Shown here: positions 1 to 64,000 of the stretch, piece after piece | Layout of the letters: each line of letters starts with the position of its first letter | How positions within the stretch are numbered: the stretch's first letter is position 1 | Source of the DNA: Verrucomicrobia bacterium IMCC26134 | GTDB lineage: Bacteria > Verrucomicrobiota > Verrucomicrobiia > Opitutales > Opitutaceae | Direction: 5' to 3' | DNA length: 64,000 nucleotides | NCBI GenBank assembly: GCA_000972765.1 | Contig: CP011265.1 | Coordinates: 434,001 to 498,000, forward strand | Notes under the pieces: model-generated | Seen by the model: only the letters and a program-made list of their open reading frames with translations | What the model was told of the DNA's origin: nothing | The model's database searches: none | Position numbers and translations under genes: made by a program

Positions 1-1212
1 GAGGGCGGAGTCGAGGCGGGCGAGGGCGTCGGCGCGGTCGGCGCCGTGGACGATGATCTTGGCGATCATGGGATCGTAGAAGGCAGAGACCTCGCTGCCG
101 GTCTCGACCCAGGTTTCGATGCGGGCGGTTTTGGGGAAGTGGACGTCGGTGAGGGTGCCGGCGGCGGGTTGGAAGTTTTTGCCAGCGTCCTCGGCGTAGA
201 GGCGGACCTGGATGGAAGCGCCGGTGGAGACCGGGATGTAGGAAGCGAGGTCGAGGGTGCCGGCGGCGGCGCGGATCATCCAGTCGACGAGATCGATGCC
301 GGTGACTTCCTCGGTGACGCCGTGCTCGACCTGAAGGCGGGTGTTGACCTCGAGGAAGTAGAAGTGGCCGCTGGCGTTGTCGTAAACGAACTCGACGGTG
401 CCGGCGTTGGTGTAGCCGGCGGCGGTGCCGAGGCGGGCGGCGCAGGCGAGCAGATCGGCGCGTTGGGCGGCGGTGAGACCCGGGGCGGGGGTTTCCTCGA
501 CGACCTTTTGGTTGCGGCGCTGGACGGAGCAGTCGCGTTCGCCGAGGGCGACGACGTGGCCGTGGGAGTCGCCGAGGATCTGGACCTCGATGTGGCGGGC
601 GTGCTCGACAAACTTTTCCAGGAAGACGCCGCCGTCCTTGAAATTGTTTTTCGCGAGACGCACGACGGACTCGAAGGCGGGGGCGAGCTCGGCGGGTTTG
701 CGGATGAGAGACATGCCGATGCCGCCGCCGCCGCCAGTGCTCTTGAGCATGACGGGGTAGCCGATGCGGGAGGCCTCGCGTTGGGCGGTGGCGAGGTCGG
801 GGAGGAGGTCGGTGCCGGGCAGGAGCGGGACGCCGTGGGCTTTGGCGAGGGCGCGGGCGGAGTGCTTGGGGCCGAGCTGGCGCATTTGCGCGGCGCGGGG
901 GCCGATGAAGGCGATGCCGGCGGCTTCGCAGGCTTCGACGAAGGCCGCGTTTTCAGAGAGGAACCCGTAGCCGGGGTGGATGGCCTGGGCGCCGGTGGCT
1001 TTGGCGGCGGCGAGGATTTTTTCGGCGTCGAGATAGGATTGGGCGGCCGGGCTGGCGCCGAGGTGGACGGACTCGTCGGCCTGCGAGACGTGGAGACTGT
1101 GGCGATCGGCGTCGGAATAAACGGCGACGGAGGCGATGCCCATGTGGCGGAGCGTGCGGATGATGCGGCAGGCGATGGCGCCGCGGTTGGCGATGAGGAC
1201 TTTGGTGAACAT
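1..1212 (-). CDS. Urea/guanidine carboxylase, N-terminal biotin carboxylase domain (partial)
   Basis: The first 404 codons of a biotin-dependent carboxylase run off the left edge. The protein opens with MFTKVLIANRGAIACRIIR, the classic biotin carboxylase start. It then shows the ATP-grasp glycine-rich loop (KSTGGGGGIGM), the ERDCSVQRRNQKVVEE block and the EVNTRLQVEH active-site segment, and enters the biotin carboxylase C-terminal domain. Biotin carboxylase alone cannot distinguish acetyl-CoA, urea or guanidine carboxylases. The neighbours (two DUF1989 proteins and a nitrate/taurine-type ABC importer) point to the urea/guanidine carboxylase family, which carboxylates urea or guanidine using ATP and bicarbonate. 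The carboxyltransferase and biotin carrier domains that would fix the substrate lie outside the window. It is the last visible gene of the minus-strand operon. Confidence 0.85.
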   Translation of the reverse strand, partial: MFTKVLIANRGAIACRIIRTLRHMGIASVAVYSDADRHSLHVSQADESVHLGASPAAQSYLDAEKILAAAKATGAQAIHPGYGFLSENAAFVEACEAAGIAFIGPRAAQMRQLGPKHSARALAKAHGVPLLPGTDLLPDLATAQREASRIGYPVMLKSTGGGGGIGMSLIRKPAELAPAFESVVRLAKNNFKDGGVFLEKFVEHARHIEVQILGDSHGHVVALGERDCSVQRRNQKVVEETPAPGLTAAQRADLLACAARLGTAAGYTNAGTVEFVYDNASGHFYFLEVNTRLQVEHGVTEEVTGIDLVDWMIRAAAGTLDLASYIPVSTGASIQVRLYAEDAGKNFQPAAGTLTDVHFPKTARIETWVETGSEVSAFYDPMIAKIIVHGADRADALARLDSAL

Positions 1213-1318
1213 GGGAAGTAAGGTGTCGCGCGAAAGGCGCTAACGACGCGAGGTTCGGAAAAGGGTTGGGAGGATTGGGCCTTCGCGCCCTTTGCATCCT
1301 TCGCGGGATAATGGTTGG

Positions 1319-1975
1319 TCAGTTCCAGATGAGGACCTCGACGGGGGTGGGGTTCCAGCCGTTGCAGGGGTTGTTAAGCTGGGGGCAGTTGCTGATGAGG
1401 CAGACGATGTCCATGCGGGCGACCATCTCGACGTATTTGCCGGGGGAAGACACGCCGTCTGCGAATTGAAGGCCGCCCTCGGGAGTCACGGGCACGTTCA
1501 TGAAGAAGTTAATGTTGGCCGGGATGTCGCGCTTGTTGAGATCAAAGGTGGAGCCTGGCCAGGTCATGAGGCCGAGGAGAAAACTCTGGCGGCAGGAGTG
1601 CATGTGGCGCGTGCCGTGACCGTAGCGGAGCGTGTTGGCCTCGCAGGAACAGGCGCCGCCGAGGGTGTCGTGGCGACCACAGGTGTCGGCGGTGATCTCG
1701 GCGAGGACGCGGAGTTCGTTGGAGTAGAGCCTGGTGCCGGTGGTGAGGTAGATGCCGCCGTTTTCGCGGATAGTATCCTGCGCGCTGTAGCGTTCGCGGA
1801 AGTCGGTGGCCCGATAGAAGAGGGTGTCGGCGGCCTGGTTGCCCTCGAGGTCGAGGATGCGCAGCGTCTGGCCGGCTTTGATCTCGTGCATCCAGAAGTC
1901 GCCGGCGGGGATGACGCGGCGGTAGGCGGCGTCGGCCGGGGCTAGGGGAGATTCGGTGTAAATGAGGACGGACAT
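1319..1975 (-). CDS. DUF1989 protein, carboxyguanidine deiminase subunit (urea carboxylase-associated protein 2)
   Basis: A 218-residue protein of the DUF1989 family, long annotated as urea carboxylase-associated protein 2. Family work has shown that such pairs act as a two-subunit carboxyguanidine deiminase, converting carboxyguanidine to allophanate and ammonia. Visible family blocks are [13 protein letters not shown], the cysteine/histidine-rich [16 protein letters not shown] and [15 protein letters not shown]. The ATG at 1975 gives the usual family length; open frame continues upstream but overlaps the preceding gene's spacer. It lies 35 nt after the paralogous gene and 106 nt before the carboxylase. 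Subunit assignment A or B is not certain from sequence alone. Confidence 0.85.
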
Positions 1976-2010
1976 GGCAGGGGCGGAGGATTTTTTTCGC
2001 GCGACAATGC

Positions 2011-2811
2011 TTAGAGGCTGAAGAGTTCGGAGTTGTAGAGGGCGCGCTGGTTTTCGGGGCGGTAGGTGCGGCAGTAGTCGTCGGCTGCGGGTGGCGGGGT
2101 TGAGTGGATTTGGAGCATGATGGGTTTGGGGCCGTAGGCAGGCGACGAGTCGAGCGGATGGTGGCAGGTGGTGAGGACAACGAGGACGTCGAGCTCGGCA
2201 CGGAGGTCGAGGTGGTCGCCGGCGCGGGCGTGGTTGGGGACGTAGCTCAGGCGGCCCTCGGAGTCGGTGGCGAGTTTGCTGAAGAAGTTGATGTTGGGGA
2301 CGAGGTCGCGGGCGTTGAGACCGTGCTTGGCGAGCTCGATGAGGAAGTGGTCGCGGGAGTTGCGGTGCCAGGCGTTGCGGGCGTTCTGGTAGTTTTGAGC
2401 GCCCCATTTTTTCTCGACGTGGGCGGCGGTGTCGTGACCGCCGAGGGGGTCGTGCCAACCGAGAGTGTCACCGGTGAGGGAGAAGAGGGCGCGGCCCATG
2501 TCGGAGTAGAGCATGAAGCCGGTGGTGAGCTTGGCGGTGTGCTGGCCCTTGAGGGTGTCGGGCATGTTGTAGCGGTCGATGGGCTCGGCGCGGTTGAAAC
2601 AGAGGAAGGAGACATTGGCACCGGTTTCGAGGGCGGTGAGGCGCAGGGTGGTGTGGCGGCGGACGACGAGGGAAACGGCGGAGCCACCGGGGATGGTATC
2701 CTCGTGGAGCAGGCGATCGGCGGGGATGGGCGCGGGGTGCGGCACCGGGCCGGTGGGGCGAGGAGTGGTGAAGGAGGTGCCGGAGGGGGCGGGAGGAACG
2801 AAGAGCGGCAT
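2011..2811 (-). CDS. DUF1989 protein, carboxyguanidine deiminase subunit (urea carboxylase-associated protein 1)
   Basis: A 266-residue paralogue of the following gene and the larger member of the DUF1989 pair. It carries [34 protein letters not shown] and [15 protein letters not shown], matching the UAAP1 form. With its partner it probably forms carboxyguanidine deiminase, the step after guanidine carboxylation in guanidine assimilation. The ATG at 2811 starts [11 protein letters not shown]; no Shine-Dalgarno is visible. It lies about 100 nt downstream of the NikR-like gene in the same operon. The older reading, an accessory factor for urea carboxylase, cannot be excluded without the carboxylase's specificity domain. 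Confidence 0.85.
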
Positions 2812-2914
2812 GGCGGCGGTAAATAAGTATGAAGAAAAGTCAGATTCGTAATACTGCAGGAAGGGTGCCAGATCAGGAGTAACTTGCGCGGGCAGGGCTT
2901 GCTTCGCCGTCTCG

Positions 2915-3355
2915 CTACAGGAGCGGGGGGAGGGCGGTGGCGGCCAAGGTGAGTTTTCCCTGTTTGACGCCGCGGACGGTGACGAGTTCGTCGGCGAGGG
3001 CCTGGAGTTTGTCGGCGGGGCCCTGGACGAGGAGAACCTCCATGTAGTTGTGATGCTCGAGGTGAACGTGCATCGAGGTGACCACCATCAGGTAGTAGGC
3101 GTGCTGGATGGCGGCGAGTTTGGCCTGGAGGCCGGCTTTGCGGTGGTCGTAGACGAGGCTGATGGTGCCGGCGACGGAGGCGGTGCCGATGTGGGCGGCG
3201 TAGTCGACAAGGCCGTCTCGGGCGAGGGTGGCGACGGCTTGGGAGCGGCTGGCGTAGCCTCGACGTTTGACCATCAGGTCGAGTTCATCGAGTAGGCTCT
3301 CGGGCAGCGAGACGGTGAAGCGGGCGGTTTTGTCGCGTTTGGCGGCGGCAGTCAT
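2915..3355 (-). CDS. NikR-like ribbon-helix-helix regulator with altered metal site
   Basis: A 146-residue protein with an N-terminal ribbon-helix-helix DNA-binding segment (ARFTVSLPESLLDELDLM, then RRGYASRSQA) and a C-terminal ACT-like NikR domain. Aligned by spacing to E. coli NikR, the nickel ligands His76, His87 and His89 correspond to His85, His96 and His98 here. The fourth ligand, Cys95, is replaced by Tyr104. The protein may therefore bind a different metal, bind nickel weakly, or sense something else. It sits inside the ABC importer/carboxyguanidine deiminase operon, between the ATPase and DUF1989 genes, which suggests it regulates that operon. The fold assignment is firm; the effector and operator are unknown. 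Confidence 0.85.
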   Translation of the reverse strand: MTAAAKRDKTARFTVSLPESLLDELDLMVKRRGYASRSQAVATLARDGLVDYAAHIGTASVAGTISLVYDHRKAGLQAKLAAIQHAYYLMVVTSMHVHLEHHNYMEVLLVQGPADKLQALADELVTVRGVKQGKLTLAATALPPLL

Positions 3356-3402
3356 GGTGGGCGGGGTTTTGCGAAAGAAGCCAAGTGGTGGCGGCGGGTG
3401 GG

Positions 3403-4326
3403 TTATTCGACGTCGTCGCCGGCTTGGGTGAGGCGGATGAAAGGAAGGGGCGCGTGGTCGGGTGCGCCTGCGGAGGGGGCGGGGTGGATGAGGGAGTCGA
3501 GGTGCTTGCGCATGGCCTGAAATTCGGGGGTGGCAAACTGATCGAGACGGCGCGGACGTGGGACGGGGACCTCGATGAACTCCTGGACCTCGCCGGGGTT
3601 GGCTTTTAAAACGAGGATGCGGTCGGCGAGCAGGATGGCCTCGTCCATGTCGTGGGTGATGAAAACGATGGTGATATCCACGTTGCGCCAGATCTCGAGC
3701 AGGTGGGCCTGCATCTGGGCGCGGGTGCTGGGGTCGAGTGCGCCGAAGGGCTCGTCCATGAGAAGAATCTTCGGGCCGGCGGCGAGGGCGCGGGCGATGG
3801 CGACGCGTTGTTTCATACCGCCGGAGAGCTGGTGGGGATAGGAATCGTGAAATTTACCGAGACCGACGAGGTCGAGCCACTGGCGGGCCTCGCGGTCGGC
3901 GGGGCCGTCTGAGCGGCCCTGCATGTCGAGGCCGAAGCGGACGTTTTGGGTGAGCGTGAGCCACGGGAAAAGGGTGTAGCCTTGAAAAACCATGCCGCGG
4001 TCGGGGCCCGGGCCGTTGACGGGTTGGCCGTCCACCAAGATGCGGCCGGCGGAGACGGGCTGGAGGCCGGCGATGACGCGGGCGAAGGTGGACTTGCCGC
4101 ATCCGGAAGGGCCGATGACGCACATGAGTTCGCGACGGTGGATGCTGACGTTGATGTCGCGCAGGGCGGTGACGCGGCCGCGCTCGCTGTCGAACTCGCA
4201 GGAGAGGTGCTCGGCCTGCAGGATGACTGGGCGGGTGTGGAGCTTGGTGAAGCGAGCGGCGACGGCCTCGGACTGGACGCGGTAGGCGAGGTCGAGTGAC
4301 GAGGGATTTTGGGACGCGAGGGACAC
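3403..4326 (-). CDS. ABC transporter ATPase, nitrate/taurine type
   Basis: A 307-residue ATPase of the NitT/TauT importer class, probably energising uptake of guanidine or urea. Visible motifs are Walker [10 protein letters not shown]-loop [10 protein letters not shown], signature [15 protein letters not shown], Walker [13 protein letters not shown] and the switch histidine in FITHDMDEA. The start is a GTG at 4326, 15 nt after the permease stop, so the two are probably translationally close. About 35 residues precede the usual nucleotide-binding domain start ([11 protein letters not shown]), so a later internal start is possible, but no ATG fits better. The C-terminal extension after [10 protein letters not shown] is typical of this class. 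Confidence 0.9.
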
Positions 4327-4341
4327 GGGTGAAGTCGCGGG

Positions 4342-5361
4342 TTAGACGCGAATGGAGGACGGGTTGGCCTTGGCGGGAGCGACCAACCAGGCAAAAAACG
4401 TGCGGGTGCGACTGCGGCGGGTGAGTTTCCAACCGAAGAGGCGGGCGCCGATGAAGGAGAGCAGCTGGTCGGTGGCGAGGCCGATGAGACCGATGATCAT
4501 GATGGCGGCGTAGACGTTGTCGAAGTTGCGATACTTGGCCTGCTGGTTGATGAAAAAAGTGATGCCGCTGCTGACGCCCACGACCTCGGCGACGACGAGG
4601 TAGGTCCATGCGCATCCGATGAGGATGCGGGTGTCATTGTAGAGATCGGGCAGGCAGGCGGGCAGGATGACGCGTCTAACCAGGAGACCGCGTTTGGCTC
4701 CGAGGGTTTGGGCGGCTTCGAGCAAGGCGGGGTCCACGCGGCGCACGGTGCCGGCGGTGACGAGGACCTGGGTGAAAAAAGTGCCGAGGAAAACGATGCC
4801 GATCTTGGGTTCGAGGTGAATGCCGAAGATCGCGACCATGAGCGCGCCAAAGGCGGGAGCGGGCATGTAGCGAACGAAATCCACGAAGGGCTCGGTCATG
4901 CGCGAGAGGGCGGGGTAGGACCCGCAGAGCAGGCCGAGCGGGAGCGCGACGAAAGAGGACAGGGCGAAGCCGAGGAAGATCGTCTTGATCGACATGACGA
5001 TGCTCTCGTGGAGCCAGAGGTCGCCCTTGAGGGTCGGCGGGGTGGTGAAGGCGCCGTAGAGGGCGCGCCCGACGGCATGGGGCGGCGGCAGGTAGAGCGG
5101 ATTGGCGGGTTCGCCGCTCGGAGGGACGAGGCCGGCGGAACTGGCTTTGGTGACCTGGGCTTGGAAATCGGCACGATCGAGGCGGAGGCCGGGCTTGATC
5201 CAGGCGACGGAGCCGGCGTCGGTGATTTTGACCTGCGGGTGCCAGAGCCACGGCACGTAGCTGATCGCGCTCCACATGGCCAAGGGGAGGGCGAACGCGA
5301 GCACCCAGAGAAGCCAGCGGTAGCGGGCGGGGGGTTCGCGGCGGACAGCGAAGAGCGGCAT
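4342..5361 (-). CDS. ABC transporter permease, nitrate/taurine type
   Basis: A 339-residue inner-membrane permease with an N-terminal transmembrane helix (WLLWVLAFALPLAMW), a roughly 80-residue hydrophilic segment, and then the binding-protein-dependent transport core. The cytoplasmic EAA loop is clear as EAAQTLGAKRGLLVRRVILP. The hydrophilic insertion after the first helix recurs in permeases found with urea-carboxylase-type operons. It lies between the binding protein (81 nt upstream, across a terminator-like hairpin) and the ATPase (15 nt downstream). The start is the ATG at 5361, giving MPLFAVRREPP. Confidence 0.9.
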   Translation of the reverse strand: MPLFAVRREPPARYRWLLWVLAFALPLAMWSAISYVPWLWHPQVKITDAGSVAWIKPGLRLDRADFQAQVTKASSAGLVPPSGEPANPLYLPPPHAVGRALYGAFTTPPTLKGDLWLHESIVMSIKTIFLGFALSSFVALPLGLLCGSYPALSRMTEPFVDFVRYMPAPAFGALMVAIFGIHLEPKIGIVFLGTFFTQVLVTAGTVRRVDPALLEAAQTLGAKRGLLVRRVILPACLPDLYNDTRILIGCAWTYLVVAEVVGVSSGITFFINQQAKYRNFDNVYAAIMIIGLIGLATDQLLSFIGARLFGWKLTRRSRTRTFFAWLVAPAKANPSSIRV

Positions 5362-5385
5362 GGGCGGGCGGCGAAAGCGGTTTAG

Positions 5386-5416
5386 AAAAAGCCCCCGCGC
5401 GTGGTCGCGCGAGGGC
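5386..5416 (-). terminator. Intra-operon Rho-independent terminator/attenuator
   Basis: On the minus strand an 11-bp GC-rich inverted repeat (5391-5401 with 5406-5416, one mismatch, 4-nt loop) is followed by a five-T run (5390-5386). It lies between the substrate-binding protein stop and the permease start. Its likely role is partial termination, so the binding protein is made in excess over the membrane components. The structure is seen; the attenuation is inferred. Confidence 0.7.
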
Positions 5417-5442
5417 TCGTTGAAAGGCGAGAGGGCGGTCGC

Positions 5443-6468
5443 TTACTTCTTGGCCTCGGCTTTCGGGGCCGGGGCCTTCTTTGGAGCGGCGGCCTCGGCC
5501 ATCAACGAAGCGTCGATGTAGTCGGCTACGGGCTGGCTGACCTTATACACGCCATTTTTCACGTTGAAGTCATCGGCGATCTTGGATGATCCGGCGACGG
5601 AGCCGAAGCCGGCAGCCGCGGAGGCGAGAATTTTGGCCCCGTCGGCCAACGGGAGAAACTTGGTGCCGGGGAGGAATTCGGCATAGGTGGCGGCGTCAAC
5701 GCCGGCCTTGGCAGCCATGATCTTGATGCCATCGGCGCGGGTGGCGGGGTCGGCGAGATAGGCGACGATCTTGTCCCAGACGGCGACGAACTTCAGCCAT
5801 TCAGCGCGGTGTTCGGCTAGGCTTTGAGGGGAGACGGAGACGGTGTCGTAGATCAGGCCGGGGACGTTGGCGCTGGTGAAGATGGCCTTGGAACCGGGGA
5901 CGGCCTTGAGGGCGCCGCCGGAGTTGGGCTGCCAGGCGCCGATGGCGTCCACCTGACCGGAGGCGAGGACCTGCGGAGTCTGGCCGGTGGGGGTGGGGAC
6001 GATCTCGACGTCGGACTCGGAGAGACCGGCCGATTCGAGGGCCTTGAGGAGGAGCAGATGTTCAACAAAGCCGACCTCGATACCGACCTTTTTTCCTTTG
6101 AGATCCTTCATGGACTCTATGCCGGGCTTGGCGACGATCATGTCGTTGCCGTTGGAGTAGTCGGTGATTAGAATGGAGATGTTTTTCGCGCCGCCTGCGC
6201 CGGTGACGAGGCCGTCGCCGTTGGTGACCATGACGGCGTCGACTTTGCCGGCGGTGAAGGCCTCCATGGAGGGGCCGTATTCAAACCAGAGGAGATCGAC
6301 GTCCACTCCGGCGTCTTTGAACCAGCCTTTTTGTTCGGCGATGGCGAAGGCGGTCCAGCCCGGCCAGTCGGAGTAAGCGACCTTGAGTGGGGCGGCGAAA
6401 GCGACCGAGGCGGCGAGGCCGGCGGCGGCGAAGGTGAGGAGGGCGGAGCGGAGACGAGGCAGGCGCAT
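5443..6468 (-). CDS. ABC transporter substrate-binding protein, nitrate/taurine/guanidine type
   Basis: A 341-residue periplasmic binding protein with a Sec signal peptide ([20 protein letters not shown], cleavage near AFA-AP). The mature start, [20 protein letters not shown], is typical of NitT/TauT solute-binding proteins. The C-terminus ends in a lysine/alanine/proline-rich tail ([12 protein letters not shown]) that could be a flexible linker. It is the first gene of the operon, with a sigma-54-like promoter about 75 nt upstream and a terminator-like hairpin just downstream. Operon context suggests guanidine or urea as ligand; the binding residues do not prove it. Confidence 0.9.
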
Positions 6469-6543
6469 GGCGGGTGTGGGTGGATTGCGTTTTATAGGTG
6501 AGAAAATCCCGAAGAGTATGACGTTTCCCGGGAATCGTGTGAA

Positions 6544-6560
6544 AGCATGGCCTGTGCCAG
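6544..6560 (-). promoter_or_regulatory. Sigma-54 (RpoN) promoter of the ABC/carboxyguanidine deiminase operon
   Basis: Read on the minus strand, CTGGCACAGGCCATGCT matches the sigma-54 consensus YTGGCACGRNNNTTGCW at nearly every position. The -24 GG and -12 GC are exactly 12 nt apart. Transcription would start near 6534, giving a leader of about 65 nt before the binding-protein ATG. Sigma-54 control fits nitrogen-limitation control of a guanidine/urea operon. No enhancer-binding-protein gene is adjacent and no clear NtrC site was found upstream. Confidence 0.65.
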
Positions 6561-6725
6561 CGGGCTTTTAACGATGTGTGATGGGTTAACCAAGGGTAGC
6601 TCGATGCCAGCAGGAGCTCACGGGGCCCTCGTCAATTCGGCTGAGGGGCACCGCCGCCGTCGACCCGGTTGGATGGCACTGGGGAATAGCTGCATGCCCT
6701 GCCCGACTGCGTGGCGGGGGTAGGT

Positions 6726-6766
6726 GCAGGCGCGCAAGCCTGCGGACATGAAACGTCTGGCGGACG
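6726..6766 (-). terminator. Two small hairpins downstream of ispG, possible terminator
   Basis: Downstream of the ispG stop on the minus strand are a 4-bp hairpin (6754-6766) flanked by A and T runs and a 6-bp hairpin (6726-6731 with 6738-6743). Neither has a strong U tract, so termination is only a suggestion. They may separate ispG transcription from the sigma-54 promoter 170 nt further on. Confidence 0.3.
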
Positions 6767-6776
6767 CTTTTGGGCG

Positions 6777-8888
6777 TCAGGCCTGCACCGGAGGTTCGAC
6801 CCACTTGCCGTGCTGCTTGATCAGGGCGACGAGGTGCTCGTCGGCCTCGGCTTGGGGGAGGTTATACTGCACGCAGGTTTTGCCGACGTAGAGATTGATC
6901 TTGGCGGGCGCGCCGCCGACGTAGCCGAAATCGGCGTCGGCCATTTCGCCGGGGCCGTTTACGATGCAGCCCATGATGGCGATCTTCACGCCCTTCAGAT
7001 GGCCGGTGCGGGCGCGGATGCGTTGGGTGGTCGTTTGGAGGTCGAAAAGCGTGCGGCCGCAGCTCGGGCAGGCGACGAATTCCGTCTTGCTGCTGCGCGT
7101 GCCGGCGCCTTGGAGGACGTTGTAGGTCAGCTTGAGCGCGCGAACGGGGTCGGGCTCGGTCTCGATGCTCACGAGGTCACCGAGACCGTCGCAGAGTAAT
7201 GCGCCGGAGAGAACCGAGGCGTCGAGAAGGCGTGAGAGGAAATCCGGCGCGTGGGCTGCGCCGGATAACGACCAATGACCAATCCCCAATGACGAATGAA
7301 CGGCGGTCGTGTTCCGGATCCAGAGCGGGGCTTGGGATCCGAGGGTGCGGAGGGCGTCGGCGAGGGCGCGGTAGCGGCCGATCGCATGGCGGGCTGCGGG
7401 GGCGGAGTCGTCGAGGGTGATGAGAAAGGACGCGTCGCCGAGTTGACGGAGCGTCGCGGCGAGGGGCGAATCGGGGTCGGAGAGCGCTTCGGCTGTGGTG
7501 GCGATCGCGAGCGTGTGATTGCGGGCGCGGGCGAGTTTGGCGAAGCCGGCGAGGGACTCGGCGTCGGCGGGCGAGCAGTTAAAGGCGCGCACCAAGACGA
7601 CGGGGGCGGAGGCGTTGAGGCTGGCGAGGTTGGCGGGAGTGAGGGTGGTGGCGAGTTCGAGGAACGGCACCGTGCCGGCGGGGAAAGTGGCGGCTTTGAG
7701 CGCGGTGAGGTCGACGGTGTTGGCGATGGGGACGAGCAGGCCTTCGACCGGAGTATCGGCTAGACGGGTGGTGGCGAATTTTTGCGCGGCGTCGGCGAGA
7801 GCGGCGACCGATGCGACTCGGGTAACGACCCGCGGAGGGAGCTCGGGACTGATGGCGAGTCCGGGCGAGAGCGCGAGCGGGGCGACGGGGCGTTTGGTGT
7901 AGACGAAAGGGTTGATGGCGTCGGCGATGCCGGCGGCGAGGTGGCCCGGCATCTCGTCACTCGTTGATTGACGGGGTGCTGGTGGCGGCGTTCGCCAGAG
8001 TGACATGGCCTTGCGGGCGAGGGCTTGGGCGACGGGGATTTCGTAAACGCTGTCCTCGGTGAGGGAGACGCGGAGGGTGTCGCCGATGCCGTCGGCGAGG
8101 AGGGATCCGATGCCGATGGCGGACTTGATGCGACCGTCCTCGCCGTCGCCGGCCTCGGTGACGCCGAGGTGAAGAGGGTAGTCCATCTGCTCCTGATCCA
8201 TGCGGGCGACGAGCAGGCGGTAGGCCTGAATCATGACCTTGGGGTTGGAGGCCTTCATCGAGAGGATGATGTCGTCAAAGCCGTGGCCGCGGCAGATGCG
8301 GAGGAATTCTAGGGCACTCTCCACCATGCCGAGGGGCGTGTCGCCATAGCGGTTCATGATGCGGTCGCTGAGCGAGCCGTGGTTGGTGCCGATGCGCATG
8401 CACCGAGCGAGGGCCTTGCAACGGAGAATGAGCGGTGTCACCGAATCGTGAATACGGGCGAGCTCGGCGTCGTAGGCGGCGTCAGTGTATTCGGTGACGG
8501 CGAACTTTTTCTTGTCGGCGTAGTTGCCCGGGTTGATGCGGATCTTCTCCACGTGCTCGACGGCCTCCATGGCGGCCGAGGGCAGGAAGTGGATGTCGGC
8601 CACGAGGGGAACGTGGGCAAAGCCGGCGGCGGCGAACTGTTCCCGGATGGGTTTGAGGCAGCGGGCGGCCTGGACGTTGGGAGCGGTGATGCGGATGATC
8701 TCGCAACCGACCTCGGCGAGGGCGATGGCCTGGCGCACGGTGGCGGCGACGTCCTGGGTGTCGCTGGTGGTCATGGACTGGACTCGCAGCGGGTTCGCGC
8801 CGCCGACGCCGACGGGGCCGACCATCACCTCGCGGGTGCGGCGGCGGACGGTATGGAAGCGGGAGAGAGTGTAGGGAAGCGGCGACAT
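6777..8888 (-). CDS. ispG: 4-hydroxy-3-methylbut-2-en-1-yl diphosphate synthase, long form
   Basis: A 703-residue IspG (GcpE), the Fe-S enzyme that reduces ME-cPP to HMBPP in the MEP isoprenoid pathway. The N-terminal TIM barrel starts RRRTREVMVGPVGVGG and includes GCEIIRITAPN and RINPGNYADKKKF. The C-terminal [4Fe-4S] domain shows FVACPSCGRTLFDL and MGCIVNGPGEMADADFGYVG. E. coli IspG is about 370 residues; the extra middle domain (roughly residues 290-570) is the insertion typical of Chlamydiae, Bacteroidetes and related lineages. A repeat-derived stretch (residues about 530-541) lies in this insertion. dxr, an earlier step of the same pathway, lies 6 kb away at 15.0 kb. Confidence 0.96.
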   Translation of the reverse strand: MSPLPYTLSRFHTVRRRTREVMVGPVGVGGANPLRVQSMTTSDTQDVAATVRQAIALAEVGCEIIRITAPNVQAARCLKPIREQFAAAGFAHVPLVADIHFLPSAAMEAVEHVEKIRINPGNYADKKKFAVTEYTDAAYDAELARIHDSVTPLILRCKALARCMRIGTNHGSLSDRIMNRYGDTPLGMVESALEFLRICRGHGFDDIILSMKASNPKVMIQAYRLLVARMDQEQMDYPLHLGVTEAGDGEDGRIKSAIGIGSLLADGIGDTLRVSLTEDSVYEIPVAQALARKAMSLWRTPPPAPRQSTSDEMPGHLAAGIADAINPFVYTKRPVAPLALSPGLAISPELPPRVVTRVASVAALADAAQKFATTRLADTPVEGLLVPIANTVDLTALKAATFPAGTVPFLELATTLTPANLASLNASAPVVLVRAFNCSPADAESLAGFAKLARARNHTLAIATTAEALSDPDSPLAATLRQLGDASFLITLDDSAPAARHAIGRYRALADALRTLGSQAPLWIRNTTAVHSSLGIGHWSLSGAAHAPDFLSRLLDASVLSGALLCDGLGDLVSIETEPDPVRALKLTYNVLQGAGTRSSKTEFVACPSCGRTLFDLQTTTQRIRARTGHLKGVKIAIMGCIVNGPGEMADADFGYVGGAPAKINLYVGKTCVQYNLPQAEADEHLVALIKQHGKWVEPPVQA
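7268..7299. repeat. AATGAC-word repeat inside the ispG coding sequence
   Basis: The words ACCAATGACC, CCCAATGAC and GAATGAA follow one another here. They match the short-word repeats at 9908-9935, 19493-19511 and 35984-36018. Here they are translated in frame within IspG's insertion domain as SSLGIGHWSLS, a low-complexity peptide unlike its surroundings. The other copies are intergenic or at a gene end. Confidence 0.6.
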
Positions 8889-8974
8889 GGCGAGGCGGAG
8901 ACGGAGAGGGAGTTACAAAGAGGGCACGAGACGGGGCACGGAGGCCAATGCGAAAATATCAGGCAGATGGAGAG

Positions 8975-9011
8975 CCGAGGCAAAGTAACCTATTAGGTTA
9001 CTTTGCCTCGG
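8975..9011. repeat. Perfect 37-bp palindrome at the end of the glycosylase gene
   Basis: Two perfect 18-nt arms (8975-8992 and 8994-9011) surround a single central T. The core AGTAACCTATTAGGTTACT recurs twice near 36.6 kb, next to hemN. The stop codon of the glycosylase (8995-8993) lies at the centre, so the last four residues are encoded within the right arm. A transcript would fold into a very stable hairpin, so it may act as a terminator or mRNA end stabiliser in either direction. Confidence 0.85.
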
Positions 9012-9883
9012 GCGGCGGCGCGTTCGTAGGCGAAGAGGTATTGTTGGGCGAGGCCGGCCTGGGGGCCGAAGTGCGTGCGGCCGAAGTGGGCGACCTGGGC
9101 GGGTTTCCAGCCGTCGAGGTGGTAGCGGCGGGCGAGGGCCTTGAGAATCCACGTGTCGACGGGGAAGGCTTCGAGGCGGCCGGCTCCGAAAAGGAGAACG
9201 CAGTCGGCGACCTTTTCACCGACGCCTTGGAGTGTGAGCAGGCGCTCTTTGGCTTCGGGGTAGGGGGCGTGTTCAGTGGCTTCGAGCCAACCGGGGTTCG
9301 CGGCGAGGAAACGGGCGATGACGGCGATGTGGCGGGCGCGAAAGCCGAGCGAGCAGGCGCGAAGCTCCTCCTCGGTAATGGTGGCGAGTTCAGGCCAAGT
9401 GGGCAGGGCGTGGGATCCGTCGGGCAAGGGGCGGCCGTGGCGGGTGGCGAGCAGGGACTGCATCTGTTTGATCTGGGGGATCTGCTTGGTGGCACTGCAA
9501 ACGAAGCCGAGGAGGGTTTCGCCAAAAGGCTGGCGGAGGATGCGCAGGCCGGGAAAGGCGTCCATGGCGGTGGCCAGGTGGGCATCGCTGCGCCAGGGCA
9601 GCAGGTCGGGTCCGGCGGTTGGGCCGCTCAGGTAGGTGTGAAGCGCGGCCGACGTGGTTGCGGGATCGGCGTGGTCTGGCGCGGCGAACTCAAGAGTGCC
9701 GTCACGGGAGACGAGGCGAACGAGGACGTGGTGGCCGGCCCATTGGCCTTCGAAGGTGTTTTGCGGGCGGGCGTGCCAGCGAAAGGCCTGCCCACCGTCG
9801 AGCAGCTCGGCGAGTGACGCGGGGGTGAAGGGAGAAGCGTGAGGGAGGAGCGGGACGGCTTGCCAAGGATGCCAAGTGGACAT
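8993..9883 (-). CDS. 8-oxoguanine DNA glycosylase, OGG1 type
   Basis: A 296-residue OGG1-family base-excision repair enzyme that removes oxidised guanine and nicks the strand. The N-terminal OGG domain carries GGQAFRWHARP. The helix-hairpin-helix GPD motif is LTLQGVGEKVADCVLLFG followed by AFPVDTW. Lys224 is the predicted Schiff-base nucleophile and Asp243 the catalytic aspartate; their 19-residue spacing equals that of human OGG1 Lys249/Asp268. The gene ends inside a perfect palindrome and lies 104 nt upstream of ispG on the same strand. OGG1-type enzymes are less usual in bacteria than MutM. Confidence 0.88.
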   Translation of the reverse strand: MSTWHPWQAVPLLPHASPFTPASLAELLDGGQAFRWHARPQNTFEGQWAGHHVLVRLVSRDGTLEFAAPDHADPATTSAALHTYLSGPTAGPDLLPWRSDAHLATAMDAFPGLRILRQPFGETLLGFVCSATKQIPQIKQMQSLLATRHGRPLPDGSHALPTWPELATITEEELRACSLGFRARHIAVIARFLAANPGWLEATEHAPYPEAKERLLTLQGVGEKVADCVLLFGAGRLEAFPVDTWILKALARRYHLDGWKPAQVAHFGRTHFGPQAGLAQQYLFAYERAAARGKVT

Positions 9884-9907
9884 TCGGCTAGATTGGGCGC
9901 CGACGGC

Positions 9908-9935
9908 GGAATGACGAATGCGGAATGACGAATGC
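9908..9935. repeat. AATGAC-word intergenic repeat
   Basis: The unit GGAATGACGAATGC occurs twice in tandem between the alpha-E and glycosylase genes. It belongs to the same word family as 7268-7299 and 35984-36018. A further 14-bp word (9982-9995) in the same spacer reappears exactly at 17841-17854 in another spacer. Confidence 0.7.
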
Positions 9936-10029
9936 GCCGGTTGGGGGGAACTTTAACTCACGTTCAATCCCACGAGCGGAGCGGTCGCAGGCAAGCAGCG
10001 CCCTACGCTGAAGCGAACTTTGCCTTGGC

Positions 10030-11022
10030 TCAGCTCTGGGTCTGAAGGTGGGCGGAGGGGGTCGATGCTTCGATGAAGGCGGTCTGGGCGGCGATGTGGA
10101 TTTCCTGGAGGCGGGTCTGGAGATGATCCAGATACTCATGCAAGCCGGCGGTGATGACGCGCTGAATGTCTGCGCCGACAAGGTCCTGGCGGAGGTGGCG
10201 GGCGAGGTCGTTGGCGTGTTCAACCGGCGGGGTGTGGCGACCGGCGCTGATACTGGTCAGGCACAGCTCGGCCTTGATGACGGAGTAGAGGATGCTGCGA
10301 GGAAAAGTCGGGTCGCACGCGAGGTAGTTGACGACAGAGACGAGGCTCAACTCGCCGCGGTGGTTGCGGCGATAGGCCTCGAAGGCGGAGCAGGACCGAA
10401 GCACGGAGGCCCATTGCACCATGTCGAGGGCGGAGCCGACGGCCTGAAGGCTGGGCAGGATCATGTAATACTTCACGTCGAGGATGCGTGACGTGTTGTC
10501 GGCGCGCTCGAGGTGGCGGCCGAGTTCGTAGAACCACCAACCGGTGTCGCGTGGAATCATCGATTCTGCGACGCCGTGGAAGAGTTGGGTCTGGGCCTTG
10601 ATGCCGGCGAGGTATTCGGCGGAGCCTAGCTGGGCGTAGCGGGTGAAGTCGTCGTCCTTGAGGTGAAGGTAGAAGGTATTGATCGTTTCCCAGACCTCGG
10701 CGGCGAGCTGGTCGCGGATGCAGCGGGCGTTTTCGCGGGCGGCGGCGATGCAGGAGAGCACGGAGCCGGGGTTGCGTTTGTCGAAGAGCATGAACTCGAC
10801 GACGGCGCGTTCGGTGGCCTTTTCGCCGTAGAGCTCGTGGAATTTCTCGTCGGATCCGGTGACGAAGACGAGAGGTTCCCAAGCCCGGGGATCGTCGGCG
10901 TCCTGGCGGGATTGGAGGTCAAGGACGAGCTGGGCGTTGACCTCGACGATGCGCGCGGTGTTTTCGGCGCGTTCGAGGTAGCGGGCGATCCAGTAGATGA
11001 GATTGGCTACGCGGGAGAGCAT
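10030..11022 (-). CDS. Alpha-E domain protein, partner of ATP-grasp protein
   Basis: A 330-residue alpha-helical protein of the alpha-E (DUF403) family, opening MLSRVANLIYWIARYLERAEN, the family's signature start. The second conserved block is WWFYELGRHLERADNTSRIL. Such proteins occur beside circularly permuted ATP-grasp proteins, often with transglutaminase-like proteases, in a conserved system thought to make a peptide or peptide-like tag whose product is unknown. The ATG at 11022 is chosen because it gives the conserved N-terminus; the frame stays open upstream into the ATP-grasp gene. It lies 35 nt after that gene. No transglutaminase or proteasome-like partner is seen nearby. Confidence 0.9.
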   Translation of the reverse strand: MLSRVANLIYWIARYLERAENTARIVEVNAQLVLDLQSRQDADDPRAWEPLVFVTGSDEKFHELYGEKATERAVVEFMLFDKRNPGSVLSCIAAARENARCIRDQLAAEVWETINTFYLHLKDDDFTRYAQLGSAEYLAGIKAQTQLFHGVAESMIPRDTGWWFYELGRHLERADNTSRILDVKYYMILPSLQAVGSALDMVQWASVLRSCSAFEAYRRNHRGELSLVSVVNYLACDPTFPRSILYSVIKAELCLTSISAGRHTPPVEHANDLARHLRQDLVGADIQRVITAGLHEYLDHLQTRLQEIHIAAQTAFIEASTPSAHLQTQS

Positions 11023-11057
11023 GGTGGTGACGATGGTCGTGGGGTCGCGGCGCGGTG

Positions 11058-12545
11058 TTAGACGATGATTTTTTCCGGGACTGCCGGGGTGGCGTCTTCG
11101 TGGTCTGCGGCGAGGACCCAGGTGTCTTTGGAGCCGCCGCCCTGGGAGCTGTTGACCACGAGACTGCCTTTGCGGAGGGCGACTCGGGTGAGGCCGCCGG
11201 GCATGATTTTGATCGTCTTGCCGTTGAGGATGTAGGGACGAAGGTCGATGTGGCGTCCCTCGATCTTGTCGCCGCAAACGGCGGGGCAGCGGGACAGGCC
11301 GATGGTGGGCTGGGCGATAAACTTGCGCGGGTTGGCGATGATCTTTTCGCGGAACTCTTCGATCTGGGCGCGGGTGCTGTGGGGGCCGACCAGCATGCCG
11401 TAGCCGCCGGCCTCGTCGACGCTCTTGACCACGAGTTTTTCGAGGTTGGCCAGAATGTATTTCAGGTCGCCGGCCTCGCCAGAGAGGAAAGTCTGCACGT
11501 TGGGCAGAAGGGCGTCCTGGCCGAGGTAGAATTTGATCATCTGCGGCACATAGTGATACATGGCCTTGTCGTCGGCGACGCCGGTGCCGATGGGGTTGCA
11601 GAGAGCGACGTTGCCCTTGCAGTAGGCTTTGAAAAGACCGGGGACGCCAAGCAGGGACTTGGGGTTGAAGGCGGTGGGGTCCAGGTAATCATCGTCGATG
11701 CGGCGATAGATGACGTGGACGGGGGCGAGGCCGTCGGTGCGGCGCATGTAGACCTTGTCGTTTTCGACCACGAGGTCGGAGCCTTCGACGATTTCGATGC
11801 CCATCTGGCGGGCGAGGAAGCTGTGCTCGAAGTAGGCGCTGTTGTAGACGCCGGGGGTAAGGAGGACGACGGTGGGGTCGGGGACGTGGGCGGGGGCGAG
11901 ATGGAGGAGGAGGTCGAGCAGGTCGTTGGTGTAGGTCTCGACCGGGCGGACACGGTAGTCGCGGAGCAGATTGGGGAAGACGCGCTTCATGACCTGGCGG
12001 TCTTCGAGCACGTAGGAAACGCCGGAGGGGGTGCGGAGGTTATCCTCCAGCACTCGGTAGGTGCCGGCCTCGTCGCGGATCAGGTCGGTGCCGTTGATGT
12101 GGACGTAGAGATCGCGAGCGATGGGCACGCCGACGAGTTCGGGGCGGAAGTTTTTCGAGGTCTCGACCATCTCGCGGGGGACGATCCCCTCCTTAAGGAT
12201 GCGCTGAGGGCCATAGATGTCGGCGAGGAAGAGATTGAGCGCCTCCATGCGCTGGCGGAGGCCGGCCTCCAAGTGGGCCCATTCGAGGGCGGGGATGATG
12301 CGCGGGATCAGGTCGAAGGGGAATATCTTCTCGGTGCCTTTGTTGTCGGAGTAGACGGTGAAGGTGACGCCGCGGTTGACGAAAGTCTGGTCTGCGGTGC
12401 GCTGGCGGGCGAGGAGCTCTGCGATGCCGTCGAGCTTGTTGAAGCGATCCCAGAGATCCTGGTAATGGGCGCGGGGTCTGCCGGGGCCGGCAAACATCTC
12501 GTCATAGAATCGGTCGTGCTCGTAGGCGGCGAAGAGGTCGGACAT
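11058..12545 (-). CDS. Circularly permuted ATP-grasp type 2 protein
   Basis: A 495-residue protein of the circularly permuted ATP-grasp type 2 family (formerly DUF404/DUF407). Family blocks include [15 protein letters not shown] near the N-terminus, [20 protein letters not shown], the ligand segment [30 protein letters not shown] and the C-terminal [20 protein letters not shown]. These enzymes are predicted carboxylate-amine ligases acting with alpha-E proteins on unknown substrates. The gene is the middle of a three-gene minus-strand operon: a secreted protein ends 16 nt upstream and the alpha-E gene begins 35 nt downstream. Confidence 0.92.
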
Positions 12546-12561
12546 GCGAAGGAAGGGGAAA

Positions 12562-13095
12562 TCAAGGGCCTGTTTGAGGCGGTGCGGCGGGAGCGGTCTG
12601 GGTATCGACCGAGGTGGTCTGGCCGGCGGCGGGCGGGAGGGACCAGAGGAAGCTTTGCTGGAGGGCCATTTCGGAGCCGTCGGGGGAGAGCAGGCGCAGA
12701 CGCCAGGCGGTGGGTTTCACCTTGGCTCCAGTCCAGTCACTGCCGGTTAGGCCGGCTAGGACAGCGCGACCGCCTTGTGGCAGATCGATCGGAATGAAGT
12801 GCACCTGGGCATTTTCGTTGCCCGGCAGGATGGTCTCGATGGCGAGGATGGCGCCCTTCACGGCTTCGGAGTTTTGGAAACGGGCGAGGAAATAATAGCC
12901 ATCGCGAGACCCTGCTTGAGAGCGGATGATCAGTTCGGGTGACTTTTCGGACCCGCCGAAATACTCGCCGATGCGGGCGAAGCTTTCGTCGGTTCGATAC
13001 TCCGGCCAGACGCGCACGAGTTTTACCTCCGCGGCGGAAAGAACCGAGCTGAAGGTGAGGGCGAGGAGGGAAAGAAGAGTTTGGCGGGGACGCAT
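12562..13095 (-). CDS. Secreted protein of unknown function
   Basis: A 177-residue protein not recognised as a known family. It has a clear Sec signal peptide ([21 protein letters not shown], cleavage near SAAEV). The mature part is a single small domain with alternating hydrophobic residues ([30 protein letters not shown]) that looks like a beta-rich fold, followed by a proline/threonine-rich tail. It ends 16 nt before the ATP-grasp gene and is probably co-transcribed with it. It could be an extracytoplasmic component of that system or an unrelated passenger. Confidence 0.7.
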
Positions 13096-13310
13096 GAAAC
13101 CAGACTATGGAGCCGGACCTGGCCGGCACAAGGAGAGAGGACGTGGTCAAAGCATCGCAGGATGCGTGCCAGAGCAGGCTCCGACATGAGTGAAATCGAT
13201 AAGACGGGGTTCCGTGCGGTCTGGGTCCGAAAGCGAGGATGAACGGGTTGGCTGGTTTCGGCATTGCCCCGTCGTGTCTGGCGTGAGTAATCGACTGTTT
13301 CCCAATCTTT

Positions 13311-14096
13311 ATGACCTCGGCATCCACTCCGCTTCCCGTGCCCGCGCACATTGCCATCATCATGGATGGGAACGGTCGCTGGGCGAAGCAGCGCGGGCTG
13401 CCGCGAGTGGAGGGGCATCGCAGAGGAGTGGAGGCGGTGCGCACGGTCATGGAGGCGGCGCGTGAACTCGGGGTGAAGTGTGTGACGCTTTACGCTTTTT
13501 CGGTGGAAAACTGGCGTCGCCCCGAGGAGGAGGTCGGTGGTTTGATGGGGTTGTTGGAGACCTTTTTGGCGCGGGAAACCGCTAATCTGGTGCGTGACCG
13601 GGTGCGATTGCGTGCGATCGGTCGCACCGATGAGCTGCCCGGGGCGGCGCGGGCGGCACTGGCTGCGGCGATGGCAGCTACGGCGCATTTTACCGAGCAG
13701 ACCCTGGTTCTGGCGCTCAACTACGGTGCCCGAACCGAGGCGCTGGACGCGGCCCGGGCCTATGCGGCGGCGGTCGTCGCGGGCAAGGCTTCGCTGGACG
13801 ATGCAAAGAGCTGGGAGGGTTTTTCCCGTTACCTTTACACCCGGGATTTGCCGGATCCGGATCTCGTGATTCGCACTTCAGGCGAAAAACGCATCAGTAA
13901 TTTTCTGCTGCTCCAGGCGGCCTACGCGGAGTTTGTTTTCACGCCGGTTTTGTGGCCGGATTTCGGCAAGGCCGAGCTCATTGCGGCGATTGACGAGTTT
14001 CGCGGCCGTGAGCGGCGCTTCGGTCAGATCACCGAGCAGCTGGCGGCGGCCAAGGCCGAGGCGGCGGCCCAGCGACCGGCGGATGTGATTGTCTGA
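13311..14096 (+). CDS. uppS: Undecaprenyl diphosphate synthase
   Basis: A 261-residue cis-prenyltransferase that condenses isopentenyl diphosphates onto farnesyl diphosphate to make the C55 carrier for peptidoglycan. The catalytic P-loop is HIAIIMDGNGRWAKQRGLPR with the essential Asp in IMDGN. Other blocks are YAFSVENWRRP, LNYGAR and PDLVIRTSGEKRISNFLLLQ. The usual final motif, PVLWPDFG, is present. The ATG at 13311 has no Shine-Dalgarno. It overlaps cdsA by one base (TGATG), indicating translational coupling at the start of the uppS-cdsA-dxr-rseP block. Confidence 0.97.
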   Translation: MTSASTPLPVPAHIAIIMDGNGRWAKQRGLPRVEGHRRGVEAVRTVMEAARELGVKCVTLYAFSVENWRRPEEEVGGLMGLLETFLARETANLVRDRVRLRAIGRTDELPGAARAALAAAMAATAHFTEQTLVLALNYGARTEALDAARAYAAAVVAGKASLDDAKSWEGFSRYLYTRDLPDPDLVIRTSGEKRISNFLLLQAAYAEFVFTPVLWPDFGKAELIAAIDEFRGRERRFGQITEQLAAAKAEAAAQRPADVIV

Positions 14097-14998
14097 TGAC
14101 TCGATTCTCGTCCCCTTCTGCTTCATCCAACCCTTCGAACCCTTCAAACACCTTGGGAAAACGCATAGTCAGCACCTTTCTGCTCTGGGGCATCATCATC
14201 GGGTGCGTGCATTTCCTCGGCACCACCGGGGCGGTCTGGCTGGTTGCCGTCGTCGCGGTCCTGACCCAGCGGGAGTTTTACCAAATGGTGCACCGGATGG
14301 GGATGGATCCCTTTGACCGCTTCGGCATGACGCTGGGGGCGATTATCATGCTGGCGCCCTTTTACGCTCCAATCCTCTTCCCGGAGCACCTGGAGCTGGC
14401 ATCGTCGGGCACCTGGCTGGCGGTGGCGGTCATCGTTTTCGCGCTCCGCATCCTCGGTGAGAGAGAGCCGCACAACCGGGTCGAGACCATGGCCTGGACG
14501 CTCTTCGGCCTGCTCTACATTCCTTTCATGCTCCAGTTTATGGTCCGCATCATGGGGATCGAGGGCCCGACCGAATCCACCGGTCTTTTCCTCGTCATCT
14601 GGTTGATCGCTGTATCCAAATTCTGCGACGTCGGCGCGCTGTTGTCCGGCCTTGCCTTCGGTAAACACAAGATGTCGCCCACCATCAGTCCGAAAAAAAC
14701 CTGGGAGGGCGCGGTCGGCGGCGTGTTAACCTCAGCTGGAGTGGGCGCGGGGCTGGCGGCATTTCTCGGATCTCACTATCCTCCAGGCCTCACCCCGCTG
14801 GTCGCGGCTTTGATCGCGGTGCCCGTCGCGATTCTCGCCATCGTGTCGGATCTGGTGGAGTCGGTCATCAAGCGCCGCGCCGACACCAAGGACGCGGGTG
14901 CCACCATTCCAGGCATCGGCGGAATGTTCGATCTTTCGGACAGTCTCATCCTGACCGCGCCGCTCGGTTATCTGGCATTCAGCTGGATGATCCATTGA
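14096..14998 (+). CDS. cdsA: Phosphatidate cytidylyltransferase (CDP-diacylglycerol synthase)
   Basis: A 300-residue polytopic inner-membrane enzyme that activates phosphatidate with CTP for phospholipid synthesis. Several transmembrane helices precede the C-terminal signature region (residues 256-283), which keeps IKRRADTKDAG. It departs from the CdsA pattern where PGHGGxxDRxD is expected: it reads PGIGGMFDLSD, so His274 is Ile and Arg280 is Leu. The key aspartates remain. The gene follows uppS with a one-base overlap and is followed by dxr. The identity rests on signature plus context; the substitutions may be lineage-specific. Confidence 0.92.
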   Translation: MTRFSSPSASSNPSNPSNTLGKRIVSTFLLWGIIIGCVHFLGTTGAVWLVAVVAVLTQREFYQMVHRMGMDPFDRFGMTLGAIIMLAPFYAPILFPEHLELASSGTWLAVAVIVFALRILGEREPHNRVETMAWTLFGLLYIPFMLQFMVRIMGIEGPTESTGLFLVIWLIAVSKFCDVGALLSGLAFGKHKMSPTISPKKTWEGAVGGVLTSAGVGAGLAAFLGSHYPPGLTPLVAALIAVPVAILAIVSDLVESVIKRRADTKDAGATIPGIGGMFDLSDSLILTAPLGYLAFSWMIH

Positions 14999-15009
14999 GG
15001 CGCCTTAAC

Positions 15010-16221
15010 GTGGCGAACACCCTCCACTCGCTTTCCGCTCCCTCGGGCACGCACCGGCCTAAACGCATTGCACTGCTGGGCGCGACCGGCTCGATCGGTG
15101 AGAATACGTTACGCGTCATTGCGGCGCATCCCGGCGAGCTCGAACTGGTCGCAGTCGCCGCGCACGGCCGCCACGCCGAGCTCGCCCAGATCATCAAAAC
15201 CCACCCGACGGTGCGGCACGCCACGCTGTTTACCGAGCCGGGACACGCCGCGCTCCGCGAAAGCGGGCTCTCGCCGCACGTTAAACTCCATGCCCCCGGC
15301 ATCGAAGGTCTGGAGTCGCTCGCCAATCTGCCCGAAGTGGATTGCGTGCTCGTGGCAGTCGTGGGCACCGCAGGCCTGCGACCGGCCCTCGCCGCCCTCG
15401 CCGCGGGCAAGGATCTCGCCCTGGCCTCCAAGGAAATTCTCGTGCTGGCCGGTCCTTTCGTGATGGCGGCGGCGCGCGCCTCGGGTGCCCGCATCCTGCC
15501 GGTGGACAGCGAGCACAACGCGGTTTTCCAATGCCTTCAGGGCCATGCTCACGCCGAGCTGAGACGCGTCACGCTCACCGCGTCCGGCGGGGCCTTTCGC
15601 GACTGGCCGTCGGAGCGGTTGGCCGACGTGACTCCCGCCGATGCGCTCAAGCACCCGAACTGGGTTATGGGGCCGAAGATCACGGTCGACTCCGCCACAC
15701 TGGCTAACAAGGGGCTCGAGCTCATCGAAGCGCAGTGCCTCTTTGATTTGAGGCCGGAGCAGTGCGCGGCGGTGATCCATCCGCAGAGCATCGTGCATTG
15801 CCTGGTGGAGTTCACCGATGGCGCGATGCTCGCCCAGCTCTGCCCGCCCTCGATGACCTTCCCGATCCAGCACGCGCTGCTTTATCCGCGACGCGGCGCG
15901 AAAGGCACGGATGCCGCGCTTCCGCTCGATCGCCTGCTGAAACTCGAGTTTCGTCCGGCCGACGAAGGCCGCTTCCCGATGTTGAGACTGGCGCGCGAGA
16001 CGATGCAGGCCGGCGGCGTCGCCCCCGCCATCTACAACGCGGCCAACGAGGTCGCGGTCGCTGCGTTTCTCGCCGGTCGCCTGCCTTTCCTTGGTATTCC
16101 ACGGGTGGTGGAGCGCACCCTGGCGGCACTGCCGTCGTCGCCGGTGAGTGAACTTTCAGCCGTGCTTGCTGTCGATGCTGAGTCCCGGCGGGTGGCTGGC
16201 GAGCAGCTCGTCAGTTCCTGA
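15010..16221 (+). CDS. dxr: 1-deoxy-D-xylulose 5-phosphate reductoisomerase
   Basis: About 403 residues, converting DXP to MEP with NADPH in the isoprenoid pathway that IspG later completes. The NADPH-binding GATGSIGENTLRVI is near the N-terminus. SKEILVLAG, PVDSEHNA (metal ligands), TASGGAFRDW, HPNWVMGPKITVDSATLANK and NAANEVAVAAF all match Dxr. The GTG at 15010 has a GAGG 9 nt upstream. An in-frame TTG at 14995 that overlaps the cdsA stop is an alternative, adding five residues. The protein has the usual family length. Confidence 0.95.
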   Translation: MANTLHSLSAPSGTHRPKRIALLGATGSIGENTLRVIAAHPGELELVAVAAHGRHAELAQIIKTHPTVRHATLFTEPGHAALRESGLSPHVKLHAPGIEGLESLANLPEVDCVLVAVVGTAGLRPALAALAAGKDLALASKEILVLAGPFVMAAARASGARILPVDSEHNAVFQCLQGHAHAELRRVTLTASGGAFRDWPSERLADVTPADALKHPNWVMGPKITVDSATLANKGLELIEAQCLFDLRPEQCAAVIHPQSIVHCLVEFTDGAMLAQLCPPSMTFPIQHALLYPRRGAKGTDAALPLDRLLKLEFRPADEGRFPMLRLARETMQAGGVAPAIYNAANEVAVAAFLAGRLPFLGIPRVVERTLAALPSSPVSELSAVLAVDAESRRVAGEQLVSS

Positions 16222-16303
16222 ACCATTCAACCATTGGCCTTCGTCCAGACGTTTCGACTTTTGATTCCTTTTGGCTACGCTCCCGTTCAACCGCTTTTAT
16301 ACC

Positions 16304-17749
16304 ATGGATTTTCTTTCTCTGCTCACCTCAAGCCTTTGGTCCGTGCTGATGATCGCGGTGTTTTTCGGCGGCTCGATCTTCGTTCACGAACTCGGACATT
16401 TTCTGACCGCGCGCCGTCACGGTTTTAAGATCGAGCGTTTCTCCATCGGCTTTGGTCCGGCCATCTTTAAATGGCTGGGCAAGGACGGGGTAGAATATCG
16501 TCTCTCCTGGTTTCCGCTTGGAGGTTACGTGGCGCTGCCCCAGCTCGGCGATATGCGTGCCATCGAGGGCGGCGAGGCTCCCGCCGATAAACTCCCCACT
16601 CCGCGCTACGGAGCGAAGATGGAGGTCCTCGTCGCCGGCGCGGTGTGCAATATTATCTTCGCCCTGGCCCTGGCCTGCATCCTCTGGGGGGTCGGGGTGC
16701 CGACGATGAGCAGTCTGAACACGACCAAGATCGGGGTGATTGAGGCGACGGTGAAGCGGGCCGACGGCGTCCTGGTGCCGAGTCCGGCGGCAGAGGCGGG
16801 TCTTCAGGCCGGCGATGTCATCCGCGCCATCGATGGCAAGGCGGTGGATAACTGGTCGTCCCTGGTTCAGACGCTCGCGGCCGGTTCCGGTCGTGCGACT
16901 GACGGCCGCCCCGAAGCGGTCGTCACCTTCGAGCGCGCAGGCGCTTCCAGCCAAGTGGTCATCCATCCCGTGCTGGCGGGTGAGGAGGGGTTTCGCACCC
17001 TCGGTATCTCGACGGCGGACGACATGGGGATCGATCAGGTGATTCCTGATTCGGCCGCCGCCGAGGCCGGCTTTCAAGCGGGCGATGTCATTCTGGAGCT
17101 CGATGGAGTGCCCATGCTCTCGCGCGAGAGCATGACGGCTGCGATCCAGACCTCGGCGGGGCGCCGGGTGGCGGTGGCGGTGCAACGGGCGGGCGCACGG
17201 CTGGAACTGCCGGTCGCGGCGCGGCTGGAGAAAAACCCCGACGGCAGCCCGGCGTATCGCATCGGCGTGCGCTATCGCAACGAGCTCATCCTCATTCATC
17301 CGAATCCGTTAAAACAGCTCGCCGACAACGCCACGATGACCTGGCGCGTGCTGAGCGGACTGGTGAATCCGAACTCCGATCTCGGCCCCTCTAAACTCAG
17401 CGGACCGGTGGGCATCGCGCGCGGCTTTCACCAGACGGCGCAGATCGATATCCGCCTCGTGCTGTGGTTCACCATTTTGTTGAATGTGAATCTGGCGATG
17501 TTCAACCTGCTGCCGCTTCCGGTGTTGGACGGCGGGCACATGCTTTTTGCGACGATTGGCAAACTGCGCGGGCGTCCGCTGCCACCCGGCTTCATCATCA
17601 ACGTGCAAACGGTGTTCGTGGCCCTGCTGTTCACGATGGTCCTGTATGTGAGCTTCTTTGATGTGCGCCGGATCGCGCGCGAAACGCAGGCGGAATCGCC
17701 GGCGAAGGTGGAGCCTGTGCCCAAGAAGGCTGCTCCAGCGGCGAAGTGA
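16304..17749 (+). CDS. rseP: Site-2 intramembrane metalloprotease with two PDZ domains
   Basis: A 481-residue RseP/MMP homologue that cleaves membrane-spanning regulators after a first cut. The zinc site HELGH is at residues 28-32 in the first helix, and the second ligand motif is in LPLPVLDGGHML near the C-terminus. Two PDZ-like domains are visible through AEAGLQAGDVIRAIDGKAV and AEAGFQAGDVILELDGVPM. The C-terminal tail is lysine/proline/alanine-rich. The ATG at 16304 is preferred over an in-frame TTG at 16271 because it gives the usual MDFLSLLTSS-type start. It closes the envelope block, 82 nt after dxr. Confidence 0.93.
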   Translation: MDFLSLLTSSLWSVLMIAVFFGGSIFVHELGHFLTARRHGFKIERFSIGFGPAIFKWLGKDGVEYRLSWFPLGGYVALPQLGDMRAIEGGEAPADKLPTPRYGAKMEVLVAGAVCNIIFALALACILWGVGVPTMSSLNTTKIGVIEATVKRADGVLVPSPAAEAGLQAGDVIRAIDGKAVDNWSSLVQTLAAGSGRATDGRPEAVVTFERAGASSQVVIHPVLAGEEGFRTLGISTADDMGIDQVIPDSAAAEAGFQAGDVILELDGVPMLSRESMTAAIQTSAGRRVAVAVQRAGARLELPVAARLEKNPDGSPAYRIGVRYRNELILIHPNPLKQLADNATMTWRVLSGLVNPNSDLGPSKLSGPVGIARGFHQTAQIDIRLVLWFTILLNVNLAMFNLLPLPVLDGGHMLFATIGKLRGRPLPPGFIINVQTVFVALLFTMVLYVSFFDVRRIARETQAESPAKVEPVPKKAAPAAK

Positions 17750-17783
17750 GGCGCGGAGACAAACGCGGTCGCTGTGGTTTGAG

Positions 17784-17804
17784 GTAGGCGTTTAGCTCGC
17801 CTAC
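17784..17804. terminator. Hairpin between convergent rseP and ppk2
   Basis: A perfect 7-bp inverted repeat (17784-17790 with 17798-17804, 7-nt loop) lies in the 141-bp gap between the convergent rseP and PPK2 genes. No T run follows on either strand. A bidirectional terminator role is plausible from position only. Confidence 0.35.
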
Positions 17805-17890
17805 GCTCGCGAAAGCGGGACGGGCACCGCCAATCAGACCCGGTCGCAGGCAAGGCTATGCCCCTGCTTCGGCGCGGCGCGGCGGGCGGC

Positions 17891-19429
17891 TCAGGTGGCG
17901 AGGATGGCCTCGATCTGGCGGCAGGCGGTGCGGAGGATCTGGAGGCGGGCGTAGCGTTTGTTGTTGGCGGGGATCAGGTGCCAGGGCGCGGTGGCGGTTT
18001 CGGTCAGCGCGAGCATGTCGCCCACGGCGATTTCGTAGGCGTCCCACTTGCGGCGGTTGCGCCAGTCCTCGGCGTTGATCTTGTGCTGCTTGTAGGCGGT
18101 GACCTCACGGGAGCGGAAGCGGGCGAGCTGCTCCTCGCGCGAGATGTGCATCCAGAATTTAATGACAATGGTGCCGTGGTCGGTGAGCTGTTTCTCGAAA
18201 TCGTTGAGCTCGGCGAAGGCGCGGCGCCACTCGTCGGGACGGCAGAAACCCTCGAGGCGCTCGACCAGCACGCGGCCATACCAGGAGCGGTCAAAGATGG
18301 TGACCTGGCCGTCGCGCGGGAGGTGGCGCCAGAAACGCCAGAGGTAGTGGTGGGAGTATTCCTCGTCGGTCGGCTTGGCGACGGCGTGCACGCGGAAGTC
18401 GCGGGCGTCGATGGCGGAGGTGAGGCGGCGGATGGCCCCGCCCTTGCCGGCGGCGTCCCAGCCCTCGAAGACGAAGACGATGGAGCGGCCCGCTTTTTGG
18501 GCGGAGCGAACGGCGAGGTTGAGGCGGCCGAGCCATTTGTCGCGCTTCTCCTCGTAGTCCTCGGCGGAGAGATCCTGGTCGAGCGGCAGACCCAGCAGAC
18601 GGCGGCGGCCGAAGAGGCGCAGGGGCTTGGGGCGGGGATCGGGTTTGGCGGCGACGCGGGTGGTGTTGAGCCTGGCGATGCGGGTGCGGTGCTCGGCAAA
18701 GCGGAGGAGGATGAGATCGCCGATGGCCAGATTGCGGGCGCGTTCGTCCTCGGCGTCGATGACGGTCCAGGTGGCGCCGGGTTGGTGGGTGCTTTTGAGG
18801 ATGTGGAGGGCGGTGCGCTCCAGGCGGTCGTAGATGCGGTGGTGGCGGCGATCCTCCTCGGTGACGCGCCAGGCGGTGAGCGGGTCGGCGGAGAGGGCTT
18901 TGAAGCGGCGGCCCTGGGTGACCTTGTCGAGGTTGAGCCAGATTTTAACGATCAGGGTGTCGCTATCAACCAGGGCTTTTTCGAAGAGACGGATGCGGGC
19001 GAGATCCTGGTCGAGGGTGGCGAGGTCCTTTTTGTTTTTAGCCTCCTCGGACAGGGTTTCGGTATACCAGGAACCGGCGTAGATGCCGATGCGACCGTTG
19101 GGCGGCAGACTGCGCCAGAACCGCCAGAGAAAGGGGCGGGTGCGTTCGTCATCGGTCTGGGCGTGGAAGGAAAATGTCTCCACGCCGCGCGGATCGAGCC
19201 AGCCGGAGAGGGTGTTGACGACATCGCCGCGGCCGGCGCCGGCGACGCCGGCGATGATGAGGAGAATCTTGTAGGGCTGGGGTTTGAGATCGATCTGAAG
19301 CTGGACGAGGGCTTCGCGCAGATCGTTGGTGCGGGCCTCGTAGAGCTTTTTGGGGATGCGGACGGAGGCGGCCTTCGGGTCGGCGCGGGAGACGGCGGCG
19401 GAAGGGAGTTTTTTCTTCGGCGTGGGCAT
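17891..19429 (-). CDS. Two-domain polyphosphate kinase 2 / polyphosphate:AMP phosphotransferase
   Basis: A 512-residue tandem PPK2 protein that transfers phosphate between polyphosphate and nucleotides. The C-terminal domain is intact: Walker A FEGWDAAGKGGAIRRL (Lys329), lid YLWRFWRHLP and DRSWYGRVLVERLEGF. The N-terminal domain has the same architecture (FLWRFWRSLPPNGRIGIYAG), but its loop reads GVAGAGRGD, with Arg67 where Lys is expected. This arrangement matches class II PPK2, the polyphosphate:AMP phosphotransferases, in which the N-terminal half is non-catalytic. The ATG at 19429 is preferred over a TTG 66 nt upstream, since the conserved region starts after it. Confidence 0.9.
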   Translation of the reverse strand: MPTPKKKLPSAAVSRADPKAASVRIPKKLYEARTNDLREALVQLQIDLKPQPYKILLIIAGVAGAGRGDVVNTLSGWLDPRGVETFSFHAQTDDERTRPFLWRFWRSLPPNGRIGIYAGSWYTETLSEEAKNKKDLATLDQDLARIRLFEKALVDSDTLIVKIWLNLDKVTQGRRFKALSADPLTAWRVTEEDRRHHRIYDRLERTALHILKSTHQPGATWTVIDAEDERARNLAIGDLILLRFAEHRTRIARLNTTRVAAKPDPRPKPLRLFGRRRLLGLPLDQDLSAEDYEEKRDKWLGRLNLAVRSAQKAGRSIVFVFEGWDAAGKGGAIRRLTSAIDARDFRVHAVAKPTDEEYSHHYLWRFWRHLPRDGQVTIFDRSWYGRVLVERLEGFCRPDEWRRAFAELNDFEKQLTDHGTIVIKFWMHISREEQLARFRSREVTAYKQHKINAEDWRNRRKWDAYEIAVGDMLALTETATAPWHLIPANNKRYARLQILRTACRQIEAILAT

Positions 19430-19492
19430 CGGCGGAGAGGGAAGGCGTCTGAAGGTCGGATGTCGAGGGCGAGAAAACAGCCCCCGGCGGCG

Positions 19493-19511
19493 CAATCACG
19501 AATGACCGATG
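19493..19511. repeat. Degenerate AATGAC-word repeat
   Basis: The short motif AATCACGAATGACCGATGG lies between the PPK2 start and the stop of the next minus-strand gene. It resembles the words at 9908-9935 and 35984-36018. It is short enough that chance similarity is possible. Confidence 0.35.
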
Positions 19512-19532
19512 GAGGGTCGGGAACGCTTGGGG

Positions 19533-20873
19533 TTACTTGATGCGGGGGCCGGACTCGATGCGACCCTCGGCGTTGAGGGTGAGGGGGGTGCCGCGCTCGA
19601 GTTGGCTGATCCACTGCATGGCCCCTCGTTTGAAATAAACGTCGGCGGCTTCTTTGCCGAGGGTGCGTTCGACCTGGGCGCGGGTGGTGGCGGCGAGTTT
19701 CTTGAGGGCGGCTTTTTTATCGGCGGCGGAGAGGGCGGGGTTGGCGGCGATTTTTTGGGAATCGGCGACGGTCGGGGTGCGGAGGGCGTAGAGACGGTCG
19801 GGGGTGTCGGAGGCCAGGCCCAGACGGTTGGTGGCGGCGAGGGCGGTGGTGTAGTCCTGGTCCTGTTTGAGCTGGGCAGAGACGTAGCGTTCATCTCCGA
19901 CGACGGTGCGGATCTGGTCGTTGAGGGCTTGTTCGGCGGCGCGGCGGCGGTCCCAGTAATCCTTGTCGCGCGGAGGAGGGTCACCGGCGCCGGAGAAGGG
20001 GTCGCGGTTTTCGGAGAACTGGTCGTCGAAGGTTTTTTGGGCGGCGAAGATCTGGCGGTATTCGGATTCCGAGGCGTTGAACTGGGTCATGCGCCAGCGC
20101 AGGGTGTTGGCGGTGGGGGAATCGCGCAGGGCGTGGGCGGCGCGCTCCTCGGAGGTGAGGAGGGCGGAGATGTCACGCTCGCGCTCGACGCCGAGCATGC
20201 GGATGGCCTCGCGGTCGGCGGGGAGCTCGAAGCCGTTGGTGCTTTGGCGGAGCTCGCCAAGGAGGTCCTGGTAGTCTTTTTCGATGCGACGGAGGGAGAC
20301 GGCCTTTTCCACGGGGAGGGCGCCGTAGCGTTTGCGGAGGACGGGGTTGTTGGCGAATTCGTTGGCCGGATCGGTTTCGCCGAGCAAGGCGGCGAGCTCG
20401 GTCTGGCGCTCGCGCTGGAGGGACTGGCGGCGTTCGTTCAAGGCGCGTTGTTCGGCAGGGGTGCGCGGGGCGTGAAGCGGGTCTTTCCACCACGCGGAGT
20501 CGTCGCCGGGAGTGGCGGGCTGGAGTTCCTTGAAGCGCGCTTCGTAGCTGCTCCAGACGGCGGCGGTGACGAGTAGTGTGACGAGATCCGGCTCGACGCC
20601 GGCGGCGCGGAGGAGGTCTCGAAGCCGGGCGGGGTCGCGGGTGTTAAGGGTTTTTCCGAGGGCGGTGGCGAGTTCGGGTGCGACGGGGGCGGCGGGGATG
20701 GCCGGAGAATCAAAGGTGCTGCTCGAGCGAGGCGTGCCGGCGCGACTGGAAGTGGAGGTGAAGAAAGTGCCGGAACCGGTGGCGGAGTGGTTACGCAGCA
20801 CGACGGCGAGGAAGGCGGCGTTGGCGAGCAAGGAACCGACGAGCAGGGCGGGGAGGAGCGGAACGCGGGGCAT
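19533..20873 (-). CDS. Membrane-anchored helical protein of unknown function
   Basis: A 446-residue protein not assigned to a known family. It has one N-terminal transmembrane helix (LLPALLVGSLLANAAFLAVV), a serine/threonine-rich linker, and a long charged region rich in Arg, Glu, Gln and Ala with heptad-like spacing. That predicts an extended, largely helical extracytoplasmic or cytoplasmic domain. The last 100 residues resemble chaperone-like or repeat-poor helical proteins only in composition. The ATG at 20873 is preferred over an in-frame TTG at 20894. It lies 104 nt upstream of the PPK2 gene on the same strand. Similar anchored helical proteins are common in Verrucomicrobiota. Confidence 0.75.
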   Translation of the reverse strand: MPRVPLLPALLVGSLLANAAFLAVVLRNHSATGSGTFFTSTSSRAGTPRSSSTFDSPAIPAAPVAPELATALGKTLNTRDPARLRDLLRAAGVEPDLVTLLVTAAVWSSYEARFKELQPATPGDDSAWWKDPLHAPRTPAEQRALNERRQSLQRERQTELAALLGETDPANEFANNPVLRKRYGALPVEKAVSLRRIEKDYQDLLGELRQSTNGFELPADREAIRMLGVERERDISALLTSEERAAHALRDSPTANTLRWRMTQFNASESEYRQIFAAQKTFDDQFSENRDPFSGAGDPPPRDKDYWDRRRAAEQALNDQIRTVVGDERYVSAQLKQDQDYTTALAATNRLGLASDTPDRLYALRTPTVADSQKIAANPALSAADKKAALKKLAATTRAQVERTLGKEAADVYFKRGAMQWISQLERGTPLTLNAEGRIESGPRIK

Positions 20874-20968
20874 GGATGGAAGCTGACTGCTCAAAGCGGC
20901 CGGGTAAAGCGCGGGTGCAGGCGGGATACTTGCATTCCTCCCGCCTCAATCGAACTGCGGCTTATAGG

Positions 20969-21820
20969 TTAATGGGCGGAGGATGCTGGCGGCACCTTTC
21001 GATCATTGCCGTCGGGGTGGGAGGAAACGAGGGTGTAAAAGGCGACTTGCGCGGCAGTGGTTTTACCGCCGTTGGCGGTGTAATAGGCCCCCGCTTTGAA
21101 GTATAAATCGACGTCCTTCCAGCGGGCATCGTTTGCGTAGAAACCTTGCGACTGGGTCACGCCGTTCACTGTCACGGCCACGCTCCCGTTCGTCACCAGG
21201 ATGGTATAATCCATATCCGCTCCAAGCTCGACGTTCGCGAACTGAAAACGGTGGTCGCTCGAGCCACGAACCTTGGCTTTGTCCACGCGGTATTTGAGGT
21301 TCGCGGTGACTCTTGCCGGGCTGGTCGTGTTGTCATAAAAAATCATCAACAAGGGGACATCGATGATCCGCCCATGAATCTGGCCGATGCAGACCTTGCC
21401 GCCTGCGGCGACTGCGTTGACCCTGCATCGCGCGGAGAGCATGTGAACGCCCTCGCCTGTCCAGTTCACTTTGCTGTCAGAGGGATTCAATAGCTCCCGG
21501 AGTTCTGTGCGCGGATGCGCATTAGGGCCGCGCATGCCGGCCACGATGGCCCCCTCGGCGGGGCATTCAAAAACCATCGCCCCGTCGTTCCCTGTGCGAA
21601 AGAATGGGGGGTTGGAGTAGCCGCCGGTCAGTTTTGCAGTCGAAATCTCCGTCGCCTTGCCGGTCGTGTCGCCGGCATCGTTCACAGGCAAGGAAAGCTT
21701 CCAGTGGCTCAAGTCGAAGTTGGATCCCGGTGCTTTCGCCGGATCGAGCGCGCCCCGGGCGGCCACACAGGCCACCAGTGCCAAAAGCCAAACCAAGCAG
21801 ATTTTAACCGGAGGTAACAT
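20969..21820 (-). CDS. Secreted polysaccharide lyase family 7 (alginate lyase)
   Basis: A 283-residue PL7 alginate lyase with a Sec signal peptide (VKICLVWLLALVACVAARGA). The three PL7 landmarks are present: RTELREL on the first inner strand, the catalytic QIH, and YFKAGAYY near the C-terminus with the catalytic Tyr. The last motif usually ends in a Gln (KAGxYxQ), which is Thr here. It should cleave beta-1,4 bonds in alginate by elimination outside the cytoplasm. No alginate-uptake or monomer-processing genes flank it, so it appears to be a stand-alone enzyme. This suggests access to brown-algal or bacterial alginate. Confidence 0.9.
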   Translation of the reverse strand: MLPPVKICLVWLLALVACVAARGALDPAKAPGSNFDLSHWKLSLPVNDAGDTTGKATEISTAKLTGGYSNPPFFRTGNDGAMVFECPAEGAIVAGMRGPNAHPRTELRELLNPSDSKVNWTGEGVHMLSARCRVNAVAAGGKVCIGQIHGRIIDVPLLMIFYDNTTSPARVTANLKYRVDKAKVRGSSDHRFQFANVELGADMDYTILVTNGSVAVTVNGVTQSQGFYANDARWKDVDLYFKAGAYYTANGGKTTAAQVAFYTLVSSHPDGNDRKVPPASSAH

Positions 21821-21948
21821 GGCGCCGATCCTGCCTGTTCACCAGCAGACCGCGAGAATTGAACGCGTGCCTCTCCCCTCCGCGGCATTCTTGGTTTGAA
21901 AACCGGGCTGAAGCCGCCCTTGAGGAGGGCGCAGGGGAGGATGCGCCG

Positions 21949-22695
21949 TTATTGGCCGGTCGCCGGTCGGCGGGTGATGGTGGCGAGGAGCAGGGTGAAG
22001 AAGCAGAGAACGAAATTCTGCATGGGAAGCTGGAGGGCGGTGGGGAGCAGGTAAATGATGGCGACGGCTGGCGTCCAGATCCCCCAGTTGGCGATGAGGA
22101 CAGGCAGCACACAGCGTGCATAAAAACCGGGACGGCGGAGCTCGCGGGCGATAAAGGAGGCATCGAAACGATGTTCGGCCCACGTATAGACCAGCCACGT
22201 GAGCGGAATGGCGACAATCGGGCAGTAGAGGGATTGGTCGAAGAGGGTTTTGAGAAGGATCGTGGCGATGGAGTGGCCTTCGCCAAACAGCCAGGCCTGC
22301 AACTTGTAGAAGTATGAAACCTCGATGCCTTTGTAGGCCCAGTAGGCGGTGATCAGGGCCATCTGGGGAAGAGCGTAGCGGTCGCGGGTGGAGGCGCGAA
22401 GTTTAAGAATCAGAAAAGGGATGACGGCGCCGAAGAGCGCGGTGGAGACGAAGTCGAAGGGCAGGCCGGTCGCCGCACGAAATGTGGCGAGGCGCTCGAG
22501 CGCGGCCCGGGACGGGGTGTGCAGGTAGTAGGCGGCGAGCAGGGTCAGAGCGAAGAGTTGCAGGCAGATACCCGGGATCAAGTTGGCGCGGGCGCCGGCT
22601 AGGCCGAGGCGCCAAGGAGAGACGGGTGGGCGGGCGGCAAGGGGGTCCGGGTGTATTTCTGCGGGAGGTGCTGACCGGGTGGCGGGCGAGGACAT
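21949..22695 (-). CDS. Polytopic membrane protein, weakly Mpv17/PMP22-like
   Basis: A 248-residue integral membrane protein with about six hydrophobic segments, for example GICLQLFALTLLAAYYL and CPIVAIPLTWLVYTW. The C-terminal NWGIWTPAVAIIYLLPTA resembles the NW-x2-WP core of the Mpv17/PMP22 family, but the match is short and has an extra residue. The ATG at 22695 is chosen over an in-frame GTG at 22785, which would add a non-conserved arginine-rich extension. It is divergent from the SIMPL gene, with about 170 bp between starts. Function is unknown. Confidence 0.7.
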   Translation of the reverse strand: MSSPATRSAPPAEIHPDPLAARPPVSPWRLGLAGARANLIPGICLQLFALTLLAAYYLHTPSRAALERLATFRAATGLPFDFVSTALFGAVIPFLILKLRASTRDRYALPQMALITAYWAYKGIEVSYFYKLQAWLFGEGHSIATILLKTLFDQSLYCPIVAIPLTWLVYTWAEHRFDASFIARELRRPGFYARCVLPVLIANWGIWTPAVAIIYLLPTALQLPMQNFVLCFFTLLLATITRRPATGQ

Positions 22696-22862
22696 GGAGG
22701 GAGGGGAGGAGCGTCCGGCACGCCGGCCACAAAGTCGAACGACGATTGGCTGCGACGCCGGGAGAGTGCAGGAGATGGAAATCACGGACCGGATTTATCA
22801 CAAAGCGGGTTGCGGCCTTGGGTGCGGTCGACGCAGAGTTCCGGACTCACCCCAAACTCCTT

Positions 22863-23573
22863 ATGATCACCACCCGTTCCTTCGCTGTGCTCGGCGCATT
22901 TTTGGCCATCGGGCTGGCGGTTTTCGGTTATCAAGTCGGGCGGGCGGTGAAGCTGGGGCGGGAGTTTGACCGGTATTTTACGGTTCGGGGCCTCTCCGAG
23001 CGCGAGGTCAAGGCGACCCTCGTCATCTGGCCCATGCGCTACAGTGCCGCCGGCGAAACCCTGTCCGAGCTTCAGGCCTCCATCGCGTCAGCCAAGGCCA
23101 TCGTCACCGAGTTCTTGCACGAGAACGGAGTATCGCAGGAGGAGCTCATCCACGGGCTGCCGGAGATCAGCGATACCCTCGGATCGCGGAAGAAGGACGA
23201 CCTGGTGGTGCTGCCGCGTTACTCCGCCGCGATCACGATGGTGGTGCGCAGCCGGAACGTGGACTTGGTGAAGCGCGCGATCCAGGAGTCCGACGTTTTG
23301 ATCGCCAAAGGCGTGCCGTTGACGAACCAAGATTATGGCGACCGGATTTCCTTCGATTTTGACGGGGTGAACGCGATCAAGCCCGAGATGATCCGGGAGG
23401 CGACGGCGAACGCGCGGCAGGCGGCGCAGAAATTCGCCGAGGACTCGAAGGCCGAAGTCGGGTCGATCCGCAAGGCGACCCAAGGGGTGGTCGATATCCA
23501 GAGCCGCGACATCGCCTCGCCTGAACTCAAGATCGTGCGGGTGATCACGACGGTGGAGTTTTTTATCAAGTGA
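22863..23573 (+). CDS. SIMPL (DUF541) domain protein
   Basis: A 236-residue protein with one N-terminal membrane anchor or signal (FAVLGAFLAIGLAVFGYQVG) and a SIMPL domain. Typical SIMPL features are FTVRGLSEREVKATLVIWPM, the pairing of SEL and NGVSQEELI, and the C-terminal SIRKATQGVVDIQSRD. SIMPL proteins form periplasmic or cell-surface oligomers; roles in envelope stress have been suggested but no general function is known. The ATG at 22863 is the first that begins the signal anchor; the frame is open further upstream without support. It is followed by a repeat-rich spacer. Confidence 0.85.
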   Translation: MITTRSFAVLGAFLAIGLAVFGYQVGRAVKLGREFDRYFTVRGLSEREVKATLVIWPMRYSAAGETLSELQASIASAKAIVTEFLHENGVSQEELIHGLPEISDTLGSRKKDDLVVLPRYSAAITMVVRSRNVDLVKRAIQESDVLIAKGVPLTNQDYGDRISFDFDGVNAIKPEMIREATANARQAAQKFAEDSKAEVGSIRKATQGVVDIQSRDIASPELKIVRVITTVEFFIK

Positions 23574-23660
23574 GGATGCCGGGCACAAGGCTCCCTGATT
23601 TTTAAGCCACGGATTAACTCGGATCGACCCGGATACGGACCAAGCAAATTCACCGGAGTT

Positions 23661-23740
23661 TCAGCCGCAAAAATCCCAGAGAACGCATAGCCAAAACCGG
23701 AGGTTTTTTGCGCTCCTTGCGTTCCCTCGCTGAAAAAATG
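23661..23740. repeat. AACGCA-word repeat with internal hairpin
   Basis: The words GAGAACGCATAG and CTCCTTGCGTTCCCTCGCTG face each other and resemble the repeat at 55101-55172. Between them AAAACC (23693-23698) and GGTTTT (23702-23707) form a short hairpin ending in T residues. Its place about 90 nt after the SIMPL gene suggests a weak terminator built from a dispersed repeat. The 266-bp gap to the next gene otherwise shows nothing recognisable. Confidence 0.5.
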
Positions 23741-23839
23741 AACGGCCAATTTTTTTCGCGGCGTAAAATTCGTGGATGATGCAGAGAAAGGAGTGGAGCC
23801 GGGCGCGGGTGCGGTGTTGGGTTAAGCAAACAAGACACC

Positions 23840-25159
23840 ATGGCTGCCACACGGGAAAAAACGAACCGGCCGATTTTTGCGGATATCCGCATGGACTCCT
23901 TGCGCGGGCGGGCGGGGTTTTTCCGGGTCGGACAGACGGCGGGCGGTGCGTGGTGGCTGCTCACGCCCGAGGACGAGCCGGTGCTGTTGCGCGCGGTCGC
24001 GGGCGTGAACCGGCACGGGCGGGCGGGGCCGGCGCCGGTCTTGCGCAGCGCCTACGCGCGCACGGTGGAGCGGCTTTACGGAGCGGGCACGGAGGCCTGG
24101 GAACGCAGCACCGCCACGCGGCTGCACTCCTGGGGCGTGGATACGGTGGGGCCGTGGGCGGATGCGGGTCTGGTGGAGAAAGGGTTTTACTTCACGGCGC
24201 AGGCGGATTTTTCCCGGGCACGGGTGGCATTGATCCACGGGCCGGGGGTCCGGCTGCCGGACGTGTTCGACACCATGTGGCCGGCGGCGGCGGATGCGCA
24301 CGCGGCGGCGGTGACCGCGCCCTGGGTGGGGCGGCGCGAGCTGGTGGGCTGGTTCACCGATGATGCACCCGGCTGGGGTGCCGCGGAAGGCGCGGGCGGT
24401 CCGACCTTGCTGCAGGTTTGCCTGAGTCTGGAGCCGGCGCTGGCGGCGCACCATGCAGCGTGGGAGTTTGTGCTGGCGGGGCATGGCAGCGGCGCATCGC
24501 CGGAGATTCTGGGGAAGGCCTGGGGGCTGCCGCTGCAACACCGCGAACACCTGCGGCAAATGACCCGCGAGGGCCGGGTGGTGGGCGGAGCGGCCTTCGA
24601 AGCGGATGCGCGGGGCTTTGCGAAAGAGGCGGCGAGGCGGTATTTTCAAGTCACGGGGGCGGCTTTGCGCCGGCATGACCCCGCGCATCTCGTGCTGGGG
24701 TGTCGCTTCGCGGTGACTCCTCCGCAAGGAGTCCGGCAGGCGGGCGCTTGGCCGGACATGGATGTGGCCTCGTGGCGGCTGCACGTCGGCGGTTTTTCCA
24801 TGCAGGCGGCGGCGAGCGCGGGCGAGGCCATGCCGCAGTGGGTGACGGGCGGCGGACTGAGTCATGGCGATTTCCGGTCGCTGCCGGTGCGTGATGGCAC
24901 GGGCCCGACGCGGTTGGAGCGTTTGCTGCGCGCGGGGCGAGAGGGACTGGTGGCGGCGTGCCGTGATCCGCGCACGGTGGGCATCGAGTGGTCGCACTGG
25001 GCGGATGGCACGGACGACGCGCCGCCCTTTGGCGCGGGGTTGGTGCACGCCGACGACCACGAAGCGGTGGAGCACACGGAGCTGTTGGGGCACGTGCATG
25101 CGCGCGCGGGGGCCTTGCATACAGCTGGGCCGTTGCGGGCCGATGCGCAGGTGAAGTAG
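23840..25159 (+). CDS. Agarase/GH-A clan-like glycoside hydrolase lacking catalytic glutamates
   Basis: A 439-residue cytoplasmic-type protein without a signal peptide. Its layout follows agarase/beta-galactosidase-like TIM-barrel hydrolases: FFRVGQTAGGAWWLLTPED at the start, TRLHSWGVDTVGPW, PDVFD, and ARRYFQVTGAALRRHDPAHL in the middle. The acid/base position, normally a DNE motif in this family, reads TDDAPGW with Ala176. The nucleophile strand, normally containing a T-E motif, reads VTGGGLSHG with Gly337. Both catalytic carboxylates therefore seem absent, suggesting a binding or regulatory pseudoenzyme. Composition is very GC-rich. It lies 69 nt upstream of apt. Confidence 0.7.
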   Translation: MAATREKTNRPIFADIRMDSLRGRAGFFRVGQTAGGAWWLLTPEDEPVLLRAVAGVNRHGRAGPAPVLRSAYARTVERLYGAGTEAWERSTATRLHSWGVDTVGPWADAGLVEKGFYFTAQADFSRARVALIHGPGVRLPDVFDTMWPAAADAHAAAVTAPWVGRRELVGWFTDDAPGWGAAEGAGGPTLLQVCLSLEPALAAHHAAWEFVLAGHGSGASPEILGKAWGLPLQHREHLRQMTREGRVVGGAAFEADARGFAKEAARRYFQVTGAALRRHDPAHLVLGCRFAVTPPQGVRQAGAWPDMDVASWRLHVGGFSMQAAASAGEAMPQWVTGGGLSHGDFRSLPVRDGTGPTRLERLLRAGREGLVAACRDPRTVGIEWSHWADGTDDAPPFGAGLVHADDHEAVEHTELLGHVHARAGALHTAGPLRADAQVK

Positions 25160-25228
25160 GGTTGGCGATGGACGTAAAGCGGGCTCGCCGAGGGCGGGGA
25201 GGGCCGGCACGCTGCGGACTTTTATTCT

Positions 25229-25780
25229 ATGTCCGCCCCATCCACCGAACTCTACCTCAAGTCAAAGATCCGCACCGTGCGCAACTGGCCGCATGAGGGG
25301 ATTAACTTTCGCGACGTCACCACGCTTTTTCACGACCCGGAGGCCTTTCGGGTGATGGTGGAGAGCTTCTCGCTCGATGCGACGCGGCTCGGGGTGAACC
25401 TGCTGGCCGCGGTGGATGCGCGCGGCTTTATCCTGGGTGGTGCGCTGGCCTATCAGCTGCACAAGCCCTTCATGCTGGTGCGCAAGAAAGGCAAACTCCC
25501 CTTCCGCACCGTCGGCGCGGACTACGCGCTGGAATACGGCAAGGCCTCGATCGAGATCCATGAAGACGCCTGCAAGGCGGGCGACCGCGTGCTGATCGTG
25601 GATGACCTGATCGCGACCGGCGGCACGGTGCTGGCGGCGGCGAGCTTGATCCGTTCGCTCGGCGCGGAAGTGGTGGGCGTGGCGGCGGTGATCGACCTAC
25701 CGGAACTCGGTGGATCGGATAAACTGCGCGCGGCGGGCATGGCGGTGCACGCGCTGTGCAGGTTTTCGGAGACGGAGTGA
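25229..25780 (+). CDS. apt: Adenine phosphoribosyltransferase
   Basis: A 183-residue purine-salvage enzyme converting adenine and PRPP to AMP. The N-terminal block RTVRNWPHEGINFRDVTTL is typical of Apt. The PRPP-binding loop is VLIVDDLIATGGT (about residues 120-132), and the base-side segment is AVDARGFILGG. Length is standard. The ATG at 25229 follows an AT-rich stretch without Shine-Dalgarno. It is followed, after a purine-rich repeat, by a hydroxyacid dehydrogenase gene on the same strand. Confidence 0.97.
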   Translation: MSAPSTELYLKSKIRTVRNWPHEGINFRDVTTLFHDPEAFRVMVESFSLDATRLGVNLLAAVDARGFILGGALAYQLHKPFMLVRKKGKLPFRTVGADYALEYGKASIEIHEDACKAGDRVLIVDDLIATGGTVLAAASLIRSLGAEVVGVAAVIDLPELGGSDKLRAAGMAVHALCRFSETE

Positions 25781-25783
25781 GGG

Positions 25784-25839
25784 GCGAAAAAACGAAAACG
25801 CGGAAATGCGGAAAAGTGAAAACCGGAAAAGGTGAAAGT
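25784..25839. repeat. Purine-rich GGAAA-word repeat
   Basis: The spacer between apt and the dehydrogenase is a run of words such as CGAAAAC, CGGAAATGCGGAAAAGTG and GGAAAAGGTGAAAG. It is almost entirely purine on the plus strand, in contrast to the surrounding GC-rich DNA. It looks like another short-word repeat of this genome and has no coding potential of its own. Confidence 0.5.
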
Positions 25840-25869
25840 TCGGCGCGGGCGGAAACGAAGGCATAAATT

Positions 25870-26865
25870 ATGACGACCAAGAACGGGCTGGTGATCTGGA
25901 CGAATGCGGCGCTTGCGGACGGGCCGCGGGCGCGGTTGGCAGCGGGCGTGGCAGCGGGCGGGCACCGGCTGGTGGTCTCAGCGCAGGCCTCGGCGTCGGT
26001 GCTGGCGGCGGGCGGCGAGGATGCGCTGCTGGCCGGGGCGGACGTGGCCTTCGGTCAACCGGACGCAGCGGCATGCCGGCGGCTGGAGCGCTTGAAATGG
26101 ATCGCACTGACCTCGGCGGGCTACACGCGCTACGACAACGAGGAGACGAAGATGGCGTTGCGGGATCGCGGGGCGGTGATGACGAATGCGTCGTCCGTCT
26201 TCGCCGAGCCCTGCGCGCAGCATGCGCTGGCGATGATGCTGGCGCTCAGCCGCCGCCTGCCGGACGCGGTGGCGGAGCAACGCGGCGCGCGCGAGTGGAA
26301 GTATTTCGAGAACCGGGCCGCCTCTCGCCTGCTGAACGGGCAGACGGTGCTGCTGCTCAGTTACGGGGCGATCGCGCGACGTCTGGTGGAGTTGCTCGCG
26401 CCCTTCGGGATGAAGATTTATTGCCTGCGGAGACGCACTTACAGCGAGGCGGGGGTGCATGTGATCGCGGAGGAAAAACTGTCGGCGGTGCTGCCGCTGG
26501 CGGACCACGTCGTCAACATCCTGCCGGAGAACGAGGAGACGCTCGGCTACGTGAACGCGCGGCGTCTGGCACTGGTGAAACCGGGCGCGTATTTTTATAA
26601 CCTCGGCCGCGGGCCGACAGTGGACGAGGGCGCGCTGATCCGTGCCTTGGAAAGCGGCCGGCTGGGCGGGGCGTATCTCGACGTTTTCGCAACCGAGCCG
26701 CTGCCGCCCTCGAGCGCGTTGTGGACGGCGCCGAACTGCTGGCTCACGCCGCACACGGCCGGCGGACGCAACGACCAGGACGACGCGTTGACGGATCTGC
26801 TCCTGGGCAACCTGGCGAAATTCTCGGCGGGTGACGCGGGCGCGATGCGGGACCGGGTGTATTGA
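25870..26865 (+). CDS. D-isomer-specific 2-hydroxyacid dehydrogenase with altered Rossmann loop
   Basis: A 331-residue NAD(P)-dependent dehydrogenase-family protein acting on 2-hydroxy/2-keto acids. The catalytic Arg lies in FYNLGRGPTVDEGALI, the Glu in FATEPLP and the His in LTPHTAGG, so the active-site triad is complete. The dinucleotide loop, usually GxGxxG, reads SYGAIA (residues 164-169), with the first and third glycines replaced. That may change cofactor choice or weaken binding. Substrate is not predictable. It follows apt by 89 nt and converges on the PIN-like gene, with 14 nt between stops. Confidence 0.85.
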   Translation: MTTKNGLVIWTNAALADGPRARLAAGVAAGGHRLVVSAQASASVLAAGGEDALLAGADVAFGQPDAAACRRLERLKWIALTSAGYTRYDNEETKMALRDRGAVMTNASSVFAEPCAQHALAMMLALSRRLPDAVAEQRGAREWKYFENRAASRLLNGQTVLLLSYGAIARRLVELLAPFGMKIYCLRRRTYSEAGVHVIAEEKLSAVLPLADHVVNILPENEETLGYVNARRLALVKPGAYFYNLGRGPTVDEGALIRALESGRLGGAYLDVFATEPLPPSSALWTAPNCWLTPHTAGGRNDQDDALTDLLLGNLAKFSAGDAGAMRDRVY

Positions 26866-26879
26866 GCGCCGGTCCGGAA

Positions 26880-27509
26880 TCAGGCCGGCAGGGAGTAGGA
26901 CACCTTGCTCTCCTTGACCGTGAGCACGCCGCGGGTTTGCAGCGTGGCGATGAGGCCGCGCAAGTCATCCTCGGAGAGCGGACGCTCGCGACCCAGCAGA
27001 GCCTGGATCGTGCCTTGAAGGGTTTTGAGGCGGACGGGGCGACTCTTGGGCGAACCGAGGAGAAGTTTGATCACCTGGTCCGCCGGGGCGCCGGTCTCGG
27101 TGGCGGCGGTGGCGGCAGGTTTTGGGCGAATCGGACGGGCTGCGGGCGGAGGCAGCAGGCTTGTGGAGTCGGGCACGCGGCGGACGCTGGTGCCTTGGGC
27201 GGCGAGGTGGACGACCAGCGGGTCAAAGCCGGTGTCTTTTGAGACGATGATAAAGCGCGCCGAGGGATCCTTTGTGGAAAGCTGGCCGAGGTAAAAGGCG
27301 AGGTGGAAATCGAGGGCGTTTTTACCGCTGCCCGACATCTCGATGTAGCGGGCGCGGGGGCCCATGGCCTGCACGGCGAGCACGAGCTCGCGGGGGAACT
27401 TGGTCTGGGTTTTACCGATGAAAATGAGCAGCTCGATAGCTTCGTCGCGGGCGAAGTCGGCGTGCTGCAGCGGGGTGTTTTCGGAATCGACGAGGACGTA
27501 GGTTTTCAT
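26880..27509 (-). CDS. PIN-like/NYN domain protein
   Basis: A 209-residue protein whose N-terminal two-thirds looks like a PIN/NYN nuclease-type fold: MKTYVLVDSENTP with an early acidic residue, DEAIELLIFIGKTQTKFPRE, ALDFHLAFYLGQL and RFIIVSKDTGFDPLVVHL. The acidic residues (Asp9, Glu11, Asp near the centre, and KDTGFD) sit where the metal site of such nucleases lies. A C-terminal helical segment after a proline-rich linker resembles a small winged-helix domain (SEDDLRGLIATLQTRGVLTV). An RNA-related role is inferred. The ATG at 27509 is the first that starts the conserved domain. It lies 39 nt downstream of rsgA on the same strand. Confidence 0.75.
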   Translation of the reverse strand: MKTYVLVDSENTPLQHADFARDEAIELLIFIGKTQTKFPRELVLAVQAMGPRARYIEMSGSGKNALDFHLAFYLGQLSTKDPSARFIIVSKDTGFDPLVVHLAAQGTSVRRVPDSTSLLPPPAARPIRPKPAATAATETGAPADQVIKLLLGSPKSRPVRLKTLQGTIQALLGRERPLSEDDLRGLIATLQTRGVLTVKESKVSYSLPA

Positions 27510-27548
27510 CGGACGAAGTGATGTGGGCGCGAGTCCGGGCGACAAGGC

Positions 27549-28679
27549 TCAGTCCTCGCGGTGCTGGCGGTGTCGGAAAGGCTGGGCGGCGTGCTCCTCG
27601 GCTTTTTTCTTCCAGCTGGGCTTGCTGGCGACGGCGCTGGGTTTGCGGAGGGTGGGGGCTTTGGCGGCCTGCTCGCCCTTGAGCTTGCGGTAGTTTTCCA
27701 GCCGGGAGGCGGGCAACTCGCCGGACGCGATGGCGGGGCGCACGGCGCAGCCGGGTTCGTCTTCGTGGAGGCAGTTGGTGAAGCGGCAGCGGAGCGCGAG
27801 GGTGACGATGTCGGCGAAGGCCTCCTCGACCGCGACGTCGGCGTCCCAGAGCTGGAGCTCGCGCATGCCGGGGGTGTCGATGATGAGGGCGCCGCTGGGG
27901 GCGAGCACGAGCTCGCGGCGGGTGGTGGTGTGGCGGCCCTTGGCGTCTTTTTCGCGGACCTCGGCGGTGGGCAGTTCGGCGTCGCGGGCGAGGCGGTTGA
28001 TGAGACTGGATTTGCCGACGCCGGAGCTGCCTACGAAGGCGAGAGTGCGGCCGGGGGTGGCGTGGCCGCCGAGGAGTTTTAAGCCGCGGCGGGTGTGGCT
28101 GCTCGTGATGATGACGGGCACGCCGGGGACGAGGCGCTCGATCTCTTCGCGCACGGACTCGGGATCGGGGTGGAGGTCGGCTTTGTTGAGGACGACGACG
28201 GGGTCGGCGCCGGAGTCACGGGCGGCGACGAGGAAGCGCTGGATGCGCTTGGGGTTGTAGTTGCGATCGAGACCGCTGACGAGGAAGACGACGTCGATGT
28301 TGGCGGCGATGAGCTGCTGGGTTTGCACACCGCCGGCGGACTGGCGGCAGAAGCGGCTGCGTCGCGGGAGGAGGGCGTGGAGCTGGGCGCGGCCGACGGC
28401 GCCGGGGCTCGGGGAGATGGCGACCCAGTCACCGACGGCGGGGTAGGCGTCGGCGGCGCGTTTGGCGTCGTGGTGGAACTTGCCGATGCACTCGGCGAGC
28501 AGTTCGCCGCCGGCGGTCTGCACGGCGTAGTAGTGGCGGCGGAGCTCGACGACGACGCGGGCGGGCACGAGGCCGGCGGCGGCGTGGGGCGTGAAGGCGG
28601 CGTCCCACCGTGCATCCCAGCCGTAAGGGGCGAGAGGGTGGGGGGCGGCGGGTGCGGCTGGGTGAGCGGAATCGGGCAT
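27549..28679 (-). CDS. rsgA: Ribosome small subunit biogenesis GTPase
   Basis: A 376-residue circularly permuted GTPase that helps mature the 30S subunit. An OB-fold (PAVGDWVAISPSPGA) precedes the GTPase, whose motifs appear in permuted order: G4 VLNKAD, then G1 GSSGVGKSSLINRL, then G3 DTPGM. The zinc domain shows CRFTNCLHEDEPGCAV, with the expected Cys-His-Cys pattern. The C-terminal tail is basic. The ATG at 28679 is selected from the beginning of the alanine/proline-rich leader. It is upstream of the PIN-like gene and downstream of a CRM-domain gene, so three RNA-related genes cluster. Confidence 0.95.
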   Translation of the reverse strand: MPDSAHPAAPAAPHPLAPYGWDARWDAAFTPHAAAGLVPARVVVELRRHYYAVQTAGGELLAECIGKFHHDAKRAADAYPAVGDWVAISPSPGAVGRAQLHALLPRRSRFCRQSAGGVQTQQLIAANIDVVFLVSGLDRNYNPKRIQRFLVAARDSGADPVVVLNKADLHPDPESVREEIERLVPGVPVIITSSHTRRGLKLLGGHATPGRTLAFVGSSGVGKSSLINRLARDAELPTAEVREKDAKGRHTTTRRELVLAPSGALIIDTPGMRELQLWDADVAVEEAFADIVTLALRCRFTNCLHEDEPGCAVRPAIASGELPASRLENYRKLKGEQAAKAPTLRKPSAVASKPSWKKKAEEHAAQPFRHRQHRED

Positions 28680-28688
28680 CTGAATCTT

Positions 28689-28800
28689 TAACGCAAAGGC
28701 GCGAAGACGCTAAGGACGGCGAGGACAGGGATGATGCACTGTGGCGAAAAGGCAGGGAGGGTGTATCTTCGACTCCGCGACTTTGCGCCTTAGCGTTGAT
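28689..28800. repeat. Facing AACGCAAAGGCGC words between yhbY and rsgA
   Basis: The word AACGCAAAGGCGCGAAGACG at the left end and TTTGCGCCTTAGCGTT at the right end are imperfect inverted copies about 70 nt apart. Related words occur at 23661-23740 and 55101-55172. The 131-bp gap has no gene. The inverted pair could fold in the transcript. Confidence 0.5.
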
Positions 28801-28811
28801 ACAATCAGCGA

Positions 28812-29117
28812 TCAGACGGTGACGACGCGTTTCTCGGGGTCGGGATTTTGGAGGTAGAAGAGGGCGGTGTGGCCGACCGCGCCCACGCAGACGGAGCTGG
28901 AGATAGTTTCGATCTGGGTGATGAGGGCGGCGCGTTCGTGGCGGTCGGCGCCCTCGAAGCGGAGTTTAACGAGTTCGCGGGCGGCGAGCAGGCGGACTAT
29001 CTCGCGGGTGAAGGCGGGCGTGATGCCGGCCTTGCCGAGCTTGACGGAGGCTTCAAGGGTTTGGCCAAGGCCGCGCAGGCGGGTTTTTTGCGCGCTGGTG
29101 AGAGGGATGATTTCCAT
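28812..29117 (-). CDS. CRM-domain RNA-binding protein (YhbY-like)
   Basis: A 101-residue single CRM domain that binds pre-50S ribosomal RNA in its bacterial members. The start, PLTSAQKTRLRGLGQTLEA, and the GxxG-type loop in LGKAGITPAFTREIVRLL match YhbY. A basic second half (RELVKLRFEG, DRHERAALI) follows. The full length equals that of E. coli YhbY. It lies between a DHOD-like gene and rsgA; the latter also acts in ribosome maturation. Confidence 0.93.
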   Translation of the reverse strand: MEIIPLTSAQKTRLRGLGQTLEASVKLGKAGITPAFTREIVRLLAARELVKLRFEGADRHERAALITQIETISSSVCVGAVGHTALFYLQNPDPEKRVVTV

Positions 29118-29204
29118 GACACCAAACCGTGACCGGCAAACGGCCGGCGTCCATGCCGGAAAACGGAGGGCTAACTAGGCGGCTTTTAACCGCCCTGTCT
29201 ATTC

Positions 29205-30197
29205 TCAGGATTTCCAGCTCTGGAGGATTTTGACGTAGTTGGCTCGCTCGTGGGCGGAGGGGTCGGGGCAGCGGCTCAGGTTCAGGGCGCCGCGCACCTC
29301 GTCGAGGGACTTGTAGTCGTGAGTCTCCAGCCAGGTGGTCAGGCCGTGGAGGATCTCGGTGATCACGCGCGGGCCGTGGCGGAGGATTGCGGAGACGAGC
29401 TGGGTGGCGTGCGCGCCGGCCAGCAGGGCCTTGATGACATCCTCGGCGTTGTGCACGCCACCGCTCGCCGCGAGGGAGATCTTTGCGTGGGGCGAGATGA
29501 TGGCCAGCCAGCGCAGGCGCAGGAGCAACTCGGACGAGTCGGAGAGCCGGAGCTGGGGCTTTACGGCCAGGTCCTCGATGTCGAAATCGGGTTGGTAGAA
29601 ACGGTTGAACATGACCACGCCTTTGGCGCCGGAGAGCTCGAGTTCGCGCACAAAGTGGGCGGGCGCGGTGAGCCACGGGGAGATTTTGACGGAGATCGGG
29701 ATTTTAACCGATTCGATGACGCTGCGCACCACGAAGAGGTGGCCGGCCTCGATGGTGTCGGCATCGGTGTCCGGGTCGGTGGCGAGGGAGTAGAGGTTGA
29801 GCTCGAGGGCGTCGGCGCCGGTGGCCTCGAGGCGGCGGGCGTGGTCGATCCAGCCGCCGGGGCGGTGGCCGTTGAGGGAGGCGATGACGGGGATTTTGAG
29901 CGTGGCCTTCAGGCGGGCGAGTTGGCGCAGGTAGAGCTCGGGGGTGAGGGAGTATTCCTCGTAGTGCGGGAAGTAGTCGAGGGCCTCGGGGTTGCTCTCG
30001 GAGGGTCCTTCGAGCAGGCGGAAACGGGCGGCTTCCTCAAACTCCACCTGCTCCTCGAACAAGGAATGCATGGCGAGGGCGGAGGCGCCGGCGTCTTCGA
30101 GGCGGCGGCAGAGCTCGATGTCATCACAACACGGCGATGCGCCAACGATCAGCGGGTTGCGAAGCGTAAGACCGAGGTAGGAAGTTTCGAGATTCAT
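29205..30197 (-). CDS. Dihydroorotate dehydrogenase-like flavoprotein
   Basis: A 330-residue FMN TIM-barrel protein related to PyrD. The start NLETSYLGLTLRNPLIVGAS, the substrate-loop segment ALELNLYS and the phosphate site LAASGGVHNAEDVIKALLAGA match the DHOD family. The catalytic base and orotate-binding asparagines of classical PyrD are not all evident, so its substrate is uncertain. It lies 25 nt downstream of the PFOR gene. This pairing recurs in several anaerobic-capable lineages and suggests an electron-transfer role rather than pyrimidine synthesis. The ATG at 30197 is chosen over an upstream proline-rich extension. Confidence 0.85.
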   Translation of the reverse strand: MNLETSYLGLTLRNPLIVGASPCCDDIELCRRLEDAGASALAMHSLFEEQVEFEEAARFRLLEGPSESNPEALDYFPHYEEYSLTPELYLRQLARLKATLKIPVIASLNGHRPGGWIDHARRLEATGADALELNLYSLATDPDTDADTIEAGHLFVVRSVIESVKIPISVKISPWLTAPAHFVRELELSGAKGVVMFNRFYQPDFDIEDLAVKPQLRLSDSSELLLRLRWLAIISPHAKISLAASGGVHNAEDVIKALLAGAHATQLVSAILRHGPRVITEILHGLTTWLETHDYKSLDEVRGALNLSRCPDPSAHERANYVKILQSWKS

Positions 30198-30222
30198 GGC
30201 GGGTGGCGGTGACGGCGTGCCT

Positions 30223-33200
30223 TTAGATCTGGGCCGGCGTAGGCGGGGGCGGGGTGACGGTGGGGGCGGCGGCGGGCGGGGCAACGGGGCCGTTGTCCGC
30301 GAGGTGCTGGTAAAGGGCGTAGCGGCTCTTGAGCAGGGTCTGGGCGCGGAGGCCGAGGTCCTCGAAGCGCTGCGGAGCGATGCCCTTCAGCATCGCGAAG
30401 CGGGTCTCGTTGGCGGTGAATTTGACCAGGTCCAGCTTGGGCGCGGGCGAGTCGAGGTGGAGCGCGGGCGTGCCCTGTTCGGCGCGGCGCGGATCGAAGC
30501 GGAAGAGCGGCCAGTAGCCGGTATCCACCGCGAGTTTCTGCTGCTCGAGGCCCTGGGAGAGATTGTAGCCGTGGGCGATGCAGTGGCTGTAAGCGATGAT
30601 GAGGGCGGGACCATCGTAGGCCTCGGCCTCGCGGAAGGCCTGAAGAGTCTGGCTGTCCTTGGCGCCGAAGGCGACGCGGGCGACGTAGATGTGGCCGTAT
30701 TGCATGGCCATGAGGGCGAGGTCCTTTTTGCCGGTGGGTTTGCCGCCGGAGGTGAACTTGGCGACGGCGCCCATGGGAGTGGACTTCGAGGCCTGGCCGC
30801 CGGTGTTGGAGTAAACCTCGGTGTCGAGGACGAGGACCTTGACGTTGGCGCCGGAGGCGAGGACGTGGTCGAGGCCGCCGTAGCCGATATCGTAGGCCCA
30901 GCCATCGCCGCCGATGATCCAGAGGGATTTTTTAACGAGATCGTCGGCGAGGCCGCGCAGGCGGGAGACCTCGTCGGAGGGCGGGAGGGTGTCGAGCACG
31001 CCCTGAAGCTGGGCGATGCGGGCGCGCTGGACGACGAGGTCGCCCTCGGTGGCCTGGCCGCCGTTGATGAGGTTGTGGACGAGTTCGGTATCGAGCTTAG
31101 GGGCGAGGGTCTTGAGCAGGTGGACGGCGGAGGCGTGGCGCTGATCGGCGGCGCAACGCATACCGAGGCCGAACTCGGCGTTGTCCTCGAAGAGGGAGTT
31201 GGCCCAGGCGGGGCCGCGCTGGTTGGCGTCCTTGGCGTAGGGGGTGGTGGGCAGGTTGCCGCCGTAGATGGAGGAGCAACCGGTGGCGTTGGCGATGGTG
31301 AGGCGGTCGCCGACGAGCTGGGTGAGCAGCTTGATGTAGGGCGTCTCGCCGCAGCCGGCGCAGGCGCCGGAGAACTCGAAGAGAGGCTGGGCGAACTGGG
31401 TGCCCTTGACGGTGTTGAAATCGGTGCGGGTGCGGTCGGGCACGGGCAGGGAGGTGAAGTAGCTCCAGTTGGCGCGTTCGACTTCGAAGCGGGGGGCGGC
31501 GGGCACGAGGTCGAGGGCCTTGTGGCGCGGGTTGGTCTTGTCCTTGGCGGGGCAGACCTGGACGCAGAGCGAGCAACCGGTGCAGTCATCGGGTGCGACC
31601 TGCAGGAGGTAGCGGCGGCCGGGCTGCTCGTTGGAGCGGAAAGGCACGGTGGTGACGGAGGCGGGTGCGTCGGCGAGCGAGGCGGGCTCCTGGTGGGTGG
31701 CGCGGATGGCGGCGTGCGGGCAGACGAAGACGCACTTGTTGCACTGGATGCAGAGGGAGGCGTCCCACTGTGGGATTTCGAGAGCGATGGAGCGTTTTTC
31801 GAGCTGGGTGGTGGCGGTGGGCCAGCCGCCGTCGGGCGGGATGGCGCTGACCGGAAGCAGGTCGCCCTCTCCGGCGAGCAGGCGGGCGGTGACATCGCGG
31901 AAGAAGCCTTCAGTAAACGCGGCGTAGCGGTCGGTGGCGACCTCGCCGGCGGGAGCGGCGGCGAGCGTGGCGGGCACGGGCACCTCGATGAGGGAGGCGA
32001 GGGCGGCGTCCACGGCGGCGTGGTTCATCTTGACGACGTGGTCTCCCTTGCGGGCGTAGGTCTTGGTGATGGCTTTTTTGATGTGGGCGATGGCCTCGGC
32101 CTGCGGGAGCACGCCGGAGAGGGCGAAGAAGCAGGTCTGGAGAATGGTGTTGGTGCGGCGACCCATGCCGGCGGCGTTGGCGACGCCATTGGCGTCGATG
32201 ATGTAGAGACGGATTTTTTTGGCGAAGAGGGTCTCCTGCCAGGCGCGGGGGAGCTTTGCCCAGGTGGTGGCGGCGTCGTGCGGTGAGTCGAGCAGCACGG
32301 TGGCGCCGGGCGCGGCGTAGCCGAGGATCTCGTGGCGGCCGACGAAGCTGAACTGGCTGCAGGCGACGAACTGGGCGGAGCGCACCAGCCACGGTGCGTG
32401 GATGGGCTGCGGGCCGAAGCGCAAGTGCGAGACGGTGACGGAGCCGGATTTCTTGGAGTCGTAAACGAAGTAGCCCTGGGCGAAGAAGTCGGTCTGTTCG
32501 CCGATGATCTTGATGGAGTTCTTGTTTGCGCCTACGGTGCCATCGGCGCCGAGCCCCACGAAGACGCAACGGCGCACCCCCGGAGCCTCGAGCTCGAGCT
32601 CGTTGTCCCACGGCAGGGACGTATGCGAGACATCGTCGTAGATGCCGATGGTGAAGTTGTGGCGCGGGCGGGCGGTGTTCAGGTGGGCGAAGACACCGAG
32701 GGCCATCGCGGGGGTGAACTCCTTGGATCCGAGGCCGTAACGGCCGCCGACCACGCGGCGCAGCGGCACGGCGACGGGGGAATCGGACTGGGCGAGGGCG
32801 GCGAGCACGGAGAGATAGAGCGGCTCGCCGGGGGCGCCGGGTTCCTTGGTGCGGTCGAGCACGCCGAGGGTGCGGACGGAGGCGGGCAGGGCGCGGAGGA
32901 ACGCGGAGACGGGGAAAGGCTGGAAAAGGCGGATGGCGATCACGCCCACGCGGCCGCCGTTGGCGTTGAGATGCTCGGCGGCGGACTGGAGGGCCTCGAC
33001 GCCGCTGCCCATGGCGACGACGACGTGCTCGGCCTGCGGATGCCCGTGATATTCGACCAGCGAATACTTGCGGCCGGTGGCCTTGGCGAGTTTCGCAAAG
33101 CAATCCTCGACGATGTCCGGGAGGGCCTCGATGTAGGGATTCACGGTCTCGCGACCCTGGAAATAGACGTCTGGATTTTGAGCGGTGCCCTGGATACGGG

Positions 33201-33879
33201 GATGATCGGGGGTGAGGGCGCGGGAGCGGAAGGCGGCGAGGGCGACGGGGTCGATGAGGGCGCGCAGAGTGTCGTCGGAGAGCGGGACGATCTTGGAGAT
33301 CTCGTGCGACGTGCGGAAGCCGTCGAAGAAGTGGATGATGGGCACGCGGGCGCGGAGGGCGGCGGCGTGGGCGACGAGGGCGCAGTCCTGGGATTCCTGG
33401 GGGTTGTTGGAGCAAAGGAGGGCGCAACCGGTGGGGCGGCAGGCCATGACATCGGACTGGTCGCCGAAGATGGAGAGCCCCTGGGCGGCGAGGGCGCGGG
33501 CGGTGACGTGGAGGGCGAGCGGGAGGAGTTCGCCGGCGATCTTGTAGAGATTGGGCAGCATCAACAGGAGACCCTGCGACGCAGTGAACGTGGTGGTGAG
33601 CGTGCCGCCGAGCAGGCCGCCATGGACGGCGCCGGCGACGCCGCCCTCGGACTGGAGTTGCACGACCCGCGGAACCTCGCCCCAAAGGTTGGGCTTGTTG
33701 ACCGACGCCCACTCGTCGCAGGACTCGGCCATCGGGGAGGACGGGGTGATGGGATAGATGGCGATAAACTCGCTCAGCCGGTAGGCGACGGAAGCGACGG
33801 CCTCGTTGGCGTCGCAGGTGATGTAGCGAATTTTGGCCGGAGAGACGGCGAGGGGAGCGACGGGGGCGGCGGTGGGCAT
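30223..33879 (-). CDS. nifJ: Pyruvate:ferredoxin (flavodoxin) oxidoreductase
   Basis: A 1218-residue single-chain PFOR, converting pyruvate and CoA to acetyl-CoA and CO2 while reducing ferredoxin. The domain order is standard. First comes the pyrimidine-binding domain (EFIAIYPITPSSPMAESCDE), then the gamma-like domain. A two-cluster ferredoxin domain (CIQCNKCVFVCP and CTGCSLCVQVCP) follows. Last is the thiamine-diphosphate domain (ACAGCGETPYIKL, ATGCSSIYGGNLPTTPY, GGDGWAYDIGYGGLD). The family length of about 1170-1220 fits. The ATG at 33879 is preferred over an in-frame TTG at 33906. It signals anaerobic or low-oxygen metabolism beside aerobic-type complex I. Confidence 0.97.
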   Translation of the reverse strand: MPTAAPVAPLAVSPAKIRYITCDANEAVASVAYRLSEFIAIYPITPSSPMAESCDEWASVNKPNLWGEVPRVVQLQSEGGVAGAVHGGLLGGTLTTTFTASQGLLLMLPNLYKIAGELLPLALHVTARALAAQGLSIFGDQSDVMACRPTGCALLCSNNPQESQDCALVAHAAALRARVPIIHFFDGFRTSHEISKIVPLSDDTLRALIDPVALAAFRSRALTPDHPRIQGTAQNPDVYFQGRETVNPYIEALPDIVEDCFAKLAKATGRKYSLVEYHGHPQAEHVVVAMGSGVEALQSAAEHLNANGGRVGVIAIRLFQPFPVSAFLRALPASVRTLGVLDRTKEPGAPGEPLYLSVLAALAQSDSPVAVPLRRVVGGRYGLGSKEFTPAMALGVFAHLNTARPRHNFTIGIYDDVSHTSLPWDNELELEAPGVRRCVFVGLGADGTVGANKNSIKIIGEQTDFFAQGYFVYDSKKSGSVTVSHLRFGPQPIHAPWLVRSAQFVACSQFSFVGRHEILGYAAPGATVLLDSPHDAATTWAKLPRAWQETLFAKKIRLYIIDANGVANAAGMGRRTNTILQTCFFALSGVLPQAEAIAHIKKAITKTYARKGDHVVKMNHAAVDAALASLIEVPVPATLAAAPAGEVATDRYAAFTEGFFRDVTARLLAGEGDLLPVSAIPPDGGWPTATTQLEKRSIALEIPQWDASLCIQCNKCVFVCPHAAIRATHQEPASLADAPASVTTVPFRSNEQPGRRYLLQVAPDDCTGCSLCVQVCPAKDKTNPRHKALDLVPAAPRFEVERANWSYFTSLPVPDRTRTDFNTVKGTQFAQPLFEFSGACAGCGETPYIKLLTQLVGDRLTIANATGCSSIYGGNLPTTPYAKDANQRGPAWANSLFEDNAEFGLGMRCAADQRHASAVHLLKTLAPKLDTELVHNLINGGQATEGDLVVQRARIAQLQGVLDTLPPSDEVSRLRGLADDLVKKSLWIIGGDGWAYDIGYGGLDHVLASGANVKVLVLDTEVYSNTGGQASKSTPMGAVAKFTSGGKPTGKKDLALMAMQYGHIYVARVAFGAKDSQTLQAFREAEAYDGPALIIAYSHCIAHGYNLSQGLEQQKLAVDTGYWPLFRFDPRRAEQGTPALHLDSPAPKLDLVKFTANETRFAMLKGIAPQRFEDLGLRAQTLLKSRYALYQHLADNGPVAPPAAAPTVTPPPPTPAQI

Positions 33880-34018
33880 GGCGAGGGAGTCCGCCAGAGA
33901 ACGCAAAATGCGCGGGGGCGGTGCCCTATACTATGCCAATTAATGCGCACACGGTCTGTGCGGGGATTGGCTTTGGGGGCGCGGTTTTTGGCCGAGACGC
34001 GTGCTCGTTGAAGCTGGG

Positions 34019-34495
34019 CTAGGGTCGGCGAAACGCGATGAGGCGTAGCTCTTTGGCGGTGATCAGATCTTTATCGCGCGCCAGCGCTTCCTTCGCGGTA
34101 ATCAAATCATCGAGAGCAATCATGCGCACTGACTTGCCGCCTATCGTGATAGTTTGGGCGCGTGATTTCAGGCGCTCAAAGTCACCGATTCCCAAAACTT
34201 CCGTTAGGATATCCACCACGCCGAGTTTGGTGCGCAGGTAGAGGTTCGCGATCTTCGTGCCTGCGGGTGGCGTGTCCAAAAAAGATAGTTTTTGCGCCGT
34301 CATGCGATGACGCGGGTCGAGGTCGCCGAGGGCGTCCCGCAGCTTTTCGACGTTTTGATCGGATAGGACCGCGCAGATCTCGAGGTCTTGCGTGACTTGG
34401 GACGATCCGTGCAGGACGGCGGCTTAGCCACTGATCACGACGAATTCGACGTCGCTGGCGGCGAGTCGATCAAGCAACTGTGCGAGCGTGTGCAC
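34019..34495 (-). pseudogene. Minimal nucleotidyltransferase broken by an in-frame stop
   Basis: Reading from a GTG at 34495 gives a 158-codon frame, HTLAQLLDRLAASDVEFVVI, then SG, a TAA at 34426-34424, then AAVLHGSSQVTQDLEI and an intact C-terminal half. The region matches small nucleotidyltransferases that carry a GGxAAxxHG...T.DLD motif (the DUF6036/AbiEii-like group). The stop falls exactly where an aromatic or similar residue normally sits in the GG-x-A loop; TAC or TAT to TAA is a one-base change. The rest of the frame is clean, so decay is recent or the sequence contains one error. Translation from the ATG at 34303 would give only the 94-residue C-terminal part. It overlaps the next small gene by 26 nt. 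Confidence 0.7.
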
Positions 34496-34658
34496 GGGTC
34501 TCCTCGCCGATTCGTTTTAGCTCCAGCATCAGGGCGAGTGCGGCGTCGTGTTGCCGGGCGCGCTCGTCAGGCGTGAGGGACAAGTTATGCTCAATGAGCT
34601 CGAAATCCACCCCGGCCTTTTGGGCTTCGGCGATGATTTGATCAGGAGTGAGCAACAT
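34470..34658 (-). CDS. Small helical protein paired with nucleotidyltransferase
   Basis: A 62-residue acidic, helical protein (MLLTPDQIIAEAQKAG, then SLTPDERARQHDAALALMLE) with no recognised family. It overlaps the start of the nucleotidyltransferase frame by 26 nt, so the two are translationally coupled. This organisation resembles two-gene toxin-antitoxin or HEPN/MNT-type modules, but the protein lacks the HEPN signature. It could be a partner or a regulator. Confidence 0.6.
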   Translation of the reverse strand: MLLTPDQIIAEAQKAGVDFELIEHNLSLTPDERARQHDAALALMLELKRIGEETRAHARTVA

Positions 34659-34726
34659 GAATCTAACGTGTGCGTGTTGCGGGTGGGCGCAATTTCATTG
34701 CGTGATCGAAGTGGGCGCGAAGGGCC

Positions 34727-35959
34727 TCAGGCGAAGAATTTGAGGACCTTGCGCAAGGCGGCGGTGAGGACGGCTATTTCCTCCTCGGTGTTGTAGAGGT
34801 AAAAGCTCGCGCGGACTGTGCTGGGGAGGCCGAGCTTTTTCATCAACGGCATGTTGCAATGGTGGCCGCCGCGCAGTGCGACGCCTTGCTGGTCGGCAAT
34901 CGTGATGACGTCGTGAGCGTGGATGTCCTTGAAGGCGAAGCTCACCATGCCGGCGCGGGGCTGGCCGGCGCGCGGGCCCAGGATGCGAATGCCGGGGAGT
35001 TCGGCGAGGGCGGCGCGGGCCAGGGCACCGAGGTGGTGGTCGTGCGCGGCGATGGCGGGGCGCCCCACGGCGTCGAGATAATCACAGGCGCCGGCGAGGC
35101 CGATGGCGCCGGCGATGTGGGGGGTGCCGGCCTCGAAGCGCTCGGGCGCGGGTTTCCAGGTGGAGTGGGAATACTCGACGGTTTCGATCATGCCGCCGCC
35201 GCCTTCGTGGGGGGGCAGGGCGTCGAGCAGGGCGCGGCGGCCATAGAGTGCGCCGATGCCGGTGGGGCCGCACATCTTGTGGCCTGAGAAGGCGAGGAAG
35301 TCGCAGCCAAGGGCCTGCACGTCGAGTGGCTCGTGGCCGATGGACTGGGCGGCGTCCACCACGCTGACGGCGCCGACGGCGCGGGCGCGGCGGCAGAGCT
35401 CGGCGGCGGGGTTGATGACACCGAGGGTGTTGGAAATGTGGGTGAAGGCGAAGAGCTTCACCTGCGGTGTGAGCAAGGTGTCGAGGGCGGCGAGATCGAG
35501 ACCGTGCTCGGCGTCGGCGCCGGTGACGGGCACGAAGCGGAGGGTGGCGCCGGTGCGGGCGGCGAGCATTTGCCAGGGGACGAGGTTGGAGTGGTGCTCC
35601 ATCTCGGTGGCGAGGATGACATCGCCGGGGCGGAGGTTGGCGGTGCCCCAGGTCTGGGCGACGAGGTTGAGGGACTCGGTGGTGCCCCGGGTGAAGACGA
35701 TCTCGGCGGGCTCGGCTGCGTTGATGAAGCGAGCGAGACGGGTGCGCGCTTGCTCGAAGCCGGCGGTGGCGCGCATGGAGAGGGCGTGCAGGCCGCGGTG
35801 GACGTTGGCGTTGTCGTGCAGGTAGTAGGCGGAGAGGGCGTCGATGACGGCGCGGGGCTTTTGGGACGTGGCGCCGTTGTCGAGATAGACGAGCGGCTTG
35901 CCGTTGACCTGTTGGTCAAGGATGGGGAAGTCGGAGCGGAGGGCGTGGCCGATGCGCAT
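34727..35959 (-). CDS. sufS: Cysteine desulfurase, SufS type
   Basis: A 410-residue PLP enzyme that takes sulfur from cysteine for Fe-S assembly. The start, IGHALRSDFPILDQQVNGKPLVYLDNGATS, and TEMEHHSNLVPWQ, VVDAAQSIGH and AFSGHKMCGPTGIG (PLP Lys in GHK) match SufS. The active-site Cys is in LRGGHHCNMPLM. The ATG at 35959 starts the conserved part; a TTG at 35977 is unsupported. It overlaps the 3' end of sufU by 44 nt. It supplies sulfur for the many Fe-S proteins nearby (complex I, PFOR, HemN, IspG). Confidence 0.95.
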   Translation of the reverse strand: MRIGHALRSDFPILDQQVNGKPLVYLDNGATSQKPRAVIDALSAYYLHDNANVHRGLHALSMRATAGFEQARTRLARFINAAEPAEIVFTRGTTESLNLVAQTWGTANLRPGDVILATEMEHHSNLVPWQMLAARTGATLRFVPVTGADAEHGLDLAALDTLLTPQVKLFAFTHISNTLGVINPAAELCRRARAVGAVSVVDAAQSIGHEPLDVQALGCDFLAFSGHKMCGPTGIGALYGRRALLDALPPHEGGGGMIETVEYSHSTWKPAPERFEAGTPHIAGAIGLAGACDYLDAVGRPAIAAHDHHLGALARAALAELPGIRILGPRAGQPRAGMVSFAFKDIHAHDVITIADQQGVALRGGHHCNMPLMKKLGLPSTVRASFYLYNTEEEIAVLTAALRKVLKFFA

Positions 35960-36479
35960 GGTGGGAAGGGAACGCAATCAGGACAAATGACGAACGCCGA
36001 ATGTCGAATGCCCAATGGATTTTTTGACGGCGGGTCCGGTCTTCAGGACGCCGGAGGGGGGCGAGGGCGTCGAGCAGGGCCTGCCAGGCCAGCAGGGCGC
36101 AGACGTGGCGGGCGGGGCGGGCGTGCACGGAGCCGAGGGCGGCGAGGTCGCCGAGGTCGGTGTTTTCGGGCGGGCGGCCGGTGGTGACGGTGTGTTCGAG
36201 TTGTCGATACAAGGCGGGCACGGCGGCGGCGGACAGGCCGGTGATGCGCGCGGTCAGCAGGGAGGCGCTGGCCTGGGAGAGGGCGCAGCCGGCGCCGGTG
36301 AAGGCGGCCTCGGCGATGCGGCCCTCGGCGTCGAGGCGGAGCTGGACGGTGCAGATGTCGCCGCAGGAAGGGTTGTCGCGCCGGGCGACGCGGTTGGCGG
36401 ACGGCAGCAGGCCCCGGTGGCGCGGGTGGCGGCGGTGATCGTCGATGACGGCGAGGAAAAGTTCTTCGGAGGAGGGCAT
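35916..36479 (-). CDS. sufU: SufU-type Fe-S scaffold/sulfur acceptor with repeat-encoded tail
   Basis: A 187-residue IscU/SufU protein that accepts sulfur from SufS. The three conserved cysteines are in NPSCGDICTVQL, GAGCALSQAS and PARHVCALLAW, and the SufU-specific insertion between the second and third is present. SufU proteins usually have about 140-150 residues and end shortly after the third Cys. Here about 40 extra residues follow RPEDRTRR. Part of this tail is encoded by a short-word repeat (35984-36018), and the frame then runs 44 nt into sufS. The tail is probably non-functional. The ATG at 36479 gives MPSSEELFLAVIDDH. Confidence 0.9.
   Translation of the reverse strand: MPSSEELFLAVIDDHRRHPRHRGLLPSANRVARRDNPSCGDICTVQLRLDAEGRIAEAAFTGAGCALSQASASLLTARITGLSAAAVPALYRQLEHTVTTGRPPENTDLGDLAALGSVHARPARHVCALLAWQALLDALAPLRRPEDRTRRQKIHWAFDIRRSSFVLIAFPSHHAHRPRPPLRLPHP
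35984..36018. repeat. AATGAC-word repeat encoding the SufU tail
   Basis: Words ACAAATGACG, GCCGAATGTCGAATG and CCCAATGG follow each other. They match 7268-7299 and 9908-9935. On the minus strand they are read in the sufU frame as IHWAFDIRRSSFV. The copy lies just upstream of the sufS start. Confidence 0.65.
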
Positions 36480-36554
36480 GCGCGCAGGGCGGATTGACGT
36501 GAAGGCTCGCGCAGAATGGGCGCAAGCGCGCCCGGTAGGCAAACTTTGCTCCCC

Positions 36555-36589
36555 CGATCTAAAGAAACCTATTAGGTTACTTTAGATCG
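36555..36589. repeat. Palindromic repeat, copy near sufU
   Basis: Seventeen-nt arms (36555-36571 and 36573-36589, one mismatch) surround a central T. The core AACCTATTAGGTTACTTT is shared with 8975-9011. It lies between hemN and sufU, upstream of the sufU start. Confidence 0.8.
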
Positions 36590-36614
36590 AACGTGTCATA
36601 GTGTGGGTGACGGG

Positions 36615-36640
36615 AAAGAGTAACCTAATAGGTTACTTTG
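36615..36640. repeat. Palindromic repeat, copy abutting hemN stop
   Basis: Nine-nt perfect arms (36619-36627 and 36629-36637) around a central A, with partly paired flanks. It starts directly after the hemN stop codon at 36643 and lies 25 nt from the previous copy, forming a pair. On the minus strand the hairpin is followed by CTTTCCC, so a terminator role for hemN is possible. Confidence 0.75.
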
Positions 36641-36642
36641 TA

Positions 36643-38106
36643 TCAGGCGGCGGCGGAGTGGCGGGAGGCGGTGCCGGCGAGGGCGGGGTCGAAGCGGGAG
36701 GCGATGACGCGGAGCAGGGGGAGTCCGGCCTCGGTGACACGGAGGGAGGCGTCATCGAGTTCTACGAACCCCTCGGAGACGAGGTCGGCATAGGAGGCGA
36801 TCTCGGTGGCGTAGGTTTCGCGGACATTGAGGCCGAGGGCGGTGTCGAGGGCGGCGAAGTCGAGACGGCGGCGGCACATGATGTCCATGATGAGACGGCG
36901 GCGGCGTTTATCCTCGTCGGTCAGGCGGTGACCGCGGTCAACGGGGAGCTGGCCGGCATCGAGGGCGGCGCGGTAGGCGGGGAGGTCTTTGATGTTCTGG
37001 TAGTAGACGTCGGGCGTCGCGGAGATGGACGAGATGCCGAGCCCGTAAAGGGAGGCGCCGCCGCGGGTGGTGTAGCCTTGAAAATTGCGGTGGAGGGTGC
37101 CGTCGGAGAGGGCGCGGGCGAGCTCATCAGCGGGGCGGGCGAAGTGATCAAGGCCGATGTCGACGAGGCCGGCGGCGGTGAGGCGTTCACGGGCGAGGCG
37201 GGCCATGTCGAGGCGTTCGTCGGCGCTGGGCAGGCCGTGCTGGTTTTCGAGGATGCGCTGGGCGGGTTTTATCCAGGGGACGTGGGCGTAGGCGAAGACG
37301 GAGAAGCGGTCGGGGTGGAGGGCGAGCACGTCTTCGAGGGTGCGGGCGAAGGTGGCGGTGGTTTGCCGGGGCAGGCCGTGGATGAGATCGACGTTGAGCG
37401 AGTAGAAACCGGCGGCGCGGAGCGCGTCCACGGCGTCGCGGTTGAGTGACTGTGGCTGGACGCGGTGAATGGCGGTCTGGACGGCGAGGTCGGTGTCCTG
37501 AATGCCGAGGGAGGCGCGGCGGGCGCCGAGGGCGCGGAGGGCGTCGACGTGGCCGGGCTTCAGATGGCGAGGGTCTATCTCGACGCTGATCTCGGCGTCG
37601 GGTGCGAAGTGGAAATGGCGGTGGAGTAATTCGGCGAGGCGGAGGAGTTGCTCGGGAGGGAAGAAGGTGGGGGTGCCGCCGCCGAGGTGGAGCTGGGTGA
37701 CGGGACGGGCGGGGTCGAGCTGGCGGTGGAGCAGGGTGAGCTCGCGGGCGAGGTCATCGAGGTAGGTCTCGGCGGCGGCGGTGCGGCGGGTGATAATGGT
37801 GTGGCAACCGCAATACCAGCAGCGCTGGGCGCAAAAAGGCAGGTGGAGGTAAAGGGAGAGCGGCGCGGGGGCGGAGCCGGGGCGGACAAGATTGTCCTCG
37901 GCGATGGCGCGGTTGAGATCGAGGTCGGCGAGCGCGGTGGTGAAACGATTGGCGGGCGGATACGAGGTGTAACGCGGGGCGGGGGAGCGGGCATGGCGCA
38001 CGAGGGCTTCGGCGGACACGGCCGGCGTCAGGGCGGACGTGGGCGCTAGAGTCAGTGGGCGAGACAAAGCAGGGGAAGAGTCAAAAGAAAGGAGCGAGGA
38101 GACCAT
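36643..38106 (-). CDS. hemN: Oxygen-independent coproporphyrinogen III oxidase
   Basis: A 487-residue radical-SAM enzyme that decarboxylates coproporphyrinogen III in heme synthesis without oxygen. The SAM cluster motif is HLPFCAQRCWYCGCHT, the HemN-type CxxxCxxCxC. TQLHLGGGTPTFF, ASLGIQDTD and YSLNVDLIHGLPRQT follow, and the C-terminal HemN domain contains FQGYTTRGGASLYGLGISSI. This distinguishes true HemN from HemW. The ATG at 38106 is chosen. It is divergent from ligA, with about 200 bp between starts, and palindromic repeats follow the stop. With PFOR it indicates anaerobic growth. Confidence 0.95.
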   Translation of the reverse strand: MVSSLLSFDSSPALSRPLTLAPTSALTPAVSAEALVRHARSPAPRYTSYPPANRFTTALADLDLNRAIAEDNLVRPGSAPAPLSLYLHLPFCAQRCWYCGCHTIITRRTAAAETYLDDLARELTLLHRQLDPARPVTQLHLGGGTPTFFPPEQLLRLAELLHRHFHFAPDAEISVEIDPRHLKPGHVDALRALGARRASLGIQDTDLAVQTAIHRVQPQSLNRDAVDALRAAGFYSLNVDLIHGLPRQTTATFARTLEDVLALHPDRFSVFAYAHVPWIKPAQRILENQHGLPSADERLDMARLARERLTAAGLVDIGLDHFARPADELARALSDGTLHRNFQGYTTRGGASLYGLGISSISATPDVYYQNIKDLPAYRAALDAGQLPVDRGHRLTDEDKRRRRLIMDIMCRRRLDFAALDTALGLNVRETYATEIASYADLVSEGFVELDDASLRVTEAGLPLLRVIASRFDPALAGTASRHSAAA

Positions 38107-38302
38107 GGCGTTGGTTGAACTATCGCAGAAAGACGGGTCACGGACTCGGCGCGGCTTGGTGGAGAGTGCGCGGAAATTGGTGTGGTTGCAGACTCGTTTA
38201 AAACCGGCGTGCCGGATAATCGCCGGTCGAAAGCGGTGAAAAGGTGAGTAAGGCGGGTGCGTATTTTATTGCATCAAGCACATGGTTTGGAAGCGTTTGA
38301 GT

Positions 38303-40582
38303 ATGAAACCGAAGAACCGTTTAAGGACGTTTTTGGCGGCGATAACATGGGCGGGCGTTTTAGCTGGAGTGACCCCGCTTGCCGGCGAGACACCGCGGGC
38401 AAAGGGTGCGCGACCGAAGGAAGGGGCGGTCGCAGCCGATGCGACCCCAGTGAGCGTGCGAGTGGCTGCGATGGAGGACGCGCAGGCGCTGGCGAGGTTG
38501 AAGGAACTCCGGCGCGAGATCGCACGGCATGACGAGTTGTATTTCCGCAAGGCGGCGCCGGTGATCAGCGATTACGAATACGATCAGTTGAAGGCGGAGC
38601 TGCGGGCGCTGGAGGCGCGGGCGTCGGATGGGCAGACCTTGGCTGGCGAAACACTGGGTGATGATCGCTCGGCGGGTTTTACCAGCCACCGGCATCTCGA
38701 ACCGATGCTGAGCTTAACCAAGGCTTATTCGGACGAGGAAGTGGCGGCCTTCGTGGCGCGGGTGGAGGCGAAGCTCGGGCGTGGAGCGGTGGCGTTTCGC
38801 GTGGAGCCGAAGTATGACGGTCTGGCGGTGAGCCTCACTTACGAGCAGGGCCGTCTGGTGCGGGCCGTGACGCGCGGCAACGGCATGGAAGGCGACGACA
38901 TCACGGCGAATGCGAGGTTGCTGGTGCGCGGCTTGGCGGAGCGACTGGGTGAGGGAGGCAGCGACGGCGGCGCAGGCGGTGAAGCTGCGTCGTGGAGCGG
39001 GCCGGAGCGGGTGGAGTTGCGCGGCGAGATTTATATGGGAACGGCGGAGTTTAAGCGGATCAACGCGGAGCGGGAGGCGGCGGGGGAGGATTTGTTCGCG
39101 CATCCGCGCACTGTGGCGGTTGGCACGATCCGGGCGCTGGAGGCAGGCGAGGTGGCGGACCGGAAGCTCGAGCTGGTTTGCTATGGCTGGGGCGCGTGGA
39201 CTCCGGCGGTGGACCGTCCGGCGACCCTCGCTGAGTTTCGCGCCAAGCTGGCGGCGTGGGGCCTGCCGGTAGTGGGTATTGAGAAAGTGGTGACGGACGC
39301 GGCCGGGTTGAGCACGGCGGTGGCGGAAGTGCGGGCGGCCGCGCCCGGGCTGGGCCTGCCGGTGGACGGGGTGGTGTTGAAGGTTGAGCGCGTCTCGCAG
39401 CAGGAGGAACTCGGGCTGGCGCCGGGCGCCCCGCGTTGGGCGCTGGCGAGGAAGTTCGAACCGGAGCGGGCGGTGACGCGATTGCAGGGCATCACGCTGC
39501 AAGTCGGACGCACCGGGGTGGTGACGCCGGTCGCGGAGCTGGCCCCGGTGGAGCTGGCGGGTTCGACCATCGCGCGGGCGACCTTGCACAACGCCGGCGA
39601 GATCGCGCGGCGCGACCTGCGGGTGGGGGATTGGGTGCTGGTGGAGAAGGCGGGGGAGATCATCCCGGCCATCGTGGGCGTCGAGATGGCGCGCCGCACC
39701 GGCGCGGAGACGCCGTATGTGTTTCCGGAGAGTTGTCCGAGTTGTGCGGAGAAGCTCACTCAGGCAGCGGGCGAGGTGGGCTATCGGTGCGCGAACCGGG
39801 CCTGCCCGGCGCAGGTGGCGCGGCGGATCGGTCATTTTGCGACGCCGGCCGCGCTCGATATCGCGGGGCTTGGCCCGGGGGTGATCGACGCCCTGGTGGC
39901 GCGCGGCCTGGCGAGGAGTCCGGCCGACCTTTATCGATTGAGGGCAGGGGAATGGGCGGCGTTACCGGGACTCGGAGCGCGCTCGGCGGCGAAGCTCATG
40001 GCGGGGCTCGCGGCGAGCCGCGAAACGGCGCAGGCGAACGGGGCTCGTTTGATCTACGCGCTGGGTTTGCCCGGGGTGGGTGAGGGGGCGGCGCGGCGGT
40101 TGACCGAGGTGGTGACGGGCCTGGGCGCGCTGGCTGCCTTGGAAGCTGAGGCCCTGCGCCGGCCGGAGAGCGAGGGTGGTGCGGGCTTGGGCGAGGCGGT
40201 GGCCCGGGAGCTGGTTGAGTATTTGCAAAGGCCGGACGTGCGTGCCGAGTTGGCGGCGCTGCGAGCGGCGGACATCGGGGGTTCTTGGACGAAAAAGCCC
40301 TCTCCCATACCTTCCGACACGGGATCGGACGTGTTGCGTGGCCATGTGGTGGTGGTGACGGGGACGTTCACGCACTGGACCCGTGCGGAGGCGACTAGAC
40401 GCCTGACCGCTGCCGGTGCCACGGTTGGGGCGGACGTGACGCGCCAAACCACTCTATTGATCGTCGGTGCCGAGCCGGGCTCTAAGCTGGTCAAGGCCCG
40501 TGAACGAGGCATTGAGGTGATCGACGAAGCCGAGTTGATCAGGCGCTTAGGAACCGGAATGAAAAGCGAAGCGACTCATTGA
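38303..40582 (+). CDS. ligA: NAD-dependent DNA ligase with signal-peptide-like leader
   Basis: A 759-residue LigA with all domains. Domain Ia shows YFRKAAPVISDYEYDQL. The adenylation site is EPKYDGLA with Lys170. The OB-fold, a four-Cys zinc finger (CPSCAEKL...CANRACPAQ), HhH repeats (ALPGLGARSAAKL) and a BRCT domain (LRGHVVVVTGTFTHWTRAEA) follow. Before domain Ia there are about 55 extra residues starting MKPKNRLRTFLAAITWAGVL, a basic n-region plus hydrophobic stretch that looks like a Sec signal peptide. An internal ATG at 38471 (Met57) would give an ordinary cytoplasmic LigA; an ATG at 38282 adds seven residues. Which start is used decides the protein's location. Confidence 0.93.
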   Translation: MKPKNRLRTFLAAITWAGVLAGVTPLAGETPRAKGARPKEGAVAADATPVSVRVAAMEDAQALARLKELRREIARHDELYFRKAAPVISDYEYDQLKAELRALEARASDGQTLAGETLGDDRSAGFTSHRHLEPMLSLTKAYSDEEVAAFVARVEAKLGRGAVAFRVEPKYDGLAVSLTYEQGRLVRAVTRGNGMEGDDITANARLLVRGLAERLGEGGSDGGAGGEAASWSGPERVELRGEIYMGTAEFKRINAEREAAGEDLFAHPRTVAVGTIRALEAGEVADRKLELVCYGWGAWTPAVDRPATLAEFRAKLAAWGLPVVGIEKVVTDAAGLSTAVAEVRAAAPGLGLPVDGVVLKVERVSQQEELGLAPGAPRWALARKFEPERAVTRLQGITLQVGRTGVVTPVAELAPVELAGSTIARATLHNAGEIARRDLRVGDWVLVEKAGEIIPAIVGVEMARRTGAETPYVFPESCPSCAEKLTQAAGEVGYRCANRACPAQVARRIGHFATPAALDIAGLGPGVIDALVARGLARSPADLYRLRAGEWAALPGLGARSAAKLMAGLAASRETAQANGARLIYALGLPGVGEGAARRLTEVVTGLGALAALEAEALRRPESEGGAGLGEAVARELVEYLQRPDVRAELAALRAADIGGSWTKKPSPIPSDTGSDVLRGHVVVVTGTFTHWTRAEATRRLTAAGATVGADVTRQTTLLIVGAEPGSKLVKARERGIEVIDEAELIRRLGTGMKSEATH

Positions 40583-40637
40583 CCCTTTTTTTAGCGGGGT
40601 GTTTTTAGTCCTTCGCCTCCTGCCAGTTACGGTTTAA

Positions 40638-40727
<90 letters not shown>

Positions 40728-41019
40728 AGGTGACGCACTTACCGGCTGCACAGGGCCTCCGGTAAACGGCGAGCGGTCAGGAAAGGCGGCGCCACCCGCT
40801 CAGGTCAACGGCGAAAATCATGAAACCATGCGATTCTGTATCGGCTCTCGTTTTGGCGTGGCTCGCCTTATGCATACCGCAGATCGCGCAATTATGAATT
40901 AAACCACTCGTCTGCCACCGAACCTCTACTATCGGGAAAAGCTTCTTGCGCGACCCCCTCCCGGTGCTACGTTCCGCCTTTTTACGACTCGAAACAACCC
41001 GACGACGCGACTTCCCATC
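40728..41019. other. Leader region of the nuo operon, no gene seen
   Basis: The 292 bp between tRNA-Ser and nuoB contain no credible gene and are too short for nuoA plus a promoter. A stretch TTGCGC followed 16 nt later by TACGTT (about 40948-40975) could be a sigma-70 promoter about 45 nt before the nuoB ATG, but the match is weak. No riboswitch was recognised. Confidence 0.4.
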
Positions 41020-41532
41020 ATGGTATCTCCAAACACCGAGCTGGCCTACAACAGCAAGATCGAGGGCGACTTGGTCGTCACGCGCGCCGATGCGGTCATC
41101 AACTGGATTCGCGCCAACTCCATGTGGCCCATGCCGATGGGGCTGGCTTGCTGCGCCATCGAACTCATGGCCAGCGCCGCCAGCCGTTTCGACATCGCCC
41201 GTTTCGGCGCCGAGGTTTTCCGGTTTTCCCCGCGCCAGTCCGACGTGATGATCGTCTCCGGCACCGTCACCTACAAGATGGCCCCGCACGTCCGCCGCAT
41301 CTATGATCAGATGGCCGAGCCGAAGTGGGTGATCGCCATGGGCGCCTGCGCCAGCTCCGGCGGCATGTATCGCAGCTATGCGACCTTGCAGGGCGTGGAC
41401 CGTATCGTGCCGGTTGATGTCTATATCAGCGGCTGCCCGCCCCGCCCCGAGGCTTTGCTCGACGCTTTGATCAAGCTCCAGTCCAAGGTGCAGCGCAGTC
41501 CGGGCACCACCAAGAATCTGCTCTCGGCCTGA
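41020..41532 (+). CDS. nuoB: NADH-quinone oxidoreductase subunit B
   Basis: A 170-residue peripheral-arm subunit that carries cluster N2, the last Fe-S centre before quinone. The four cysteine ligands are in [10 protein letters not shown] (a Cys pair), [10 protein letters not shown] and [15 protein letters not shown]. First gene of the complex I operon here, although nuoA normally precedes it. The ATG at 41020 has a pyrimidine-rich leader and no Shine-Dalgarno. nuoC follows after 66 nt. Confidence 0.97.
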
Positions 41533-41598
41533 GCGCGGTTAACCTCGCCAAATCCCGCCGCTCCCTCCCGCTTCGCCACCCTCCACTTTTCGCCGCCC

Positions 41599-42228
41599 AT
41601 GACCGCGCCCGCCGACGTCTTTGCCGCCGTCCAATCCCAGTTCCCCGCCGCCACCGCCCGTCCGACTCTCGATCATACGGCCATCAATGTGCCGATGGGC
41701 GACGCTGTCGCGGTCTTGACCACTTTGCGCGACACCCAGGCCTTCGATTTCCTCGTGGACGTCACCGCCGTGGATTGGGGGGTGGAGGCGACGCCGCGTT
41801 TCTCCGTCGTCTGGCATCTGCTTTCCACCACCACAAACAACTATGTGCGCGTCGTGGCCGCTTGCGTGAGCGATACCGAACCGGTTGCCCCGAGCATCAG
41901 CCAGCTTTGGGCCGGTGCCAACTGGCACGAGCGCGAGACCTTTGACTTGCTGGGCATTCGGTTCGAGGGCCACCCGGATCTGCGACGCATTCTTATGTGG
42001 GACGGCTACCCTCATCATCCGCTGCGCAAGGACTTCCCGCTGGCCGGTATCGACACACCGCTGCCCGACCTCGAGGTCGGCGAGTTAACCAAGGCCACCG
42101 CCGCTCCCGCTCCGATGATGGGCGGTCCCTTCGTCGCTTCCGTCGGCGAGATGAACATGACCGACGCCGAACCCAGCGCTAAAGACGAGAGCTGGAACGA
42201 GCGCTCCAATAAACCTGCCGCGCTCTAA
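41599..42228 (+). CDS. nuoC: NADH-quinone oxidoreductase subunit C
   Basis: A 209-residue 30-kDa subunit of the hydrophilic arm that packs against NuoD. The signature NWHERETFDLLGIRFEGHPD and GYPHHPLRKDFPLAG are present. It is separate from nuoD, unlike the fused nuoCD of enterobacteria. The C-terminal 50 residues after the signature (proline/alanine-rich, GGPFVASVGEMNM) are a variable tail. nuoD starts 37 nt downstream. Confidence 0.96.
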   Translation: MTAPADVFAAVQSQFPAATARPTLDHTAINVPMGDAVAVLTTLRDTQAFDFLVDVTAVDWGVEATPRFSVVWHLLSTTTNNYVRVVAACVSDTEPVAPSISQLWAGANWHERETFDLLGIRFEGHPDLRRILMWDGYPHHPLRKDFPLAGIDTPLPDLEVGELTKATAAPAPMMGGPFVASVGEMNMTDAEPSAKDESWNERSNKPAAL

Positions 42229-42265
42229 GCCGCGACGATCCCCTCACTCTTTCCCTTTTTCGACG

Positions 42266-43504
42266 ATGCCTACCGATTACGCCTTCCCCGACAGCGCCGC
42301 CAAAGCCGCCGCCGCCACCGAGGCCCCTGAGTTCCAGACCGAAAAAATGTCCCTCGCGATGGGGCCGTCCCATCCCTCGACCCATGGCGTGTTGCGCCTG
42401 TCCCTCGAGCTTGATGGCGAGATGGTGACCAAGTGCGACCCCGTCCTCGGCTACCTGCATCGCGGTGACGAGAAGATCGCCGAGAACATGACCTACAACC
42501 AGTTCGTGCCTTACACGGACCGGCTGGACTACCTTGCCCCTCTGGCCAACAACGCCGCCTATGCCATCGCCGTTGAGAAACTCGCCAATCTGACGGTGCC
42601 GCCACGCTGCCAGGCCATCCGCGTCATCACCTCCGAGATGGCCCGTATCTCCGCCCATCTGCTCGGTCTTGGCGCCTACGGCATCGATGTCGGCGCGTGG
42701 TCGGTTTTCCTCTACTCGTTCACCGAGCGCGAAAAACTCTACAAGCTCTTCGAGGAGCTGACCGGCGCGCGTTTCACCACCAGCTACAGTCGTATCGGCG
42801 GCCTCGCCCGCGATGTGCCCGAGGGCTGGACGGCCAGCGTGGAAGCGTTTTGCGACCAGTTCCTGCCCATTCTGGAGGAAATCCTCAAACTCCTCACCCG
42901 TAACAAAATCTTCATGGATCGCACCATCGGTGTGGGTGTTATCTCCAAGGAGGATGCCATCGGCTACGGCCTCACCGGCCCGAACTTGCGCGGCTCCGGC
43001 GTCGCTTTCGACCTGCGCAAGGCCAAGCCGTATTCCGGTTACGAGCAATACGACTTCGACATCCCGGTCGGCGCCAAGGGCGACTGCTACGACCGCTACC
43101 TCTGCCGCGGCGAGGAAATGCGCCAGTCCGTGCGCATCATCAAGCAGGCGATCAAAACCTTCCCCGGCGGCGACTGGTATGCGAAGGACGCAGTGCGCAT
43201 CTTCGCCCCCCGCAAGGAGAAGGTCCTCACCTCCATGGAGGAGCTCATCAATAACTTCATGATCGTCACCGAGGGCCCGCAAATGCCCGCTGGCGAGGTC
43301 TATTTCGAGGCCGAGAACCCCAAGGGTGCGCTCGGCTTCTTCATCGTCAGCAAAGGCGGCGGCGTTCCCTACCGCCTGAAGATTCGCGGTCCCTCTTTCT
43401 GCAATCTCTCCATCCTGCCCAAGGTCTGCCAGGGCAACCTCGTTTCCGACGTCGTCTCCATCCTCGGGTCCCTCGACTTCGTGATGGGCGAGTGCGACCG
43501 GTAA
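42266..43504 (+). CDS. nuoD: NADH-quinone oxidoreductase subunit D
   Basis: A 412-residue 49-kDa subunit that forms the quinone-binding cavity with NuoB. Family blocks are MGPSHPSTHGVLRL, YLHRGDEKIAE, YTDRLDYLAPL, the GLGAYGIDVGAWSVFLYSFT stretch and the C-terminal LPKVCQGNLVSDVVSILGSL. It is followed by nuoE 20 nt downstream. The ATG at 42266 starts an alanine-rich extension of about 30 residues before the conserved region. Confidence 0.96.
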   Translation: MPTDYAFPDSAAKAAAATEAPEFQTEKMSLAMGPSHPSTHGVLRLSLELDGEMVTKCDPVLGYLHRGDEKIAENMTYNQFVPYTDRLDYLAPLANNAAYAIAVEKLANLTVPPRCQAIRVITSEMARISAHLLGLGAYGIDVGAWSVFLYSFTEREKLYKLFEELTGARFTTSYSRIGGLARDVPEGWTASVEAFCDQFLPILEEILKLLTRNKIFMDRTIGVGVISKEDAIGYGLTGPNLRGSGVAFDLRKAKPYSGYEQYDFDIPVGAKGDCYDRYLCRGEEMRQSVRIIKQAIKTFPGGDWYAKDAVRIFAPRKEKVLTSMEELINNFMIVTEGPQMPAGEVYFEAENPKGALGFFIVSKGGGVPYRLKIRGPSFCNLSILPKVCQGNLVSDVVSILGSLDFVMGECDR

Positions 43505-43524
43505 ACACCAGCCCCGCCGACCGC

Positions 43525-44040
43525 ATGTCCACGACCACCTCTTCGCCTTCCGTGAACCTCAAGCCCGAAACCCTCGCGCGTATCGACGAAGTCATTACGC
43601 ACTACCCGGTCAAGCGCAGCGCCACGCTCCCGCTCCTCCATCTTATCCAGGAGGACGCCGGCTACATCTCGGAGGACGCCATTCTCTGGATCGCTCAAAA
43701 ACTCGAGCTCCAGCCGATCAACGTGCTCGAGGTCGTCACCTTTTACCCGATGTTCCGCCGCGCCCCCATCGGCCGCCGCCACATCAAGGTCTGCCGCACC
43801 CTTTCCTGCGCCCTGCTCGGCGGCTACAAGACCTGCGAAAACTTCCAGAAGGAGTTCAACACCACCCTCGGCGCCACCTCCCCCGATGGCGAGGTCACGG
43901 TGGATTTCGTCGAGTGCCTCGCCTCCTGCGGCACCGCCCCCGTCGTGCTCATTGACGAGACTCTCCACGAGAAGGTGGACGCCGCCAAGGTGAAGCAAAT
44001 CTCCGCGCAAATCCGCGCCGAGGCCGCCGCCCGCAAGTAA
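43525..44040 (+). CDS. nuoE: NADH-quinone oxidoreductase subunit E
   Basis: A 171-residue thioredoxin-like [2Fe-2S] subunit (cluster N1a). The four ligands are in VCRTLSCALLGG (C-x4-C) and VECLASCGTAP (C-x3-C). The N-terminal helix bundle includes LPLLHLIQEDAGYISE. The ATG at 43525 is preferred to an upstream in-frame start inside nuoD. It works with NuoF in NADH oxidation and lies 18 nt before nuoF. Confidence 0.96.
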   Translation: MSTTTSSPSVNLKPETLARIDEVITHYPVKRSATLPLLHLIQEDAGYISEDAILWIAQKLELQPINVLEVVTFYPMFRRAPIGRRHIKVCRTLSCALLGGYKTCENFQKEFNTTLGATSPDGEVTVDFVECLASCGTAPVVLIDETLHEKVDAAKVKQISAQIRAEAAARK

Positions 44041-44058
44041 ACGCTCACGCTCATCGCC

Positions 44059-45417
44059 ATGCCTGCTCCCGCCCAACACCGTATCATTTTCCAGCACATC
44101 GACGAGCCCGGTTACTCCAACGACATCGACTGCTACCTCCGCAATGGTGGCTACGAGGTCTTGAAGAAAGCCGTCACCCAGAAACCGGAGGACCTCCGGG
44201 AAGAAGTGAAGAAATCCGGCCTGCGCGGCCGTGGCGGCGCCGGCTTCCCCTGCGGCTTCAAGTGGTCCCTCGTGGACCGCAAATCCGGCAAGCCCATCTA
44301 CCTCATCGTCAACGCCGACGAGTCCGAGCCCGGCACCTTCAAGGACCGTTACATCATGCACCAGGATCCGCACCAGCTGATCGAGGGCACGATGATCTCC
44401 TGCTTCGCCAACGACGTTAAACAGGCCTACATTTATATCCGCGGCGAGATGCCCGAGGGTGCGCGCATCCTCGAAAAAGCCATCGCCGAGGCCCGCGCCA
44501 AAAACCTCGTCGGGCCCAACATCCTCGGCACCGGTTACTCTTGCGAGATTTTCGTCCACCGCGGCGCCGGCGCCTACATCTGCGGAGAAGAGACCGGCTT
44601 GATCGAGTCACTCGAGGGCAAACGCGCCAATCCGCGTATCAAGCCCCCGTATTTCCCCGCTGTCCTCGGACTTTACCAGTGCCCGACGATCGTGAACAAC
44701 GTCGAGACCCTCTGCCACGTGAAGTATATCGTGCAGCATGGCGGCGCCGAATACGCCAAGATCGGCACCCCCGGCAACACTGGCACCCGCATCTTCTGTG
44801 TCTCCGGCCACGTTCAGCGCCCCGGTTACTACGAGTTTCCCGCCGGCACCATCACCATGGGCCAGCTGCTCAATGACGTCTGCGGCGGTCCGCTCCCCGG
44901 CCGCACGTTCAAGGCCGTGATCCCCGGCGGCTCCTCCGCCAAGGTGCTCCGATTCGGCGAGCGCTACAAGGGCAAGCGCAAGGTCGGCACCGACATGGTG
45001 GATTACGATTGGGGCGTCGAGGATGTGCCGATGGACTTTGACTCACTCGCCATGATCGGATCCATGGGCGGCTCCGGCGGCGTCATCGTCATGGACGACA
45101 GCGTCAACATGGTCGAGGCCCTCGCCAACATCAACGCCTTCTACCAGCACGAGAGCTGCGGCCAGTGCACGCCCTGCCGCGAAGGCTCGCTCTGGATGAA
45201 GAAGATCAGCTCCCGCATGGTCCACGGCGAAGCCCGCAAGGAAGACGCCGCCCTGCTTAAGAGCGTGGCCGACCAGATCCCGGGACGAACCATCTGCGCC
45301 TTCGGCGAGGCCTGCTCCTGGCCGACCCAGAGCTTCCTCATCAAGTTCAAGGACGAGTTCGAGGGCTATGCCGAGGCCAAGAAAAACCTCCCCGCCGACC
45401 GCCTCAGCCTCGTCTAA
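44059..45417 (+). CDS. nuoF: NADH-quinone oxidoreductase subunit F
   Basis: A 452-residue NADH dehydrogenase subunit that binds FMN, NADH and cluster N3. The FMN/NADH glycine-rich loop is LRGRGGAGFPCGFKW and NADESEPGTFKDR follows. Cluster N3 ligands are in CGQCTPCREG plus a downstream Cys in TICAFGEACSWP. Length is standard. It lies between nuoE and nuoG with 18- and 30-nt gaps. Confidence 0.97.
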   Translation: MPAPAQHRIIFQHIDEPGYSNDIDCYLRNGGYEVLKKAVTQKPEDLREEVKKSGLRGRGGAGFPCGFKWSLVDRKSGKPIYLIVNADESEPGTFKDRYIMHQDPHQLIEGTMISCFANDVKQAYIYIRGEMPEGARILEKAIAEARAKNLVGPNILGTGYSCEIFVHRGAGAYICGEETGLIESLEGKRANPRIKPPYFPAVLGLYQCPTIVNNVETLCHVKYIVQHGGAEYAKIGTPGNTGTRIFCVSGHVQRPGYYEFPAGTITMGQLLNDVCGGPLPGRTFKAVIPGGSSAKVLRFGERYKGKRKVGTDMVDYDWGVEDVPMDFDSLAMIGSMGGSGGVIVMDDSVNMVEALANINAFYQHESCGQCTPCREGSLWMKKISSRMVHGEARKEDAALLKSVADQIPGRTICAFGEACSWPTQSFLIKFKDEFEGYAEAKKNLPADRLSLV

Positions 45418-45447
45418 AGCATCCGCACAACCGCCTCCTTTTCAGCA

Positions 45448-47157
45448 ATGATCGCCGCTCCCAAACCCGACCTCGTCACCGTCAATATCGACGGCGTGGA
45501 CCTCTCTGTGCCCAAGGGCACCAACGTCATCGAGGCCGCCAAGCTGCTCCATAAGGACGTGCCGCACTACTGCTACCACCCGAAGCTGTCGGTGGCCGGC
45601 AATTGCCGCATGTGCATGATCGAGATGGGCACCCCCGCGTTCGACCCCGCGACCAAGGCTCCGGTCATCGACCCCGCCACCGGCAAGCAGAAGATCAACT
45701 GGATTCCCCGCCCGCAGATCGGCTGCGGCACCACCGTTTCGCCCGGCCTCCACGTCAAGACCTCCTCGCCCATGGTGAAGGACGCCCGCGAGGGCGTGAT
45801 GGAGTTCCTCCTCATCAACCACCCGCTCGATTGCCCCATCTGCGATCAGGCCGGCGAGTGCAAACTCCAGGAACAGGCCACCGGCTACGGACGCGGCTAC
45901 TCCCGTTTCATCGAGGAAAAAAACGTCAAGCCCAAGCGCACCCAGCTCGGGCCCCGCGTCACCCTCGACGACGAGCGTTGCATTCTTTGCTCCCGCTGCG
46001 TGCGTTTTTCCAAGGAAATCGCCAGGGACGACGTCCTCGGCTTCGTCGACCGCGGCAGCTACTCGACCCTCACCTGCCATCCCGGCAAGAAGCTCGAGAA
46101 CAACTACTCGCTCAACACCGTGGACATCTGCCCGGTCGGTGCGCTCACCAGCACTGATTTCCGCTTCAAAATGCGCGTATGGTTCCTCAAGCAGACCCAC
46201 ACGCTCGACATCGAGTCCTCCGTCGGCGTGAACGCCGTCGTCTGGTCCCGCGAAGGCACCATCTACCGCCTCACCCCGCGTCGTAACGACGAGGTCAACG
46301 ACACCTGGATGGCTGACTCCGGTCGCATCCTCTACAAGCAGGTCGCCGCCACCGACCGCCTCACCGCCGTCAGACTCAACGGCGCAGACACTTCCCTTGA
46401 TATCGCCCTCAACGCCGCCGCTGCCTTATTGAAGGACGGCTCCGTTTCCATCGTCGGCTCCGGCCGGGCCTCGGTTGAGGAGCAGTTCCTGCTCAAGCAA
46501 CTCGCCACCCCCATCGGCGCGCAGGGCCACCTCGTCGCCCGCACCGCCACTGGCGACAAGCTCCTCATTTCCGCCGACCGCAACCCCAACATCCGCGGTG
46601 CGCTCGTCACCGGCCTCATCAGCCAGCTCCCTAGCGCAGAGCTCAAGCAGCTCTCCCGCGAGATCGACGAGGGCAAGATCAAGACCGTCGTTTCCCACGG
46701 GGAAGACCTGCTCGCCGCCGGTCTCACCGCCGCCCAGCTCGCCAAGGTCGCCGTCATTTACATCGGCACCCACGCCAACGCCACCAGCGCCGCCGCGCAG
46801 ATCGTGTTGCCCGCGCTTCACACCTACGAAAAGGCCGGCACTTTCGTTAACCAGCAGTTCCGCATCCAAAAATTCTACGCCGCCGTCCCTGGTCCGCAGG
46901 GTGCGACCAACGACCTTGTGGTTCTCGCCAAGCTCGTCGCCTCCACCGGCGCTTCCGCGCCCGCCAGCGAGGTTCATGCCCTCTGGCCGAGCATCGCCGC
47001 CACCGTGCCCGCTTTGTCCTCGATGCTCTACAAGAACATCCCCGACACCGGCCTCCTCCTTGATGCCACCGCCTGGGCCGGCCTGCCCTTCGTCGAGGGC
47101 GAGAGCCTCCACTTCAAACCGGCGGCGGTAGCCGCCGCCGAAGGAGCTAGAAGCTAG
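45448..47157 (+). CDS. nuoG: NADH-quinone oxidoreductase subunit G, short form
   Basis: A 569-residue Fe-S subunit. The N-terminal [2Fe-2S] ligands are in HYCYHPKLSVAGNCRMCMIE. The His/Cys cluster is in HPLDCPICDQAGECKLQ. The two [4Fe-4S] sites are in RCILCSRCVRFSKEI and VDICPVGAL. The remainder belongs to the molybdopterin-oxidoreductase fold but is much shorter than in E. coli NuoG (about 900 residues), a compact form found in several phyla. A repeat-rich spacer follows before nuoH. Confidence 0.95.
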   Translation: MIAAPKPDLVTVNIDGVDLSVPKGTNVIEAAKLLHKDVPHYCYHPKLSVAGNCRMCMIEMGTPAFDPATKAPVIDPATGKQKINWIPRPQIGCGTTVSPGLHVKTSSPMVKDAREGVMEFLLINHPLDCPICDQAGECKLQEQATGYGRGYSRFIEEKNVKPKRTQLGPRVTLDDERCILCSRCVRFSKEIARDDVLGFVDRGSYSTLTCHPGKKLENNYSLNTVDICPVGALTSTDFRFKMRVWFLKQTHTLDIESSVGVNAVVWSREGTIYRLTPRRNDEVNDTWMADSGRILYKQVAATDRLTAVRLNGADTSLDIALNAAAALLKDGSVSIVGSGRASVEEQFLLKQLATPIGAQGHLVARTATGDKLLISADRNPNIRGALVTGLISQLPSAELKQLSREIDEGKIKTVVSHGEDLLAAGLTAAQLAKVAVIYIGTHANATSAAAQIVLPALHTYEKAGTFVNQQFRIQKFYAAVPGPQGATNDLVVLAKLVASTGASAPASEVHALWPSIAATVPALSSMLYKNIPDTGLLLDATAWAGLPFVEGESLHFKPAAVAAAEGARS

Positions 47158-47245
47158 GAGCGAGAATCTAGAATTCGATCCTCCCCCGGCCCGCACCACC
47201 CGCACTTCTCCTAGCTCCTAGATTCTAGCTCCTAACTCCTTTCCG
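47142..47245. repeat. Inverted GAGCTAG-word repeat at the nuoG-nuoH junction
   Basis: The left arm, AGGAGCTAGAAGCTAGGAG plus GAGAATCTAG (47142-47173), and the right arm, CTCCTAGCTCCTAGATTCTA (from about 47209 to 47240), are imperfect inverted copies about 40 nt apart. The left arm includes the last codons of nuoG. A related element lies between nuoI and nuoJ. The transcript could form a large hairpin. Confidence 0.7.
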
Positions 47246-47250
47246 ATCCG

Positions 47251-48438
47251 ATGGATTTCTCCCTCTACTTCGACCTCCCGCTCTGGTTCCGCCTCGTGCT
47301 GCAAGGCACGATCGTGATCCTCGTGCTCTTCCCGCTCGCCGCCGCCTGTTCCATGGCCGAGCGCAAGATCTCCGCGTGGATCCAGGGCCGCCCCGGCCCC
47401 AACCGCACCATCCCGCCCTTCCTCGCTTGGATTCCCGGTATTAACATCATTCGCAACCTTGGCCTCTTCCAGCTCGCGGCCGACGGGGGAAAATTCACCT
47501 TCAAGGAAGACCCCGTCCCGGGTAACGTGAACAAGTTCTACTTCATCCTCGCGCCCATCCTCTCGATGATTCCGGCGCTGAGCACGATCAGCTTCGTTCC
47601 CTTCGGCGCTTACTTCACCACGCTGGCCGACGGCACCAAGCACCTCGTGCCGATCATGCTTGCCCGCACTGACCTCGGCCTGCTCGCCGTCTTCGCCGTG
47701 TCCTCCCTCGGCGTTTACTCGCTCATCCTCGCCGGTTGGGCGTCCAACTCGAAGTATCCCTTCCTCGGCGGCGTTCGCGCGTCCGCCCAGCTCATCTCCT
47801 ACGAGCTGTCCATGACCCTCTCCATTCTGCCGGTTTTCCTTTGGGTCAACGCCCCCGGCGGCGAGGGCACCCTCAGCCTCTTTGATGTCGTGCAGACCCA
47901 GAGCCAGCCCGGCTTCCTCGGCGGCATGTGGTATATCTTCCTGATGCCGGTATCGGCCTTTGTCTTCCTCGTGGCTCTTTTCGCCGAGACCAATCGTCAG
48001 CCGTTTGACATGCCCGAGTCCGAATCCGACCTCGTCGGCGGCTTCCACACCGAATACGGCGCGTTCAAGTGGTCGCTCTTCTTCGTTGCCGAATATGCCC
48101 ACATGATCGTCGGTTCCGGCATCTTCTGCCTGCTCTTCCTTGGCGGCTGGAACCCCCTTCCTTGGGTGTCGCTCGGCTCCTTCATCAATCTCGCCGCAGG
48201 CGTGCTTCCTTGTGTCGCCTCGCCGCTCTTCATGGGCGTGATCGGCATCACCTTCTTCCTGCTCAAGGTCGGCTTCTTCATCTTCTTCTTCATGTGGGTG
48301 CGCTGGACGCTGCCCCGTTTCCGCTACGATCAGGTGATGAATCTCGGTTGGAAAAAGCTCCTCCCGATCTCCATCGCCAATCTCATCTTCTACGCGGTCG
48401 CGATCGCGGTGAAGGACCTCTGCTTCCCGAACCTTTAA
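47251..48438 (+). CDS. nuoH: NADH-quinone oxidoreductase subunit H
   Basis: A 395-residue membrane subunit that joins the quinone site to the proton-pumping arm. Family motifs include ERKISAWIQGRPGPNR, LAETNRQPFDMPESESDLV (as FAETNRQPFDMPE) and the C-terminal RWTLPRFRYDQVMNLGWK. It has eight or more hydrophobic segments. The ATG at 47251 gives MDFSLYFDLP. nuoI follows after 12 nt. Confidence 0.97.
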   Translation: MDFSLYFDLPLWFRLVLQGTIVILVLFPLAAACSMAERKISAWIQGRPGPNRTIPPFLAWIPGINIIRNLGLFQLAADGGKFTFKEDPVPGNVNKFYFILAPILSMIPALSTISFVPFGAYFTTLADGTKHLVPIMLARTDLGLLAVFAVSSLGVYSLILAGWASNSKYPFLGGVRASAQLISYELSMTLSILPVFLWVNAPGGEGTLSLFDVVQTQSQPGFLGGMWYIFLMPVSAFVFLVALFAETNRQPFDMPESESDLVGGFHTEYGAFKWSLFFVAEYAHMIVGSGIFCLLFLGGWNPLPWVSLGSFINLAAGVLPCVASPLFMGVIGITFFLLKVGFFIFFFMWVRWTLPRFRYDQVMNLGWKKLLPISIANLIFYAVAIAVKDLCFPNL

Positions 48439-48450
48439 TCTTCCCGCGAC

Positions 48451-48999
48451 ATGGCCACCATCACCGTCGAACGCAAACCGCTCTCCTTGCTGGAGCGCAC
48501 CTACATCCCGAACATCGTCGCGGGCCTCACGACCACGTTCAAACGCATGGTCAAGCCGACCGAGACGCTGCAATACCCCGAGCAACGTCCCGCCATCCCG
48601 ACCGGTTACCGCGGCGTTCCCACCCTCGTCAACGACCCTCACGGCCGCGAGAAATGCGTGTCCTGCCAGCTTTGTGAATTCGTCTGCCCGCCCAAGGCCA
48701 TCCGCATCACCCCCGGCGAGATAGCCAACGATGATCCCAACGCCCACGTCGAGAAGCGCCCCAAGGCCTTCGAGATCGATATGCTGCGCTGTATCTACTG
48801 CGGTCTTTGCCAGGAGGTTTGTCCTGAAGAGGCCATTTTTCTGCAAAACCAGTATTCGATGACCGGTTACACCCGCGCCGAGATGGTTAACAACAAGGAC
48901 CGCCTCTACGAACTCGGCGGCACGCTTCCCGACCAGCATTACAAGTGGGACAAGAAAAAAACCGCCGCCGAAGCCGCCTCCCGTGGCGGACACCACTAA
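48451..48999 (+). CDS. nuoI: NADH-quinone oxidoreductase subunit I
   Basis: A 182-residue ferredoxin-type subunit with clusters N6a and N6b. The two CxxCxxCxxxCP motifs are KCVSCQLCEFVCPPKAIRI and RCIYCGLCQEVCPEEAIF. The N-terminus has the amphipathic segment before the clusters. It is followed by a 115-nt spacer holding a repeat, then nuoJ. Confidence 0.97.
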   Translation: MATITVERKPLSLLERTYIPNIVAGLTTTFKRMVKPTETLQYPEQRPAIPTGYRGVPTLVNDPHGREKCVSCQLCEFVCPPKAIRITPGEIANDDPNAHVEKRPKAFEIDMLRCIYCGLCQEVCPEEAIFLQNQYSMTGYTRAEMVNNKDRLYELGGTLPDQHYKWDKKKTAAEAASRGGHH

Positions 49000-49016
49000 T
49001 TTTCGCACCCGAATCG

Positions 49017-49110
49017 AGGAGCTAGAATCTAGAAGCCAGAACACAGAACCCTTCATGACCCGGCCTTGGTATTTCTCCTGGCTTCTCACTCCTCTCCTAA
49101 CTCCTTTCCG
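49017..49110. repeat. Inverted GAGCTAG-word repeat at the nuoI-nuoJ junction
   Basis: GAGGAGCTAGAATCTAGAAG (from 49017) faces CTCCTGGCTTCTCACTCCTC and CTCCTAACTCCTTTCCG. The last word also closes the nuoG-nuoH repeat (47231-47245). The nuoJ frame is open through it, which could mislead start-site choice. Confidence 0.65.
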
Positions 49111-49114
49111 TCAA

Positions 49115-49630
49115 ATGTCCGACACCCTTTTCCACCTCTTCGCCGTGCTTACGGTGGCCTGCGCCCTTGGCGTGGTGCTGAACAAGAATGCCGTCGCCTC
49201 CGCGCTCTGCCTGCTTGTCTGCCTGACCGGCATCGCCGGTCTCTTTGTGCTGCTCGACGCCTTCCTCTTGGCCGTGCTCACCGTGTTTGTTTACGCCGGC
49301 GCGGTCGTCGCGCTCTTCCTCTTCATCATCATGTTGCTCGATATGCAGGGAGGCAACCGCAAGCCCTTCACCAAGTCGTCCATCGTCGCCGGTGCCGCCG
49401 CCGCCGGTCTGCTTTGCACCGGTCTCTATTCCTTTTTGGTCCGCGGCCACATTGAGTCGCCTGTCCTAGCCACGACCAAGGTGGGCGGGTCCAGCCTTCG
49501 CGCCTACGCCGAGTTGCTCTTCACCACTTATCTGCTGCCCGTGCAGATCGTCGGTTTCCTTCTCCTTATCGCCATGCTCGGCGTCATCGTGCTCAGTAAA
49601 AAGTTCGAAAATCTGGAGGATATCAAATGA
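49115..49630 (+). CDS. nuoJ: NADH-quinone oxidoreductase subunit J
   Basis: A 171-residue membrane subunit with five hydrophobic segments; [20 protein letters not shown] is the family core. The ATG at 49115 ([13 protein letters not shown]) is chosen because upstream in-frame sequence is translated repeat. An ATGA overlap joins it to nuoK. Just before that, GGAGG stands 9 nt upstream of the nuoK ATG. Confidence 0.94.
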
Positions 49631-49983
49631 GCCCCTTCGTCTCGCTCCCTCTCGCCCTTGTGTGCGCCGCCGATTTTCTGCGGGTTGACCTCAACTCCTA
49701 CCTTTATCTGAGCGCCCTGCTCTTCGCCATCGGCTTCTTCGGCGTGCTGCTCCGCAAGAACACTCTCGTGATCTACATGTGCCTCGAGCTGATGCTCGTT
49801 GCCGCGACGGTCGCTCTCGTGGCCTTCAGCCGCTACAACGGCACGATGGATGGCAATGTCTTCGTGTTTTTCATCCTCACCGTGGCCGCCGCCGAGGTCG
49901 CCGTCGGTCTCGCCATCATCGTGGCCCTTTTCCGCCGCCGTCAGACCATCCAGGTCGAAGAGCTCAACGCCCTTAAAAACTGA
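49627..49983 (+). CDS. nuoK: NADH-quinone oxidoreductase subunit K
   Basis: A 118-residue three-helix subunit related to MrpC. The two membrane glutamates lie in [20 protein letters not shown] and [13 protein letters not shown]. Its start overlaps the nuoJ stop by four bases. It is one of the few genes here with a Shine-Dalgarno-like sequence (GGAGG). It runs about 15 residues longer at the N-terminus than E. coli NuoK. Confidence 0.95.
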
Positions 49984-49988
49984 TCCAC

Positions 49989-51905
49989 ATGGACCTCGAT
50001 ACCATTTTTGGTTTCCCGCCCCAGCTGTTCGCCGCTTTGGCATTGTTGATGCCTCTGGCATCGGCCGCGCTCATCGCGCTCACGCTGCGCCGTCAGGGCA
50101 ATATCGCCGCGCTCGTCTCCACCTTTACCGCCGCCTTGGTGGCGGTGATCGGACTCACGCTCGCGTTCAAGGGAGCGCGTTTCGGCGTTAATTCCCCCGT
50201 CTCGGCTGAATGGCTGAATTTGGGCGGCTTCACGCTCTCGCTGGGCTTCAAGTTCGACGACCTCTCCGCGCTGATGCTCAGTATCGTCTGCGTCATCGGA
50301 CTGGCCGTCCATGTGTTCTCGCTCGGCTACATGCACGACGATGATTCCAAGGCCCGCTACTTCGGCGGCCTCTCGCTCTTCATGTTTGCCATGTTCGGCA
50401 TCGTCCTCGCGGACAATCTGTTCATGATTTTCATCTTCTGGGAGCTCGTCGGTCTTGGCTCCTATATCCTGATCAATCACTATCACTTCAAGGCCAGCGC
50501 CGCCGCCGCCGCCAAGAAGGCTTTCATCGTCAATCGTGTCGGTGACTTCGGCTTCCTGCTCGGCATCATCGCCTGCTACGCCGCTTACGGAACGGTCAAT
50601 TTAAACGACCTCGCCGCGCTCCACTCCCCCGTCGCCGGCGCGCTTGGCGTCGGTATCCCGCTCCTCCTTTTCTGCGGTGCGGTCGGTAAGTCCGCCCAGC
50701 TCCCGTTGCATGTCTGGTTGCCCGACGCGATGGAGGGCCCCACGCCCGTCTCCGCCTTGATCCACGCCGCCACCATGGTCGCCGCCGGTATTTTCATGCT
50801 CTGCCGCATCGAGCCGCTCTTCGCCCTCGCCCCGCAGGCGTTTACTGTCGTCATGTGGGTGGGCGCTGCCACCGCCCTTTACGCCGCGCTCTGCGCCGTC
50901 ACCCAGACTGACATCAAAAAGGTCCTCGCTTACTCCACGCTTTCGCAGCTCGGCTACATGGTCGCCGCCTTCGGGCTCGGTTCGCTCAAGGTCGCCCATG
51001 GCGAGGCGTCCGCTCACGAGGTCGTCCTCGCCGCCGGCGTCGGCGCGGCGATGTTTCATCTCACCACCCACGCATTCTTCAAGGCGCTCATGTTCCTCGG
51101 CTCCGGCTCCGTCATCCACGGCTGCCACCACGAACAGGATATCTTCAAGATGGGCGGCCTCTCGAAGAGGATGCCGGTCACCTTCATCACCTTCACGATT
51201 GGCGTGCTCGCTATCATCGGGTTCCCCGGCCTCGCCGGGTTCTTCTCGAAGGACGCGATTCTCTATCTCGCCATGGAGAACAGCACCCCGGTTTTCGTCC
51301 TTCTTTGCCTCACCGCCGTGTTGACCGCGTTCTACATGGTGCGCCTCTGGAAACTGGTCTTCCTTGGCGCCACCCGCTCCGATGACGCCGCGCATGCCCA
51401 CGAGGGCGGTCTCAGCATGACAATCCCGCTCGTCGCCCTCGCGGCGCTCTCCGTTGTAGGTGGCTACGAAGCGATCTACGGCGGCCATTTCGATGGGGTG
51501 CTCAAGCTCATCGCCCATCCGCACGGCGGGGCGCACACCACCATTTTTGCCGTCTCTCTGCTTGTCATGTCACTTGGCGCCGCCGCCGCGTTCCTCTTCT
51601 ACAAACCCGCCCCTGCGGATACGCTCCAGACCAAGGCTCCCGGTGCTTTCGCCTCGCTGGCCGGCCTGCAAAAATCGTTCGACGCCGTTTACAATTACTA
51701 CGTCGCCAAGGTCCAGCAGCGTTTCGCTCTCGTTCTCAACTACGTCGATCTCATCGGTATTTCCGGTTTCATCGTTCGGGGGGGCGCCGGAGTTGCCGGT
51801 GCGGTCAGCCTCGCCGCCCGGGCCCTCCATACCGGCAGCCTCCACGCCTACGTTTACTGGTTCCTCGGCGGGAGCGCCCTCCTCTGGTTCCTCGCCACCC
51901 GCTGA
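49989..51905 (+). CDS. nuoL: NADH-quinone oxidoreductase subunit L
   Basis: A 638-residue antiporter-like proton-pumping subunit. Family blocks are LVGLGSYILINHYHFK, AAAAKKAFIVNRVGDFGFLL, LPLHVWLPDAMEGPTPVSAL and THAFFKALMFLGSGSVIHG. The long lateral helix typical of NuoL fits the C-terminal region. Key membrane Lys and Glu residues are in the expected blocks. nuoM starts 36 nt downstream. Confidence 0.97.
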   Translation: MDLDTIFGFPPQLFAALALLMPLASAALIALTLRRQGNIAALVSTFTAALVAVIGLTLAFKGARFGVNSPVSAEWLNLGGFTLSLGFKFDDLSALMLSIVCVIGLAVHVFSLGYMHDDDSKARYFGGLSLFMFAMFGIVLADNLFMIFIFWELVGLGSYILINHYHFKASAAAAAKKAFIVNRVGDFGFLLGIIACYAAYGTVNLNDLAALHSPVAGALGVGIPLLLFCGAVGKSAQLPLHVWLPDAMEGPTPVSALIHAATMVAAGIFMLCRIEPLFALAPQAFTVVMWVGAATALYAALCAVTQTDIKKVLAYSTLSQLGYMVAAFGLGSLKVAHGEASAHEVVLAAGVGAAMFHLTTHAFFKALMFLGSGSVIHGCHHEQDIFKMGGLSKRMPVTFITFTIGVLAIIGFPGLAGFFSKDAILYLAMENSTPVFVLLCLTAVLTAFYMVRLWKLVFLGATRSDDAAHAHEGGLSMTIPLVALAALSVVGGYEAIYGGHFDGVLKLIAHPHGGAHTTIFAVSLLVMSLGAAAAFLFYKPAPADTLQTKAPGAFASLAGLQKSFDAVYNYYVAKVQQRFALVLNYVDLIGISGFIVRGGAGVAGAVSLAARALHTGSLHAYVYWFLGGSALLWFLATR

Positions 51906-51941
51906 GCCATCCACTCGTAATTCCAACTTTCCCGTCCCGCC

Positions 51942-53435
51942 GTGCCCGATCTCCTTCTTCTTTCCATCGCGTCGCCTTTGCTCGCCGCGCTTTTGTTGCT
52001 GGTCCCAGCCCCGCTCGCTTCGCGCAAGGTCATCGCCGGCCTCGGCTTCGCGCTCCCGGCGTTCATCGCGCTCTACTTGTGGAGCCAGTTTTCCAGTGCC
52101 ACCCTGGCGCACGGCTATGCGTTCGGCACGCAGTATGACACCGGCTTGAAGGATGCGCTCGGCATCAGCCTGCATCTCGGGCTCAACGGCATCTCGCTCC
52201 CGCTCTTTCTGCTCGCCGGCCTCGTCGGTCTCGCCGCCGGACTTTATGCGCTTCAATCCAAGGCCGAGCGTCCCGCCCTTTACCTGGGGCTCCTGCTCGT
52301 CATGCAGGCCGGTTTGATGGGTGTTTTCGCCAGCATCGATGTTTTCTTTTTCTACTTTTTCCACGAACTCGCGCTCATCCCGACCTTCATCATGGTCGGC
52401 ATCTGGGGCGGTCGGGATCGCAGTTACGCGGCGATGAAGCTGACCATTTATCTCACCATCGGCGCGATGATTTCCCTCCTCGGTTTGATCGCGCTCTATC
52501 ATCAAAGCGGCGCGGAGAACTTCGACCTGATCGCGCTTCGCCAGGTCGTCGCCGACGGAGCCCTCAGCGGTTCCAACCAGAATGTGATCTTCGGTCTGCT
52601 TCTGGTCGGTTTTGGTATCCTCGTCTCGCTCTTCCCCTTCCACACCTGGGCCCCGCTTGGTTACGGCGCCGCACCCAGTTCCGCCGCCATGCTTCATGCC
52701 GGCGTGTTGAAGAAATTCGGCCTCTACGGCCTCATTCAGATTGCCGCTCCGCTCCTGCCTTCCGGTGTCGCCCACTGGGCCTGGTGGCTTGGTCTGCTCG
52801 CCGTCGGCGGCAACATCCTCTACATCGGCTTCGTCACCATCGCCCAGCGCGACCTCAAGCAGATGATCGGTTACAGCTCGGTCATGCACATGGGCTACGC
52901 CTTCCTGGGCATCGCCGCATACAATGTCGTCGGCATCGGCGGTGTCGTCCTCATGATGGTCGCCCACGGTTTCTCCGTCGCCCTGCTGTTCCTGCTTTCG
53001 ACCAGCATTTATCACCGCACCCAGACCTTCGATATGGATGACATGGGCGGTCTCGCGCAAAAAACCCCCGTGCTCGCCGCGTTTTTTGTCACTGCCACGC
53101 TCGCCAGCATCGGTCTGCCCGGGCTCGCCAACTTCTGGGGCGAACTGGCCATCTTTGTCGGCGCCTGGAGCTATTCCACGGTCTATACCACCCTCGCGGT
53201 CTCCGGCGTGATCATCTCCGCCATTTACGGGCTCCGTTCGGTTTCCAAGGTGTTCTTCGGCGATGTCACGCCCGCGCTGGCCAAGGTCATCGGTGAAAAA
53301 CCGCCTGCTGATCTTTCCTGGGGCGAGAAAGTGCCCGCGCTTCTGCTGCTCTCCGCGCTCCTTGTTCTCGGATTCTGGCCCAAGGCCATCTCCGGTCCTG
53401 TCAACACCGCCGTCTCCGCACTCTACGGTAAATAA
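51942..53435 (+). CDS. nuoM: NADH-quinone oxidoreductase subunit M
   Basis: A 497-residue antiporter-like subunit. Conserved blocks are FFFYFFHELALIPTFIMVGI, KLTIYLTIGAM, LFPFHTWAPLGYGAAPSSAA and KKFGLYGLIQ. The start is a GTG at 51942. About 14 membrane helices are expected from the hydropathy pattern. nuoN begins 18 nt after its stop. Confidence 0.96.
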   Translation: MPDLLLLSIASPLLAALLLLVPAPLASRKVIAGLGFALPAFIALYLWSQFSSATLAHGYAFGTQYDTGLKDALGISLHLGLNGISLPLFLLAGLVGLAAGLYALQSKAERPALYLGLLLVMQAGLMGVFASIDVFFFYFFHELALIPTFIMVGIWGGRDRSYAAMKLTIYLTIGAMISLLGLIALYHQSGAENFDLIALRQVVADGALSGSNQNVIFGLLLVGFGILVSLFPFHTWAPLGYGAAPSSAAMLHAGVLKKFGLYGLIQIAAPLLPSGVAHWAWWLGLLAVGGNILYIGFVTIAQRDLKQMIGYSSVMHMGYAFLGIAAYNVVGIGGVVLMMVAHGFSVALLFLLSTSIYHRTQTFDMDDMGGLAQKTPVLAAFFVTATLASIGLPGLANFWGELAIFVGAWSYSTVYTTLAVSGVIISAIYGLRSVSKVFFGDVTPALAKVIGEKPPADLSWGEKVPALLLLSALLVLGFWPKAISGPVNTAVSALYGK

Positions 53436-53453
53436 TTTCCGACCTTCCGGCCA

Positions 53454-54983
53454 ATGACTCCCGAACTGCTTCAAAATCTCTCCGCCGACAATTTCTGGCC
53501 CGCCATCGCCCCCGAGGTCATGCTGGGCGTGCTCGCGCTCCTGCTGCTCGTGGCCGAGATCGTTCTGCCCAAGAAGCGCCATGATGTCATACCGCTGATT
53601 TCTCTCTCCGGTCTGCTCGGCGTATTCCTCGGAATCTTGCTCAATTTCAAGCCGGTGGGTCTGGGTGAAACCACGTTCAACGGATTGCTGCGCCACTCCG
53701 AGGGCAGCCAGTTTCTCCGCGCCTTTTTCGTGCTCAGCGCCCTGCTCGTGACCATCCTTGGCATAATCGCGCTCAAGAAGCAGAAGATGCCAAAAACCGA
53801 GTTCTTCAGCATCGTGCTCGTCATCACGGCCGCGCTTATGCTGCTCGGCCAGGCCCACAACTTCATCCTGCTCTTCGTCGCCTTGGAGACCGTCACGGTC
53901 GGGTTTTACATCCTCGTCAGTTACACCCGCACCAATCCGCTCTCGCTCGAGGCGGGGCTGAAATACCTCATCCTCGGCGCGTTGAGCTCCGCGCTCCTGC
54001 TCTTCGGTATCGTTTTACTCTATGGTGTGGCCGGCAACCCTTCCGCCCTGGGGGCCACCGCCAATCCCATGGACTTTGACGCCTTGCGCGTATTTCTCGC
54101 TCATAACCCCGACAACTTCCTCGCTTCCGTCGGCATCGTGCTCGTGCTCTCCGGTATCGCCTTCAAGATCGGCGCGGTTCCTTTCCAGATCTGGGTGCCC
54201 GATGTCTATCAGGGTGCGCCCACGCCCGTCACCGCGTTCCTCGCCGTTGCCTCCAAGGCCGCCGGGTTCGCACTTCTGCTGATCCTTGCCGGCGTATTCT
54301 CTTCCTACTCCCATCTGGTGATCTCGGTGCTCTCGATCATGGCCGCCGCCACCATCGTTTTTGGTAACTTCGCCGCGCTCACCCAGCACAACGTCAAGCG
54401 TCTCATCGGTCTCTCCGGCGTTTCCCATGCGGGCTATCTCATGCTCGGTGTCATCGCTGCGCTCACTCCGGGGGGCGGTTCGCAGGCCGTCGGCGCTGTC
54501 TTCTTTTACCTCTTCGCCTACCTGCTCGCCTCTTTCACCGTGTTCGGCGTGATGACGCACCTCGCGGGCCCGAACGACTCCGATCAAGAGCTCGACCACT
54601 ACCAGGATCTCGCCAAAACGCATCCCTTCCTCGCCGGCGTGCTCGCCGTCGGTCTCGGTTCGCTTGCCGGCATCCCGCCTTTGGCCGGGTTCATGGGCAA
54701 GCTCTTCATCTTTGTCGCCGCGTTCAAAGCCGGTCTCTACGGCCTGCTCGCCGTCGCCGTGGTAGGCGTCGTCGTCTCGATCTACTACTACTTTGGCTGG
54801 ATCAAGGCCGCCTTCTTTCCGCACTGGCGTCCGCCTCTGCCCACGGGGTCTGTGGCTGACTCCCGGCCGGTGCGCAGCGCCGTCTCGCTCCCTTTTGGAC
54901 TTTTACTCGGCTCCCTCGCGGTCGCTTCGATCATTCTGGGTTTCTACCAAGGACAGCTTGGGGCCTGGCTGCTCGGTCGCTGA
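53454..54983 (+). CDS. nuoN: NADH-quinone oxidoreductase subunit N
   Basis: A 509-residue antiporter-like subunit, last of the operon. Blocks are ALETVTVGFYILVSYTRTNP, SLEAGLKYLILGALSSALLLF, VPFQIWVPDVYQGAPTPVTA and LSGVSHAGYLMLGVI. The C-terminus ends AWLLGR. With nuoB-M it makes 13 of the usual 14 subunits. Confidence 0.96.
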   Translation: MTPELLQNLSADNFWPAIAPEVMLGVLALLLLVAEIVLPKKRHDVIPLISLSGLLGVFLGILLNFKPVGLGETTFNGLLRHSEGSQFLRAFFVLSALLVTILGIIALKKQKMPKTEFFSIVLVITAALMLLGQAHNFILLFVALETVTVGFYILVSYTRTNPLSLEAGLKYLILGALSSALLLFGIVLLYGVAGNPSALGATANPMDFDALRVFLAHNPDNFLASVGIVLVLSGIAFKIGAVPFQIWVPDVYQGAPTPVTAFLAVASKAAGFALLLILAGVFSSYSHLVISVLSIMAAATIVFGNFAALTQHNVKRLIGLSGVSHAGYLMLGVIAALTPGGGSQAVGAVFFYLFAYLLASFTVFGVMTHLAGPNDSDQELDHYQDLAKTHPFLAGVLAVGLGSLAGIPPLAGFMGKLFIFVAAFKAGLYGLLAVAVVGVVVSIYYYFGWIKAAFFPHWRPPLPTGSVADSRPVRSAVSLPFGLLLGSLAVASIILGFYQGQLGAWLLGR

Positions 54984-55312
54984 GCCGGATTCGAACTCGG
55001 ACTGAGTGATAGGAAACAGGCCTTTTCGTTCAGCCTGCACGACACGTGACTGGCTTGACGAACTGGAGAGAAGGGTTTCCGGTTTAATCGGAAGTGTAGT
55101 CGCGAAAGAACGCAGAGAACGCCAAGGCATACAGACGAAAAGGCTTTCTCCGTGCTCCTTGCGTTCTTTCGGAGCAAAAAATCCGTCGTCCGGTTTCCCG
55201 GTTATGGTTTTTCTTAAAACGCTCTGACCGGCAGTGCCCCCGCGTTTTTTTGGTGCAAGGCGAGGCCTTGGATCCTCGGGCAATGAGGCCAGGGGCGCGC
55301 TGCACAGCTCAC
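54984..55312. other. Intergenic region after the nuo operon, repeat only
   Basis: This 329-bp gap holds no gene. It contains an inverted repeat (55101-55172) described separately. The region is less GC-rich than its neighbours. No simple terminator with a T run follows the nuoN stop. Confidence 0.6.
55101..55172. repeat. Inverted AAAGAACGCA repeat downstream of nuoN
   Basis: Perfect 12-bp arms CGAAAGAACGCA (55103-55114) and TGCGTTCTTTCG (55160-55171) enclose GAGAACGCCAAGG and TCTCCGTGCTCCT words. Related words lie at 23661-23740 and 28689-28800. It may terminate both the nuo operon and the convergent lipoprotein gene. Confidence 0.75.
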
Positions 55313-55780
55313 TCACAATACCACTCGTGCCAGTTCCACCACGTCGCCGGATTTCACGATCAGCTTCGCACCCTGGCCGACCGCACTGATGGCTCTGCCG
55401 CCACGGATGATGCGCAAGACGGATAGCGCCGCATCAAGTTTTGCCGTCTCTGCCGCCGCCCGCAATTTCAGGCCCTTCTTCACGGGGACCTCCCACTTCG
55501 ATCCCGTCTTCGGGTCGAAGAAAACCACCAGCTCTGATTTCGACAGCTTTGAGGCCGCCTGGATACTCTCGTCCGCGACACTGCCCGTCGCACCGACGGC
55601 CGCGACGGCGACTTTACCCGCGCCTCGCACACTTGCGGCGCTTACGTCCGCGGCCACGCCGATGGTCGTCGAGGCCGCCCGCCCCGCCAGCTTTACCGCT
55701 GCGCACCCCGTCAGCCACGGCACCAACAGAGCGACCATGGCCAATTTCAGGCAGGCTGGCTGGATAACCGGCTGGTTCAT
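55313..55780 (-). CDS. Small lipoprotein of unknown function
   Basis: A 155-residue protein with a lipoprotein signal: LKLAMVALLVPWLTGCAAVK, lipobox LTGC. The mature part is alanine/valine-rich (STTIGVAADVSAASVRGAGK), then a basic domain with KTGSKWEVPVKKGLKLRAA. No family is recognised. The ATG at 55780 (MNQPVIQPACL) is chosen to place the lipobox near residue 25; an upstream open frame is unsupported. It converges with nuoN. Confidence 0.7.
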   Translation of the reverse strand: MNQPVIQPACLKLAMVALLVPWLTGCAAVKLAGRAASTTIGVAADVSAASVRGAGKVAVAAVGATGSVADESIQAASKLSKSELVVFFDPKTGSKWEVPVKKGLKLRAAAETAKLDAALSVLRIIRGGRAISAVGQGAKLIVKSGDVVELARVVL

Positions 55781-55963
55781 GAGCGGTGATAAGTGCCAAG
55801 CACCGCGGCAATGGCAAGCGGAGTTCGAGGCGCACGGTGCCTGGCGCAATCGTGATCCAGCCGCCAAATTTTAGGCTTTTGGATGGGATCTTGCCGTTGC
55901 CTGCAGGTCGTCCCGCCCCTCGTCTCGATCGCGCTGGTGGACGTCAGGGAAGTCACCATGCTT

Positions 55964-57085
55964 TCACTGATCGAACAGAAGCATGATATAAGCGCCGAAA
56001 AGGAGAAGGTGAACGCAGCCGGGCAGCACGTTGGTGCGGGGCAGGGAAAAGGTGAGGGTGCTGGTGACCAGGGTGAGCACCAGCAAGACGGTGTCGGTGT
56101 TGTCCAAGCCGAGCACCAGCGTCCGCCCCGTGACGAGAGTGACCAGGATGACGATTGGAATGGTCAGGCCGATGGACGCCAGCACTGAACCGAGCAACAC
56201 GTTCACCGAGCGTTGCAATCGATTGGCCAGCGCGGCGCGGATGGCGGCGATGGACTCCGGTGCCAGCACCAGCGTGGCCATGATGAATCCGCCTATGGCC
56301 GGCGGAGCATGGAGCTTGAGCACGAGGGCGTCCAGCGGAGCGGCCATTTGCTTGGCCAGTAGCACCAAAGGCAGTCCGTAGAGTCCCAGCATCGCGGCAT
56401 GATAAATGGTGGGGCGCGAGGAATGCACTGCGGTCCCCGCCGCATCGCCCTGCTCTTCGGCAACCATGAAGAAGCCGCGATGCCGCCGGTTTTGAACGAA
56501 CAGGAAAACCGAGTAAATCGCCACGGACATAAGCGAGAGAAACACCATTTGGAACGTCGAGAGGATGGGGCCCGGCGTGGCGCGGGTGTAGTTCGGCATC
56601 ACCAGTCCCAGCACGGTCAGCGGCACGATCATCAGGAGGAACGCGTTCGCACTTTGTAAATTGTAGGGTTGTTCGCGGTGGCGCAGCCCGCCGAGGAACA
56701 GCGCCAGCCCCATGAACCCATTGAGCACGAGCATGACCACGGCGAACATCGTGTCGCGGGCGAGCATCGGCTTGGGTTCACCGCTGGACATCACGAAGGC
56801 CACCATCGCCACTTCCAATCCGGTGACCGCTAGGGTGAGCAGCAAGGTGCCTGCGGGTTCTCCGAGCCGATGAGCCAGCTCATCTGCGTGCCGCACGATG
56901 GCGATGGCCGCAGTGAGGATGACGCCGCAAAGCGCCGCCAGTAACAGGAGCAGCAGCGCCGGTTGTTCAAGCGCTCCGGCGATCCAACCTTTGCCAAGCA
57001 AGGCCAGCGCCAGGGTTCCGAGGGCAAGAGCGAGCGGCCATTCCCGCCACCAAACATCGGGTTCGGGTGTTTTCATGGGTTTCAT
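55964..57085 (-). CDS. Ca2+/H+ antiporter, ChaA family
   Basis: A 373-residue cation:proton antiporter of the inner membrane. Two alpha-repeats carry the family glutamates: LAVTGLEVAMVAFVM in the first half and LAPESIAAIRAALANRLQRS in the second, followed by VLLGSVLASIGLTIPIVI. A cytoplasmic loop separates the halves. The ATG at 57085 (MKPMKTPEPDVWW) is preferred; an ATG 9 nt further on is also possible. Ion choice (Ca2+, Na+ or K+) is not fixed by sequence. Confidence 0.88.
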   Translation of the reverse strand: MKPMKTPEPDVWWREWPLALALGTLALALLGKGWIAGALEQPALLLLLLAALCGVILTAAIAIVRHADELAHRLGEPAGTLLLTLAVTGLEVAMVAFVMSSGEPKPMLARDTMFAVVMLVLNGFMGLALFLGGLRHREQPYNLQSANAFLLMIVPLTVLGLVMPNYTRATPGPILSTFQMVFLSLMSVAIYSVFLFVQNRRHRGFFMVAEEQGDAAGTAVHSSRPTIYHAAMLGLYGLPLVLLAKQMAAPLDALVLKLHAPPAIGGFIMATLVLAPESIAAIRAALANRLQRSVNVLLGSVLASIGLTIPIVILVTLVTGRTLVLGLDNTDTVLLVLTLVTSTLTFSLPRTNVLPGCVHLLLFGAYIMLLFDQ

Positions 57086-57448
57086 GGTCGGCGTTCTTTG
57101 CTGTTCGCTGGTATCTCTCTGACGACTTGCAGGCGGGTTGTAGGATAGGAAACCGGATTTCTCCGGAGCAGGGGGTGCGTTGGCGAATCCGACGGGGTAA
57201 AGCAGGGTTTTTTCAGGACGCGACGCACGCGCCAACGCCAAGCTCCGCTTCGGCGCGTGTCAAGATTCGCGCCGCTTTGGGCCAGCTTCGCCGCTTAGCG
57301 AACGGATTGTCGCGCACACGGAGCGGAAGCGACCGTGAGGTTTTGATACCGGGTTAGAGTTTCCGGGAGCAGGCGCTCCAGAAAACGCGTGATACCCCCG
57401 GCCGTCAAAAGTCCAGGCGGGGTGGGGCAGGGTTCCTCGGAGCCGGGC
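57086..57448. other. Intergenic region without recognisable gene
   Basis: The 363 bp between the ChaA-type and lactonase genes show no supported coding sequence on either strand. Short GC-rich stretches and an open minus-strand extension near 57300-57450 have no family resemblance. No riboswitch for Ca2+ or Mn2+ of the yybP-ykoY type was recognised. Confidence 0.5.
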
Positions 57449-58558
57449 TCAAAACCGCACGCACACCGGCTTCGACGTCGTGAGCTTTTCTTCCGTGGGC
57501 TTGAGCGCCCCGGTCTCGGCGTCCACCGCGAAAACATCCACCCGGTCGGCATCCCGCCCCGCGACGAGCAGCCAGCGTGCATCCGGGCTGAGCGCGAAGT
57601 GGCGTGGATGAGCCGGCACCGCGACGTTCGCGGTCAGCGTCAGGCGTCCGGTGTCGGCGTCCAGACGGAAAACCGCCAGCGTATCGTGCCCGCGGTTTGA
57701 ACCGTAGACGGTTCGCCCGTTCGGGTGCACCACCACCTCGGCGGTGGTGGTTTTACCTGCAAAACCCTCTGCTGGCAGGGTGCTGACTGCCTCGATGAGT
57801 TTAAGGGTGCCTGCCGCTGCATCGTAGGCCGCGACGGCGAGGGTGTTGTTCAGTTCGTTGATGATGTAAAGGTGGCGGCCTTCAGGGGAAAACTGCGCGT
57901 GGCGCGGGCCGGCGGCGGGCGCCATTTCCAGCCATGCCTGCGCCGGATTGGGCGCTACGGTGCCGGCTGCAGCGTCATAGGCGTAGAGGTAAACGCGGTC
58001 CCCGCCGAGATCGGGCACCAGCAGGAGTCGTCCGTCCGGTGACCAGGTGATCCCGTGGGCGTGAGGTGTTTTTTGTCGGTCCGCCTGCGCCTTCGAGGCA
58101 TGGGTATGTTGGAAAAACGCCGCCTGTTCGCCGAGCGAACCGTCTGCGGCGCGACGATAGACGACCACGCTGCCGCCACCGTAGTTTGCCGCCGCCACAA
58201 GCTTTCCGTCCGGCGAGATCCCGATATCGCAAGGTCCTGCGCCTCCGCTGGTGCGGTTGTTCAGTGCAGTGAGTGCGCCGTCTGCTGCCACCGCGAAGGC
58301 GTTGAGGGTGCCGCCGGCGTTTTCGGCGACCGCGTAGAGAAATTTTCCATCCTGGGAGCGCGCTAGAAACGAAGCCTTTGACAGGGTCGCGACCGGACGG
58401 GGTTCCCCGAAGTGTCCGGTGGCGGGATCGAAATCGACCGACTCGATGGCGCTGGCGTAGTTTCCGAGGTGGACGGGGATGGCCGATAGGGTGGAAAACA
58501 GGGCGGACATGGCTAAAACGGCCGAAATCAGGCTAAGGCAGAGGGGTTTTGAGGACAT
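57449..58558 (-). CDS. Secreted lactonase-type seven-bladed beta-propeller
   Basis: A 369-residue protein of the 6-phosphogluconolactonase/3-carboxymuconate cyclase (YbhE) family with a signal peptide (SLISAVLAMSALFSTLSA). Blade repeats are regular: GPCDIGISPDGKLVAAANYG, HAHGITWSPDGRLLLVPDLG, GPRHAQFSPEGRHLYIINEL, AEVVVHPNGRTVYGSNRG and HPRHFALSPDARWLLVAGRD. The signal peptide argues against a cytoplasmic pentose-phosphate role. Its substrate is probably an extracytoplasmic lactone. The ATG at 58558 is divergent from the ABC-F gene. Confidence 0.88.
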   Translation of the reverse strand: MSSKPLCLSLISAVLAMSALFSTLSAIPVHLGNYASAIESVDFDPATGHFGEPRPVATLSKASFLARSQDGKFLYAVAENAGGTLNAFAVAADGALTALNNRTSGGAGPCDIGISPDGKLVAAANYGGGSVVVYRRAADGSLGEQAAFFQHTHASKAQADRQKTPHAHGITWSPDGRLLLVPDLGGDRVYLYAYDAAAGTVAPNPAQAWLEMAPAAGPRHAQFSPEGRHLYIINELNNTLAVAAYDAAAGTLKLIEAVSTLPAEGFAGKTTTAEVVVHPNGRTVYGSNRGHDTLAVFRLDADTGRLTLTANVAVPAHPRHFALSPDARWLLVAGRDADRVDVFAVDAETGALKPTEEKLTTSKPVCVRF

Positions 58559-58631
58559 AAGGCGTTAAAATCGACTCTGTGAGGCTTGGAGGGTTGCATG
58601 CAAGCAAGGGGATTTTCAGGGTGGGCCGTTC

Positions 58632-60467
58632 ATGGCCTTATTCAGTCTCCTCGATCTCTCCCACGCCTTTGGTGGCGCTCCTGTCCTCGACCACGTCAAT
58701 TTCCAGGTCGATCCCGGCGAGCGCGTGTGTCTTGTCGGGCGCAATGGCGCAGGCAAATCCACCCTCATGAAGCTCATCGCGGGCGACATGAAACCCGATA
58801 CCGGCCAGGTCTTCCGCCAGCCGGGTGCCCACTTCGCCCGCCTCGTGCAGGAGGTTCCGCAGGACTTGAAGGGCAATGTCCACGATCTTGTCGCCAGCGG
58901 GGTGCGTCGTGATGCCGCCGGCCATGAGGAGGACTGGGAGATTGATGTGCGCATCGAGGACCTCATCGCCCGTCTTCAACTTAATCCGCTCGCGGAGTTT
59001 TCGACTCTTTCCGGCGGCCTCAAGCGCCGTGTGCTTCTCGGCCGCGCCATCGCCAGCAAGCCCGACCTGCTTCTGCTCGACGAACCGACCAACCATCTCG
59101 ACATCGAGAGCATCCTTTGGCTCGAGGAGTTTCTCCTCACCGAGAAGGTCGCTCTTTTCTTCGTCACTCACGATCGCGCCTTCCTGCAAAAGCTCGCCAC
59201 CCGCATCGTCGAACTCGACCGCGGCACGCTCACCAACTGGGCCTGCCCCTACGATGTCTTCCTTGTTCGCCGTGCCGATCGCCTCGAGGCCGAGGAACGC
59301 CAGCGCGCCGCCGCCGATAAGAAACTCGCCCAGGAGGAGGAGTGGATCCGCCGCGGCGTGAGGGCCCAGCGCAAACGCGCCGGCAACCGCATCGAAGCGC
59401 TCTACGCCCTTCGCGCCGAGCGTCGCGCCCGTCGCGAGCAGGCGGGCAACGCCACCATCAAGGTCACCGCCGCCGACGAGTCCGGCGTGAAGGTCATCGA
59501 GGCCATCGACGTCACCTTTGGCTACCCCGGCGCCGCCGAGCCCCTCGTGCGTGATTTCTCCAGCATCATCATCCGTGGGGACAAAATCGGCCTCATCGGC
59601 CCCAACGGCGCGGGCAAGACCACGCTCCTAAAGCTCCTCCTCGGCCAGCTCCAGCCCACCGGCGGCATCCTCAAGCACGGCACCAAGCTGGAGGTCGTTT
59701 ACTTCGATCAGCTCCGCGCCCAGATCGACGACAACAAGACCGTTGCCGAAAACGTCGCCGATGGAAACACCCACATCTCCATCGACGGACGGTCCAAGCA
59801 CGTCATCAGCTACCTCCAGGATTTCCTCTTCGAGCCCGATCGCGCCCGCACCCCCGCCCGCGTGCTCTCCGGCGGCGAACGCAACCGCCTCCTGCTCGCC
59901 CGCCTCTTTATCAAGCCCGCCAACGTGCTCGTGCTCGACGAGCCGACCAACGATCTCGACGCCGAGACGCTCGACCTCCTGGAGAATCTACTCGTCGAGT
60001 TCGAGGGCACCGTGCTCGTCGTGAGCCATGATCGTAAGTTCCTCGACGAGGTCGTCACCGGCACCTTCGTCTTCGATGGCAAGGGCGGCATCGAGGAGTT
60101 CATCGGCGGTTATACCGACTGGGTGACGGAAAAAGCGAAGCAGGCGAAGACCCCCGTCGTCACGGCCAAGGCCAATGCCCGCGCCATCGCCACGCCCGCG
60201 TCCGCACCGGCCTCCGTCCCCGCCAAATCCGCCGGCCGTAAACTCAACAATCGCGAACAACGCGAACTGGCCGAGCTACCAGCGCGTATCGAAAAACTGG
60301 AAACGGAGCAGGCGGAGCTGGCCGCCAAGCTCGGCGATCCCAAGTTCTTCAAGCAGGAGGCTTCGGTGGTTCGCGCCGCCGAGGCCCGCCTGCACGAGAT
60401 CGAGCAGGAGCACGCCGTCGCCTTCGCCCGCTGGGAGGCGCTGGAGGCCGCCGCCACCGGGGGCTGA
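58632..60467 (+). CDS. ABC-F family ATPase (Uup-like)
   Basis: A 611-residue soluble ABC-F protein with two nucleotide-binding domains and no membrane part; such proteins act on the ribosome. Domain 1 shows GRNGAGKSTLMKLI, LSGGLKRRVLLGRAI and LLLDEPTNHLDIESILWLEE. Domain 2 shows GPNGAGKTTLLKLL, LSGGERNRLLLARLF and LVLDEPTNDLDAETLDLLE. A charged linker lies between them, and a C-terminal coiled coil (LPARIEKLETEQAELAAKLG) matches Uup. The ATG at 58632 has a GGGTGGG upstream. Confidence 0.94.
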   Translation: MALFSLLDLSHAFGGAPVLDHVNFQVDPGERVCLVGRNGAGKSTLMKLIAGDMKPDTGQVFRQPGAHFARLVQEVPQDLKGNVHDLVASGVRRDAAGHEEDWEIDVRIEDLIARLQLNPLAEFSTLSGGLKRRVLLGRAIASKPDLLLLDEPTNHLDIESILWLEEFLLTEKVALFFVTHDRAFLQKLATRIVELDRGTLTNWACPYDVFLVRRADRLEAEERQRAAADKKLAQEEEWIRRGVRAQRKRAGNRIEALYALRAERRARREQAGNATIKVTAADESGVKVIEAIDVTFGYPGAAEPLVRDFSSIIIRGDKIGLIGPNGAGKTTLLKLLLGQLQPTGGILKHGTKLEVVYFDQLRAQIDDNKTVAENVADGNTHISIDGRSKHVISYLQDFLFEPDRARTPARVLSGGERNRLLLARLFIKPANVLVLDEPTNDLDAETLDLLENLLVEFEGTVLVVSHDRKFLDEVVTGTFVFDGKGGIEEFIGGYTDWVTEKAKQAKTPVVTAKANARAIATPASAPASVPAKSAGRKLNNREQRELAELPARIEKLETEQAELAAKLGDPKFFKQEASVVRAAEARLHEIEQEHAVAFARWEALEAAATGG

Positions 60468-60559
60468 GCCCGGATCGCGCCTCCGGGTCTAAACTGCCTG
60501 GAAAGCACACCGTCCACTGGTGGATATATCCGCCGGCCCACTTTAAACCGGACCTTCTT

Positions 60560-61339
60560 ATGTCCGCTGCCCCCCCCAGTCATTTCGCCCGCTATGTCGC
60601 TCTTGGCGACAGCTCGACCGAGGGTATCGACGATCCCGACGGGGCCGGCGGCTACCACGGCTGGTCGCAGCGGCTGGCCGAGCGGATCAAGGCGACCCAG
60701 GGCGGCTTGCTCTACGCCAACCTCGCGGTGCGCGGCCTCACCACCGTGCAGGTGCGCGAACGCCAGCTCGCCGCCGCTGTCGCCTTGCGCCCCGATCTGG
60801 CGACCGTGTTTTGTGGCACCAACGATGTGACTCAGCCGCGTTTCGACGCGGCTCGAGTGGGGGGCGACATCGAGCACATGCAGCGCGCACTGGTCGCAGG
60901 CGGCGCCACGGTGCTCAGTTTTACTTTGCCCGACCTCACGCCGCTCATGCCGCTCGCGCGCTTGATCGCGCCTCGCATCGCCGCGCTCAACGCCGCGCTC
61001 GCCCGGGCTTCCCGCAACACCGGCTCGATTCTGGTGGATTTCGCAGCGTATCCGGTCTCCACCGACGTCCGGCTCTGGAGCGAGGATCGCATCCACGCCA
61101 ACGCCGTGGGCCACGCACGTATCGCCGAAGCCCTCGCCCATGCGTTGCGGTTGCCCGGCAGCAACGAGGCTTGGAACAGGCCTTTCGCAACCGCCCTTAA
61201 TCCGACCCGCCGCCAGCGCTGCGCCGACGAACTGCGCTGGACCCGCCGCCATCTTTTACCGTGGCTCTGGGCGGGTCTGCGCGGTCGTTCCTCGGCGGAC
61301 GGACGGGGACCCAAGCGTCCCGCACTGCTGCCGGTCTGA
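60560..61339 (+). CDS. SGNH/GDSL-type esterase
   Basis: A 259-residue SGNH hydrolase without signal peptide. Block I is VALGDSSTEG (Ser nucleophile), block II has the Gly in NLAVRGLTTVQV, block III is CGTNDV, and block V is EDRIHANAVGH with catalytic Asp and His. The C-terminal part is arginine-rich. Substrate is unknown. It lies 92 nt downstream of the ABC-F gene and converges with katG. Confidence 0.9.
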   Translation: MSAAPPSHFARYVALGDSSTEGIDDPDGAGGYHGWSQRLAERIKATQGGLLYANLAVRGLTTVQVRERQLAAAVALRPDLATVFCGTNDVTQPRFDAARVGGDIEHMQRALVAGGATVLSFTLPDLTPLMPLARLIAPRIAALNAALARASRNTGSILVDFAAYPVSTDVRLWSEDRIHANAVGHARIAEALAHALRLPGSNEAWNRPFATALNPTRRQRCADELRWTRRHLLPWLWAGLRGRSSADGRGPKRPALLPV

Positions 61340-61407
61340 GTGAAAGCGGTGCAGCGTTCAGGCCGGAGCACGCTGGCGGATGGAACGCCACGCTCCGGCC
61401 AGGCCCC

Positions 61408-63873
<2,466 letters not shown>

Positions 63874-64000
63874 TTAGCGTCGTCCGCCGCGCGTGCCGCG
63901 GGTGAGACGTCCGGCCGGCTTGGGCGCGGCGGCCTCGGCCTCGGCCAGGGCATTCTCATCGAACAGGGCGGAGTAGATGTAGGGGAAGTCGGCGAGTTTC
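63874..64000 (-). CDS. C-terminus of an unidentified protein (partial)
   Basis: The last 41 codons and stop of a minus-strand gene that continues past the right edge. The visible end reads KLADFPYIYSALFDENAL, then an alanine/glutamate stretch and a basic tail (GRLTRGTRGGRR) suggestive of RNA or nucleic-acid contact. It is too short to identify. A strong terminator follows 34 nt downstream. Confidence 0.65.
   Translation of the reverse strand, partial: KLADFPYIYSALFDENALAEAEAAAPKPAGRLTRGTRGGRR

Follow-up and report, generated by a model that had tools for sequence, protein, structure and literature searches.

At positions 38282..40582 on the forward strand of the 64,000 nucleotides analysed here (the window) lies an open frame of 766 amino acids, counted from its most upstream ATG, that reads as an NAD+-dependent DNA ligase (NCBIfam LigA equivalog, E 4.9e-185). 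LigA is the textbook NAD+-using replication enzyme of the cytoplasm, and NAD+ is a cytoplasmic cofactor. The question is raised by the start of the frame, where a stretch resembling a secretion signal stands ahead of the ligase body. Is this leader translated, does it take the enzyme out of the cytoplasm, and what would a ligase do there? Judging from sequence comparisons, we give a probability of about three in four to the reading that the gene encodes an extra, NAD+-dependent LigA paralogue that is exported through Sec and probably seals nicks in DNA outside the cytoplasm.

From 38282 the frame reads MVWKRLSMKPKNRLRTFLAAITWAGVLAGVTPLAGETPRAKG... up to a methionine at 38471. The ATG at 38282 is a further in-frame start, seven codons 5' of the one at 38303, from which we number the leader. 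This leader (38303..38470, 56 residues, MKPKNRLRTFLAAITWAGVLAGVTPLAGETPRAKG...) is in frame with the ligase and consists of a basic n-region, the hydrophobic core FLAAITWAGVL (38330..38362) and a linker; candidate signal peptidase sites, assigned by eye and by rule, follow the core within a few residues (after VLA or LAG). Next comes Met57 (38471..38473), an alternative start from which a cytoplasmic LigA would result. Inspection by eye shows no Shine-Dalgarno sequence before any of the three ATGs. The preliminary description had reported a complete ligase with an in-frame basic n-region and a Sec-like hydrophobic segment, and this is confirmed by the translation and by the frame and shuffle controls across the clade that are described below.

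Behind the leader the protein has the same domains and the same fold as LigA. Domain searches find an adenylation domain with the catalytic lysine (EPKYDG, 38672..39466), an OB fold (39476..39706), a four-cysteine zinc finger (39734..39811), a helix-hairpin-helix domain (40046..40246) and a BRCT domain (40325..40540); the adenylation domain, zinc finger and BRCT domain are also seen in the alignment. The NAD+-binding Ia domain (Nlig-Ia, 38495..38620) scores 22.6 bits, below the Pfam cut-off of 27, and its Tyr and Asp residues are conserved. The KxDG lysine, OB fold, Ia residues, zinc finger and helix-hairpin-helix thus place the protein among the NAD+-dependent DNA ligases of LigA fold. It scores above the cut-offs of two LigA equivalog models from NCBI, and LigA equivalog models are passed by all four members of its group that were tested (the window protein, L209, L185 and L290). 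An AlphaFold model (mean pLDDT 84.9, pTM 0.67) shows the LigA fold after the leader, and residues 1-49 form its sole long low-confidence stretch. This low pLDDT says little by itself, because the other alignment rows were trimmed to the body. The best PDB matches by sequence and by fold are LigA structures, with TM-scores by query length of 0.36 to 0.45 against full-length LigA entries, whose domains are flexible.

Whether the genome has another ligase for replication bears directly on the question, and the preliminary description had named a second ligA as informative. One is present, leaderless and intact. The genome (one contig) yields two ligase matches, the window gene at 0.47 Mb and a leaderless ligase at 3.00 Mb (G000:C1:2996189), which are 45% identical; the latter has a normal LigA start within a slightly longer frame and could perform replication.

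To place the two genes, 228 distinct ligase ORFs were extracted from the fetched loci (150 genomes of the family, its own included, and 80 named loci). Removal of 60 ORFs (58 enterobacterial LigA and two from Firmicutes) left 168 for alignment. A FastTree phylogeny of these 168 bodies without leaders separates a clade of 55 that includes the window gene from 113 others (support 1.0), and the genome's own second ligase (L002) falls among the 113. In a free IQ-TREE search on 62 chosen rows, 28 of the 30 clade rows grouped at 100 and L213 and L222 were placed elsewhere; with all 30 held together the log-likelihood was 16.88 higher (p-AU 0.74). A 35-row tree put 15 of 15 clade rows in one group at 95. 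The window gene groups with this leader-bearing clade and has a signal-like leader itself, and by this leader and by a clade separate from L002 it is not an orthologue of the housekeeping LigA. The differences from LigA are thus a signal leader, a separate clade, the frequent lack of BRCT and the presence of a leaderless LigA in the same genome. A phage source was dropped, the closest of the best 80 viral loci listed being only 39% identical.

Some arrangements seen along the way concern both types of ligase. In one genome (G135) a leaderless gene (L190, on G135:C52) and an exported one (L004) are separated by about 2 kb on the same contig and strand, and the end of a leaderless-type ligase is found at most 4 kb upstream of L003. 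Two groups of leaderless LigA (L212, L214, L216, L221, L223 and L225; L193, L219, L224 and L226-L230) are longer in the body, at about 734 to 762 residues against the usual 665 to 700.

Ligase matches were obtained in 146 of the 150 family genomes searched, 55 of them with a single match. The clade gene occurs in at least 52 genomes of this sample of 150, and among the rows examined a leaderless ligase stands in the tree for 34 of these 52. At class level 236 genomes were searched, 212 of them outside the family. For 13 of these 212 the best matches were added to a tree, in which one (L290, from the same order but outside the family) falls within the clade; its leader is clear. Taken with the leader and active-site comparisons below, this makes it reasonably likely that the clade represents an old NAD+ ligase family, widespread in one family of Verrucomicrobiota, that is exported and joins DNA outside the cytoplasm using NAD+ found there.

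The leaders were scored with a home-made signal rule, which requires a start codon in frame, an n-region of net positive charge and a core of 11 residues without D, E, K or R and with a mean hydropathy above 1.6. It is passed by 50 of the 55 clade members against 1 of the 113 other ligases; for genes with sufficient upstream DNA the in-frame numbers are 49 of 54 against 1 of 110 (Fisher p about 8e-35). Read in the two other frames, clade DNA passes in 1 and 1 of 54 cases and the other DNA in 5 and 1 of 110, while codon-shuffled DNA passes in 14% (clade) and 1.5% (others). Hydropathy thresholds of 1.2, 1.6, 2.0 and 2.4 retain 49, 49, 43 and 28 of the 54 clade genes and 3, 1, 0 and 0 of the 110 others. 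Five clade members fail the rule: by eye the core is broken by an arginine in L003 and L005 and the n-region is without charge in L218, whereas L118 has no usual start codon within 30 residues ahead of the core and in L220 the ligase body lacks its first conserved residues. The preliminary description had asked whether relatives conserve the leader, and they do so as a property: a charged n-region, a hydrophobic core and often an AxA-like end. The letters themselves are not conserved across the clade. Signal peptides usually conserve properties rather than letters.

These numbers also bear on the simplest competing explanation, in which the leader of the window gene is not translated and a start at Met57 yields a second cytoplasmic LigA. 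Met57 is at the usual LigA start position, and the window gene has several in-frame starts after the core; it is among the 10 of 54 clade genes that have an ATG in the spacer before the body. Long open frames also arise by chance in DNA of high GC content. Across the clade, however, the spacer between core and body (L220 left out) holds no ATG, GTG or TTG in 26 of 54 genes, the window gene not being one of the 26, and no ATG in 44 of 54. If usual starts are used, the leader must therefore be translated in those 26 genes. The nearest relatives, L003 and L004, are also without that ATG, though GTG or TTG is present there. Given, in addition, that a hydrophobic leader stands in frame across the clade and is rare in other ligases and in other frames, we consider a start at Met57 quite unlikely. 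For the window gene taken alone, which has an ATG at Met57 too, the clade comparison suggests that the leader is translated, and export as such appears well supported by the comparison.

Export need not mean release, and the preliminary description had proposed an exported or a membrane-tethered ligase. The first half of this proposal agrees with the comparison. Under the second, the leader would be an uncleaved signal anchor holding the ligase at the inner membrane, facing the periplasm, which fits the hydrophobic cores, the 15 of 56 leaders (clade plus L290) in which the stretch searched holds no [AV]xA motif, and a site in the window protein that by eye is only fair. In the other 41 of the 56, [AV]xA stands just behind the core; we therefore prefer cleaved export, and tethering seems unlikely. 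Two further routes, Tat export and a lipoprotein, were dropped: of the 56 leaders, 11 show the RRx-hydrophobic motif of the former and 4 a lipobox-like motif.

The residues of the active site were compared across the clade and are given here in E. coli numbering. Identical in all 55 clade members are E113, K115, D117, G118, R136, E173, R200, D285, K290 and K314, as are the Ia residues D32, Y35 and D36; Y22 is identical in 54. R218 is retained in 53 of 55, the zinc cysteines in 54 or 55, and R277 in 47, with Ala in the window protein. Seven clade pairs show purifying selection (dN/dS about 0.15 to 0.3). These observations weigh against the idea that the exported protein is no active ligase and persists as a DNA-binding relic or a structural envelope protein. 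That idea would agree with the longer end branches of the clade (median 0.42 against 0.17 in the others) and with the dropping of BRCT, but the conservation of catalytic and NAD+-site residues across the clade and the low dN/dS make it very improbable.

The BRCT domain, retained in the window gene, is absent from 30 of the 55 clade frames. Two of these frames run into a contig end and one (L170) is frameshifted, so that 27 of 53, or about half of the clade, have lost it; it is present in all 113 other ligases. This loss is compatible with a release from replication work. In L170 a BRCT match lies in another frame just after the stop, a frameshift that may be natural or an assembly or sequencing error. 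A depletion of free cysteines was considered as a sign of export and dropped as not convincing (2.1 non-zinc cysteines per 600 residues in the clade against 2.5 in the others).

The exported, active enzyme that we favour would work as follows. It would be translated with a Sec signal peptide and exported across the inner membrane, where signal peptidase I would most likely cleave the leader. Sec carries unfolded chains, and adenylation before export is unlikely for this reason; the ligase would rather fold with its zinc in the periplasm or outside, and adenylate itself there with NAD+ that may have leaked from cells or been released by lysis. It could then seal nicks in matrix DNA or in DNA on its way to uptake. 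We infer the last steps, self-adenylation and sealing outside, from the intact active site and from the analogy with Lig E discussed below; cleavage, location, activity, NAD+ source and DNA substrate are all proposed in the same conditional sense.

Can the surroundings of the gene reveal its task? Flanks of 1.5 to 4 kb were inspected, some of them cut by contig ends, so the counts given here are lower bounds; neighbouring ORFs came from a simple ORF caller, with antisense ORFs set aside by eye. The exported ligase gene sits in varied genomic places, and its neighbours point to no single process. Its neighbours in the window are a hemN-like gene on one side and, directly behind the ligase, a tRNA-Ser gene (gga, 40640-40727, minus strand), with nuo genes beyond. 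Among the 55 clade loci groEL lies upstream on the same strand in at least 13, an MBL-fold gene nearby in at least 14 and an Rrf2 gene in at least 12, with all three in at least 10 (families confirmed on examples). Ten such loci (L084, L088, L128, L133, L137, L140, L170, L194, L195 and L200) have groEL leading to the exported ligase, together with an MBL-fold hydrolase and an Rrf2 regulator, and in six of the groEL/MBL-fold/Rrf2 loci groES is seen by eye beside groEL. GroEL and the MBL-fold neighbour were dropped as functional partners, as they occur at 13 and 14 of 55 loci and the window gene is not among these. At three loci (L202, L203 and L207) an IS200-like (Y1) transposase gene ends 18 to 41 bases 5' of the exported ligase frame on the same strand.

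A narrower form of our reading would have the exported ligase serve natural transformation by repairing nicked periplasmic DNA before import through ComEC. At four loci the ligase has an NAD(P)H-hydrate repair gene on one side and dprA on the other, but all four belong to one genus (g42), and in the window's own genome dprA is far from the exported ligase (3.40 against 0.47 Mb). ComEC matches are missing in 2 of 52 clade-positive against 10 of 55 single-ligase genomes; this comparison (Fisher p 0.03, uncorrected for kinship) receives little weight from us. Moreover, ComEC is near universal (131 of 150 family genomes), five of the ten single-ligase genomes without it are one genus, and two (G028 and G088) have only a weak ligase match. 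ComEA (TIGR00426) was above cut-off in none of four genomes, with sub-threshold matches in three. The link to competence was set aside as weak, and a dedicated role in transformation strikes us as conceivable but doubtful.

A known ligase to compare with is Lig E. Three papers describe this ATP-dependent enzyme of Neisseria and other Proteobacteria as periplasmic or extracellular, with DNA outside the cell or on its way in as the proposed substrate (PMC10799422, PMC12221376, PMC4220977). Its loss in the gonococcus is reported there to reduce biofilm (PMC10799422, PMC12221376), and its gene has no consistent neighbours either (PMC12221376). Lig E and the window-type ligase thus have in common that they are accessory DNA ligases with an N-terminal signal, scattered over genomic places. 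They differ in that Lig E is a minimal ATP-dependent enzyme, whereas the window-type protein is NAD+-dependent and full-sized, comprising Ia, OB, zinc finger and helix-hairpin-helix domains. With these NAD+ ligase domains, and with the ATP-dependent ligase domain (PF01068) not found in its genome, the window protein does not belong to the Lig E family; we read it, by analogy, as an exported LigA paralogue that may work like Lig E.

E. coli LigB (YicF) is a second NAD+-dependent ligase whose annotated N-terminus, like that of the window-type proteins, looks by eye like a signal peptide. This protein of 562 residues matches the LigA model up to position 572 of 664, before the BRCT region, and in the alignment one of the four zinc cysteines remains, position 113 is Gln and position 290 is Arg. 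The window protein, in contrast, keeps its zinc cysteines and reaches 164.5 bits on the LigB model, whose cut-off is 498; it is accordingly not an E. coli-type LigB. In the trees LigB has an end branch of 7.95 and falls inside the clade in one and beside an outgroup in another. Because most of its zinc finger is lost and its placement is unstable, we do not claim a shared ancestry of export. The E. coli entry (L375:421-2106; L233), which starts with the signal-peptide-like stretch, is annotated simply as NAD-dependent DNA ligase; of 5426 E. coli genomes, 5371 contain a match to ligB DNA. Table 7 of PMC2731931 gives a 3.6-fold rise of ligB and a 2.4-fold rise of endA upon deletion of the envelope regulator cpxR in E. 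coli, which hints that LigB has to do with the envelope. The product of endA is the DNA-specific endonuclease I; a ligase and a nuclease may there be under common envelope control.

A job outside the cytoplasm has so far been described for an unrelated, ATP-using enzyme, Lig E; we found no description of an NAD+ version. Our literature searches, which left most subscription journals uncovered, returned no title on an exported NAD+ ligase or on a LigB signal peptide. The automatic models tried file these probably exported ligases as plain LigA. If our reading holds, extracytoplasmic ligation would have arisen once more in this clade, in addition to Lig E and possibly LigB, and the sealing of DNA outside the cell would be a common bacterial need. 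A stable exported paralogue under purifying selection would also imply that NAD+ can be used beyond the cytoplasm and that bacteria carry out DNA repair there. As the accessory gene is accompanied by a separate LigA for replication, these organisms would allow a clean genetic test of what extracytoplasmic ligation is for.
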